The translations under genes were made by a program, and so were the position numbers. A stretch of 39,190 nucleotides of DNA from Kaiparowitsia implicata GSE-PSE-MK54-09C (GTDB lineage: Bacteria; Cyanobacteriota; Cyanobacteriia; Elainellales; Elainellaceae): positions 1 through 39,190 of the forward strand of contig JAHHHI010000015.1 of NCBI GenBank assembly GCA_019359435.1, given 5' to 3'. Below are positions 1 to 39,190 of this stretch, in pieces. The first letter of the stretch is position 1. Each line of letters begins with the position of its first letter. The notes under the pieces were generated by a model. That model had not been told where the DNA came from. It made no database searches and worked only from the letters and a program-made list of their open reading frames with translations.

Positions 1-127
1 CTATTTCAACTGGATTTGGCAGCATAGCCGTCTTAAAACTACCGCCGCACAGCGAGCGAGGTTAGCAACACGGTCCTGGAATTGGCACGATATTGCCACC
101 TATCCCACATTAATTTGAGGCACTACC
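1..127 (+). mobile_element. End of an insertion sequence (IS1-like), cut by window edge
   Basis: A transposase reading frame enters from the left edge and stops at 118. The IS probably ends near 127, because read on the minus strand the terminus begins GGTAGTG and continues CCTCAAATT, which resembles the GG-T-rich ends of IS1-type elements, and SDR-like coding resumes exactly beyond it. The other end of the element is outside the window, so neither length nor target duplication can be checked. Placing the end at 127 is an inference from where SDR homology stops. Confidence 0.6.
2..118 (+). CDS. Transposase C-terminal fragment (IS1-like), partial
   Basis: Frame 2 is open from the window edge for 38 codons to a TGA at 116-118. 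The peptide has the pattern FNWIW-HSRLKTTAAQRA followed by W-NWHDIATYPTLI, which I recognise as the C-terminus of a group of cyanobacterial transposases with an HSxxKTTAAxRA motif. The start is outside the window. Its last codons overlap the artificial tail of the SDR frame on the other strand. Family naming beyond transposase is tentative because only the tail is visible. Confidence 0.6.
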   Translation, partial: YFNWIWQHSRLKTTAAQRARLATRSWNWHDIATYPTLI

Positions 128-772
128 CGAAGTTCGTTGTCTCAACCATTCCGCAATCTCTAGATCAGCAACCACTTCAGCATTACTCTCTGTTGCAAAG
201 AAGCCCGGAGCAACTGCATTGACCGTAATTCCAAAAGCTCCAAGTTCAGCGGCAAGTGTGCGGGTTAACGCTTCTAGTCCTCCTTTGGCAGTTGTGTAAA
301 CAGCATCTCCTGCATCTGCAATCTGACCCGCGATCGACGTAATGTTGATTATTCTTCCATCGCCCTTTTCCATCATCAGCCGAGCGGCTTCTCGTGACAG
401 ATTGAAGGGTGCAATCAAATCAGCATTAATTAGCTGACGAACTGCATCCATCTCAAACTCAAAGAAACCGCGACGATCGCGCATTCCCACATTATTGATG
501 AGAATATCTAAACCACCATGGTTTTCTCGAATTTCAACAAATGCGTTTTGAACAGCAAGCTCGTCTGTGATATCGAAGGCTAGTGAAGAGACTGCACCGC
601 CCATTGACTTGATTACCTGAACTGCTTGCTGAAGCCGTTCTGGATCTCGTCCATTCACGATGACGCACGCACCTACTTCGGCAAGTAACCTAGCGATTGC
701 TAGCCCAAGCCCTCGCCCTGCTCCCGTCACTAAAGCCACTTTTCCATCTAATGAAAATTTAGATAACGCCAC
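110..772 (-). pseudogene. Short-chain dehydrogenase/reductase, C-terminus lost to IS insertion
   Basis: This is a classical SDR, an NAD(P)-dependent Rossmann-fold oxidoreductase. It has TGxxxGxG at residues 16-23, INNVG near 92-96, and the catalytic triad S146, Y159, K163, followed by the substrate-loop motif NAVAPGFFATE. Family members run about 250 residues and end with a conserved LGRWG...DGG stretch. Here the match stops after WLRQRTS (residue 215), and five unrelated residues follow before a stop inside the adjoining IS. The start is a GTG at 772, since no upstream in-frame ATG exists. It most resembles gluconate 5-dehydrogenase or 3-oxoacyl-reductase-like SDRs; the substrate cannot be told. 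Loss of about 40 C-terminal residues, which help form the dimer interface, probably inactivates it. Confidence 0.8.
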
Positions 773-1018
773 GATGATTTGCTTGCTGCGATCGTTCTCG
801 AAGGATCATGACATCCTACAGATGACTTGGCAACTACGCCCCACCCACCAAAAGCCAGCTAACTAATTGTTGAGACTGTACTGATCTAGGGTTCGGCCAG
901 TGGGAAAAGTGGTTAGACGTACAGCGCAACCGTGAAATGCCGGAGTTTACTAAAAGAGTGAGTCTGGCGTTTCAGTAAATTCTCACACAATATTCAGACG
1001 CCCCCTGGATGGTGAATT

Positions 1019-1204
1019 ATGGAAACATTTGCTTTTCTTCAATGGTTTGCTCGCACCGATGATGACGCTGAGGCTGTGACCACACAGGCTGCTCCGATGA
1101 CACCGCGGGATGAAGCGATCGCCCCATCCCAATCGCCTGCTGCCCTGCAAGCCCAACGCGAGGCAGACGAACTGCAACAGCCTCGCTTTTGGATGATGCC
1201 TTAG
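1019..1204 (+). CDS. Small hypothetical protein (61 aa)
   Basis: I do not recognise this product. It opens with a short hydrophobic/aromatic stretch (METFAFLQWFAR), followed by an acidic run and an Ala/Pro/Gln-rich hydrophilic remainder. It starts with ATG behind a weak GGA-containing leader, and its stop overlaps the ureF stop by four bases from the opposite direction. Codon use looks ordinary for the region. A competing 64-residue minus-strand frame (983-1177) overlaps it and looks like a shadow. It could be a real small protein or chance. Confidence 0.3.
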   Translation: METFAFLQWFARTDDDAEAVTTQAAPMTPRDEAIAPSQSPAALQAQREADELQQPRFWMMP

Positions 1205-1902
1205 CTGCGGAAGAGGCGAGTGTAGAGCGTTTCGTGATTCATGCTGGCGATCGCCCAGCCCCAGTTGCAGGCATAGAGCGCTTCATCGGGGAGCGCCTGC
1301 GCTGTTTCTACCGTCTCGTGAAGCGTGGGATAAAGCTGCATCAGCAATCGCTGCCCGGCGGTCTGCCCTAGAGGAATGAGTTTGACCCCGGCATTGATGG
1401 CAGTCGTAAGCCAGCTATGGAGATAGCCCAGCATGGCGGATTGAACCGGAATCTGCCAGTGGGCAGCGGCAATGGCAAACGCAGTGGCAAAATTGGTGCG
1501 ATCGCCACAGCGCTGAAAAACGGGAGTCAAGTCTGGCTCCAACTCCTGCATTAGCCGCACCAGCGATCGCCCCATTTGCCAGCTTTGCAGCCGCACTTCT
1601 TCGGTGTCGCGCAGGGCCGAGAGCCACTGGTTCCACTGGGCGATCGCACCGGGCTGGTCAGCCGTGACGGCAGCGTGGAGGCGGGCGATCGCCACTGCCT
1701 CTAGCCGCACCGCGCCCGTCTGCAATTCTTGCGTCAGCCAATCCTCGAGTTCCGCAACTGTGGTCAACAAACCCTGCTGCACCAGTGTTTCCAACCCTTC
1801 AGAATAGGTATAGCCGCCTACGGGCAGTGCCGGACTAGCCAACTGCAAGAGATACGCAAGGGACGCACTGGAAGATGCACTGGAGTCAGCGGGGATGGGC
1901 AT
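1201..1902 (-). CDS. ureF: Urease accessory protein UreF
   Basis: UreF binds UreG and UreH/D during nickel insertion into urease in the cytoplasm. The protein (233 aa) has the family pattern [21 protein letters not shown] near the N-terminus, followed by an all-helical body with RLHAA, W-ALRDTEE-R, QMGRSL and a C-terminal [12 protein letters not shown] segment; the length is typical. The frame stays open upstream to 2031, but that extension merely reads through the His-rich repeat of ureE in another frame. I therefore place the start at the ATG at 1902, which overlaps the ureE end by 17 bases and suggests translational coupling. No ureG follows in this window, although ureG commonly lies next to ureF. 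Confidence 0.9.
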
Positions 1903-2446
1903 GATCAGCGGTATGGGAATGCGGTTCAGCGTGACTATACGGGTTAGCGTGACTATGCGGTTCAGAATGACTATGCGATTTAGCATGACTATGCGACTCA
2001 GGGTCAGCCGCAGCACCATGGCGATAGGCACCCGTCTCGGGATGAAAGGGGGCGATGCCCTCGCTCACCTGCACACCTAGTTGCTCTAGCATGGCGCGTA
2101 ACACCGAGTCTGGCGACAGCCGCAGATAGCCGGGTGTCACCTCTAGCGGCACATGGCGATTGCCCAAATGGTATGCCGCACGCAGCAGTTGCAGCGGCGT
2201 CTCGGCAGTCACTGTAATCACAGGCTCAGGCTTGGCAACAATTTGCACCGTGCGATCGCCCGTTTCGGTCATCAGCACATCGCCATCTTGCAACACTGTG
2301 CCGCGCGGCAGTTGCAGATATACCGCCTGTCCCTCTGATTCAAAGCAGTGGCGCGATCGCGTCCGCTCGTCAGCGGTTAGCGCCAGATGCAGCGTCACTG
2401 GCGGGCCCTGCTCTACACATCGCTGGGTTAACCGCAGCATTGTCAC
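1886..2446 (-). CDS. ureE: Urease accessory protein UreE, His-rich tail
   Basis: UreE is the cytosolic nickel metallochaperone that hands Ni2+ to the urease activation complex. The N-terminal domain (about 1-75) carries the RxRHCFES and [13 protein letters not shown] segments. The C-terminal domain contains the [13 protein letters not shown] motif with its metal-binding histidine, near residue 97. The last 40 residues form a histidine-rich tail built from an SHSHAEP-like repeat, presumed to store nickel. A GAGGT sequence sits six bases before a GTG at 2446; an ATG at 2440 is the alternative start. It is transcribed with ureF, with overlapping ends. Confidence 0.92.
1921..1994 (-). repeat. 18-bp in-frame tandem repeat encoding UreE His tail
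   Basis: A GTGACTAT or ATGACTAT core recurs exactly every 18 bases at 1931, 1949, 1967 and 1985 on the plus strand, with degenerate flanking units. The period equals six codons, so each unit adds one copy of the His-containing hexapeptide at the UreE C-terminus without shifting frame. The repeat also lies in the leader just upstream of the ureF start. Confidence 0.85.
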
Positions 2447-2521
2447 TCATCTACCTCACATCTGCGGGTCATTCTAGGGTCAGTGTTTTGGTCGTGCGCC
2501 CCTAACGGTCTAGGTATCGGC

Positions 2522-2758
2522 CTAGGTATCGGCATCCACAGGCTCATCGTCATCAGCCGCCGCAGAGAGCAGCGGCAAAACGAGAGATGCGGCCACCATC
2601 CCCACCGATGCGCTGCCCGCTAGCAGCAGCCCAATCGGAATCCGCACCGTTTCCATTGTTAAAAAACGTAGAGAGACGGGTCTGGCGTTTTGAACGGATA
2701 AGAGGGCGATCGCACTCACCCACGCCGCCATAATAATTGAGGCTAAAACATTGACCAT
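2522..2758 (-). CDS. LapA-domain (DUF1049) small membrane protein
   Basis: This 78-residue protein has two predicted transmembrane helices (about 3-20 and 40-66), joined by an SVQNARPVSLRFL stretch. That stretch is the signature of the lipopolysaccharide assembly protein A domain. The C-terminus is acidic (DDDEPVDADT). Function in cyanobacteria is not established; in Enterobacteria LapA-type proteins act at the inner membrane in envelope lipid control. It starts with ATG at 2758 and lies upstream of ureE on the same strand, 75 bases from it, so co-transcription is possible. Confidence 0.75.
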   Translation of the reverse strand: MVNVLASIIMAAWVSAIALLSVQNARPVSLRFLTMETVRIPIGLLLAGSASVGMVAASLVLPLLSAAADDDEPVDADT

Positions 2759-3086
2759 GACTCTAGCGTTTCAGTGATAAAAATTCTGAGACAGCCATAG
2801 TAAGCAACCTTACTGCTCAGCCTGATTGGACGCCCCATTTAGGGACTCCCGATCTTGTGACTCTCCTGTCTCGTGACTATTCCTGTCTCGTGACTATATA
2901 GTAGCGCGCAGGGCAACTCTTCAAGCTGAACGCATAGGCTGTTGCCGTCAACAAACTAACGCTATCGAGTTCCTGTTAACGGGAGTTGGATAGCCTCTCA
3001 AACCCTGGATAAGCGGTGCGCAACAGGCTCAGCACATCAAAGATTGGGAAAGGCATTGCTCCGGTGATAGCGTGTGGGAATCAGCA
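2759..3086. other. Intergenic, with a perfect 17-bp tandem duplication
   Basis: No gene is seen here. The 17-bp unit TCCTGTCTCGTGACTAT is present twice head to tail at 2864-2880 and 2881-2897, with a third degenerate partial copy before it (TTGTGACTC at 2855-2863). The stretch must contain the promoter of the LapA-domain gene and the 3' end signal of the decarboxylase gene. Confidence 0.6.
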
Positions 3087-4610
3087 TCAGCTCAGCGTAG
3101 GGTCGCGGCAAAGAACCTTGAGCGTCGTGAGAGAGGCATCTTCGCAGCCTGTGATCACGCCGCCTGCGGCCTGCACTTGCGTCAGATACTCCAGCGCGGC
3201 GGCAGTCAGGCGATCGCCCGGCAGCAGCACCGGAATTCCCGGTGGATAGGGGCATACCATCTCCGCCGAAAGGCGATCGCCCGCATCCACCAAGAGCACC
3301 GTTTCTGCTAAGGCAAAGAACGCGTCACGCGGTGAGACTGGGGGCACCTGGATAGAACCAGGCATCTGAAACGGGGCGAGGGGAGCAATGGGGGCAGCCG
3401 TTGGAGAGTGGGTGGCGGCGATCGCGCCCAACCCTTGCACTAGGGCATCAATATCTGCTGGAGTATTGCCCAAACTGATAATAAAGGTGAGATGGCGCAG
3501 GCCGGGCAGCTCGCACGTAACCTGCCACTGCTGGCTGAGGCAGTCATCGGCAGCAAAGCCTGTCATCCCCAACGGGGACACATCCACCGTGAGGCGAGTC
3601 GGGTCGAGGGCGGCGCAGCCCGGTGTGGGAGCAGGCAACGACAGCACCTTGAGCTGGGGAATGGCAGCCAGGTGATCGCGCGCTTGAGCCGCCAAGTCCA
3701 GCGTGCGTGCCATCAGCTCGGCTCCGTGGTGAGCCATTTGATGCCGGGCCGCATCAAGCGACGCCAGCAGTAGATAGCTGGGGCTGCTGGACTGCACGAG
3801 GGGCAGGGCACGACAGACCCGTGCGGGGTCAACCCACGGCCCCTGCAGGTGCAGCATAGACGCTTGAGTGAGCGCGCTCAGCACTTTGTGGGTGGACTGC
3901 ACCACCAGATCAGCTCCTGCCTCTAGCGCCGACGCAGGCAACTGAGAATGGAAAGCCAGATGCGCCCCGTGGGCTTCATCCACAATTAGCGGAATCTGGT
4001 GCTGGTGCGCCACGTGGGCGATCGCCCTGACATCGCTACACATTCCGTAGTAGGTGGGTGACACCAGCATCACAGCGCGAGCGTCTGGATACTGCGCTAG
4101 GGCCGCGGCAACGGCATCCGGCGTCAGCCCGTGAGCAAGGCCCCAATCAGAATCGACCTCTGGCTGCACAAAAATTGGATGAACCCCAGCCAGAATCAGT
4201 GCAGCAATAGCCGACTGGTGGCAGTTGCGGGGCAAAATCAGGCGATCGCCCGGACGACAGGTCGCCAGCACCGCCGCCTGAAGACCGCAGGTAGACCCGT
4301 TTGCCAAGAACCAGGTGTGGTCTGCCCCAAACAGCTCTGCCGCCAACGTTTGCGCTTGGGCGATCGCCCCCTCTGGTGCAAACAGATTGTCGAGCGCAGG
4401 CAACTCTGGCAAATCAGCCTGAAACACCGTCTTACCCAAGAGATCCTGTAGCGCTTGCGAGATTCCCCGGCCTCGCTTATGCCCTGGCGTGTAGAAGGCG
4501 GCATCAGGCGCATCCCGACAGCGTCGCAAGGCTGCGACTAAGGGCATCGCACCTTGCGACGAAGGCTGAGAGCGAGGCAACTGCAATGATGCGGGCACAA
4601 GAGGGGACAT
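3087..4610 (-). CDS. Orn/Lys/Arg decarboxylase-fold PLP enzyme
   Basis: This is a fold-type I PLP enzyme of the Orn/Lys/Arg decarboxylase major-domain family (about 507 aa). Residues 42-47 read PGHKRG, typical of the family. A cofactor pocket motif VDEAHGAHL follows, and the Schiff-base lysine is K242 within QSTHKVLSALTQ. The C-terminal domain contains PYPPGIPVLLPGD, also typical. Cyanobacterial members of this short, N-domain-less group are often annotated as lysine or arginine decarboxylases, but the substrate cannot be read from sequence. The open frame extends to a TTG at 4658; the first ATG, at 4610, gives a sensible N-terminus. It stands alone, divergent from the site-2 protease operon. 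Confidence 0.85.
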   Translation of the reverse strand: MSPLVPASLQLPRSQPSSQGAMPLVAALRRCRDAPDAAFYTPGHKRGRGISQALQDLLGKTVFQADLPELPALDNLFAPEGAIAQAQTLAAELFGADHTWFLANGSTCGLQAAVLATCRPGDRLILPRNCHQSAIAALILAGVHPIFVQPEVDSDWGLAHGLTPDAVAAALAQYPDARAVMLVSPTYYGMCSDVRAIAHVAHQHQIPLIVDEAHGAHLAFHSQLPASALEAGADLVVQSTHKVLSALTQASMLHLQGPWVDPARVCRALPLVQSSSPSYLLLASLDAARHQMAHHGAELMARTLDLAAQARDHLAAIPQLKVLSLPAPTPGCAALDPTRLTVDVSPLGMTGFAADDCLSQQWQVTCELPGLRHLTFIISLGNTPADIDALVQGLGAIAATHSPTAAPIAPLAPFQMPGSIQVPPVSPRDAFFALAETVLLVDAGDRLSAEMVCPYPPGIPVLLPGDRLTAAALEYLTQVQAAGGVITGCEDASLTTLKVLCRDPTLS

Positions 4611-5066
4611 ACAGCGCGATAAAGAGCAGGTGTACCAAAGCGTAATAGATAGCGCCAAGAGGGACGTGACGGTGATCCCAGCGAGTGATGCGTCAGGTTA
4701 AGGGGCCACCTGCGGCCATTTTCCTAAGCCGCGTGGCGAACATATTTTGAACCTATCAGGACAAGGCTCAATGCGGCTGTCGTGATCAATCTGCAGGAAG
4801 CCGTCGATCCGTTGAATTGCGGATCGGAGCTTGATAGGGTAGTGAATAGGGCGATCGCCATCGGTCTGGTTCATCTCATCATTATCGATCTCACATGGCC
4901 TAGGTCTCACACTACAGTGTGTCTAGAGCAGGGCGACTCCCCTAGGATTGGCGACTGCGTCATGCGGAGTCATCTGGTTTGCTCGTCTGCCCTTCTGTCT
5001 GCGTCTTCCCGTCTGCGTTTTCCCGTCTGCGGCCCAACTGCCGCCTGATACAAGGCAACTGTTCCC
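4611..5066. other. Divergent intergenic region with short repeats
   Basis: No convincing gene is seen. It holds a dyad CACACT-AC-AGTGTG near 4908-4921, and a near-perfect direct repeat of about 14 bp with core CCCGTCTGCG, three copies between roughly 4986 and 5033, just before the protease start. Promoters for both divergent genes should lie here. I cannot pick out -10/-35 boxes with confidence. Confidence 0.5.
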
Positions 5067-6599
5067 ATGATTACGATTTTGATTTTGCTGGTGGCCCTAG
5101 GCATTCTTGGCTGGGGGTTTGTGCGAGCCCGCCCCTTTGGGCAGGTGGGGCTGTTGGCTTGGCTGCAATCGGTGGTACTGATGGCACCCTGGCTGGTGTT
5201 TTTTGGTTTATTCGCGGCTGGGCTCTATCTCAATCTGGCGGCAGTGCTGTTGATGATTGTGCTGTCTACGGTGCTGTATGTGGTCTTAGGAAAACGGCTG
5301 CGATCGCTCGGCAGAGATCCAGCAATGCAGCAGCGGCTCTCGCCTCAAGCCTCGGCCCAAGATGCGGCAAACATGGCAGAGGGTAGCACCGATGGCAGTC
5401 TAGACGGCAGCGGCGAGCGTGTCGCAGACGGAACGGCGTCGAAGGACGAGAACGCCTCTAAATCTACACCTGAGAAGGCTGAGTTCGAGGCCCTTCCGCC
5501 TGAGGATCTCAAGGCGATTCAGGGACTCTTTGGCATTGATACCTTTTTTGCGACGGAAACGGTGCCCTATTTGGATGGGGCAATCTTCAAAGGCAACCTG
5601 CGGGGAGAGCCGGATGCCACTCACGCGCGACTGTCGAATGGCCTGCAAGAGCGATTGGGCGATCGCTACCGCCTATTTTTAATCAGCGGCCCCGATCAGC
5701 GCCCCACGGTCGTGGTGCTGCCGAGCAGTAGCGACCCACCCAAAACCACAACGACGCAGTGGAGCTTGGCGATCGCCCTCGGCGCTGCGACCATTTTGAC
5801 CTGTTTTGAGGCGGCGGGGTTGCTGCTGGGGTTTGACCTATTTTCTGATTTTGGGCGTGTGGGCGAAGCACTGCCCATTGCCAGCGGCATCCTCTTTATC
5901 CTCATAGCCCATGAGGTGGGGCATCGCTGGATGGCGCGTCGCTACCAGATTCGCCTCAGTCCGCCCTTTTTCCTCCCCACTTGGCAATTGGGGTCGCTGG
6001 GATCGCTCATGCGGTTTGAGTCGTTGCTGCCCAACCGTAACGTGCTGTTTGACATTAGCCTGGCGGGGCCATTAGCGAGCGGTATTGTGTCACTCTTGAT
6101 GCTGATGCTGGGGTTAGTGCTGTCTCTCAACGGCAGCGACTTCACGGTGCCGCCCAGCATTTTTAAAGGGTCTATCTTGGTCGGCACCTTGGCGAGCGCG
6201 GTGCTGGGCAGCGCGCTGCAGGAACCTGTGGTGGCGGTACATCCGTTGGTGGCGGTCGGCTGGATTGGTCTGGTGGTGACCGCGTTGAACACAATGCCGG
6301 CTGGGCAGCTGGATGGCGGACGCATCATGCAAGCAATTTATGGCCGAACTGTAGCAGGACGGGCAACCTTTGCTACCGTAATAGTTCTAGGGATTGCATC
6401 GTTGGTGAATCCCTTGGCGCTCTACTGGGCTATTGTGATTTTGTTTGTGCAGCGCAATGCCGAACGGCCTGCCCTTAACGAACTTTCAGAGCCTGACGAT
6501 ACACGAGCGGCCCTGGGGCTATTGATTTTGTTCCTGATGGTGGCTACGTTGTTACCGCTCACCCCAAGTTTGGCTGGGAGATTGGGCATTGGAGGCTAG
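5067..6599 (+). CDS. Site-2 protease family intramembrane metalloprotease (EGY-like)
   Basis: This is a polytopic membrane zinc protease of the S2P/M50 family. The zinc motif HEVGH is at residues 282-286 in a hydrophobic helix, and the third ligand motif NTMPAGQLDGGR is at 408-418, with D416 as the expected ligand. Residues 1-75 form N-terminal membrane helices and 90-135 a low-complexity Ser/Asp/Glu linker. Residues 140-215 form a soluble domain with GIDTFFATE as in plastid EGY proteins and their cyanobacterial relatives. At 510 aa the length is typical for that subgroup. The family cleaves membrane-embedded substrates such as anti-sigma factors; the substrate here is unknown. The next gene starts two bases after its stop, so this is the first gene of a compact operon. 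Confidence 0.9.
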   Translation: MITILILLVALGILGWGFVRARPFGQVGLLAWLQSVVLMAPWLVFFGLFAAGLYLNLAAVLLMIVLSTVLYVVLGKRLRSLGRDPAMQQRLSPQASAQDAANMAEGSTDGSLDGSGERVADGTASKDENASKSTPEKAEFEALPPEDLKAIQGLFGIDTFFATETVPYLDGAIFKGNLRGEPDATHARLSNGLQERLGDRYRLFLISGPDQRPTVVVLPSSSDPPKTTTTQWSLAIALGAATILTCFEAAGLLLGFDLFSDFGRVGEALPIASGILFILIAHEVGHRWMARRYQIRLSPPFFLPTWQLGSLGSLMRFESLLPNRNVLFDISLAGPLASGIVSLLMLMLGLVLSLNGSDFTVPPSIFKGSILVGTLASAVLGSALQEPVVAVHPLVAVGWIGLVVTALNTMPAGQLDGGRIMQAIYGRTVAGRATFATVIVLGIASLVNPLALYWAIVILFVQRNAERPALNELSEPDDTRAALGLLILFLMVATLLPLTPSLAGRLGIGG

Positions 6600-6601
6600 T
6601 C

Positions 6602-7420
6602 ATGGCATTTATCCCGCCGGTACTGCTTGTGTTGGATGTGAGTGCCTTGTTGGGGGGCTCAGCCAGTGAATGGTTAGAATTTTCGCGGGTGGGCAAGGTG
6701 TGCCTGCCGCAGGCGGTGTATGAGGACATGCGGCTGTTGTCGGATCGAGCGCCCGATCCGGATTTGGCGGAGTTGGCGAAACGGTTTAGCCATTTTTACC
6801 CCATTAGTGGCTGGCAGGTGTCAGATGCGTCGGCACACCACTCGGCGCTCACGGCGGCGGGGCAATCGCTAACGAAGCGGGCGCGGGTGTCTCTGGCGGC
6901 AGCGCGGACGGCCTATGCCCTGTCGCTTGGGTTTCCAAAGCATCTGGTGGTGTTGGTTACGCGAGATCAGCAGCTGCTGCAGCGAGTTTATGATTTGCCA
7001 TCTAATAATTTTTGTGCGATTCTGCCGCCGGCTTTATTGCAGTGGAGCCGCACGGGGCAGCGCCCGATTTTGGTGAGTCAACTGCTCCAGCAGTTGCGCG
7101 CCACGCTCAGCGCCACCATGACGTCGGGGCTGAGCCGCTCGGGCCAAATGATTCCAGCACGCCCTGAGGGTCGTAGCTCTACTGTTCAGAGGGGTGACAG
7201 CCGCTTTGGCTCTGCGCCAAAGCCGAAGCGGCACTCGCGCCCTTACTTTGAAGGGGATGCGAATGAGGCGTTATCGAATTTGCTGTCGTTGGGGTTGGCG
7301 ATCGCCGGACTAGCGCTGGCGGGCTGGCTATTGTGGTCGGTGTTTAACAACAGTAGCTGGCTAGAGCCGCTGCGACAGCCGCTTGATCCAACGTCACAGT
7401 CACAGGTGTATGGGGAATGA
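6602..7420 (+). CDS. PIN-like domain protein with C-terminal membrane anchor
   Basis: The N-terminal 150 residues look like a PIN-type nuclease fold. LVLDVSALL places D12 at the first acidic position, VYEDM supplies E41/D42, and VTRDQQLLQRVYD supplies D122. Residues 155-220 are basic and Ser/Arg-rich, and a single transmembrane helix lies at about 222-250. A membrane-tethered PIN domain is uncommon among toxin-type PINs, and no antitoxin gene adjoins it. It starts two bases after the protease gene, and its stop overlaps the ParA start by four bases. I infer the PIN assignment from spacing of acidic residues only. Confidence 0.6.
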   Translation: MAFIPPVLLVLDVSALLGGSASEWLEFSRVGKVCLPQAVYEDMRLLSDRAPDPDLAELAKRFSHFYPISGWQVSDASAHHSALTAAGQSLTKRARVSLAAARTAYALSLGFPKHLVVLVTRDQQLLQRVYDLPSNNFCAILPPALLQWSRTGQRPILVSQLLQQLRATLSATMTSGLSRSGQMIPARPEGRSSTVQRGDSRFGSAPKPKRHSRPYFEGDANEALSNLLSLGLAIAGLALAGWLLWSVFNNSSWLEPLRQPLDPTSQSQVYGE

Positions 7421-8169
7421 TTACGGCGATCGCCAATCAAAAAGGGGGCGTTGCCAAAACCACCTCTAGTCTGGCGCTGGCGGGGCTGCTGGCTGACGAG
7501 GGCACCTGCCTGGCGGTCGATCTAGATCCCCAGGGCAACCTAACTACGGGCTTTGGTATAGAGCTAGCGCCAGAGCAGTCCACGGTGTATGAGGTGCTGA
7601 CGGGGGTGCTATCGGTTAAAGGGGCGATCGCTCCTACGCGATCTGGCGTGGCGCTGCTGCCGGGGGATATTTCTCTGGCAAAGATCGAGAAGGAGTTGAT
7701 GACGCAGCCCCATCGCTTCTACACTCTCAAAAAGGTGCTTAACCCCGTGCTGGCAGAGTATGAGCAGGTGGTGATCGACTGCCCGCCGAGTTTGGGACTG
7801 CTCACCATTAATGCCCTCGCGGCAGCGGATGTGCTGCTGGTGCCGGTGCAATGCCAGTTCTTTGCGCTCAAAGGGTTGCAGGGATTGCTGGAAACGATTC
7901 ATACCGTGCGGCAGCGGCTCAATCCTACGCTGAGAATTTTGGGCGTGCTGCCCACGATGGCCGAAACGCACACGGTCATCACCCAGGAGACGATGAAAAT
8001 TTTGCGATCGCAGCTTCAGGACATTCGGGTGTTTGACCCAGTGCCCAAGTCGGTCAAATTCCCTGAATCTAACATGGCCGGAGAGCCAATTCACCGCTAT
8101 GTGCGCGATTGGAAGCTAGTGCAGCCCTACCGTGAGGTGGTGCGAGAGCTATTGATGCTGGAGAAGTAA
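7417..8169 (+). CDS. ParA/MinD-family ATPase
   Basis: This 250-residue cytosolic ATPase has the deviant Walker A motif KGGVAKTT at residues 9-16 (signature lysine K9 and K14), the switch I region VDLDPQGNLTTGFG, and a Walker B-like VVIDCPPSLG. Such proteins partition plasmids, chromosomes or protein assemblies by ATP-dependent dimerisation on DNA or membranes. No ParB-like gene or parS-like repeat is next to it. It sits between a membrane-anchored PIN-like gene (four-base overlap) and a small membrane protein (four bases apart), so a role in positioning a membrane component is possible but is inference. Confidence 0.9.
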   Translation: MITAIANQKGGVAKTTSSLALAGLLADEGTCLAVDLDPQGNLTTGFGIELAPEQSTVYEVLTGVLSVKGAIAPTRSGVALLPGDISLAKIEKELMTQPHRFYTLKKVLNPVLAEYEQVVIDCPPSLGLLTINALAAADVLLVPVQCQFFALKGLQGLLETIHTVRQRLNPTLRILGVLPTMAETHTVITQETMKILRSQLQDIRVFDPVPKSVKFPESNMAGEPIHRYVRDWKLVQPYREVVRELLMLEK

Positions 8170-8173
8170 GCCG

Positions 8174-8617
8174 ATGAACCTGCAAGCAGAACGCGTAGAG
8201 TCCCTCAAGGCGGGAGTGTTGGGGGCAGGGGCGATCGCCCTGACATACCTGGCCCTAACACTCATGCACGCCTATGCTGAAACCCAAGCCAGCACTGAGC
8301 TGTTGGATCAGGCTGGGTTTGCTGACTGGCGCAACTGGTTTAGCTTGGGCAGCACGACGTTGACGGGGGGACTGTTTGGCCTCACTTATCGCTACATCAT
8401 TCGGCAAGATACCAATTTGCATTTGGGATCAGGCGCAGTCTTGGCCTTTGGGCTGGTGCGGGGTTTGGCTCAAATCGACCCGCTGCTGTGGGTGGCGTCG
8501 TCACCCTTAGACTTGACCGTGCGGGTTGGCGAGAGCGTGCTGCTGTTTGCGATCGCCCGTCTAGTCCTAGATTGGAGCCTGCGTCGGGGCCTCGTCAAGC
8601 GGTTTGAATCTTCCTAA
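8174..8617 (+). CDS. Conserved cyanobacterial-type small membrane protein
   Basis: I recognise no named domain in these 147 residues. The sequence predicts three to four hydrophobic segments: about 14-32, 58-75, 83-100 and 115-133. A soluble TQASTELLDQAGFADWRN loop precedes the second. The C-terminus is basic. It is the fourth gene of the protease-PIN-ParA operon, starting four bases after the ParA stop, and it faces the convergent ABC permease gene 47 bases away. Confidence 0.65.
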   Translation: MNLQAERVESLKAGVLGAGAIALTYLALTLMHAYAETQASTELLDQAGFADWRNWFSLGSTTLTGGLFGLTYRYIIRQDTNLHLGSGAVLAFGLVRGLAQIDPLLWVASSPLDLTVRVGESVLLFAIARLVLDWSLRRGLVKRFESS

Positions 8618-8664
8618 GTTCGACCCTTGATTAGGTAGTCGGGTAAGTGTCTTGTCTGATGCAC

Positions 8665-9327
8665 TCAAGTTGTCGGGCGCGATAGCCACTGGGGCCGCAG
8701 ACTGCTCAGCCGCCGATTGGGATTCGCGGCCCACTCTAGCGAGAGCAGAATGCCGTTGATCAAAAATGCGAGCACAGCTACGGCGATCGCCCCAGCCCAA
8801 ATTTTGTCATTGCGGTTTTGGGCAATGCCGTCAAACAGCAGCGTGCCCAGCCCGCCCGCGCCAAACTTAGCGCCAATCGTGGCAATGGCGATCGCCACAA
8901 TTGCGGCCAGCCGCAGCCCCGCTAAAAAAATTGGCAACACCAGCGGCACCTGCACCCGCCACCAGCGCTGCCACACGCTCATGCCCATCCCCCTCGCTGC
9001 TTCCATCACCGCTGGCTTAATGCCTTGCAGCCCCACAACTAAATTGCGTACCAAAATCACCTGGGTATAAAGCACCATCGCAGCGACCACCGATGTGGCA
9101 TTCAGCCCAAACAGCGGCACAAGCAAAATAATCAGCGCTAGGCTGGGGATCGTATACAAAATCCCTAAGGTGCCCATCACGGGCACGTTGAGCCAGCGAT
9201 AGCGGTAGACCAGCAGCGCCAGCGGAAGAGCTAGGGCGATCGCCACAAGCAGCGCAATCAGCGTCATCTGCAAATGCTGAAGCACAAAGCCCCAAATAAT
9301 GCCGGGGTTGTTGAACAGGTAGAGCAT
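8665..9327 (-). CDS. Osmoprotectant ABC transporter permease (OpuCB/YehW-type)
   Basis: This is a 220-residue inner-membrane permease of the glycine betaine/carnitine/choline class. It has five to six hydrophobic helices and the cytoplasmic coupling motif region VMEAARGMGMSVWQRWWRVQVPLVLP, which contains the EAA-like loop, followed by ATIGAKFGAGGLGTLLFDG as in OpuCB/OpuCD. It is the last gene of a three-gene operon, 39 bases after the ATPase gene. Related systems usually encode two permeases. Only one is here, so a homodimer or a partner elsewhere is implied. Confidence 0.88.
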   Translation of the reverse strand: MLYLFNNPGIIWGFVLQHLQMTLIALLVAIALALPLALLVYRYRWLNVPVMGTLGILYTIPSLALIILLVPLFGLNATSVVAAMVLYTQVILVRNLVVGLQGIKPAVMEAARGMGMSVWQRWWRVQVPLVLPIFLAGLRLAAIVAIAIATIGAKFGAGGLGTLLFDGIAQNRNDKIWAGAIAVAVLAFLINGILLSLEWAANPNRRLSSLRPQWLSRPTT

Positions 9328-9366
9328 GGTTAAAAGGGGGAGTAGGGATCTGCCCGTGCAACACGG

Positions 9367-10326
9367 CTAGGCGGCAACGCTAGCGGAATCGCGGATATGC
9401 TCCAGCGTCAGCACGCCGACAACTGCTCCGCCATCTTCAACGGTGAGCTGCAGTGCGCCAGTGCGGAGGATGAGCGACAGTGCTTCGCGCAGGCTGTCGT
9501 GGGGGGTAATGGTGGGCTCGCTGCCATTTTGGAAATTGATGGGTGCATCGACCATCGCGGTTTCGACCCGGAGCAGGCTGAGCTGGCGCACCATGTCATC
9601 AGCCCCCATGAGGTTGTGAACAAAGGGGCTCACCGGCTTCGTGAGGATATTGAAGGGCGTATCGTATTGCACCACTTCCCCAGCTTTGAGAATCAAAATG
9701 CGATCGGCTAGGCGCAGCGCTTCTTCCACATCATGAGACACAAAGAGAATCGTCTTCTTGAGCTGGCGCTGCAGCCGCAGAATTTCATTTTGTAAACTGG
9801 CGCGGGTAATGGCGTCGATCGCCCCAAACGGCTCATCCATCAAAATCACCTGGGGGTCGCCTGCGAGGGCCCGCGCCACCCCCACGCGCTGCTGTTGCCC
9901 GCCCGACATCTGGGCCGGAAAGCGATCGCGATAGTCGTCTGGTGGCAGCTTGACCAGCTCAAGCAGCTCATCGACCCGCGCCTGAATGCGGGTGCGCGAC
10001 CAGCCCAGCAGCTTGGGCACTACCCCGACATTCTGCGCCACCGTCATATGTGGAAACAAGCCCGACTGCTGAATGACATAGCCAATCTGCTGGCGCAGGG
10101 TGGTTGCCTTCATCTGGCGGATGTCCGTTCCGTTGAGGTAAATCGTGCCCTGGGTTGGCTCATAGAGGCGGTTGACCATTTTGAGCAGCGTGGTTTTGCC
10201 ACAGCCGCTTGGCCCCAAGATCACGACTAGCTGCCCGGCTTCAATGTCGCACGTAACGCGGTTAACCGCGGGTTGGCTAGTTCCAGGAAACCGCAGCAAA
10301 ACCTGATCGAAGTGAATAGCGCTCAC
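9367..10326 (-). CDS. Osmoprotectant ABC transporter ATP-binding protein (OpuCA-type)
   Basis: This 319-residue ABC ATPase has Walker A GPSGCGKTT at residues 38-46, signature MSGGQQQRVGVARAL, Walker B VILMDEPFGAID and the H-loop FVSHDVEEAL. After residue 240 a single CBS-like segment remains (PHDSLREALSLILRTG...VVGVLTLEHI). In OpuA/OpuC-type ATPases this region senses ionic strength or c-di-AMP; full members carry two CBS repeats. The start is a GTG at 10326, two bases after the stop of the binding-protein gene. Confidence 0.9.
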   Translation of the reverse strand: MSAIHFDQVLLRFPGTSQPAVNRVTCDIEAGQLVVILGPSGCGKTTLLKMVNRLYEPTQGTIYLNGTDIRQMKATTLRQQIGYVIQQSGLFPHMTVAQNVGVVPKLLGWSRTRIQARVDELLELVKLPPDDYRDRFPAQMSGGQQQRVGVARALAGDPQVILMDEPFGAIDAITRASLQNEILRLQRQLKKTILFVSHDVEEALRLADRILILKAGEVVQYDTPFNILTKPVSPFVHNLMGADDMVRQLSLLRVETAMVDAPINFQNGSEPTITPHDSLREALSLILRTGALQLTVEDGGAVVGVLTLEHIRDSASVAA

Positions 10327-10328
10327 GG

Positions 10329-11231
10329 TTATAGCATCCCCTCTTGCGTGAGAAAGTCACGGGCCACGTCGGCGGGTTCTTGCTGCTCACCGCTGACCTG
10401 ATAGTTCAACTGCTGCATGGTTTCATCGGTTAGCCGAGCGGCAAGGGTGTTGAGGGCGTCTGCCAGACCTGGATTTTCATCAAGCACGACCTGACGTACT
10501 ACAGGTGCAACCTGATAGGGCGGAAACAGGTCTTGATCGTCTTCGAGCAAGACTAGGTCAAAGGCGCTGATTTCGCCATCGGTGCCAAAGGCGACGGTGA
10601 CATCGGCGTCGCCATCGACCAGTGCTTTGTAGCGGAGGCCGGGGTCAATCGCTTTATATTCCTGAAGTTGAAAGTTGCCGTAGGCTTGCTGCAAACCGGG
10701 TAGTCCGTCTTCCCGCTCTTGAAATTCTGGCGGGCCCACCATCACTAAATCGCTAGCCTGGGCTGCCATATCAGAAATGGTGCGGATTCCCAAATCGCTT
10801 GCTTTTTGGCGGGTCATGGCGATCGCCTGAGTATTGTTCATAGGCGCGGGCTCTAGCCAAACCAGGTCGAATTGCTCTTTATAGCCATCGGAGACGGTCT
10901 GAAACACCTCGTCTTGATCACTGGCGGCCGGTAAGTTGAGCACCGTGAGCAGACCTGTGCCAGTGTATTCGGGGTAGAGGTCAATCTCACCTTGAACTAA
11001 GCCAGCGTGGGCCACGGGGGTGCCGCCTAGGTTGAGCCTGCGATCGACCTGAAAGCCTTCATTTTCAAGAATTAGGGCATACATTTCACCGATGATGAAC
11101 TGTTCGGTGAAGTCTTTAGACCCGACACGGATAGCAGAGCCATTGCTGTCGCCGCTACCGCAGGCCACAACAAGGGAAGCCGTGAGCAGAGCAATCAGCG
11201 GCAGCAGCAAAAATCGACGGAGAACTTTCAT
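10329..11231 (-). CDS. Osmoprotectant-binding lipoprotein (OpuCC/OsmF-type)
   Basis: This is the substrate-binding protein of the ABC system. The N-terminus has a basic start, a hydrophobic core and a lipobox ending at Cys24 (LVVAC-GSG), so it should be a lipoprotein exposed to the periplasm. The mature part begins with IRVGSKDFTEQFIIGEMYALILE, diagnostic for the choline/glycine-betaine-binding OpuAC-like group. Internal motifs such as LYPEYTGTGL and DGDADVTVAFGTDGEI also match that family. At 300 residues the length is normal. It is the first gene of the operon, with a 451-bp promoter-side gap upstream. Confidence 0.92.
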   Translation of the reverse strand: MKVLRRFLLLPLIALLTASLVVACGSGDSNGSAIRVGSKDFTEQFIIGEMYALILENEGFQVDRRLNLGGTPVAHAGLVQGEIDLYPEYTGTGLLTVLNLPAASDQDEVFQTVSDGYKEQFDLVWLEPAPMNNTQAIAMTRQKASDLGIRTISDMAAQASDLVMVGPPEFQEREDGLPGLQQAYGNFQLQEYKAIDPGLRYKALVDGDADVTVAFGTDGEISAFDLVLLEDDQDLFPPYQVAPVVRQVVLDENPGLADALNTLAARLTDETMQQLNYQVSGEQQEPADVARDFLTQEGML

Positions 11232-11682
11232 AAAGGGGGGTGCAAAATGAACTGTCAGAAATCAACTCAACAATCGACAGCAGGGGGCAGTCAATCCATG
11301 GCCCTGATCATTCCAAGATCTGATGTCTCAGAACTTTATTGTTCTTAGAATCAGTGAATCATAAGCGTTGTGGAATCTTCCTTTAGAGAGGGTTTAATAC
11401 TTCACTGCATAGGGCTTAGATGTTTCTAGGGTTGGTTTCACAAACTATTCGCCCTACTTTGACCCTACTTTGCTCAGGATGGTAGCTGCGCTACATCTAC
11501 CATCCTGCACGATCTAACCTTGTGCCCCAAACTCTGAGCTGGGAGTGAGAAAAACGGGAGAGCGCGGCTAGCAACCCATAAACTCCCCGATCGCTCCAAC
11601 TATCGTGTGTTTAGATCATACCGAGCGGATTCAGTTTGGACGAGGGTGTGGCCTAGTTCGTTAGGTTCCTAGAACCCTTCGC
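11232..11682. other. Intergenic gap upstream of the osmoprotectant operon
   Basis: No gene is seen. The region holds the osmoprotectant operon promoter on its left side and the 3' end of the propeller-protein gene's neighbourhood on its right side. Its one clear structure is a perfect 11-bp inverted repeat at 11475-11507. Base composition is more AT-rich than in the flanking genes. Confidence 0.5.
11475..11507. repeat. Perfect 11-bp hairpin
   Basis: The arms CAGGATGGTAG (11475-11485) and CTACCATCCTG (11497-11507) are exact reverse complements, with an 11-base loop. No T-run follows on either strand, so it is not an obvious intrinsic terminator. It may be a protein-binding dyad or a remnant of a dispersed repeat. 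Confidence 0.6.
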
Positions 11683-13233
11683 TTAGGGTAGCCAGCGGGG
11701 ACGAATGCCTGCAATGGGCAGTGGCTGCGGCTCAATGGCGCTAGGGCTACCGTCCACGTCTTTGAGGATAGGCTGAACCCAGAGCTGGCTGCTGGCGATC
11801 GCCCGACCATCACTACCCCGCAACACCGCGTCATCGGTGGGGTTGGCTGACTCATCGTTTATCACTTGGTCAAACAACAGCCCTAGCCCATCAGGCGATA
11901 GGTGCATTTGAATATCGCGCTGAATCGGTAGCTTCAGCATGGTTTTGGCGTCGTTGGTGGTGAGGTTGACCACGACTAGATAGGGCTGCTCTACATATTC
12001 CGCTGCATCAATTCGCTGGGTCACGAGGACATAGAGGAGCGATCGCAACTGGTCAAACTGGGCACTGAGGAAGGAGCCATTGGTTTCGAGCAACTGTTGC
12101 TCAGTGCCTTGATTGGTCACTAGAAACAGCGATCGAGTCGGGTCGTCTGGGTTTTCGTTAAACCGCACCATCGCGGCTGCGGCGCCATCGGGGGAGAAGC
12201 TCATGACCATGCCAAACTCTGGCAAAAAGTCGAGAGGGTCGGTACTGGCTTCGAGGGGCAAGATTGCCATGCCCTGCCCCTGCGCCATGGCGAGGGTGGA
12301 ACTGTCGGGGGCAATCAAAAAATCACCGCCGGGTTCAGTATCAAGCGGCTGAGCCGCCTCACCCTCAGGCACTAGCCACAGGCCATAGTCTCCCGGATTG
12401 CTGCGGTTTACCCGCTGCACCACCAAAAAGTGCCCATCTGCCGATAAGTCGAATTTTAGGTTTTGGTAGTCGTCGCTGTCGAGCACCAGGCTAACGATGC
12501 CGGGCGGTTGCGCGTCTTGGGGGCGATCGCGCCGAGTGTCTGGCGTCTGCCCAAGGGGAGTCTGAGGTGGGGTGTCAAGGTGAATGCCCGTGGTTACGGT
12601 GTAGAGCTTTTGGTTCAGCGTGCCCTCGTCTAGCTCGGTGCGATCGCTCGCCGAAAACAGAATGCGATCGCCCTCTGGATAGGGGATATAATCCATCACC
12701 ACTAGGTCAGGCGGCGTTAGCGCTAGGGTTTCTTGCTGAGTCAAGTTGTTGAGCATCAGCCGCCCGGCCTCCTCTCCATCCACCCCAAGGTAGACAAAGG
12801 CACGATCGCGCGAGCGAAACTTAGCCTCAAAGGTTGGCATCGCTTGCCCTTCATCAGAGTCAGAGAAGCGATCGCGCGCCCCTTCTAGCGTGAGCGTAAA
12901 TTCTGTTCCATAGGGCGTTGGGTCATCTAGCGTATAGGCCATGCGCCGCCCGGCCCAGCTAAATTTGCCCGGCAGGGGCGGTTCAATGGTTAACCCCTGC
13001 TCCACGCTGCCTCGATCCATCGGGCGGGTAAAGCTGAGCAAAAAAGCACGATCTGCCGAGCTAATCTGCGCATCTTGCCAGGTGAATTCCCGAATACGGG
13101 GCGCGGTAGTGCTGCCCATCAACAGCAAAACCGTGATCAGCACGGCCAGCAGCGCCATCAGGCCCAGCGCCATGCGATCTAACGGTTGAAACGAAAAACC
13201 AGTGCGCCGAGCGCGAGACGAGCCAGTAGTCAT
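11683..13233 (-). CDS. Membrane-anchored Ig-like plus beta-propeller protein
   Basis: This protein has about 516 residues from the ATG at 13233; the open frame extends to a TTG at 13269. One N-terminal transmembrane helix lies at about residues 22-42. Next comes a bacterial Ig-like (Big_5/SbsA) domain, recognisable by LLSFTRPMDRGSVEQGLTIEP and YGTEFTLTLEG. From roughly residue 140 to the end, repeated blades of a TolB/WD40-like propeller are seen (FDLSADGHFLVV, SFSPDGAAAAMV, HLSPDGLGLLFD). The likely place is the periplasmic face of the inner membrane. The function is unknown; the architecture suggests a scaffold or a ligand-binding surface protein. Confidence 0.7.
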   Translation of the reverse strand: MTTGSSRARRTGFSFQPLDRMALGLMALLAVLITVLLLMGSTTAPRIREFTWQDAQISSADRAFLLSFTRPMDRGSVEQGLTIEPPLPGKFSWAGRRMAYTLDDPTPYGTEFTLTLEGARDRFSDSDEGQAMPTFEAKFRSRDRAFVYLGVDGEEAGRLMLNNLTQQETLALTPPDLVVMDYIPYPEGDRILFSASDRTELDEGTLNQKLYTVTTGIHLDTPPQTPLGQTPDTRRDRPQDAQPPGIVSLVLDSDDYQNLKFDLSADGHFLVVQRVNRSNPGDYGLWLVPEGEAAQPLDTEPGGDFLIAPDSSTLAMAQGQGMAILPLEASTDPLDFLPEFGMVMSFSPDGAAAAMVRFNENPDDPTRSLFLVTNQGTEQQLLETNGSFLSAQFDQLRSLLYVLVTQRIDAAEYVEQPYLVVVNLTTNDAKTMLKLPIQRDIQMHLSPDGLGLLFDQVINDESANPTDDAVLRGSDGRAIASSQLWVQPILKDVDGSPSAIEPQPLPIAGIRPRWLP

Positions 13234-13646
13234 GAAGCCATGCCAAGTGGGTGAGTCACGGGTGATCAAAGAGAAGCCTGTGCCCCCAATGCACCCCGCA
13301 AATGTGCCATTATCCGTGATGAACGGTTCAGCATCCGTATTGTTTTAGCCTTGTTGCTCTTGGTGCAAGCCCAGTTGCTCTTGGCGCAAGCCCCACCCAT
13401 CCAACTACTGTGTATACGCAAGTCCTGAGACTCTTGCGACCAGAGCTTTTCCCTCATCCCCTTCTCCCCTTCTCCCAGAACGGGAGAAGGGGAGCCGAAA
13501 CGCCTTGGCTGGCCTCGCCCTCGCCCATGTTTGGGAGAGGGGGACTGAGGGGGTAAGGGCCAAGATTGTGTATAAGCAGTAGCCCATCCAAGAAGTCCAA
13601 AATGAGGTGACCTTCACGGACGGACGTTGGAGCGCGGCAGCAACGG
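13234..13646. other. Intergenic gap with dispersed repeat
   Basis: No gene is seen. Besides the dispersed repeat annotated at 13451-13558, a short duplicated phrase occurs near 13352-13392 (CCCAGTTGCTCTTGG and a near copy). The promoter of the propeller-protein gene should lie at its left end. Confidence 0.45.
13451..13558. repeat. Dispersed G/C-tract repeat of cyanobacterial type with hairpin
   Basis: The segment starts CCCTCATCCCC and contains an exact 11-bp hairpin, CCCCTTCTCCC (13466-13476) against GGGAGAAGGGG (13482-13492), with loop AGAAC. It ends with GGGAGAGGGGGACTGAGGGG. I recall this text as a common intergenic repeat in filamentous cyanobacterial genomes, but copy number cannot be checked here. 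It lies downstream of murQ and could serve as its transcription end. Confidence 0.6.
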
Positions 13647-14705
13647 CTACTGACGGCTACTGAACTGATCAAACCTACCACACTCTTCCTCTGTCCTGTT
13701 TGCTGACGGGGGCTGATGGGCTGCAACCGCTTGACGCAGATTGCCTTGGTGAGCCGCCAAGAGGCGATCGCCCGCCACCGCATCCAACCCTGTCCAATGC
13801 AGCAGCAAGGCGAGCTTGACGCGCTGCTGGCTCTGTTGCAACAGCATGGCCGCTGCATCGCGGCTCAAGTGGGTTAGGTCTTCCAGCATTCGCAGCGCCC
13901 GATCCAGCAGTTTAGTATTGGTCACGGCCACATCTACCATGCGGTTGCCATACACCTTTCCCAGCTTCACCATGGCCCCAGTCGAGAGGATATTGAGCGC
14001 CAGCTTAGTGGCAGTGCCCGCTTTGAGTCGAGTCGAGCCAGCCAGAACCTCTGGCCCTACCAGCAGCCGAATATCGATATCCACCTCGGCGCTCACCTGA
14101 TCAGTCGGCACGCAGGCGATAAACACGGTGGTAGCGCCACGCTGCCGTGCCGCCGCCAGCGCTCCGTGAACATAGGGCGTGGTGCCGCCTGCGGTGATGC
14201 CCACCACCACATCCTGAGCAGAAACCTGGCGATCGCCCACCGCTTGCGCCCCATCCTCGGCCCGATCTTCCAACGCTTCAGAGCTGCGCACGAGCGCCTC
14301 GGCTCCGCCCGCAATAATCGCCTGCACCATCTCCGGCGGTGTGCAAAACGTCGGCGGACATTCCGCTGCATCCAGCACACCCAAGCGTCCGCTGGTGCCC
14401 GCCCCCACATAGATCAGTCGCCCGCCTTGGCGTAGTGCGGCAGCAATGGCGTCAATGGCGGCAGCTAGGGGAACTCGGGCTTGGGCGATCGCGTCAATCA
14501 CCCGCGCATCTTCGCGGTTAAACACATCCACAATGTCAAGCGCCGAGAGCTGATCCAGATCGCAACTGTGGGGATTTACCTGCTCTGTCAACAAGTGCCC
14601 CCGCGTGATGCTGGCAGAGGGCGATGGGGCAGAGGAAGGGGGAGACGGGGGCATAGATGGGGACACAGGGGACATAGAGCTTGCATCAGGCATGGCTTCG
14701 GGCAT
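13647..14705 (-). CDS. murQ: N-acetylmuramic acid 6-phosphate etherase
   Basis: MurQ cleaves the D-lactyl ether of MurNAc-6-phosphate to give GlcNAc-6-phosphate, a step in peptidoglycan recycling in the cytosol. The SIS-domain phosphosugar motif VGAGTSGRLG lies at residues 100-109, and the catalytic glutamate is E115 in AAECPPTF. GITAGGTTPYVHGAL and GSTRLKAGTATKLALNILSTGAMV are further family signatures. The enzyme proper starts near residue 38 (LLTEQVNPHS); before it lies a 35-residue Met/Pro/Ser-rich extension of uncertain reality. The ATG at 14705 lies two bases past the stop of the DUF3110 gene, so the two are probably co-transcribed. Confidence 0.92.
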   Translation of the reverse strand: MPEAMPDASSMSPVSPSMPPSPPSSAPSPSASITRGHLLTEQVNPHSCDLDQLSALDIVDVFNREDARVIDAIAQARVPLAAAIDAIAAALRQGGRLIYVGAGTSGRLGVLDAAECPPTFCTPPEMVQAIIAGGAEALVRSSEALEDRAEDGAQAVGDRQVSAQDVVVGITAGGTTPYVHGALAAARQRGATTVFIACVPTDQVSAEVDIDIRLLVGPEVLAGSTRLKAGTATKLALNILSTGAMVKLGKVYGNRMVDVAVTNTKLLDRALRMLEDLTHLSRDAAAMLLQQSQQRVKLALLLHWTGLDAVAGDRLLAAHQGNLRQAVAAHQPPSANRTEEECGRFDQFSSRQ

Positions 14706-14707
14706 GG

Positions 14708-15142
14708 CTACAGTAAGCCCTCCAACCGTCGCCGCAGTTGGTCTAGCTCATCTGACGAAAAAGAGGACACGGGTTCTGCATCGGCTGTCTCTGAAGCCCC
14801 AGATGCCTCTGATGCATTGGGTGTGCCTTCAGGCGTCCAATCCGTTTGGTCTAAGTTTGTTTCGGGCGGCAGGGTGAGTGTGCCTTCGGGCACCATCACA
14901 CAGTCGTAACTGGCCGCTTCACAAAACTCTTGAACGTCTTCAATGTCTAGGCATTCCACTAGGGGAGCGCTAAAGTCTTGCGCTTCGAGCATGATGCCGT
15001 AGCGAATCGCGTCTTCTTCAGACTCAAACATTAAAATCACGTTGCGATAGTCAGGCGACTCTCCCTCACCTTGCCGCAACCTTAGGGTATGAATCCCCTC
15101 GTTGTCGGTGCCTGCATTGTAGAGAAGGACGTAAACACGCAT
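14708..15142 (-). CDS. DUF3110 domain protein
   Basis: This 144-residue protein starts at ATG 15142; an in-frame upstream ATG at 15157 would add five residues. The N-terminal 90 residues match DUF3110: MRVYVLLYNAGTDNEGIHTL, then NVILMFESEEDAIRYGIMLEAQDF and ECLDIEDVQEFCEAASY. A Ser/Glu/Thr-rich tail and a short SDELDQLRRRLEGLL helix follow. The family is widespread in cyanobacteria and plastids, with no assigned function that I know. It precedes murQ by two bases. Confidence 0.85.
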   Translation of the reverse strand: MRVYVLLYNAGTDNEGIHTLRLRQGEGESPDYRNVILMFESEEDAIRYGIMLEAQDFSAPLVECLDIEDVQEFCEAASYDCVMVPEGTLTLPPETNLDQTDWTPEGTPNASEASGASETADAEPVSSFSSDELDQLRRRLEGLL

Positions 15143-15527
15143 GGAATCTTGATACACATTCAGAGTATTGAATGACGATAGTAGAGACGGCTGTAGTTGG
15201 GTGCATCAGTCGGGTGCATCGCTGGCATGCTGCACAGAACGCTTAGACGGGCAATTTGCCGCCATCCTACAACAGAGCCCCATCTTTTTCAGACTGTCGT
15301 TGGGCACGGCGCAAGTTTTTGATGCAGTCAGCTCCTTTTTTAGAATATACCGACCCAGTCTATGTACAAGATAAAAAACATAAAGCCTAGGCATTGAGAG
15401 TTCATCCGTAATAGCGATAGATACGGAGCCAGCGTCGTTTCAGCTAGTCAACCCATACACAGTCCACCCAAAACTTGGAGAAGCTTTAGCCAACAGGAGG
15501 CACGGTTTTAGGAATTGGCCGAACAGA

Positions 15528-15624
15528 TTAGGACTTACGCAATTGAACAACGTTTAGGGAGGCTTAGCCTCCCTAAACGTTGTTCAAGATTCCCAGGATG
15601 CTGCATGAAGTGCGTAAGTTCTAA
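15528..15624. mobile_element. 97-bp MITE-like element with long internal hairpin
   Basis: The terminal inverted repeats are TTAGGACTTACGCA (15528-15541) and the complement of TTAGAACTTACGCA (15611-15624), matching at 13 of 14 bases. Inside is an exact 21-bp stem (15543-15563 against 15567-15587) with a three-base TTA loop. The ACTTACGCA end is familiar to me from abundant cyanobacterial miniature elements. No coding capacity exists, so movement would need a transposase supplied elsewhere. The adjoining bases do not show an unambiguous target duplication. Confidence 0.75.
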
Positions 15625-15647
15625 ATAAATTGGGTTGGATAAAAGCG

Positions 15648-15682
15648 AACGGACTTGGCGCAGCAATCGTGCCGAGTCCGTT
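15648..15682. repeat. 12-bp hairpin
   Basis: AACGGACTTGGC (15648-15659) pairs with GCCGAGTCCGTT (15671-15682), with one G-T wobble and an 11-base loop. It begins 24 bases after the MITE-like element. No T-run follows immediately. It could be an orphan transcription end or part of another mobile remnant. Confidence 0.5.
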
Positions 15683-15808
15683 GCTCTATGGAACGTTGCG
15701 GCATGGGGAACCGGCATTTTCATGCATTAAACCATCCTCCCATTAAGTCTACAAATGAGTGAAGTTTAGGACTGGCATTCTTCCCAACCCGATGCATCAA
15801 GATAGTGA

Positions 15809-15882
15809 GGTAAACCCTGCTCGAACCAAAAGGTTCATCCCTGGGCGGCAAATCTTTTGCTCGTTAAGCAGGATTCTTTACC
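15809..15882 (+). ncRNA. Possible 74-nt structured RNA (three-way junction)
   Basis: Four helices nest compactly: GGTAAA (15809-15814) with TTTACC (15877-15882); CCTGCT (15816-15821) with AGCAGG (15867-15872); GAACC/GGTTC (15823-15836, AAAA loop); and GCAAA/TTTGC (15848-15860). Together they draw a closed stem with two inner hairpins. The size is tRNA-like, but the T-arm and anticodon-arm geometry does not fit on either strand. No Rfam family was recognised. Chance folding is a real alternative. Confidence 0.25.
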
Positions 15883-16309
15883 GCAAGATTGTTCGGAATT
15901 TGGAAGAAATCGCCGCAGGCGATAGCAGCGTGATGCGGGGATGCGAGAGAACTCGGGCTATGCCTGCACCCTACTTACATCATTACCCTGCAAGATGTTG
16001 AGAACCCACGGCACCCAGCCGCGACGACGAGTGGACAATGCCTGTAGCGATAGCAATCACCCCACAAACGCAAGAATTGCTGATTGAAGGGGTGGATTTT
16101 GGCAAGAAGCAGGCCGTTTATACCGGGTTCATTCCAAAATTCAGACCCTCATCCTGCAATGCCCAGAGGCAAAGACGTGGGGGATTAGAGGTGCAACTTA
16201 ACCAGATGCAGATGGCAGTGTATCGAGCGATCGCATGGGTTATTTACAATACATTCAGCCTACCGTGTGACCTCTTGAGAAATAGCCCGAGTTAGGAAAA
16301 GTTTAACTA

Positions 16310-16430
16310 ACCTCAGTTCAGGTTAAGACAGGTTTTGGGATACTGCGCCTTGTTCAGCGCCCCAAAAACCTTGATGTGCTGTGCCCAACACACACATCAC
16401 ATCAGGGTTTGAGCTTAACCCGAACTCAGG
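16310..16430. repeat. Cluster of dyads before the deacetylase gene
   Basis: An AGGTTTTGGG arm (near 16329) pairs with a CCCCAAAAACCT arm (near 16360). A second hairpin, TGATGTG-CTGTG against CACACACATCA with one bulge, lies at about 16373-16402. Immediately after comes AGGGTTTGAGCTTAACCC (16404-16421), which recurs almost unchanged beyond the 3' end of the gene at 18494. Several GGTTAA/TTAACC words are scattered through the stretch. Confidence 0.5.
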
Positions 16431-16545
16431 TTCCCTAACGTTGGGTTAAGGCTTGTACAAGCTTTCAATAAGTGTCTTCTGCACAACCTCGCTTTTGGCA
16501 AAAGGTTGGCTACATCTAGCAGCAGTTGAACTATGACACAAACGC

Positions 16546-18306
16546 ATGAAGCTGACGCCTTGGGTTCGGGAGTGGGGAATACGCAAGACCGCTGGCTCTG
16601 AGGCTACTGCGGTTGATCGGTCGAATTCTGTTGATGTGACGCTTGAGGTGCAGTCTGTGCCACGGCGGCGCCAAAACCTGTTGCCAGGGCTGATGGCGAT
16701 CGCCCTAATGTCGTCTACGGCAGTGCTGGTGGCCCACTACCAGGTGCCGCTGCGGCGGTCGATCGACCTCATGACGCAGGCCTCCAGCACCCTTAGCCTG
16801 CCCAAAGACGAGCTAGCACCGGCCCTTGAGCAACTTGCCCCGGTGCTAGTGCCCTATCTAGCCGCCCCCAACACCTCAAAGATTCACAGCATGGCGCGGC
16901 TGGCAAAAGTGCCCGTGATCATGTACCACGATGTACTACCCGAAAAAGAGGTGTTTTTTGACATTACCCCCGACGAGCTAGAAGCCCAGTTCCAGCGCCT
17001 TCAGGCAGAGGGCCTAACGCCGATCACGATGGATCAACTGGCGCTGCATCTCTCAACAGGACTGGCCCTGCCACCCAAGCCCGTAGTCCTTACCTTTGAC
17101 GATGGCTATGCCGGACATTATCACCACGTGCTGCCACTGCTGCGCCAGTATGGCTATCCTGGCGTGTTTAGCATTTATACCGAAAAGATTGGCACTGACC
17201 TAGGCCGGTCTAGCCTGAGTTGGGAGCAACTGCGGGAGATGGCAGCCGAGCCGCTGGTCGAAATCGCAGCGCACAGTGTCACCCATCCTGAAGACCTCAC
17301 TGCGCTGCCACCCGATCAGATTCGGGCAGAGTTGGCAGATTCGAAACGCATTCTAGAGCAAACGTTGGGGATCGAAGTGAAAGACTTTGTGTACCCCATT
17401 GGCAAATATGATGACGCCGTTAAACAACTGGTGCAAGAAGCTGGCTATCGACTGGCCCTAGCGATGGATGTAGGTGAAGAAAAGTTTGCGGGCGAATCGG
17501 CAGATGGGCTAACGGTAGAGCGCATTGGCTTTAGCGGATTTGAGCGGGCGATCGCCCTTGCCTATGGCGGCGCCCCACTCCAGGTCGACCGCCATGCCGT
17601 AAACTACCGCCAGCCCATTCGATTTGAACGCGTTGACCTTGCTGATGCAGAGTTTGTGCTGGTGATGGGCGGCAAGCCAGCGACCTTTCATGCCAACAGT
17701 CGCTACCAAGTGCAAGACATTGTGGAGGGCACGGGGGCGATCGCCGCAGTGGACGGCGGGTTCTTCTCAATGGAGCTATTAGACTCGCGCCAGATGATTG
17801 GCCCAGTTCTAAGCCACAACACAGGTGAATTTGTGCAGGGTTTAGAAAATGCCAACACCAGCATCAAAGGACGTCCCCTAGTATTGATTGGCCCGGATGC
17901 CGCTCTGTTCGTGCCCTATGACGCCGAACAACACAATACCCTGACCGGAATTCAGGCCATCCTGCCCGACGTGACCGATGCTTTTGTGGCTGCCGGGTGG
18001 TTAGTGGATGACGGCATCCCCCAGCCAGCAGAACGGTTTGGCAAGATGTTTGGGGTCGAAATTCCCCGCCACCGCGCTTTTTGGGGTCTAGACTGGGCTG
18101 GGCAACCCATCATCGGCATTACCAACAGCCGCCACAGCGCAGTAGAAATCGGCGAACTGCTGGCCCGCATTGGCTTCCGCTATGCAGTGATGCTGGATTC
18201 TGGCGCGAGCACGTCGCTGGTATACAACGGCGATTCCTATGTGGGCTTTATTCCTCGCCCAGTGCCTCACGCCGTGGCGCTGTTTGCCCCAGAAGAAGCA
18301 GAGTAA
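16546..18306 (+). CDS. Polysaccharide deacetylase fused to phosphodiester glycosidase (NAGPA-like) domain
   Basis: This two-domain exported enzyme has 586 aa. A membrane helix lies at about residues 48-66. A carbohydrate esterase 4 (NodB) domain spans roughly 120-330: the metal-binding TFDDGY motif has D185/D186, the HSVTH motif has H243 and H247, and VPVIMYHDV and YPIGKYD also fit. A second domain spans about 360-580 and matches phosphodiester glycosidase/NAGPA-type proteins, with AAVDGGFF near its start and MLDSGASTSLVYNGD near its end. The pair should remove N-acetyl groups and cleave a sugar-phosphate bond at the cell surface or periplasm; the substrate is unknown. It starts at ATG 16546, stands alone on its strand, and is followed by a hairpin element. 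Confidence 0.85.
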   Translation: MKLTPWVREWGIRKTAGSEATAVDRSNSVDVTLEVQSVPRRRQNLLPGLMAIALMSSTAVLVAHYQVPLRRSIDLMTQASSTLSLPKDELAPALEQLAPVLVPYLAAPNTSKIHSMARLAKVPVIMYHDVLPEKEVFFDITPDELEAQFQRLQAEGLTPITMDQLALHLSTGLALPPKPVVLTFDDGYAGHYHHVLPLLRQYGYPGVFSIYTEKIGTDLGRSSLSWEQLREMAAEPLVEIAAHSVTHPEDLTALPPDQIRAELADSKRILEQTLGIEVKDFVYPIGKYDDAVKQLVQEAGYRLALAMDVGEEKFAGESADGLTVERIGFSGFERAIALAYGGAPLQVDRHAVNYRQPIRFERVDLADAEFVLVMGGKPATFHANSRYQVQDIVEGTGAIAAVDGGFFSMELLDSRQMIGPVLSHNTGEFVQGLENANTSIKGRPLVLIGPDAALFVPYDAEQHNTLTGIQAILPDVTDAFVAAGWLVDDGIPQPAERFGKMFGVEIPRHRAFWGLDWAGQPIIGITNSRHSAVEIGELLARIGFRYAVMLDSGASTSLVYNGDSYVGFIPRPVPHAVALFAPEEAE

Positions 18307-18426
18307 TATCAATCCAAAAATTTGGGCTACAAATGGGGGGCAAGGGGGCTTCGCCCCCTTGTGGGAAACGCAGTTCCCCACCCCCCTCCTCAAATAATTC
18401 GTCGTTTTGATTTAGAGAATTGATAT
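18306..18426. repeat. MITE-like inverted-repeat element at the 3' end of the deacetylase gene
   Basis: The ends are ATATCAAT (18306-18313) and ATTGATAT (18419-18426), exact inverse repeats. Inside is a perfect 9-bp hairpin, CAAGGGGGC/GCCCCCTTG (18341-18361, TTC loop), and a looser GTGGG...CCCAC dyad right after it. The left end overlaps the stop codon of the deacetylase gene by one base, so the element may have supplied the end of the gene's transcript. Confidence 0.55.
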
Positions 18427-18585
18427 AACATCAGGTCAGCCAATCAACCTGCAAAAAACATTCCCGCATAAGGTAGCGTCCGCTTGGGGTAAGAGGGTTT
18501 GAGCTTATCCCAAAATCAGCTTAAGTCATGCTTCAGGCGGTTAATTCAACAAGCAATCAAACGGGCTTGATATAAGCCCCCGCCG

Positions 18586-18677
18586 CGCTAATGGCTATTT
18601 ATTTGAATGGTGTGGAACCCCGGCGTTGTGAGGATTCCACACCATTCAAGGCTTCAATTCAAGGCATTAGCCAGCGC
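18586..18677. terminator. Large nested hairpin between convergent genes
   Basis: A perfect 15-bp stem is formed by TTGAATGGTGTGGAA (18603-18617) and its complement at 18635-18649, with a 17-base loop. An outer partial stem, GCTAATG (near 18587) against CATTAGC (near 18665), extends it. It lies between the convergent deacetylase and ictB genes and ends nine bases before the ictB stop. A bidirectional end of transcription is a reasonable reading, though no T-tract is present. Confidence 0.45.
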
Positions 18678-18685
18678 TTGAGGCG

Positions 18686-20086
18686 CTATGGGTTGGGCGG
18701 TAGACCTGATGCGCGAAACCTAGAACCAGCCTTGTAGGGATAGTAGCTGGCAATCAGGGCTAGCATCAGCCACCACAGCGTACTAATCTGTGGGCGATAC
18801 CAGACCGTATCCACTAAGCCGTGGGTCAGCATTCCGGCGATCGCCGCAATTGCAGCCACCAACCAAAAGCCATCCCATAGCCGCTGCCGCCGCAGGGCTT
18901 GCAGTTGCTGCAAGCCCTGGCTTAGGGTCACCGTTAGCAACCAGAGGAAGCAGGTAAAGCCAATCACCCCCGTTTCCACCAAAATTTCTAGCACGACTGA
19001 ATAGGCGCTGAGAGCGGTGTAGCCCGTTCGCTGATATTGGGGATAAATGCGGTTGAAGGCGGTGTTGCCAGGGCCGATACCTAGGATCGGGCGATCGCGA
19101 ATCATATCCTGCACTGCAGCCCATACATTGAGGCGAAAGTTGTTGCTGCTGTCGGCACGACCGGCAAACATGCTAAACACACGATCGCGCAGAGGCGCCA
19201 CCGTCATTACCGCACCGCACACTAGCGCTACAGATACGCCCAGCACCAGCGGCATGGCCCAGCGTCGCCACAGTCCCGGTAGATATTGACTGAGCCAGTG
19301 CACCAGCAATAGCAAAAATACAAAGCTGCCTGCCACATAGCCCAGCCAGCCGCCCCGGCTAAAGGTGAGCACCAAACAGGCGGAGTTGAGCAGCGTGAGC
19401 ACCACCGCCAGAGCCTTGGGCAGCCAGCGCTTCCATACAAACACCGCTGCTGCGCTAAACATGCACGCCGGAATCAGGTAGCCTGCCAGCAGGTTAGGGT
19501 TGCCTAAATAGCTATACACGCGGGTTGTGCCCACGAGCGTCGATTGGGCATCGACCCAGGTTGCCAATGCTTGCGCCCCAAAAAACCACTGCCGCAGGCC
19601 ATAGGCGCTCACCACTGTGGTGGTCAGCAAGTAGAGGGTAATCACCGTGGATCGCAAACGGGGCGATCGCAGCACCCGTGCCATTAAGAAAAACAGCGCC
19701 ACATTGAGCGCCAGCTTGATGAAGCCATCTGCCGCCGCCATCTTCACCGGCGACATGCCGACTGACACCAGCGACACGAGGGTATACAGCAATACCAGCA
19801 GGTGAATGGGCGTGATGCCCGGCGTGTCGTCATCAGACAGGGTAAGCAGCAGCCAAAACGCGCCACAGGCCACCATCAATATGCCGATTAGCGCAGTCGA
19901 GACGTAGGGAGCCAGCACCAGTACCAGCGCTACCAGCAGCGCCCCCAGGGGCTCGCCCCACTGCATCAGCCAACTGCCCTGCCGCCAGCGCTGTAATGAT
20001 CCGACAAGCCGATGCAGATAGCTGGTTTTCACCCACTGCTGCACGGGCACCGTTGCAAAGGTAAGCTGTTGCCAAACTGAGTTCAT
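18686..20086 (-). CDS. ictB: IctB-type O-antigen-ligase-fold membrane protein
   Basis: This is a polytopic inner-membrane protein (466 aa) with about ten hydrophobic helices and a Wzy/WaaL-type (O-antigen ligase) region. LTFSRGGWLGY and RDRPILGIGPGNTAFNRIYPQYQ are the features I recognise from IctB. The name comes from an early claim of a role in inorganic carbon accumulation; that transport role has been questioned, and the fold suggests glycan ligation or polymerisation. The ATG at 20086 gives a normal N-terminus. It lies alone on the minus strand, with a large hairpin just past its stop. Confidence 0.88.
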   Translation of the reverse strand: MNSVWQQLTFATVPVQQWVKTSYLHRLVGSLQRWRQGSWLMQWGEPLGALLVALVLVLAPYVSTALIGILMVACGAFWLLLTLSDDDTPGITPIHLLVLLYTLVSLVSVGMSPVKMAAADGFIKLALNVALFFLMARVLRSPRLRSTVITLYLLTTTVVSAYGLRQWFFGAQALATWVDAQSTLVGTTRVYSYLGNPNLLAGYLIPACMFSAAAVFVWKRWLPKALAVVLTLLNSACLVLTFSRGGWLGYVAGSFVFLLLLVHWLSQYLPGLWRRWAMPLVLGVSVALVCGAVMTVAPLRDRVFSMFAGRADSSNNFRLNVWAAVQDMIRDRPILGIGPGNTAFNRIYPQYQRTGYTALSAYSVVLEILVETGVIGFTCFLWLLTVTLSQGLQQLQALRRQRLWDGFWLVAAIAAIAGMLTHGLVDTVWYRPQISTLWWLMLALIASYYPYKAGSRFRASGLPPNP

Positions 20087-20288
20087 CGCTGCTCACAACC
20101 ACGTATCACCCGATTAGTATAGCGATCGCCCTAGCGCTAAAACCAAAATGGTCTTCGATTCCTTCAAGATTCCGTGAGGGCGATCGCGGCGTTTCAATTT
20201 GGCCGTACAGAGCTGAAACACCGAAAAGCCCTGCTGCCCGCGTCTTGGACAATACGGCTTTAGGCATGGGCCGAACTAATGTTCAATC

Positions 20289-21071
20289 TTAGGATTGGGG
20301 TGTTTGAGTGAGTTTGCCGTCTTCTAAGTAGAGGACGCGATCGGCCACGTCGATGATGCGGGGATCATGGGTAACCATCAACACCGTGCGATCGCGCTCT
20401 TTGGCAAGTCGGCACAGTAAGTCAATGACCGCGTGGCCGCTATGGGAGTCGAGCGCAGCCGTTGGCTCATCTGCCATAATCAAGGGCGGATCGCTCGCGA
20501 GGGCCCGGGCGATCGCCACCCGTTGCTTTTGCCCACCCGATAGGTTCTTTGGCAGTTGCTTTGCCTTGTCTGCTAGCCCCACTTGCTCCAGCAAATCCAA
20601 GGCTTCTTTCCGAGCAAATCGGCGGCTCACACCCTTAGTTTTGAGGGCCAACTCCACATTTTCTGCTGCTGTCAGTGCCGGGAACAGATTAAAGCCCTGA
20701 AAAATAAAGCCAATGTTTTCTAGCCGAAAGCGCGCCAGCTCACGCCGTGACATTTGGGTAATGTCTTCTCCGAGCAGATGCACAGCGCCATCGGTGGGTG
20801 TGAGAATACCCGCCAGAATCGACAGCAGCGTAGTTTTACCCGAGCCTGAGGGCCCCATTAATAGCTGCACAATACCGCTAGGCACCCGAAGCTGCACGTC
20901 ACTCAAGGCCGGATAGCTGCCCCCACCTGAGCGGAACACCATATTCAAGTGGTCAGCGGCGATCGCAGCCCTACGGGGCTGATGCTCCACAGGATAGGAA
21001 GAAGACGCTGCAGGAGCAGGGAGTGAATGAATGGGATAAGTAACAGGCGATTGCAATGAGGAAACGACCAT
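20289..21071 (-). CDS. DevA/MacB-type ABC exporter ATPase
   Basis: This is an ABC ATPase of the LolD/MacB/DevA group. Walker A GPSGSGKTT is at residues 73-81 of the 260-residue version, the Q-loop is IFQGFNLFPALTA, the signature LSGGQKQRVAIARAL, Walker B LIMADEPTAALD, and the H-loop VTHD. In cyanobacteria DevA pairs with the DevC permease and the DevB adaptor to export glycolipids or other compounds via TolC. Two start codons are possible: ATG 21188, which gives an unusual Phe/Ser-rich N-terminus, and ATG 21071, which I prefer. The DevC-like gene lies upstream on the same strand, about 295 bases from this start. Confidence 0.85.
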   Translation of the reverse strand: MVVSSLQSPVTYPIHSLPAPAASSSYPVEHQPRRAAIAADHLNMVFRSGGGSYPALSDVQLRVPSGIVQLLMGPSGSGKTTLLSILAGILTPTDGAVHLLGEDITQMSRRELARFRLENIGFIFQGFNLFPALTAAENVELALKTKGVSRRFARKEALDLLEQVGLADKAKQLPKNLSGGQKQRVAIARALASDPPLIMADEPTAALDSHSGHAVIDLLCRLAKERDRTVLMVTHDPRIIDVADRVLYLEDGKLTQTPQS

Positions 21072-21366
21072 GCGTGACTTCAAATTAAGTAAACTTAGGG
21101 CTAATCGAACCGAGAAAAAACGATGGGAACTGCTGAAAAAGAGCTTAGAGCGATCGCAGCAGAAGGCAAATCGACGAGTGCCAGCCATGCAAACCGTCTA
21201 CTTAACAACATGTACTTCTAAAGACTTAGACTAGCTACCTATTCTCTTTGTGCCCAGAACGCTAGAGTCAACAGCATCCTTCGCCAAGAGAAAATATAGT
21301 CTTCACTGAGTCTACCTACAGCCTTCATCAAGCCTCCGTAGCGATCTACACGAAATTTGAGCTAAA

Positions 21367-22605
21367 TTACGCTTTAAATACGATCGCAGGATCAACATGG
21401 GTCACTTTTTGTATGGCAAATAGTGCTGAAACAACACACATGCCTACTGTGATACCCAACACCACAACTGCTGTCCCCGGCGTAATCAAAATCGTGATGC
21501 CCTGGGTGGCAAACGTCCACCAGCCCAGCCCACCGCACAAGGCAATGCTAGGGATATAGCCTAAAATCGCCATCCATAGCGCTTGTTCAATGATGATGCG
21601 ATAAATCATCCAATCGGATGCGCCCATGGCCTTGAGGGTGCCAAATTCCTTCATATGGTCAACGACCGAGGCGTACAAGATTTGGCTCACAATCACCACG
21701 CCCACCACCACCCCAACCCCAGCGCCCAAACCTAGCACAAAGCCAATTCCCGTACTGCCCACCCAATAGTTTCGAGTCAGGGTAGACAGTTCAGTTTGGG
21801 TATGGGCCACCATCCCATCAAACTCCGCCTCAATGCGTCGGCTCAGAACATTCAAATCTTGCCCTGGCTGCGCCTTCACCATAACAAAGGTGATGCCGTC
21901 GCTGCCACGCAGGGCGCGCGGGGGGTCCAACGCGATATCGCTTGCATCGCGCTCAAACATATTGGAACAGGTGAGGCGATCGCCCTCAAGCTGGCAATTT
22001 GAGGTCGTGGTCAGCCCTGAGTTTAGATAGGCGTTGGCCGTGCGCAGTGATGCAAACACATACGCGCTAGACGCAATAGACTGGGTGCCGCGAGTAAAGC
22101 CCGTGATCGTAACCGGAAGTGAATTGATGGAGGCAGATTGACCCACCTCGTCTAACCCCAATGCTCCCAGGTTGGCTCGGTCAGGGATCACCGTGTAGGG
22201 CTCTTGCAAATTGGCGATCGCCCCTTCCGTCAGCTGCCCCATGCGAAACATGCGGCTCGCAGGGTCAAAGCCAATCATCTGCACCGGAGCAATATCACCC
22301 GTGGGGCTACGCCAAGTCGTGGTGCGGCTAATAAACGCTTCAGCCTGCTCCACCCCATCCATCGCGTGAATCTCCGACACAGTGGCAGCAGGAATAGGCA
22401 GCGTTAATTGGAGATTCACCATTTCCTCTGCACTTACCCAAATATCCACCTCTGAGTCATCAATCAACGCCGATGTAGACCGACTAAACCCATTCAGAAT
22501 GCCAGTTTGGATCGTGACTAGACTCACCGCAAACATGATCCCGGCCTGGGCCACCAAGAACCGAGGGATATCCTCAAATAAATTTTTGCGTGCAACAGAT
22601 GCCAT
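21367..22605 (-). CDS. DevC-type ABC exporter permease (FtsX-like)
   Basis: This permease has about 412 residues, with one N-terminal helix (about 15-35), a large periplasmic domain of about 230 residues and three C-terminal helices. That is the FtsX/MacB topology. The N-terminal MASVARKNLFEDIPRFLVAQAGI and the cytoplasmic loop ASVVDHMKEFGTLKAMGASDWMIYRIIIEQ match DevC-type proteins. The open frame extends to a TTG at 22671; ATG 22605 gives the standard DevC start. The partner ATPase gene follows. No HlyD/DevB adaptor gene adjoins, which is unusual since devB normally precedes devC. Confidence 0.85.
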   Translation of the reverse strand: MASVARKNLFEDIPRFLVAQAGIMFAVSLVTIQTGILNGFSRSTSALIDDSEVDIWVSAEEMVNLQLTLPIPAATVSEIHAMDGVEQAEAFISRTTTWRSPTGDIAPVQMIGFDPASRMFRMGQLTEGAIANLQEPYTVIPDRANLGALGLDEVGQSASINSLPVTITGFTRGTQSIASSAYVFASLRTANAYLNSGLTTTSNCQLEGDRLTCSNMFERDASDIALDPPRALRGSDGITFVMVKAQPGQDLNVLSRRIEAEFDGMVAHTQTELSTLTRNYWVGSTGIGFVLGLGAGVGVVVGVVIVSQILYASVVDHMKEFGTLKAMGASDWMIYRIIIEQALWMAILGYIPSIALCGGLGWWTFATQGITILITPGTAVVVLGITVGMCVVSALFAIQKVTHVDPAIVFKA

Positions 22606-23034
22606 AGCCCCAACAATAGACTCAGAGAGCACTAGGTGTGAATACGTACGGGATCTCGACCCTATTTCCAATCTATCGGCTGGGGCGGATGGGCTGAGTG
22701 TCGCTATGACAGTGCCTCGATTGGCTTGATGAGCCGTGCGGAATTCAGAAATCCTGTCAATCCACGGTCAATCAATCTACAGTCAATCAATCTACAGTCA
22801 ATCAATCCATAGTCAATCAATCCATAGTCAATTAAGCCTCGGGTCACAATGCATCATGCAGAGCCCCCAACCCCTCCTGGCCCGAATTGACATGAGTCTC
22901 CAATGCCGGGAGGCAGGGAGGTGCAAAGAAACAAAAAGCCCAGCTACCAAGAATTTCAGCATTACTGATGGACTTTGTGTTTGAGAAGCCCTATTGGAGA
23001 TTGGCGTGGGTTGCCCAAGCCCGTTGACGATGGG
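22606..23034. other. Intergenic gap upstream of devC-like gene with tandem repeat
   Basis: No convincing gene is seen. An 82-codon plus-strand frame (22736-22984) is largely a translation of the 15-bp tandem repeat and then loses coding character. The stretch includes the presumed devC promoter and the 3' end of the flavoprotein gene. The tandem repeat is annotated separately. Confidence 0.5.
22755..22834 (+). repeat. 15-bp iteron-like tandem repeat, about five copies
   Basis: Units with core GTCAATCAATC follow one another at exact 15-base spacing: 22766-22780, 22781-22795, 22796-22810 and 22811-22825. A shortened copy lies before them (22755-22765) and another after (22826-22834). The last bases of the unit come in two versions, TCTAC for the first two full units and TCCAT for the next two, so duplication occurred in at least two steps. 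The array is about 150 bases upstream of the devC-like start. Confidence 0.85.
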
Positions 23035-24573
23035 TCAGGAAAATTTAGTGAGCAGCCCCAGCAGCTTTTTCGAGCGCGGGGTCAGCAGCGTGCGGCGATA
23101 GGCGTCTGCTGCTTTTCGAATGCCCTCAGCCTGGGTGGGATATGGGTGAATCGTCTTCGCAAGGGAATTTAGCCCCGCCCCGGCCACCATCGCTGTGGTC
23201 ACCTCGCTGATCATCTCCCCGGCATGACGCGCCACAATCGTAGCGCCCAAAATCTTGTCAGATCCTTTGGGATGCAAGATTTTGACGAACCCTTCGGTTT
23301 CACCATCGGCGATCGCCCGATCCACTGAGCTGAGGGAAATTTTGATGGTGTTAGCCTCAATCCCCTGCGCCTGTGCTTCCTCTTCGTATAGCCCAACATG
23401 CGCAATTTCGGGATCAGTGTAGGTGACCCAGGGCATGACTAGGCTGCTCAGGCGATCGCGCCCCAGCCCAAAGGGCGAAAACAGCGTGTTTTTGATTACA
23501 ATCCGGGCAGCAGCATCAGCGGCATGGGTAAACTTCCAGTCCATGCACACATCCCCAGCGGCAAAGATTTTGCGATTGCTGGTTTGCAGTTGATCGTTGA
23601 CTTGGATACCCCGGCGCGTATCGTACTCTACCCCCACCGCCTCTAGGTTTAGCCGTTCCACATTGGGTGCGCGCCCAGCGCCTGCCAAAATTTCGTCTAC
23701 GGCGATCGCCCCCTGCTTGCCGCTGCTGGTGTAGTGAATCACCTTGCCATCCGACTCTTGCGTGACCTCCTTTAGATCAGCGTCCAGCACCAGCTGAATG
23801 CCCTCTGCCAAGAACCGCTGCTGCACAATCTCCGCCGCATCCGCATCTTCTTTATTCAGCAGATGCGAGCCCTTGTGGAATAGAATCACCTCACAGCCCA
23901 GCCGATGAAACGCTTGAGCTAGCTCACAGCCAATCGGGCCGCCGCCAATCACGGCCAGCCGATTCGGACGCTCTGTCAAGGAAAAGACCGTTTCATTGGT
24001 CAAAAAGCCAGCCTCAGCCAAACCGGGAATGGCGGGCCGCACGGCCCGCGCTCCCGTGGCAATCACCGCCTTCTTAAACTTCAAAACCTGGCCGTTTACA
24101 GTAAGCGTTTGCTCATCTCGAAAGCTACCCTCGCCCAAAAACACATCCACCCCAATCTTCTGAAAGCGGTGCGCTGAATCGTGGCTGCTAATGCCCGCCC
24201 GCAACCGTCGCATCCGCTCCATCACCGCGCCAAAGTCTATTTCAACAGAGCTGGGTGGCGTGATCCCAAAGGGTTCAGACTCCCGCATATCTGCCACAAC
24301 TCGTGACGAGCGGATGATGCACTTTGATGGCACACAGCCAACATTCAAGCAGTCGCCTCCCATCAAGTGCCGCTCTACCAGCGCAACCTTTAGGCCCACA
24401 TCTAACCCGGCGGCTCCGGCCGCTGTGACCAGCCCAGCGGTGCCAGCCCCAATCACAACCAGGTCGTACAGATCTGCAGGCTTGGGGTTGGCCCAATCTG
24501 ACGGATGAACGTGAGACACCAGAGTTTGGTTATAGCTGTCTTGCGGCAAGACGGTTACAGAAGTGGGCGACAT
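23035..24573 (-). CDS. FAD-dependent disulfide oxidoreductase (MerA/Lpd-like)
   Basis: This is a class I pyridine nucleotide-disulfide oxidoreductase (512 aa). The FAD-binding motif GAGTAG is near residue 42, the redox-active pair is C75/C80 in GGDCLNVGCVPSK, the NAD(P)H motif is GGGPIGCELAQAF, the second FAD motif is GDVCMDWKFTHAA, and the C-terminal dimerisation-side motif is HPYPTQAEG. It resembles the group called mercuric reductase in cyanobacteria, but it lacks both the N-terminal heavy-metal domain and the C-terminal cysteine pair of MerA. True Hg(II) reduction is therefore doubtful. The N-terminal 33 residues are an extension. The TVP38-like gene lies upstream on the same strand, 298 bases away, a pairing often seen. 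Confidence 0.87.
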   Translation of the reverse strand: MSPTSVTVLPQDSYNQTLVSHVHPSDWANPKPADLYDLVVIGAGTAGLVTAAGAAGLDVGLKVALVERHLMGGDCLNVGCVPSKCIIRSSRVVADMRESEPFGITPPSSVEIDFGAVMERMRRLRAGISSHDSAHRFQKIGVDVFLGEGSFRDEQTLTVNGQVLKFKKAVIATGARAVRPAIPGLAEAGFLTNETVFSLTERPNRLAVIGGGPIGCELAQAFHRLGCEVILFHKGSHLLNKEDADAAEIVQQRFLAEGIQLVLDADLKEVTQESDGKVIHYTSSGKQGAIAVDEILAGAGRAPNVERLNLEAVGVEYDTRRGIQVNDQLQTSNRKIFAAGDVCMDWKFTHAADAAARIVIKNTLFSPFGLGRDRLSSLVMPWVTYTDPEIAHVGLYEEEAQAQGIEANTIKISLSSVDRAIADGETEGFVKILHPKGSDKILGATIVARHAGEMISEVTTAMVAGAGLNSLAKTIHPYPTQAEGIRKAADAYRRTLLTPRSKKLLGLLTKFS

Positions 24574-24871
24574 AGTGAGGGTTCCTAAAAACTTAAAAGT
24601 TAGAGAATACAGCGAAGAACTAGGGTAACCGTTGTCGGGCAGGGGCGATCGCCATGAAGGGCTGATCGATTCAAATATCAGGTTGAAGATAGGGCGATCG
24701 CCAATCTATTCAATATCGTTCACGTTGAAGAGAGCGCAACAAACCTCACTCATAAAAGGCAAAGAATCACAAGATCAAGAAACAAGACGCAGGCTAAACG
24801 CAGGCAACTTAAAGCGCTTGGGAAAAGACAAGCCTGACTGATCCCCAGTCTCTAAGCCCAAGCCCTAGGCC
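24574..24871. other. Gap between TVP38-like and flavoprotein genes
   Basis: No gene is seen. Two HIP1-type GCGATCGCC sites lie here, near 24645 and 24693. A 69-codon plus-strand frame has no recognisable domain. The flavoprotein gene may have its own promoter at the left end; an AGGA lies about ten bases before its ATG. Confidence 0.4.
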
Positions 24872-25621
24872 TTACCCCCCAACATCACCAGGAGAGGCCA
24901 GCGCCTGATCCAGCGCCTTTCGAGCAATGCGAGTAACGTAAACAGTGACGGCGATCGTCGCCACCAATCCTACAATCCGAATAATCCATTGAATGGTTGG
25001 ATTGGCCGGTGCATCACCTGCGCCCAGCGTCGCCAAGTTGCCCGCCAGCGACCCCAAATATACATACATGATGGTGCCAGGGATCATGCCGACAGAACCC
25101 AACACATAATCCTTAAACGAGACGCCAGTGACGCCAAACGCATAGTTCAGCAAGTTAAACGGAAAGATCGGCGAGAGGCGGGTTAACAGAACGATTTTGA
25201 AGCCCTCATGTCCTACTGCTTGGTCAATAGCATGAAATTTAGCGTTGTTGGCGATTTTGCTAGACACCCAGCCTCGTGCCAGATAACGCCCTACCAAAAA
25301 GGCCAGTGCCGCGCCCAGGGTAGCACCAATAAACACATAAACAGCCCCTGCTATGACCCCGAATACGACCCCGGCACCCAACGTTAAAATGGAACCCGGC
25401 AGGAAGGCGACAGCCGCCACGATGTAAATGCCAATGAAGGCGATCGCCCCCAACGGCCCCAGTCCATCAATCCATTGCAGAGCATTAGTCAGCAGTTGCT
25501 GAGGGTTAAACCCAGATGACACGTCTCTGGTCTGCGCTAACGCGGGGGCTGCAGTGAGGGCAAAGGCAGCGATCGCCCACGAGAGAGTTGCATACATAGT
25601 GCGACGGCGAATAAACGGCAT
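24872..25621 (-). CDS. TVP38/TMEM64 (DedA-like) membrane protein
   Basis: This 249-residue membrane protein of the TVP38/TMEM64 (VTT) family has a hydrophobic N-terminal segment that may be a signal anchor (about 9-30). The VTT domain follows, with FLPGSILTLGAGVVFG, the RLSPIFPFNLLNYAFG motif and GMIPGTIMYVYLGS. Relatives act as lipid scramblases or in membrane homeostasis. A strong ribosome site AAGGGAG lies five bases before the ATG at 25621, which fixes the start. Proteins of this family are often encoded beside, or fused to, MerA-like flavoproteins, as here. Confidence 0.88.
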   Translation of the reverse strand: MPFIRRRTMYATLSWAIAAFALTAAPALAQTRDVSSGFNPQQLLTNALQWIDGLGPLGAIAFIGIYIVAAVAFLPGSILTLGAGVVFGVIAGAVYVFIGATLGAALAFLVGRYLARGWVSSKIANNAKFHAIDQAVGHEGFKIVLLTRLSPIFPFNLLNYAFGVTGVSFKDYVLGSVGMIPGTIMYVYLGSLAGNLATLGAGDAPANPTIQWIIRIVGLVATIAVTVYVTRIARKALDQALASPGDVGG

Positions 25622-25695
25622 GGTAACTCCCTTAAGGATAATGTGGGCTTGCGAGGGGATCGTCTTTAGAACTGAGGAGGCAAATTAGCTTTGTC

Positions 25696-25826
25696 CTGGG
25701 GCGTATCATCAATTCCAATCAAACGCCTGATGCTATGAGCGTTGCCACGCCCGACCCAAAAACCAGGCTAGGGGCTGTGACGGTTGATTTCTGGGATATC
25801 AGAGGCTAATTGATGACAGCCCCTAG
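25696..25826 (+). mobile_element. 131-bp inverted-repeat element, copy 1
   Basis: This is the first of two copies in the window. The ends CTGGGGCGTATCATCAATT and the complement of AATTGATGACAGCCCCTAG form a 19-bp imperfect terminal repeat. By eye it differs from copy 2 (28351-28482) at about ten substitutions and one single-base gap. An inner CTAGGGGCTGT (25768-25778) can also pair with the right end over 11 bases. It has no coding capacity. The intergenic gap here runs 25622-26406. Confidence 0.8.
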
Positions 25827-26169
25827 TATCTGGCGCAAGTTCAGCTACCGAGCACTAGGGGCTTAATGCAGTTTCTGTCGAAGAAAAGTCTCTATCAATC
25901 AGCCATTGCACTGTAGGGGTGAACAATCATTCGCCCAATACAGGAAAACTCTTTGCCAGAGATACCTAAACCCCTTGCCTGAGCGGCCACCGAGTAGCGA
26001 AATGTCTGCCAAGAAGTATTAACGCTCCCCCAAACCGAACTGAGCTGAAAATCATGCTTTCTATTATTGATGCAATAAGCGCCGCTGGGGTGATAGGTTC
26101 CTGAAGTGCTTCTGAAAATTCCCTGAGGAAACGTTAGTTGCGGAATGGCCAGGATTGTCCCAACTTCCT

Positions 26170-26294
26170 ACCCAGCCTGAGGCTGGGTCAAAAAGGTCTA
26201 AAATTCGGCCAATATTCAAAATTGTGCCGTCCGCGGCGTAATCAGCACAATTTTGCGGTGTTTCGGCCCGTAGCACAACGCTAAAACACCGCAA
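26170..26294. repeat. Three successive hairpins, two sharing bases
   Basis: Hairpin 1 is ACCCAGCC/GGCTGGGT (26170-26188, TGA loop). Hairpin 2 is CAAAATTGTGC (26217-26227) with GCACAATTTTG (26245-26255). Hairpin 3 is TTGCGGTGTTT (26253-26263) with AAACACCGCAA (26284-26294). All stems are perfect, and stems 2 and 3 share the bases 26253-26255. They lie downstream of the DnaJ-TPR gene stop. No protein-coding gene is supported; a 76-codon minus-strand frame across the hairpins looks spurious. Confidence 0.6.
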
Positions 26295-26406
26295 GCAAAC
26301 TCACGTCATCCTGAGATGAGCTTATCCCGCAATTCAATCTATCTATAAATTTTTGCTATCGAGAGCACTTCAACCGACCCCCTTGATTACTGGGATCACC
26401 GAGGGA

Positions 26407-27309
26407 TTAGGGCTTGCGGCCAAAAAAGCTAAACCGCTTACTAGTTGGCTTTTGGGCAGTAGCCGGTGTATCAAGCACAATATTGAGTCGAGTGGCATAT
26501 TGCAGCGCTAGCGGATCTTTTGGGTTGAGCTTGAGCGCTTGCTTGAAATGAACCTTGGCCATCGTCGGCAAATCTTGCATCAGATAGGCTTTAGCTAGCA
26601 GAGAATGAAACTCGCTGCGCTTGGGATCGAGTTTGATAGCATCTTTTAGCTCCCGCACAATCATGGCCCAGTTGCTGTTGCGCCGCGTATATTCCAACGC
26701 GCGGTCATAGTGGCGCTGAGCATAGTCAGGGGCTGCTTTCCCTGGGTCAGATGGAATGGTAGCAATCTCAACTGGCGCGGAAGGAGCTGCTGACACAATA
26801 CCTGTCCGCTTCTCGCGAATGATGGGCTCTCCCATCTTTTGCTTGAGATAGACCAGGTTAAGTTCTTCTAACTGAGGGGCGATCGCCTCAAATAATTCCA
26901 GCGAATGAAACTGCGTCTCTGCTAAACGAGAAATGGCCTGCTCATAGAAGGTCTCAACTTGGGGTGGCGGCTGCCGCAATAACTGTTGAGCAAATTCCCC
27001 TTGTAGCGCAGGCATCCCGTCCCGATTCATTCGCCGCACCCGGAACCGCAACATTGCCAAGTATTCAGCTCGACCCTTATCTTGCTTGAGCTTTTGATAG
27101 GCAGGGCTAACCAACCGCGCAAATAACTGGGACGTCGTTTGCCGTACCTCTGGCAACGCTTGAACATACGCATCGGGATGAAGCCGTTTCGCCACATCGC
27201 GATAGCGCTTTAGCACACGCCGATCGTCAGCGGTCACAGAGAGCCCCAGAATTGCATAGGGGTCAGCGTATTGCTTCAACCATTCGTTTGAAAAGAGGAT
27301 CTGCGACAT
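26407..27309 (-). CDS. J-domain protein with C-terminal TPR repeats
   Basis: This co-chaperone-like protein has 300 aa. A J-domain lies at about residues 14-80, with the HPD motif at 44-46 (KRLHPDAY), expected to stimulate a DnaK ATPase. A helical middle region (80-160) and a basic/Pro linker follow. At about 185-275 there are two to three TPR-like units (ALEYTRRNSNWAMIVRELKDAIKLDP, LLAKAYLMQDLPTMAKVHFKQALKLNP). No Gly/Phe or zinc-finger region exists, so it is a type III J-protein. The reading frame could begin at a TTG at 27318, but ATG 27309 is preferred. Confidence 0.8.
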   Translation of the reverse strand: MSQILFSNEWLKQYADPYAILGLSVTADDRRVLKRYRDVAKRLHPDAYVQALPEVRQTTSQLFARLVSPAYQKLKQDKGRAEYLAMLRFRVRRMNRDGMPALQGEFAQQLLRQPPPQVETFYEQAISRLAETQFHSLELFEAIAPQLEELNLVYLKQKMGEPIIREKRTGIVSAAPSAPVEIATIPSDPGKAAPDYAQRHYDRALEYTRRNSNWAMIVRELKDAIKLDPKRSEFHSLLAKAYLMQDLPTMAKVHFKQALKLNPKDPLALQYATRLNIVLDTPATAQKPTSKRFSFFGRKP

Positions 27310-28350
27310 TGCGCCCAAACCAGGTAAACCGCTAGCACTGAATAATCAAATCGAAGCTCAAACCGTTAGGTGTCAATTGCTAAACATATTCACATCTCTA
27401 TACTTTCTCTTCTTCTCTCTTTTGTTGTGCTTTATTGCTCAATGCCGATGTAGTTTATCAGTCTCTTGAGTTCGCAATGATCGCAAGATCTCTTAGATGC
27501 TAGCCGCTGTCAGACATTGGTTATAGCCTCCCGGCAGGGTGCAGCCTTTTAAGAGTGTTATTGTCAAACTGCCACTCCTGCTAAACCTCCGTAGGTCAAG
27601 GCCACAGGCGACCAATAGGCACTAAATTAACAGCTAATTTACTTTATACAGATGAACTATACAGAATTTATCACAGATGAGGGGTCTTACCCCCCATCTG
27701 CATTCCGATAGACGATGCTGAGACGCCTGAAGCTCATATTTTTTCAATGCCCGCATTTTTGATCTACGAACGGCTCAACATTTTAGATGCCCATCTGGCG
27801 GTTTATGAAGGCTTTGCTACCAAGCGGCGGAGCTTGAATGACGGTGCCTAGAGACACATTCAACACATTCAGTGGAATGCGGACACTAAGAGCAGGGTAG
27901 GCAATCTCTGCTTAGGCTGACCGCTGACCCTCAAAGCCAAAACGCATGGGCCGAGAATCATTTAGAGGCCGATGGATCAGCCACCTACGTCTTCATAAGG
28001 TGCCCCTCAATAAATATTCAACGGGGAGCCTTAGTTTCCGGGCAGGAAGTAGGGCTATGACAAAATTTAACCTGGAGCAGCTAAACTAGCCTATCATTGC
28101 CGGGGTAGGGAATGGAGCTAGAGGTTGAGGGGGCTATGGTGTGCAAAACCATCTGCTGCAACCGATAGGTAGAGGTGCTGTGAGGGCAGCAACACAGTTT
28201 TCGTTGATAAGTAGTTTGAGAGACCCTACTCAACGCTAAGTATTTTTGCAAAGAGACGTACCCTGACGGTTGCTACGTCTAAAGTTCCCACTTTTTTGAG
28301 TTTCTATAAGAAAATCTGATCCACATTTTTCACAAGTCACACCTCAAGCT
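27310..28350. other. 1.0-kb gap with little recognisable content
   Basis: I see no clear gene. Structures noted are an 11-bp hairpin with one mismatch at 27674-27700 (CAGATGAGGGG against CCCCCCATCTG), and AGACGTA/TACGTCT at 28254-28280, followed after a short gap by a T-run. A 34-codon frame at 27747-27851 is listed separately. I checked by eye for hallmarks of RNase P RNA, SRP RNA and tRNA and found none. Confidence 0.4.
27747..27851 (+). CDS. Possible 34-residue peptide
   Basis: An ATG opens a 34-codon frame reading MPAFLIYERLNILDAHLAVY and ending in a basic FATKRRSLNDGA tail. The codon choice looks natural and the hydrophobic/charged pattern could be an amphipathic helix, but no ribosome site is obvious. 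It may be a remnant of a longer gene or chance. Confidence 0.15.
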   Translation: MPAFLIYERLNILDAHLAVYEGFATKRRSLNDGA

Positions 28351-28482
28351 CTAGGGCGTGTCATCAATTCCAACCAAACGCCTTATGCTATGAGCGTTGC
28401 CACGCCTGACTTAAAAACCAGACTAGGGGCTTTGACTGTTGATTTCTGGGATATTCAGAGGCTAATTGATGACAGCCCCTAG
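28351..28482 (+). mobile_element. 132-bp inverted-repeat element, copy 2
   Basis: This is the second copy of the element at 25696-25826, in the same orientation. The termini CTAGGGCGTGTCATCAATT and the complement of AATTGATGACAGCCCCTAG match at 17 of 19 bases. It carries one extra T relative to copy 1 (GATATT against GATAT). The two copies lie about 2.7 kb apart, flanking the DnaJ-TPR gene. No internal gene is present. The ends resemble those of IS5-like elements, so it may be a non-autonomous derivative; that origin is inferred. Confidence 0.8.
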
Positions 28483-28759
28483 CGTTTTGTATCGCTTATG
28501 CAGCGGACGACATAGACCCTGTTGCACTGCGACCGCTCTGCGGAGTCTCATGCTGCATGAGCGATCGCCCTAGAAATAAAGCCAACCCGTGTCCTGTGTG
28601 GCTGTTCTGCGGGCTTTTGGGGTTTTATCAGTCCTCAGGCTTTGGGGTAGCTAGTTTGGATGATATAAATTTACATAATCTCTGTCGATTGGTAGAAGCT
28701 TTTAGACTTCTAAGTTATCCATTCAGCACCAAATCAGGCATTGGGTCACGGCAACACAT

Positions 28760-29140
28760 ATGATGAATCGCTTTTCTATTTCTCAACAACTTAAGCATCC
28801 TCTTCTGCGTGAGTTGTTAATCAGTCTGTCGATTTGGCTAGGCTTAGTGGTGGTTGTGCTGGTATTACTCCCTAGTGCGGAGGTGCTGCAGCCGGGCGAT
28901 CGCCTTCCGCTTTGGTGGTCGATTGCGGTTCCTTTCGGCTTAATTGGAGCCATGCTGCTGGCTCTTGCGCCCCACTGGGTCTCGCGATCTAAACGGCTTC
29001 GTAATGTGCATAATCGGCGATCGCGCCTTCTGCTCAGCCGCCTAGCCGGGTGGTTAGGGCTGATGGGCATTAGCTTTCCACTGTTTATTCTTGTGTTTGA
29101 AGCCGTCAAAAGCACCGTCAGCTATTACATGCAACGATAG
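28760..29140 (+). CDS. Small hypothetical membrane protein (126 aa)
   Basis: No named family is recognised. Three hydrophobic segments are clear: about 18-40, 50-70 and 93-115. A basic cytoplasmic stretch rich in Arg (SRSKRLRNVHNRRSRLLLSRL) lies between the second and third. The start is one of two tandem ATGs (28760 or 28763). A short upstream frame ends at the same ATG but looks non-coding. It stands alone, 235 bases before the convergent FecE-like gene stop. Confidence 0.55.
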   Translation: MMNRFSISQQLKHPLLRELLISLSIWLGLVVVVLVLLPSAEVLQPGDRLPLWWSIAVPFGLIGAMLLALAPHWVSRSKRLRNVHNRRSRLLLSRLAGWLGLMGISFPLFILVFEAVKSTVSYYMQR

Positions 29141-29374
29141 GCTTAACTAACGTCAGTGTTATTGAAGCGACTGTATGACGAGAATGCTAGGGTCAGATGA
29201 ATACCGCTGGGCAGATGAATATCGTGATTATGGTCAGTCCCTCACCAGTTGGGATAGGGTTAGCGTTTGGCTCTGTATATTTACCAAAAGCTCTGGCTGA
29301 GTGCTTGGCGCAATTTACCTTACCATCCTGAAAGGTAATCGTTAGGGGTTGATGGCCCTACTGCCAGCTATAAA

Positions 29375-30193
29375 TCAATAAAACTGATTCTTGATAGTCT
29401 GGCTAATGGGCAGGCACAGCGGTGTGTTAGATACGGGGTCGGTGATAATGCGGCTCTTCAAGGCAAACACTTGCTCTACCATTTCCTCGGTGACTACCTC
29501 AACTGGTTTGCCTTGGGCCGATACCATGCCGCTGCGCAGGGCGATTAAGTGGTGGCTGTAGCGGCAGGCCATATTTAGGTCGTGGAGCACCATAATGATG
29601 GTGCGTCCAGCCTGACGGTTGAGCTGATAGAGCAAGTCCAGCACTTCGATCTGGTGAGCTAGATCCAGATAGGTTGTCGGTTCATCTAGCAATAGGGTTT
29701 CAGTGTCTTGGGCCAGGGCCATGGCAATCCAGGCCCGCTGGCGCTGTCCGCCGGAGAGGGTGTCGAGGGGGCGGTTGGCAAACTCGTGCAGGTGGGTAGT
29801 GGCGATCGCCTCCTCCACCTTCAGCTCATCTTCCTTGGACCACTGCTGGAGCCAGTTTTGGTGCGGGTAGCGGCCCTGGGCCACCAGCTCCCGCACGGTC
29901 AGGCCCTCGGGAGCACTGGGGCTTTGGGGCAAAATGCCCAGACGCTTGGCGAGGTCTTTGGTGGGCAGGTGGGCGATCGCATCGCCATCTAGATACACCG
30001 TGCCCCCCTGGGGCTTGAGCAGCCGCGCCATGCCCCGCAGCAGGGTCGATTTGCCGCAGCCGTTTGGCCCTACTAACGTAGTGATTCGGCCCTGGGGTAG
30101 AGCTAGGTCAAGGCTTTTGATAATGATATTGCCGTCGTAGGCGAGGGTAAGCTTGCGGGTGGTAAGAGCGATTTGCGTGGCAACGTCGAGCAT
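29375..30193 (-). CDS. Iron-siderophore ABC transporter ATPase (FecE/FepC-like)
   Basis: This 272-residue ABC ATPase of the ferric-siderophore/cobalamin importer class has Walker [10 protein letters not shown] at residues 42-50, signature [15 protein letters not shown], Walker [16 protein letters not shown] and H-loop [25 protein letters not shown] after the Q-loop is typical of FecE/FhuC/FepC. The reading frame could start at TTG 30208, but ATG 30193 gives the expected N-terminus. It is divergent from an AraC-type regulator gene and belongs functionally with the receptor and binding protein at 32309-35852. No permease gene of this transporter is in the window. Confidence 0.9.
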
Positions 30194-30416
30194 AGTTATT
30201 AGTAGCAAGTGCTAATAAGGCTAGGGGTATTGTAAGGGATAAGACGGGGTAGTTGGGTGAAGGGTAAAGGGTGAAGGGGGCGAGGTGTAAGGGGGGGATT
30301 GGCAGACTCTTTTTGTTTTTGCACTATAACCCTGCAGTCTCTTCTCTCTTGACTTCTTTACAGAAATCCTAGACTATTGAGACTAATTTTTAATAGTTTT
30401 GAGCTTTTCTCACGCT
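30194..30416. promoter_or_regulatory. Divergent promoter region, FecE-like and AraC-type genes
   Basis: This 223-bp spacer between divergent genes must hold both promoters. A short dyad, ACTATT near 30372 with AATAGT near 30391, lies ahead of the regulator start in an AT-rich stretch. I cannot identify a Fur box with confidence. A GGGTGAAGGG-type G-rich patch (near 30255-30300) has no assigned role. Confidence 0.4.
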
Positions 30417-31406
30417 ATGGTTGAGCTGACGAGCCAGGAGGTGAATGCCATTTGGGTCGAGGCCGAGCAGCGCTGCCCGCCTGCGGTGTCTATCGATCGT
30501 CTAGAGACGATTCGCACGATGCCTTCGCAACTGGGTAGCGGCTATAACCGCGATATGGAGCTATGCCCAGGTTTAGAGCTATCTATTTTCAACGAAACCT
30601 ATTACGAAGACCTTACGTATCGGGGAAGGGAGCATCTTCATCTGGTGCAATTTATGGTGCATCTGTCAGGTGTGGTGGATAGCGGCGATTTTCTCTATCA
30701 AGATGCCACCCAGAGCTACATTGGCGGTAGCGGCATTCAACCCGCCGTGACCAACTTTCATCCAGCCAATCAGCCCGAAGTGGGCGTTAATATTCACCTT
30801 GAGCCGCACCTGTTTAGTCAGTTATTTGCTATGCCAGATGGGGAATTGCCCTCTGAGTTGCACCCTTTGATGCGAGGGGATGATTCGCAGCGTGTCTTTT
30901 CGCCCAGGGTGACAGGAGCCATGCGCTCGGTGGTGCAGCAAATCATCAATTGTCCATTTCTGGGAATCACCAAGCGGCTCTATTTGCAGGGCAAAGTGTT
31001 TGAACTGATGGCACTGCAACTGGACGGGATGCTGAGCCATGAAGCAACCCCATCGTCTGATTCCCTTAAGGCAGACACGATTGCCCGTATTCACTATGCA
31101 GCAGAAATTCTGCGATCGCACCTCGAAAACCCGCCCTCGCAAACCGAGCTGGCGCAGCGGGTGGGAGTGAGCGATCGCACCCTCCGGCGCGGCTTTCAGG
31201 CCGTCTTTCAAACCACGGTGTTGGGCTACCTCACCGAGCAGCGATTGCGGTGGGCAGAGCAACTGTTGCGGCAGGGCTACACCGTGGCGGAGGTCGTGCA
31301 TCGCTGCGGCTACAGCAACCAGGGGCACTTTGCCGCTGCCTTCAAGCGTAAGTTTGGCATCACACCCAAGCAGTGTGCCATGGGACATAAATTGGCTCGG
31401 CTCTAA
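30417..31406 (+). CDS. AraC-family transcriptional regulator (PchR-like)
   Basis: This regulator has about 329 residues from ATG 30417; the open frame also includes a TTG at 30399. The N-terminal two thirds should bind an effector. The C-terminal 95 residues contain two helix-turn-helix units: PSQTELAQRVGVSDRTLRRGFQ and the AraC signature VAEVVHRCGYSNQGHFAAAFKRKFGITPKQ. PchR-like regulators in cyanobacteria are commonly found beside TonB receptors and respond to ferric siderophore, so control of this cluster is likely by context. It is divergent from the FecE-like gene. Confidence 0.9.
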   Translation: MVELTSQEVNAIWVEAEQRCPPAVSIDRLETIRTMPSQLGSGYNRDMELCPGLELSIFNETYYEDLTYRGREHLHLVQFMVHLSGVVDSGDFLYQDATQSYIGGSGIQPAVTNFHPANQPEVGVNIHLEPHLFSQLFAMPDGELPSELHPLMRGDDSQRVFSPRVTGAMRSVVQQIINCPFLGITKRLYLQGKVFELMALQLDGMLSHEATPSSDSLKADTIARIHYAAEILRSHLENPPSQTELAQRVGVSDRTLRRGFQAVFQTTVLGYLTEQRLRWAEQLLRQGYTVAEVVHRCGYSNQGHFAAAFKRKFGITPKQCAMGHKLARL

Positions 31407-31470
31407 AATTAGCCAAACTGGTTGTGATAGGGGCAATGGTCTAGGGTTTGCGGTGTCGGGGATGACTAAT

Positions 31471-31510
31471 ACCGTAAACCTTGCACCCTTCACCGTAAAC
31501 CTTGCACCTT
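31471..31510 (+). repeat. 20-bp tandem direct repeat
   Basis: ACCGTAAACCTTGCACCCTT (31471-31490) and a near-identical copy, ACCGTAAACCTTGCACCTT (31492-31510), are separated by one base. They lie between the AraC-type gene and the Uma2-family gene. The role is unknown; it could be a replication-slippage duplication or paired binding sites. Confidence 0.7.
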
Positions 31511-31584
31511 AGGCATGGCAGTCTACTAGAGTTTGCTACGATCAAACCGTGCTTATGCTGGGGCGATCGCGGAGGCTGGAGATC

Positions 31585-32178
31585 ATGACGCAAATAGTGA
31601 GTAAGTCCTCCAAACCCATGACCCTGGAGGAGTATTTGGACTATGACGACGGCACCGACACCCGCTATGAACTGGTGGATGGGGAATTAGTGGAAATGCC
31701 GACGGAATCGCCGGAAAATTGCCAGCTGGCTAAGTTGCTGATGTTTGAGTTGGCCAAACATGTGCCTATCGCGCTGATTAACCTCAAGGATTTAGAAATT
31801 GCCGTCAGCGGCAGACGGGCAAAGGTGCGCCTGCCTGACTTAGCGGTACTCAGCGAAGAGGGGCAGGCCGCATTAGCAGGACAACGCCGCAACACTATCA
31901 CTCAGGAAATGCCGCCACCTGTGCTGGTGGTTGAAGTCGTCTCTCCAGGGCCAGAAAATCGAGACCGCGACTATCGCTACAAACGCACGGAATATGCAGC
32001 CCGTGCCATTGCGGAATATTGGATTATTGACCCGGAGATGCAGCAAGTGACGGTGTGCCTGTGGGTGAATGGCCAGTATGAAGACAGGGTGTACCAGGGC
32101 GACGGTCCGATTCAATCCACTGTGATTCCCGGTTTTGGGCTCAGTGCCGCCCAAGTTTTGGCGTTTGGTCAGAATTAG
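31585..32178 (+). CDS. Uma2-family (DUF820) PD-(D/E)XK nuclease-fold protein
   Basis: This 197-residue protein of a family greatly expanded in cyanobacteria has MTLEEYLDY and TRYELVDGELVEM at the N-terminus, a PDLAVLSEE segment with D85, LVVEVVSPGPENRDRDYRYKRTEY with E117, and AEYWIIDPE. D85 and E117 fit a PD-(D/E)XK core, with the conserved Lys downstream. The family is called a putative endonuclease, with no proven role that I know. GGAG seven bases before ATG 31585 sets this start over the GTG at 31549 and ATG 31555. It interrupts the siderophore cluster but probably has no functional link. Confidence 0.82.
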   Translation: MTQIVSKSSKPMTLEEYLDYDDGTDTRYELVDGELVEMPTESPENCQLAKLLMFELAKHVPIALINLKDLEIAVSGRRAKVRLPDLAVLSEEGQAALAGQRRNTITQEMPPPVLVVEVVSPGPENRDRDYRYKRTEYAARAIAEYWIIDPEMQQVTVCLWVNGQYEDRVYQGDGPIQSTVIPGFGLSAAQVLAFGQN

Positions 32179-32258
32179 TTCCAAAAAATTGTCCGGTTTC
32201 GGATCAAAGGCCGGATTTGAGTAGACGCAGATCTCTCAGGTTCCTTACACTGCCTTTC

Positions 32259-32283
32259 ATTGCAATCGAGAAAGATTGCCAAT
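32259..32283. promoter_or_regulatory. Dyad upstream of TonB receptor gene
   Basis: ATTGCAATC and GATTGCCAAT flank a six-base GAGAAA centre, with inner arms CAATC/GATTG exactly complementary and ATTG/CAAT outside. It lies 26 bases before the receptor ATG. It is a candidate operator for the AraC-type regulator or Fur; which protein binds is unknown. Confidence 0.35.
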
Positions 32284-32308
32284 AGAGCATTTAGTGTGAG
32301 GCGTTGAG

Positions 32309-34888
32309 ATGAACGTGTGGCAGGTTTATGGGTCGGTATCGCTGGCGTTGACATTGGGTTTGGCGGGGGGCTTGTCTGTGGCCGCGCAGGAGAGCGGTCA
32401 GGACGTGGATGATGGGATGAGTGGGCGAGTAGATGAGACCGAGCAGTCCACATACTCACATACCCATCCACCCATTCACCCATCCACCCCCACACCCATC
32501 CACCCCCCTGCCCTCACCCTCTCCGACTGGGTTGCCCAAATCGAAGCGTCGCTGACGCAGATTACGGGGGTGCGAGTTGAGGAAACTGAAGCGGGTTTGC
32601 AGCTGGTCTTAGAAACCGCCGAGGGCGACCTGCCCGCCCCAACGACCCAGACGGTGGGCAATGCGCTGATTGCCGATATTCCCAATGCGGTGTTGGTTTT
32701 ACCCGATGGCAACTCGTTTGAACAATTTGCCCCAGCGGAGGGTATTGCCCTGGTGAGCGCGACGAATGAGCCGGGCGACTTGGTGCGGGTTGCGATTACT
32801 GGGACGGATGCGCCGCCTGTGGCAGCGGTGACGGCTACGGGGTTGGCGGTGACGCTGGGCGAAGCGGTAGTCGGTGCGGAGGATGACGCGATTCAGGTAG
32901 TGGTGACGGGAGAGCAGGACGGTTACCGAATACCCAACACCTCTGTGGGGACACGAACCAGTGCGCCCCTGCGCGATATTCCCCAATCCATTCAAGTCGT
33001 CCCCCAGCAATTGCTACAAGATCAGCAGGTAACCCGCTTGGACGACGCTCTCAGAAACGTTCCAGGGGTAACGGCAGATTTCAACTCAGGCCCAACATTG
33101 ACCTATCGCATTCGCGGCTTTGAGGCCCTTAACAACAACCTACTCCGCAATGGTCAGGTGGATGCAGGAGGCGGAGAGTATGTTGAACTGGGTAGTGTTG
33201 AGCGGGTTGAGGTGCTGCGCGGGCCCGCTTCAGTACTGTTTGGCTTAGGCAATCCTGGCGGCAGCATTAATTTAGTCACCAAGCAGCCCTTGAGCGAACC
33301 TTTTTATGCCGTTGATGCCACATTGGGCAGCTATAGTTTTTACCGAGGTGCTGTAGACCTATCAGGGCCACTCAATGAATCGGGCACGGTTCTGTATCGG
33401 CTAAATGGTGCTTACCGCAACTCCGGCAGCTTTATCGATTTTTACAATAGCGATAACTTGAATATTTCTCCAGTGATCAGCGTGATCAGCGATCGCGGCA
33501 GTCTGACGCTTGAGGGCGACTACATTGAAACCCGAGATAGCGGCTTTACTCCCTTTGTGCCTGTAATCGGGTCAGTTTTGCCCAACCCCAATGGCACCAT
33601 TCCCCGCAGTCGTAATGTGGGCGAGCCCTCAGATCGCATTGACAGCACCCTCACCCGCGTTGGTTATCGGCTAGAACATGAGTTGAGTGACACTTGGACA
33701 ATTCGCAACTCGTTTCTATATAACAATCGCGATTACAGCGATCGAAGAACGCTGCCGGGTAGTCTGGGAGCCGACAACCGCACCCTGAGTCGTTCCTATC
33801 GAGAATATGATTTTGTCAGCACCTCCTACAACTTAGCCACCAACGTGGTCGGTGAATTTTTGACGGGTTCGCTTCAGCACGAACTTTTGCTAGGTTTTGA
33901 TATCAACAGCTATGAAAATCTGGTACCGAGCTTTAGGAGTGCTGCCGCCGCACCCTTGGATATTTTTAATCCTGTTTACGGGCAGCCTCCCGGCGCTCTA
34001 GGGGAAGATTTTAGGAATACGGCAATTACACGATCTTTAGGTTTTTATATTCAAGATAAGATTGATTTGACTGATAACTTAATAGTTCTATTAGGCGGTC
34101 GGTTCGATCTATTTGATCAAGTATCAAAAGACTTTTCTACCAACTCTGAGAGCACCCTATCAGACAGCGCATTTAGCCCCCGATTGGGAATTGTGTATCA
34201 ACCGATTGAACCCCTTTCCCTTTACGCTAGCTATACTCGTTCATTTACTCCCGGTAGCGGCGTCTTTTTGTTTGGTGGCGCACTAGACCAAACGATTCAG
34301 CCTGAGCGCGGCCAGCAGTTTGAAATTGGAGCTAAAGCTGATTTAACTGATCGCCTTTCCGCCACCCTGGCACTCTACGATCTCACCCGCACAAATGTGT
34401 TAACAGAAGATCCTAATAATCCAGGATTTCAAATTCAGACTGGGGAGCAAAACAGTCGAGGACTGGAGCTAAATGCTGCTGGTGAAATTCTGCCGGGCTG
34501 GAATGTTTACGCAGGTTATGCCTACACCGATGCCCGTATCACCCAAGACAATACCTTCACTGTCGGCAACCGGCTACCCAATACGCCCTACCATTCCTTT
34601 AACCTGTGGACTGCCTATGAAATCCAGGCAGGCAATCTTCAGGGGTTAGGAGCAGGTTTAGGATTATTTTTTGTGGGCGATCGCGCAGGCGATCTCGAAA
34701 ACACCTATGATATTCCGAACTATCTTCGCACTGACGCGGCAGTTTTCTATAACCGTGATCAATTCAGAGCCGCGCTCAATATTAGGAATCTGTTTGACAT
34801 AACCTATTTCGAAAATGGCTCTAGCTCCACTCGAGTAAATTACGGCCAACCTCTCACCATTCAGGGAACTGTATCCTGGCAGTTTTAG
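32309..34888 (+). CDS. TonB-dependent siderophore receptor with AMIN domain
   Basis: This is an outer-membrane ferric-siderophore receptor (859 aa). A signal peptide lies at about 1-27 with AxA-like cleavage near AAQ. A His/Pro/Thr-rich linker (50-70), encoded by repeated CCATCCACCC words, follows. An AMIN domain at about 84-183 may bind peptidoglycan, and a TonB box is likely at IQVVVTG (195-201). The plug domain has APLRDIPQSIQVVP and RGPASVLFGLGNPGGSINLVTK. The rest is a 22-strand barrel ending in the typical GTVSWQF. AMIN plus receptor is the standard cyanobacterial layout. The FecB-like gene follows ten bases later. Confidence 0.94.
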   Translation: MNVWQVYGSVSLALTLGLAGGLSVAAQESGQDVDDGMSGRVDETEQSTYSHTHPPIHPSTPTPIHPPALTLSDWVAQIEASLTQITGVRVEETEAGLQLVLETAEGDLPAPTTQTVGNALIADIPNAVLVLPDGNSFEQFAPAEGIALVSATNEPGDLVRVAITGTDAPPVAAVTATGLAVTLGEAVVGAEDDAIQVVVTGEQDGYRIPNTSVGTRTSAPLRDIPQSIQVVPQQLLQDQQVTRLDDALRNVPGVTADFNSGPTLTYRIRGFEALNNNLLRNGQVDAGGGEYVELGSVERVEVLRGPASVLFGLGNPGGSINLVTKQPLSEPFYAVDATLGSYSFYRGAVDLSGPLNESGTVLYRLNGAYRNSGSFIDFYNSDNLNISPVISVISDRGSLTLEGDYIETRDSGFTPFVPVIGSVLPNPNGTIPRSRNVGEPSDRIDSTLTRVGYRLEHELSDTWTIRNSFLYNNRDYSDRRTLPGSLGADNRTLSRSYREYDFVSTSYNLATNVVGEFLTGSLQHELLLGFDINSYENLVPSFRSAAAAPLDIFNPVYGQPPGALGEDFRNTAITRSLGFYIQDKIDLTDNLIVLLGGRFDLFDQVSKDFSTNSESTLSDSAFSPRLGIVYQPIEPLSLYASYTRSFTPGSGVFLFGGALDQTIQPERGQQFEIGAKADLTDRLSATLALYDLTRTNVLTEDPNNPGFQIQTGEQNSRGLELNAAGEILPGWNVYAGYAYTDARITQDNTFTVGNRLPNTPYHSFNLWTAYEIQAGNLQGLGAGLGLFFVGDRAGDLENTYDIPNYLRTDAAVFYNRDQFRAALNIRNLFDITYFENGSSSTRVNYGQPLTIQGTVSWQF

Positions 34889-34898
34889 CGATTGAACC

Positions 34899-35852
34899 AT
34901 GCGACATTTCTTTGACTGGCTCATACTTGGTCTTTTAGGTTTTGCCTTGGTAACGGCCTGCCAATACAATCCACCTCAAAGGGTATCGTCCTCACCTGAA
35001 ACACCCGTCACAGAATGTCGCATGGTTACCCATACTCAAGGGGAAACCTGTGTGCCAATCAATCCCCAGCGGGTTGTGACGTTATCCTTACCTACATTAG
35101 GCAATACGTTAGCACTGGGCATTAAACCTGCTGGTTCTACTAACGAAGTTCATCAGGGCAATAATTCAGTAACATTTGTGCCCGGCGAATCCGAAGGCAT
35201 CAAGCTAGTTGGCACCTCTCAACCAAATCTGGAGGCTATCTTGCAGCTCAAGCCAGATTTGATCGTTGGCGTAGACTGGTTCTCATCCATTTATCCAGCT
35301 TTATCGCAAATTGCTCCGACTGTTTTAGGCACCCTTGAATACCCAACTTGGGATCAGCATTTCAGTTTTTTGGCTGAGGCATTGGGCAAGCAAGACGTTG
35401 AAAAAGCAGTTTGGGATCACTATTACCAGCGTATAGAAGAGCTAAAGTTGGCGTTGGGCGATCGCTATAAGGATCAAAAGATCTCCTTCATTTATCTTGG
35501 GAAAGGTCAAATCAATATTGATACCAAGGACTCATTTGCTGGCTTCATCTTAAATGATGCAGGGTTACAACGGCCTGCATCCCAAATGATTGAAGTACCT
35601 AATGCTTACTATACCGTTTCGAAGGAGGAAATAGAGAAAGCAGATGGTGATGTTTTGTTTGTGACGACATTTTCCAATGATGGAGCCCAAGCCTTTGAAG
35701 AAATTCAGCGAGATCCCCTCTGGCAAAAACTTAAAGCGGTTCAAAATAATCGTGTTTATTCTGTTGATTTTATGTCATGGTCTGCGGGCCACATTCTTGG
35801 AGTCGATGGTGTAATTGATGATCTATTTAAGTATTTAGTCAACACTCCCTAA
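34899..35852 (+). CDS. Iron-siderophore binding lipoprotein (FecB-like)
   Basis: This is the periplasmic substrate-binding component of a ferric-siderophore ABC importer (317 aa). The lipobox LVTAC puts the lipidated cysteine at residue 21. After a spacer the mature part begins with INPQRVVTLSLPTLGNTLALGIKPAG, typical of class III binding proteins, with LEAILQLKPDLIVG as the second conserved region and a long helix linking two lobes. It is coupled to the receptor gene upstream (10-base gap) and to the DUF1636 gene (four-base gap). Confidence 0.92.
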   Translation: MRHFFDWLILGLLGFALVTACQYNPPQRVSSSPETPVTECRMVTHTQGETCVPINPQRVVTLSLPTLGNTLALGIKPAGSTNEVHQGNNSVTFVPGESEGIKLVGTSQPNLEAILQLKPDLIVGVDWFSSIYPALSQIAPTVLGTLEYPTWDQHFSFLAEALGKQDVEKAVWDHYYQRIEELKLALGDRYKDQKISFIYLGKGQINIDTKDSFAGFILNDAGLQRPASQMIEVPNAYYTVSKEEIEKADGDVLFVTTFSNDGAQAFEEIQRDPLWQKLKAVQNNRVYSVDFMSWSAGHILGVDGVIDDLFKYLVNTP

Positions 35853-35856
35853 ATCT

Positions 35857-36240
35857 ATGCCCAAGCATACCCTCTTTGTCTGCCAATCCTGCCATCATTC
35901 CCCCGAAGAACGTCCTAAAGATCAACCGACTGATGGCGATCGCCTACTTAAACAGATCAACACATTAGCATCTGAACAATTACAGTCTAATGATTTTGAA
36001 ATTCAGGCTGTAGGGTGTTTGTGGATCTGCGACAAGCCTTGCACTGCCGCCTTCTCTGCTCCCACCAAACCCACCTACCTATTCACCACATTGCCGACAG
36101 ATGAAACCGCCCCCGCCCTTCTTCAGTTTGGCCAGCACTATCTCAACAGCACCACAGGCGATATTCCCTGGGAACAGTTTCCCGCCATGTTGCAGTCTGC
36201 CAGCATAGCCAAAATTCCAGCAGTAGAGGGAAGGGAGTAG
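35857..36240 (+). CDS. DUF1636 metal-binding-type protein, intact copy
   Basis: This 127-residue member of DUF1636 belongs to a family found beside siderophore and cobalamin uptake genes in cyanobacteria. Cysteines occur at CQSC (residues 9-12) and as GCLWICDKPC further on, a pattern like a thioredoxin-like ferredoxin or metal-binding fold. The C-terminal half reads YLFTTLPTDETAP...DIPWEQFPAMLQSASIAKIPAV. It starts four bases after the FecB-like gene. Two damaged copies of this gene lie downstream, at 37082 and 37791, so this is the only complete one. The biochemical role is unproven. Confidence 0.85.
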   Translation: MPKHTLFVCQSCHHSPEERPKDQPTDGDRLLKQINTLASEQLQSNDFEIQAVGCLWICDKPCTAAFSAPTKPTYLFTTLPTDETAPALLQFGQHYLNSTTGDIPWEQFPAMLQSASIAKIPAVEGRE

Positions 36241-36325
36241 AGGGATGAGTGAGTGAGTGGCTGTGTGAGTGATTATGCCCTTTGTACACTTTGTGAACGG
36301 GCTTTGGAAAGGGGGGCGATTACCT

Positions 36326-36813
36326 TCATTCGCCAACATCTTCTAGTACTCGTTCATACAGAGTCTGAACAACCCAAAATCCAGCTTGCTGCACCAAAGC
36401 CTCTAAAATTGGTTTCACTGTTGAGATTAGCCCTAGCATCTTTGCTGTCTTCAAAATCCCTAAAATGCCTGTAATGTTTAACCCATATCGCATATGGCTA
36501 CTAGACGCCCCAGTCGCTCATCAATTAACAATCGATCTGCTTCGAGTTGCAGCGCTAACGCGATTGCTTCTGCTTCACCGTCATCCAACTCTTCTTTGAG
36601 TTTGTCAACCAACAAAACGTTTGTTGGTACTTGCACATTTAGCCAGGTTGCCGATGTATAAGCTGCAAGATCAATTCCAAAAGTTTGAAGCGCACGAACC
36701 TCTCGATCAACCGTAAGCGGAATTACCACCTTCTGATAGATCTGCTGAATCAGTTCAAGCTGTCCAACAATTAACAAATTACTAATTGCAGAGGTATCGC
36801 TGACAACAATCAT
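36326..36813 (-). pseudogene. DUF3368 PIN-like toxin gene with one-base frameshift
   Basis: The frame from ATG 36813 reads MIVVSDTSAISNLLIVGQLEL, a PIN-domain start with D6, then LDDGEAEAIALALQL and LLIDERLGR, and stops at 36478 after 111 residues. The family is usually about 160 residues. After AICDMG the minus strand continues in another frame as LNITGILGILKTAKMLGLI...VLEDVGE and stops at 36326, which supplies exactly the missing C-terminus. Insertion of one base in the GGG run near 36482 restores a 162-residue protein. The gene overlaps the upstream UPF0175 gene by four bases (ATGA). A sequencing error at that G run is the alternative explanation. Confidence 0.85.
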
Positions 36814-37061
36814 CGCCAATTATGCTGACGCAAGTTTGCTACATCTGCCTGATAATCTTCTAGCCCATAGTGGACTGAGATTTTGCGACTAGCCAGCAGC
36901 TTTTGAAACTCAAACTGGTGCATTCTAGCAATTTGGGCTGCTTTGCCTAAAGTCACCCGCTCCCATTGAAATAGGAGAATCGCAATCTCGCGCAGCAACT
37001 CAGCCTGAGTCAATTCAGCAGACTGATCAATACTATCCGGGATGTCAATCGTGATTTTCAT
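36810..37061 (-). CDS. UPF0175-family antitoxin
   Basis: This 83-residue protein has the UPF0175 pattern MKITIDIPDSI, then LLREIAILLFQWERVTLGKAAQIARMHQFEFQKLLASRKISVHYGLEDYQAD. The family is the usual partner of DUF3368 PIN-like toxins in bacterial and archaeal toxin-antitoxin pairs, and the central helix-turn-helix-like part probably binds its promoter. It precedes the frameshifted toxin gene with a four-base overlap. With the toxin broken, it may be an orphan. Confidence 0.85.
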   Translation of the reverse strand: MKITIDIPDSIDQSAELTQAELLREIAILLFQWERVTLGKAAQIARMHQFEFQKLLASRKISVHYGLEDYQADVANLRQHNWR

Positions 37062-37081
37062 AATCCTTCATGTTTTAAGCC

Positions 37082-37411
37082 ATGGTGCCTTCATTCTACC
37101 TCTATCACAATAAAGCTTTGACCATCATGGCTTCATCTACTCCTAACGCCCATCCCCGGCGATTATTCAGCTTTGAAATTCAGCCTGTAGGATGTCTTTG
37201 GACATTCGACAACCCCTGCGCCGTCCCCTTTTCTGCCCCCACTAAACCCACCTACCTATTCACCACATTACCAACCGATGAAACTGCCCCTGTCCTACTT
37301 CAATTTGACCACCTTTATCTCAACAGCACCACAGGCGATATTCCCTGGAAGCAGTTTTCTGCTGTGTTGCAGTCCGCTAGCATAGCCAAGGTTCTAGCAG
37401 TGGGCATGTGA
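37082..37411 (+). pseudogene. DUF1636 copy 2, N-terminus missing
   Basis: From about 37170 the translation FEIQPVGCLWTFDNPCAVPFSAPTKPTYLFTTLPTDETAPVLLQF matches the intact DUF1636 gene (35857) closely, including the final DIPWKQFSAVLQSASIAKV. The first 50 residues, with the CQSC motif, are replaced by an unrelated MVPSFYLYHNK...HPRR leader. The second Cys of the GCLWICDKPC site is also lost (ICDKPC becomes TFDNPC). It is an open frame of 109 codons that could still be translated, but it probably lacks metal binding. Confidence 0.75.
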
Positions 37412-37440
37412 GTGAATGGGTGGATGAGTAGACATCTTCT

Positions 37441-37647
37441 CTAAAAGACCTGTGACACAGGCACATCTCGGATCTCCTTCAACTCTTGCACCAAAGGCTC
37501 CAAAAACATCATGTCATTCGTTAATTCTGAAGCATCATCTTCATCCAACTCTGGCATATCCAATTGAGCTTGATAGGCCGCCATCCGAAATTCTAATGCT
37601 TCTACCAGAAACCGAACAGCTTTAGGAGATAGAGTCATCATGGTCAT
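37441..37647 (-). CDS. Small acidic hypothetical protein
   Basis: This 68-residue protein runs from ATG 37647; the open frame also reaches a TTG at 37656, and further ATGs lie at 37641 and 37638. The sequence is helical and acidic (LSPKAVRFLVEALEFRMAAYQAQLDMPELDEDDASELTNDMMFLEPLVQELKEI) with no named domain. It resembles short cyanobacterial helical proteins encoded near toxin-antitoxin genes. It lies between two DUF1636 remnants, on the opposite strand. Confidence 0.5.
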   Translation of the reverse strand: MTMMTLSPKAVRFLVEALEFRMAAYQAQLDMPELDEDDASELTNDMMFLEPLVQELKEIRDVPVSQVF

Positions 37648-37790
37648 AATTCTCAACTCACTTTATAGAACTTGTTACCCATCGACTGGAGTGCTTCTCG
37701 ATAACTATCAATTGGCATGGAATAGCTCGGTTCCCACAACCAACTCACTCCCGATGCTCCCACAAGATTTAATCACATTCGCCCAAACCT

Positions 37791-38129
37791 ATGCTCAAAC
37801 GTGCCCTCTTCGTCTGCCAATCCTGTCACCGCTCATCCGAAGAACGCCCTAGCTGTCAACCCAATGATAGAGGCCCCTCTATTCACCACATTACCAACCA
37901 ATGAAACCGCCCCTGCCTTATTTCAGTTTGGCGGTGATGTTCTAGACCTGTGGTCAGGGTTGCTAAACTGCCTAAGGCTTAGGGCATTCAGAATTATCAT
38001 CCACATGTCTACAACACGACCCAGTTTGGCCAGCTTTATCTCACCAGCACGACAGGCGATATTCCCTGGAAACAGTTTCCCGCTGTGTTGCAGTCCGCCA
38101 GCATTGTCAAAATCCCTGCTGTGGGGTGA
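37791..38129 (+). pseudogene. DUF1636 copy 3, deleted and interrupted by a MITE
   Basis: ATG 37791 opens with KRALFVCQSCHRSSEERP, matching the N-terminus of the intact copy. A deletion then removes the middle, including the second Cys cluster, with a frame change. LFTTLPTNETAPALFQFG continues in another frame from about 37880, and an 89-bp element then interrupts it. After the element the frame resumes as QFGQLYLTSTTGDIPWKQFPAVLQSASIVKIPAVG and ends with TGA at 38127-38129. The intact copy at 35857 provides the template for all three breaks. Confidence 0.85.
37933..38021. mobile_element. 89-bp MITE with 9-bp target-site duplication
   Basis: The element lies between two perfect copies of CAGTTTGGC (37924-37932 and 38022-38030). 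Its ends begin GGTGATGTTCTAGACC and, read inward from the right, GGTCGTGTTGTAGACA; over 21 bases they agree at 17. The intact paralogue has the target CAGTTTGGC only once (36123-36131), giving a natural empty site. Terminal GGT, 9-bp duplication and AT-type interior fit a non-autonomous IS1-family derivative. It has no coding capacity; a transposase supplied elsewhere would be needed. Confidence 0.85.
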
Positions 38130-38291
38130 TGGGTTAGATGGGTACGCTGCGATCGCAACAAAGATTGAACCACCTATACGTTCTCCTCAGATGATTCCAG
38201 CCAAAAGTCCCTATTCAACATTGGCTCAATTGAGGATCGGGCAATAAGACTTTAGGCAAAGGCCGATTACGCGACAGTCAGAAAACCGCAG

Positions 38292-38630
38292 CTAACCCAC
38301 TGCAAAATCAGTCAACTTTCTCATATAGTCTGACTGGTACGCCAAAACAATTTCCTGCTTTGGGATACCAGCCTCAACCAATTCATTGGCTAATCCTGCT
38401 TCTGTCCCGTCATATTGAATCCAAACTTTCCCGTCTGCTTGAATATCAACATGAATCAAACAACCATAGACTCGCCGCCGATTTTCCCATCCTGCATTAA
38501 TCAACTGGTAATGATTCCGTTCTTGATCAAAAATTGTTTGTCGCTCGATTTCGCCATAGGCTGGCTTGATTTGAGCATATTTGCACAGAAGATCTTTAAC
38601 AATTTCACGCCGCTGGCTTAGTTTATCCAT
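38292..38630 (-). CDS. xisI: XisI-type protein
   Basis: This 112-residue member of the XisI family (fdxN element excision controlling factor) has the pattern MDKLSQRREIVKDLLCKYAQ, then QTIFDQERNHYQLINAGWENRRRVYGCLIHVDI and GKVWIQYDGTEAGLANELVEAGIPKQEIVLAYQSDYMRKLTDFAVG, which is near full length. In Anabaena, XisH and XisI affect excision of the fdxN element, but most homologues, as here, sit in genomes or places without such an element. Their basic function is thus unclear; they may form a toxin-antitoxin-like pair. It starts within the last codons of xisH (13-base overlap). Confidence 0.88.
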   Translation of the reverse strand: MDKLSQRREIVKDLLCKYAQIKPAYGEIERQTIFDQERNHYQLINAGWENRRRVYGCLIHVDIQADGKVWIQYDGTEAGLANELVEAGIPKQEIVLAYQSDYMRKLTDFAVG

Positions 38631-39034
38631 TTCACAATTACCTCACCTTCTGGATCAAAAATAACTAGCTTGATTTGATACTCCTGCAAGCTTAATTGGG
38701 GTAGTTGACGAAAGAAAAAACTTTCATAGATTTCTACAGAAACACCTAAATAGAGCAGGCGATTAGGCTCTTTTAGCTTCAAGACCACCCTGTAGTTTAG
38801 ATACTGTCCTAATGCTGTATGAAACTCAGAAATTGCAGAGGGGGCCGTAAAGCTTTTAATTTCTACCGCTATTTGCTGCTCGTCTTTATAGGCCGCGATC
38901 AATCGCTCAGCACCTAAATCTATTTGAAGCTGACCATCAGCAAGGGCAATGGTTAAAGGGTCATGGGTGATCGCCCACCCGTCTTTCTGTAAGGCTGCTT
39001 TTACGGCGTCGTGGAAAAGGTCTCGTGCATACAT
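38618..39034 (-). CDS. xisH: XisH-type protein (restriction-endonuclease-like fold)
   Basis: This 138-residue XisH family protein starts MYARDLFHDAVKAALQKDGWAITHDPL. An IDLGAERLIAA segment gives D39, and VEIKSF gives E58 and K60. These match the D...E-x-K core of a PD-(D/E)XK nuclease fold. The rest, GQYLNYRVVLKLKEPNRLLYLGVS and EVIVKWIN, is typical. It is transcribed with xisI, which it overlaps by 13 bases. It lies 29 bases from the end of an IS copy, so the pair may travel in accessory DNA. Confidence 0.9.
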   Translation of the reverse strand: MYARDLFHDAVKAALQKDGWAITHDPLTIALADGQLQIDLGAERLIAAYKDEQQIAVEIKSFTAPSAISEFHTALGQYLNYRVVLKLKEPNRLLYLGVSVEIYESFFFRQLPQLSLQEYQIKLVIFDPEGEVIVKWIN

Positions 39035-39062
39035 GCTTTAAAACTTGCTTGCTAATCCTATT

Positions 39063-39190
39063 CGGCGTTGCTGAATCAAGGGATGAACCTGGGAGGGAAC
39101 GGGACATCGTCGAACTTGAGGGAGTGAAGTAGCAGGCGTACAGAGTGAGCCAGCATTTCTACGGACTTGGAGTAGCAGAGCGTTTTGCGA
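39063..39190 (-). mobile_element. IS copy cut by right window edge
   Basis: The terminus GGCGTTGCTGAATCA at 39063 begins the element, and a transposase tail ends just inside. I know GGCxTTGCTGAATCA-type ends from cyanobacterial IS copies. The rest is outside the window, so no target duplication can be examined. Confidence 0.55.
39076..39189 (-). CDS. IS1-family-like transposase C-terminus, partial
   Basis: On the minus strand the frame is open from the window edge for 37 codons to TGA at 39076-39078: RKTLCYSKSVEMLAHSVRLLLHSLKFDDVPFPPRF. The KTLCYSKSxEM pattern is characteristic of the C-terminal end of IS1-type (InsB-like) transposases of cyanobacteria. The start lies beyond 39190. This copy has a different tail from the one at the left window edge, so the two ends are different elements. 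Confidence 0.7.
   Translation of the reverse strand, partial: RKTLCYSKSVEMLAHSVRLLLHSLKFDDVPFPPRFIP

Follow-up and report, generated by a model that had tools for sequence, protein, structure and literature searches.

Genes at the locus and their conservation

The window, the whole 39,190-nucleotide stretch of DNA analyzed here, comes from the cyanobacterium Kaiparowitsia implicata (order Elainellales). Its list of open reading frames bears out the compact arrangement described in the first-pass annotation, namely four plus-strand genes with spacings of +2, -4 and +4 bases, and hydropathy fits the claim that three of the four products are membrane proteins.

5067..6599, + strand: site-2 protease (S2P), 510 aa, multi-pass; from Pfam M50, motifs and hydropathy
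6602..7420, + strand: PIN-like protein (PINL), 272 aa; from predicted model, fold search, alignment and hydropathy
7417..8169, + strand: ParA-type ATPase (ParA), 250 aa; from Pfam, best PDB chain and tree
8174..8617, + strand: small membrane protein (SMP), 147 aa; from hydropathy

The S2P scores 61.6 bits against the Pfam peptidase M50 profile (cut-off 27.2) and carries both the zinc motif (HEVGH, aa 282-286) and the LDG motif (LDGG, aa 415-418), as expected of an M50 member. It also contains GNLR (aa 176-179), which we take to be the EGY motif and which makes this protein EGY-like. GNLR is retained in 95 of 96 aligned S2P rows, the exception being L217 (GNMR).

Gene order was examined in 36 Elainellales genomes. 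All 34 that contain an S2P match (E<=1e-100; 57-66% identity to the window S2P) have PINL adjoining it on the same strand, with an intergenic gap below 10 bases in 13 of the 34. S2P lies upstream of PINL in 28 of 28 named loci, largely from the same organisms. Outside the order, PINL adjoins S2P in 9 of 18 relatives and lies apart from it in the other 9, and the adjacency is also found in several other families. A homologue search over 386 genomes matched 28, of which 23 were nearly full-length and 5 weak and partial. The tight S2P-PINL pair extends beyond close relatives. Three possibilities were set aside: diverged PINLs beside other S2Ps (the PINL profile matched only the five already known among 28 S2P loci, with flanks of about 1.5 kb at most); a viral origin of PINL (no relatives confirmed in viral contigs); and a plasmid origin of PINL (no matches in plasmids).

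The pair could also be co-transcribed neighbours without a shared mechanism, their adjacency simply inherited. A single origin is compatible with the S2P tree described below, S2Ps lacking a neighbouring PINL are common, and PINLs without an adjacent S2P exist. However, the pairing persists in every S2P-containing Elainellales genome despite the sequence divergence, often with very short gaps, and in other families as well, which makes inheritance alone improbable.

The full four-gene order is, in contrast, rare. At a ParA threshold of E<=1e-60, ParA and SMP are attached to the pair in the window and in two other genomes (G418 and G419), that is, in 3/36 Elainellales genomes; they are attached in 2/28 named loci, both from organisms among these three, and no such attachment is seen among the 19 loci of a further set. 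The four genes are therefore two units of different age, and the conserved unit is the S2P-PINL pair, without ParA and SMP. The check on gene order proposed in the first-pass annotation came out in favour of the pair and gave no support to a four-gene pathway. A machine of four parts, with ParA positioning an S2P-PINL membrane complex, would be consistent with the order in the three genomes, but this order is absent from the other S2P-PINL genomes of Elainellales at the same threshold, and SMP and ParA lie apart in 7 of the 11 Elainellales genomes with this ParA; we regard such a machine as highly improbable.

The window ParA matches AAA_31 (Pfam), has the Walker A motif KGGVAKTT expected of a ParABS ATPase, and finds its best PDB chain at E 1.6e-49. 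It shares AAA_31 and KGGVAKTT with the Soj/ParA partition ATPases but has no ParB neighbour: the four-gene cluster holds no ParB, as the first-pass annotation had observed. Its suggested search for ParB elsewhere returned three ParB_N matches in the genome, each near another ParA-like stretch (27-37% identical to the window ParA). A parS scan with a single consensus gave 7 matches with at most 2 mismatches vs 9 in the reversed control. Plasmid relatives of the window ParA reach 63% identity; recent plasmid capture was rejected, since the window ParA clusters on the tree with those of seven other Elainellales genomes, apart from three plasmid copies (99/99). The ParA of G396, which is followed by ParB, also stands apart from it.

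SMP has three stretches above the hydropathy threshold used and no matches in Pfam, NCBIfam, PADLOC or PHROGs. It is matched in 19 of 36 Elainellales genomes, usually away from ParA. Promoter and terminator scans gave counts not above those of shuffles, and a defence system was rejected, none of the four proteins having a PADLOC match.

Fold, anchor and acidic site of PINL

Taken alone, the window PINL matched nothing in Pfam or NCBIfam. Its predicted model and hydropathy divide it as follows:

about aa 3-153: PIN-fold domain (predicted model)
about aa 181-219: low-confidence linker (predicted model)
about aa 227-245: membrane helix (hydropathy)
last 27 aa: C-terminal tail (hydropathy)

The model aligns with the SMG6 PIN domain (2hww_B) with a VIA Z of 11.1 and an rmsd of 3.1 over 127 residues, and the SMG6 and Nmd4 PIN domains are among the closest solved folds. 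Weak PIN_4 matches occur in 16/20 and 19/28 PINL members (best E 2.5e-5); two matches of a profile of A1 to PDB sequences, both at E 0.7, were taken as chance. The first-pass annotation had proposed that 6602-7420 encodes a PIN-type domain fused to a membrane helix, and had named a non-PIN fold as evidence to the contrary. The fold is predicted to be PIN-type, and the helix is C-terminal, a hydrophobic stretch being present there in 48/48 PINLs and followed by a tail whose length runs from 15 to 62 residues (median 27). The small antitoxin gene expected of a VapBC system is absent beside PINL in the window, where its neighbours are S2P and ParA.

The canonical acids of the SMG6 PIN domain are D1251, E1282, D1353 and D1392, as given in an excerpt of PMC12923823. 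We compared the corresponding positions in an alignment of 30 of the 34 Elainellales PINLs (those with loci) and 18 from outside the order, in which the third-acid site was located by sequence and helix order rather than by coordinates; placing it through the PhoH-like and YacL-like proteins of the same genome gave a weak and ambiguous alignment. The residues singled out in the first-pass annotation, D12, E41/D42 and D122, are indeed present in the window PINL, with D at position 42, but it has no acid at 90-108 and so lacks the four-acid set of a PIN nuclease. The window protein is the exception at two positions, having D at 42 and A at 56, where 47/48 have E at each.

Among the Elainellales PINLs, D12 is present in 30/30, an acid at 42 in 30/30 and D122 in 28/30, a retention that fits some metal-dependent activity and counts against a non-cutting protein. 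The 90-108 stretch, however, holds an acid in none of the 30, and R93, R95 and R/K102 are conserved there, so that the proposed nuclease function is weakened. Outside the order, D12 is replaced by E in 8/18, and position 122 carries D in 5 members, E in 3 and some other residue in 10. E102, a candidate third acid, occurs in 9/18, and through it acids may stand at all four sites in 6/18, five of which are not adjacent to S2P. Taken together, D or E occupies positions 12, 42, 102 and 122 in 1 of 39 S2P-adjacent PINLs (30 from the order, 9 from outside) vs 5 of 9 non-adjacent ones, although these rows are related and not independent.

These counts bear on the possibility that PINL works as a ribonuclease tethered to the membrane, perhaps made complete by a partner in the way that SMG6 is by SMG5, a composite PIN arrangement for which the excerpt of PMC12923823 offers a precedent. 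The acids at 12, 42 and, mostly, 122 in Elainellales and the potential four-acid sets via E102 are compatible with it, but the acid-free third stretch throughout the order and the substitutions at 12 and 122 elsewhere leave it improbable.

Loss of the zinc motif from paired proteases

To place the pairing on the S2P phylogeny, adjacency was assigned from gene coordinates on a tree of 91 rows (omitting L137, a copy of the window; L283, a copy of L216; the near-copies L143 and L222; and L279, a 35% paralogue; no S2P was obtained for L034, L284, L285 and L286). HExxH is absent from 10 of the 36 PINL-adjacent rows, which fall into four clades (SH-aLRT 99-100), and PINL is still adjacent in each. 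The replacements are GEIAR (four rows), NEIGR (two), YELGR (two) and TEIAH with LNGG (two), and every motif-lost row retains GNLR. Two further S2Ps of the GEIAR group, not in the tree, read GEIAR and REIAR; of the PINL-adjacent S2Ps outside the tree, L033 and L040 have HExxH intact and L039 and L041 have lost it. Within Elainellales, 6 of the 30 S2Ps checked (those with loci, of 34) have lost the motif. Five tree S2Ps not beside PINL have also lost it, ten of the 15 losses being PINL-adjacent, and loss is therefore not special to the pair.

The first-pass annotation had suggested regulated release or positioning of a nuclease. In regulated release, S2P would cut the membrane helix of PINL and so release its PIN domain to the cytoplasm. 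The gene pairing agrees with this, as does the intact HExxH in the window and in 26/36 paired S2Ps. By the substrate rule for S2Ps, the C-terminal helix with its short tail would suit a substrate, and with so short a tail no first (site-1) cut would be needed. Yet PINL stays adjacent in the four clades that have lost HExxH, and in three of them it retains the helix and a tail of 27-31 residues (rows L038, L039, L041, L043, L104, L110 and L124; the fourth clade contributes no PINL locus). With the incomplete acidic site, these losses make release of a nuclease by the protease unlikely as a general mechanism; it could operate wherever HExxH has been kept, the window being one such case, and we consider regulated release overall rather doubtful.

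A proposed membrane complex of S2P and PINL

That the pairing is kept in many relatives despite loss of the protease motif suggests that S2P and PINL act together, and by something other than simple cutting-free. We tentatively favour, with a probability of roughly 0.4, a membrane complex in which S2P associates with a PINL that mostly does not cut and perhaps binds RNA. An EGY-like S2P would hold the tail-anchored PINL, whose PIN-fold domain would face the cytoplasm (an N-in topology) and, in S2P-paired members, mostly lacks the full acidic site; PINL would then be likelier to bind RNA or nucleotides than to cut them. Through direct contact S2P may control the placement or stability of PINL. 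The loss of the zinc motif from paired S2Ps in four clades indicates that the pair is not conserved for cleavage, while S2Ps with intact HExxH, the window copy included, may in addition cut PINL or further membrane proteins. ParA and SMP joined the operon only in a limited part of Elainellales, where they might add positioning. Several observations count against such a complex. HExxH is kept in most paired S2Ps, which indicates that proteolysis matters in most lineages; PINL lies apart from S2P in 9/18 relatives outside the order; the motif has also gone from S2Ps with no PINL beside them; and K plus R residues are fewer before the PINL helix than after it in 8/48.

In a bolder and still unlikely version, the S2P scaffold has come to serve as a receptor or a platform for assembly, and its partner, a PIN protein anchored in the membrane, no longer cuts but keeps RNA there. 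Under this platform reading, the contrast in full acid sets between unpaired and paired PINLs, together with zinc-motif loss from paired S2Ps, would reflect the change of two enzymes into a pair without enzymatic activity; if true, it would bring together the notion of a pseudoprotease (iRhom, EGY3) and that of a pseudo-PIN protein (SMG5).

The components of the favoured complex resemble known proteins in part. SMG6, SMG5 and Nmd4 are eukaryotic RNA decay factors, whereas PINL is cyanobacterial, and we know of no membrane anchor in any of the three, unlike PINL. The excerpt of PMC12923823 describes the SMG5 PIN domain as lacking catalytic residues. Plant EGY1/EGY2 and Synechocystis Slr0643, Sll0528 and Slr1821 are, like the window S2P, S2P homologues with HExxH, but the excerpts of PMC12014562, PMC4284730 and PMC10094980 mention no PIN partner for them. 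According to the same excerpts, the S2Ps of Synechocystis influence how cells respond to acid, salt and ammonium, and substrates are largely unknown; a genetically fixed partner would be a direct handle on a cyanobacterial S2P. EGY3, a chloroplast S2P pseudoprotease, lacks HExxH and keeps a role (excerpt of PMC10978774), as the motif-lost paired S2Ps may; EGY3, however, is a plant protein, whereas the losses seen here recur in cyanobacterial lineages, and they offer natural comparisons by which to look for a role of an intramembrane protease other than proteolysis. Among the papers listed by the literature searches, none is, by its title and the opening of its abstract, about the S2P-PINL pair, and nothing came up that combines an intramembrane protease, a PIN domain and an operon.

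The window's own genome also encodes, at L244, a protein with a PIN_4 match and a hydrophobic N-terminal part, presumably of the YacL type. It aligns with PINL by hhalign over the D12-E42 stretch; in this protein the hydrophobic part precedes the PIN domain, whereas the helix of PINL is C-terminal.

The S2P-PINL gene pair

The four reading frames lie at the positions first annotated, with spacings of +2, -4 and +4 bases confirmed between successive genes:

5067-6599, S2P: M50 site-2 protease with HEVGH, LDGG and GNLR motifs
6602-7420, PINL: PIN-like protein; no family match when searched singly
7417-8169, ParA: ParA ATPase
8174-8617, SMP: small, hydrophobic membrane protein; no family match

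Among 36 genomes of the order Elainellales, S2P was found in 34 at a threshold of E<=1e-100, and in all 34 a PINL match adjoins it on the same strand, with 4 to 221 bases between the matched stretches. The PINL match is split into three pieces in genome G403; neither gene was detected at these thresholds in G394 and G407 (about 83% complete), and G407 gave only a weak partial PINL match. S2P lies upstream of PINL in all 28 named loci. In the phylum sample, PINL occurred in 19 relatives, one of the same order (G011) and 18 outside it, and S2P adjoins PINL in nine of these 18. The conservation of gene order that the first-pass annotation proposed to examine therefore extends, for these two genes, beyond the order. 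Nearly full-length PINL was present in 23 of 386 phylum genomes. With a cut-off of E<=1e-50, 76 of 194 had this S2P, at least G155 among them matching no better than a paralogue would; S2P is thus the more widespread of the two. In one family (loci L037, L042, L044, L045 and L046), PINL stands not beside S2P but in divergent orientation beside two conserved genes, presumably hisB-like and AAA/BioD-like.

Predicted fold, anchor and acidic site of PINL

The PIN-type domain originally proposed for PINL was recovered by structure searches with a predicted model built from 28 sequences (alignment A4; mean pLDDT 82, with blocks of residues 1-170 averaging 81 to 98). Foldseek returned six matches at E<=0.001, namely four exosome chains (the part matched being, we assume, the Rrp44 PIN domain), Nmd4 and a Thermus protein domain, followed at lower probability by lactate dehydrogenases. 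In VIA-align the top rank went to the SMG6 PIN domain, aligned over 127 residues with Z 11.1 and rmsd 3.1, and the fifty titles were mostly PIN, VapC, protein-only RNase P or exosome entries. Two sets of PINL members gave weak PIN_4 matches, for 19 of 28 in one and for 16 of 20 in the other.

We aligned 48 PINLs: 30 of the 34 found in the order, together with 18 from beyond it. All carry a hydrophobic stretch in the C-terminal region and none carries one in mid-protein; an N-terminal stretch also over threshold in 21, including the window's, corresponds in the model to the predicted first PIN-domain strand. The helix is followed by 15-62 residues (median 27). In 40 of 48, the 30 residues preceding the helix contain at least as many lysines plus arginines as the part that follows, and we infer an N-in topology.

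Acids had been proposed at positions 12, 41/42 and 122. Position 12 is D in 30/30 members of the order (outside: D 10, E 8), and position 122 is D in 28/30 (outside: D 5, E 3, neither 10). Position 42 is E in 47 of 48 and D in the window alone; position 56 is likewise E in 47 of 48, with A in the window. The window's protein has acids at 12, 42 and 122, but the 30 order members have no acid at the putative third site: none has one at 90-108, where a predicted helix (92-110) precedes the strand leading to 122 and R93, R95 and R/K102 are conserved in the order. Outside it, E102 occurs in 9 of 18 and accompanies acids at 12, 42 and 122 in six (L032, L034, L044, L045, L046 and L047), of which only L032 adjoins S2P. 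A possible full acid set is thus present in 1 of 39 S2P-adjacent PINLs vs 5 of 9 others, which is a hint rather than a test given the kinship of the rows (L044 and L046 are closely related). Judged from aligned residues, almost every S2P-paired member lacks part of the putative acidic site.

Loss of the zinc motif and a possible role of the pair

A tree of 91 S2P rows was constructed with the motif columns left out; it is a quick build in which several forks are open and branches beyond the order are long. HExxH is absent from 15 of these proteins, requiring at least seven changes. Ten of the 15 fall within the 36 PINL-adjacent rows, in four clades (support 99-100), and read GEIAR (4), NEIGR (2), YELGR (2) and TEIAH with LNGG (2). 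Sequencing error is unlikely, because each state occurs in at least two genomes. GNLR is retained in the motif-lost proteins.

The other five (REFGH, RELAH, RELGH, REVGH and RELAM) have no adjoining PINL in the stretches seen, so that motif loss is not confined to the pair; the genome with RELAM (G193) encodes PINL elsewhere. These orthologues are at L250, L267, L274, L276 and L277.

The first-pass annotation had suggested that the protease might free a nuclease from the membrane. The anatomy of the pair suits such release, but it fails as a general account because four PINL-paired clades have lost the zinc motif and almost all paired members have an incomplete set of PIN acids. Both features would fit a physical S2P-PINL complex whose core role is non-proteolytic, with proteolysis perhaps optional where HExxH survives.

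Variable neighbors of the pair

The four genes had been read as one unit, but among the 36 order genomes the group is complete only in the window, G418 and G419. Window-type ParA (E<=1e-60) was found in 11 and SMP in 19; G389 carries the two paired at another site. The ParA tree (14 rows) divides into two halves (support 99/99), one of eight order genomes, including the window's, and one that joins G388, G411 and G396 to three plasmid copies. ParB follows the G396 copy, and small hypothetical proteins follow the plasmid copies. A search for ParB elsewhere in the window's genome gave three ParB_N matches, each near another ParA-like stretch, and a parS scan with a B. subtilis-type consensus revealed no excess. 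Each of the two four-gene relatives has a response-regulator gene past the cluster, on the opposite strand (L195:5663-6313, LuxR-type by Pfam; L196:9344-9997). Stand-alone SMP genes in L204, L206, L211 and L214 adjoin one same conserved gene, which we take to be glycogen phosphorylase-like.

Upstream of S2P, L196:3784-5165 holds genes for a DUF3110 protein and a SIS-domain protein (Pfam), the latter gene presumably murQ; both neighbors are absent from the window. By eye, similar genes adjoin S2P in L217, L221, L230, L232, L241 and L242. Such neighbors, Pfam-checked in L196 only, span several families, with or without PINL, and this context may point to a connection with cell-wall recycling.
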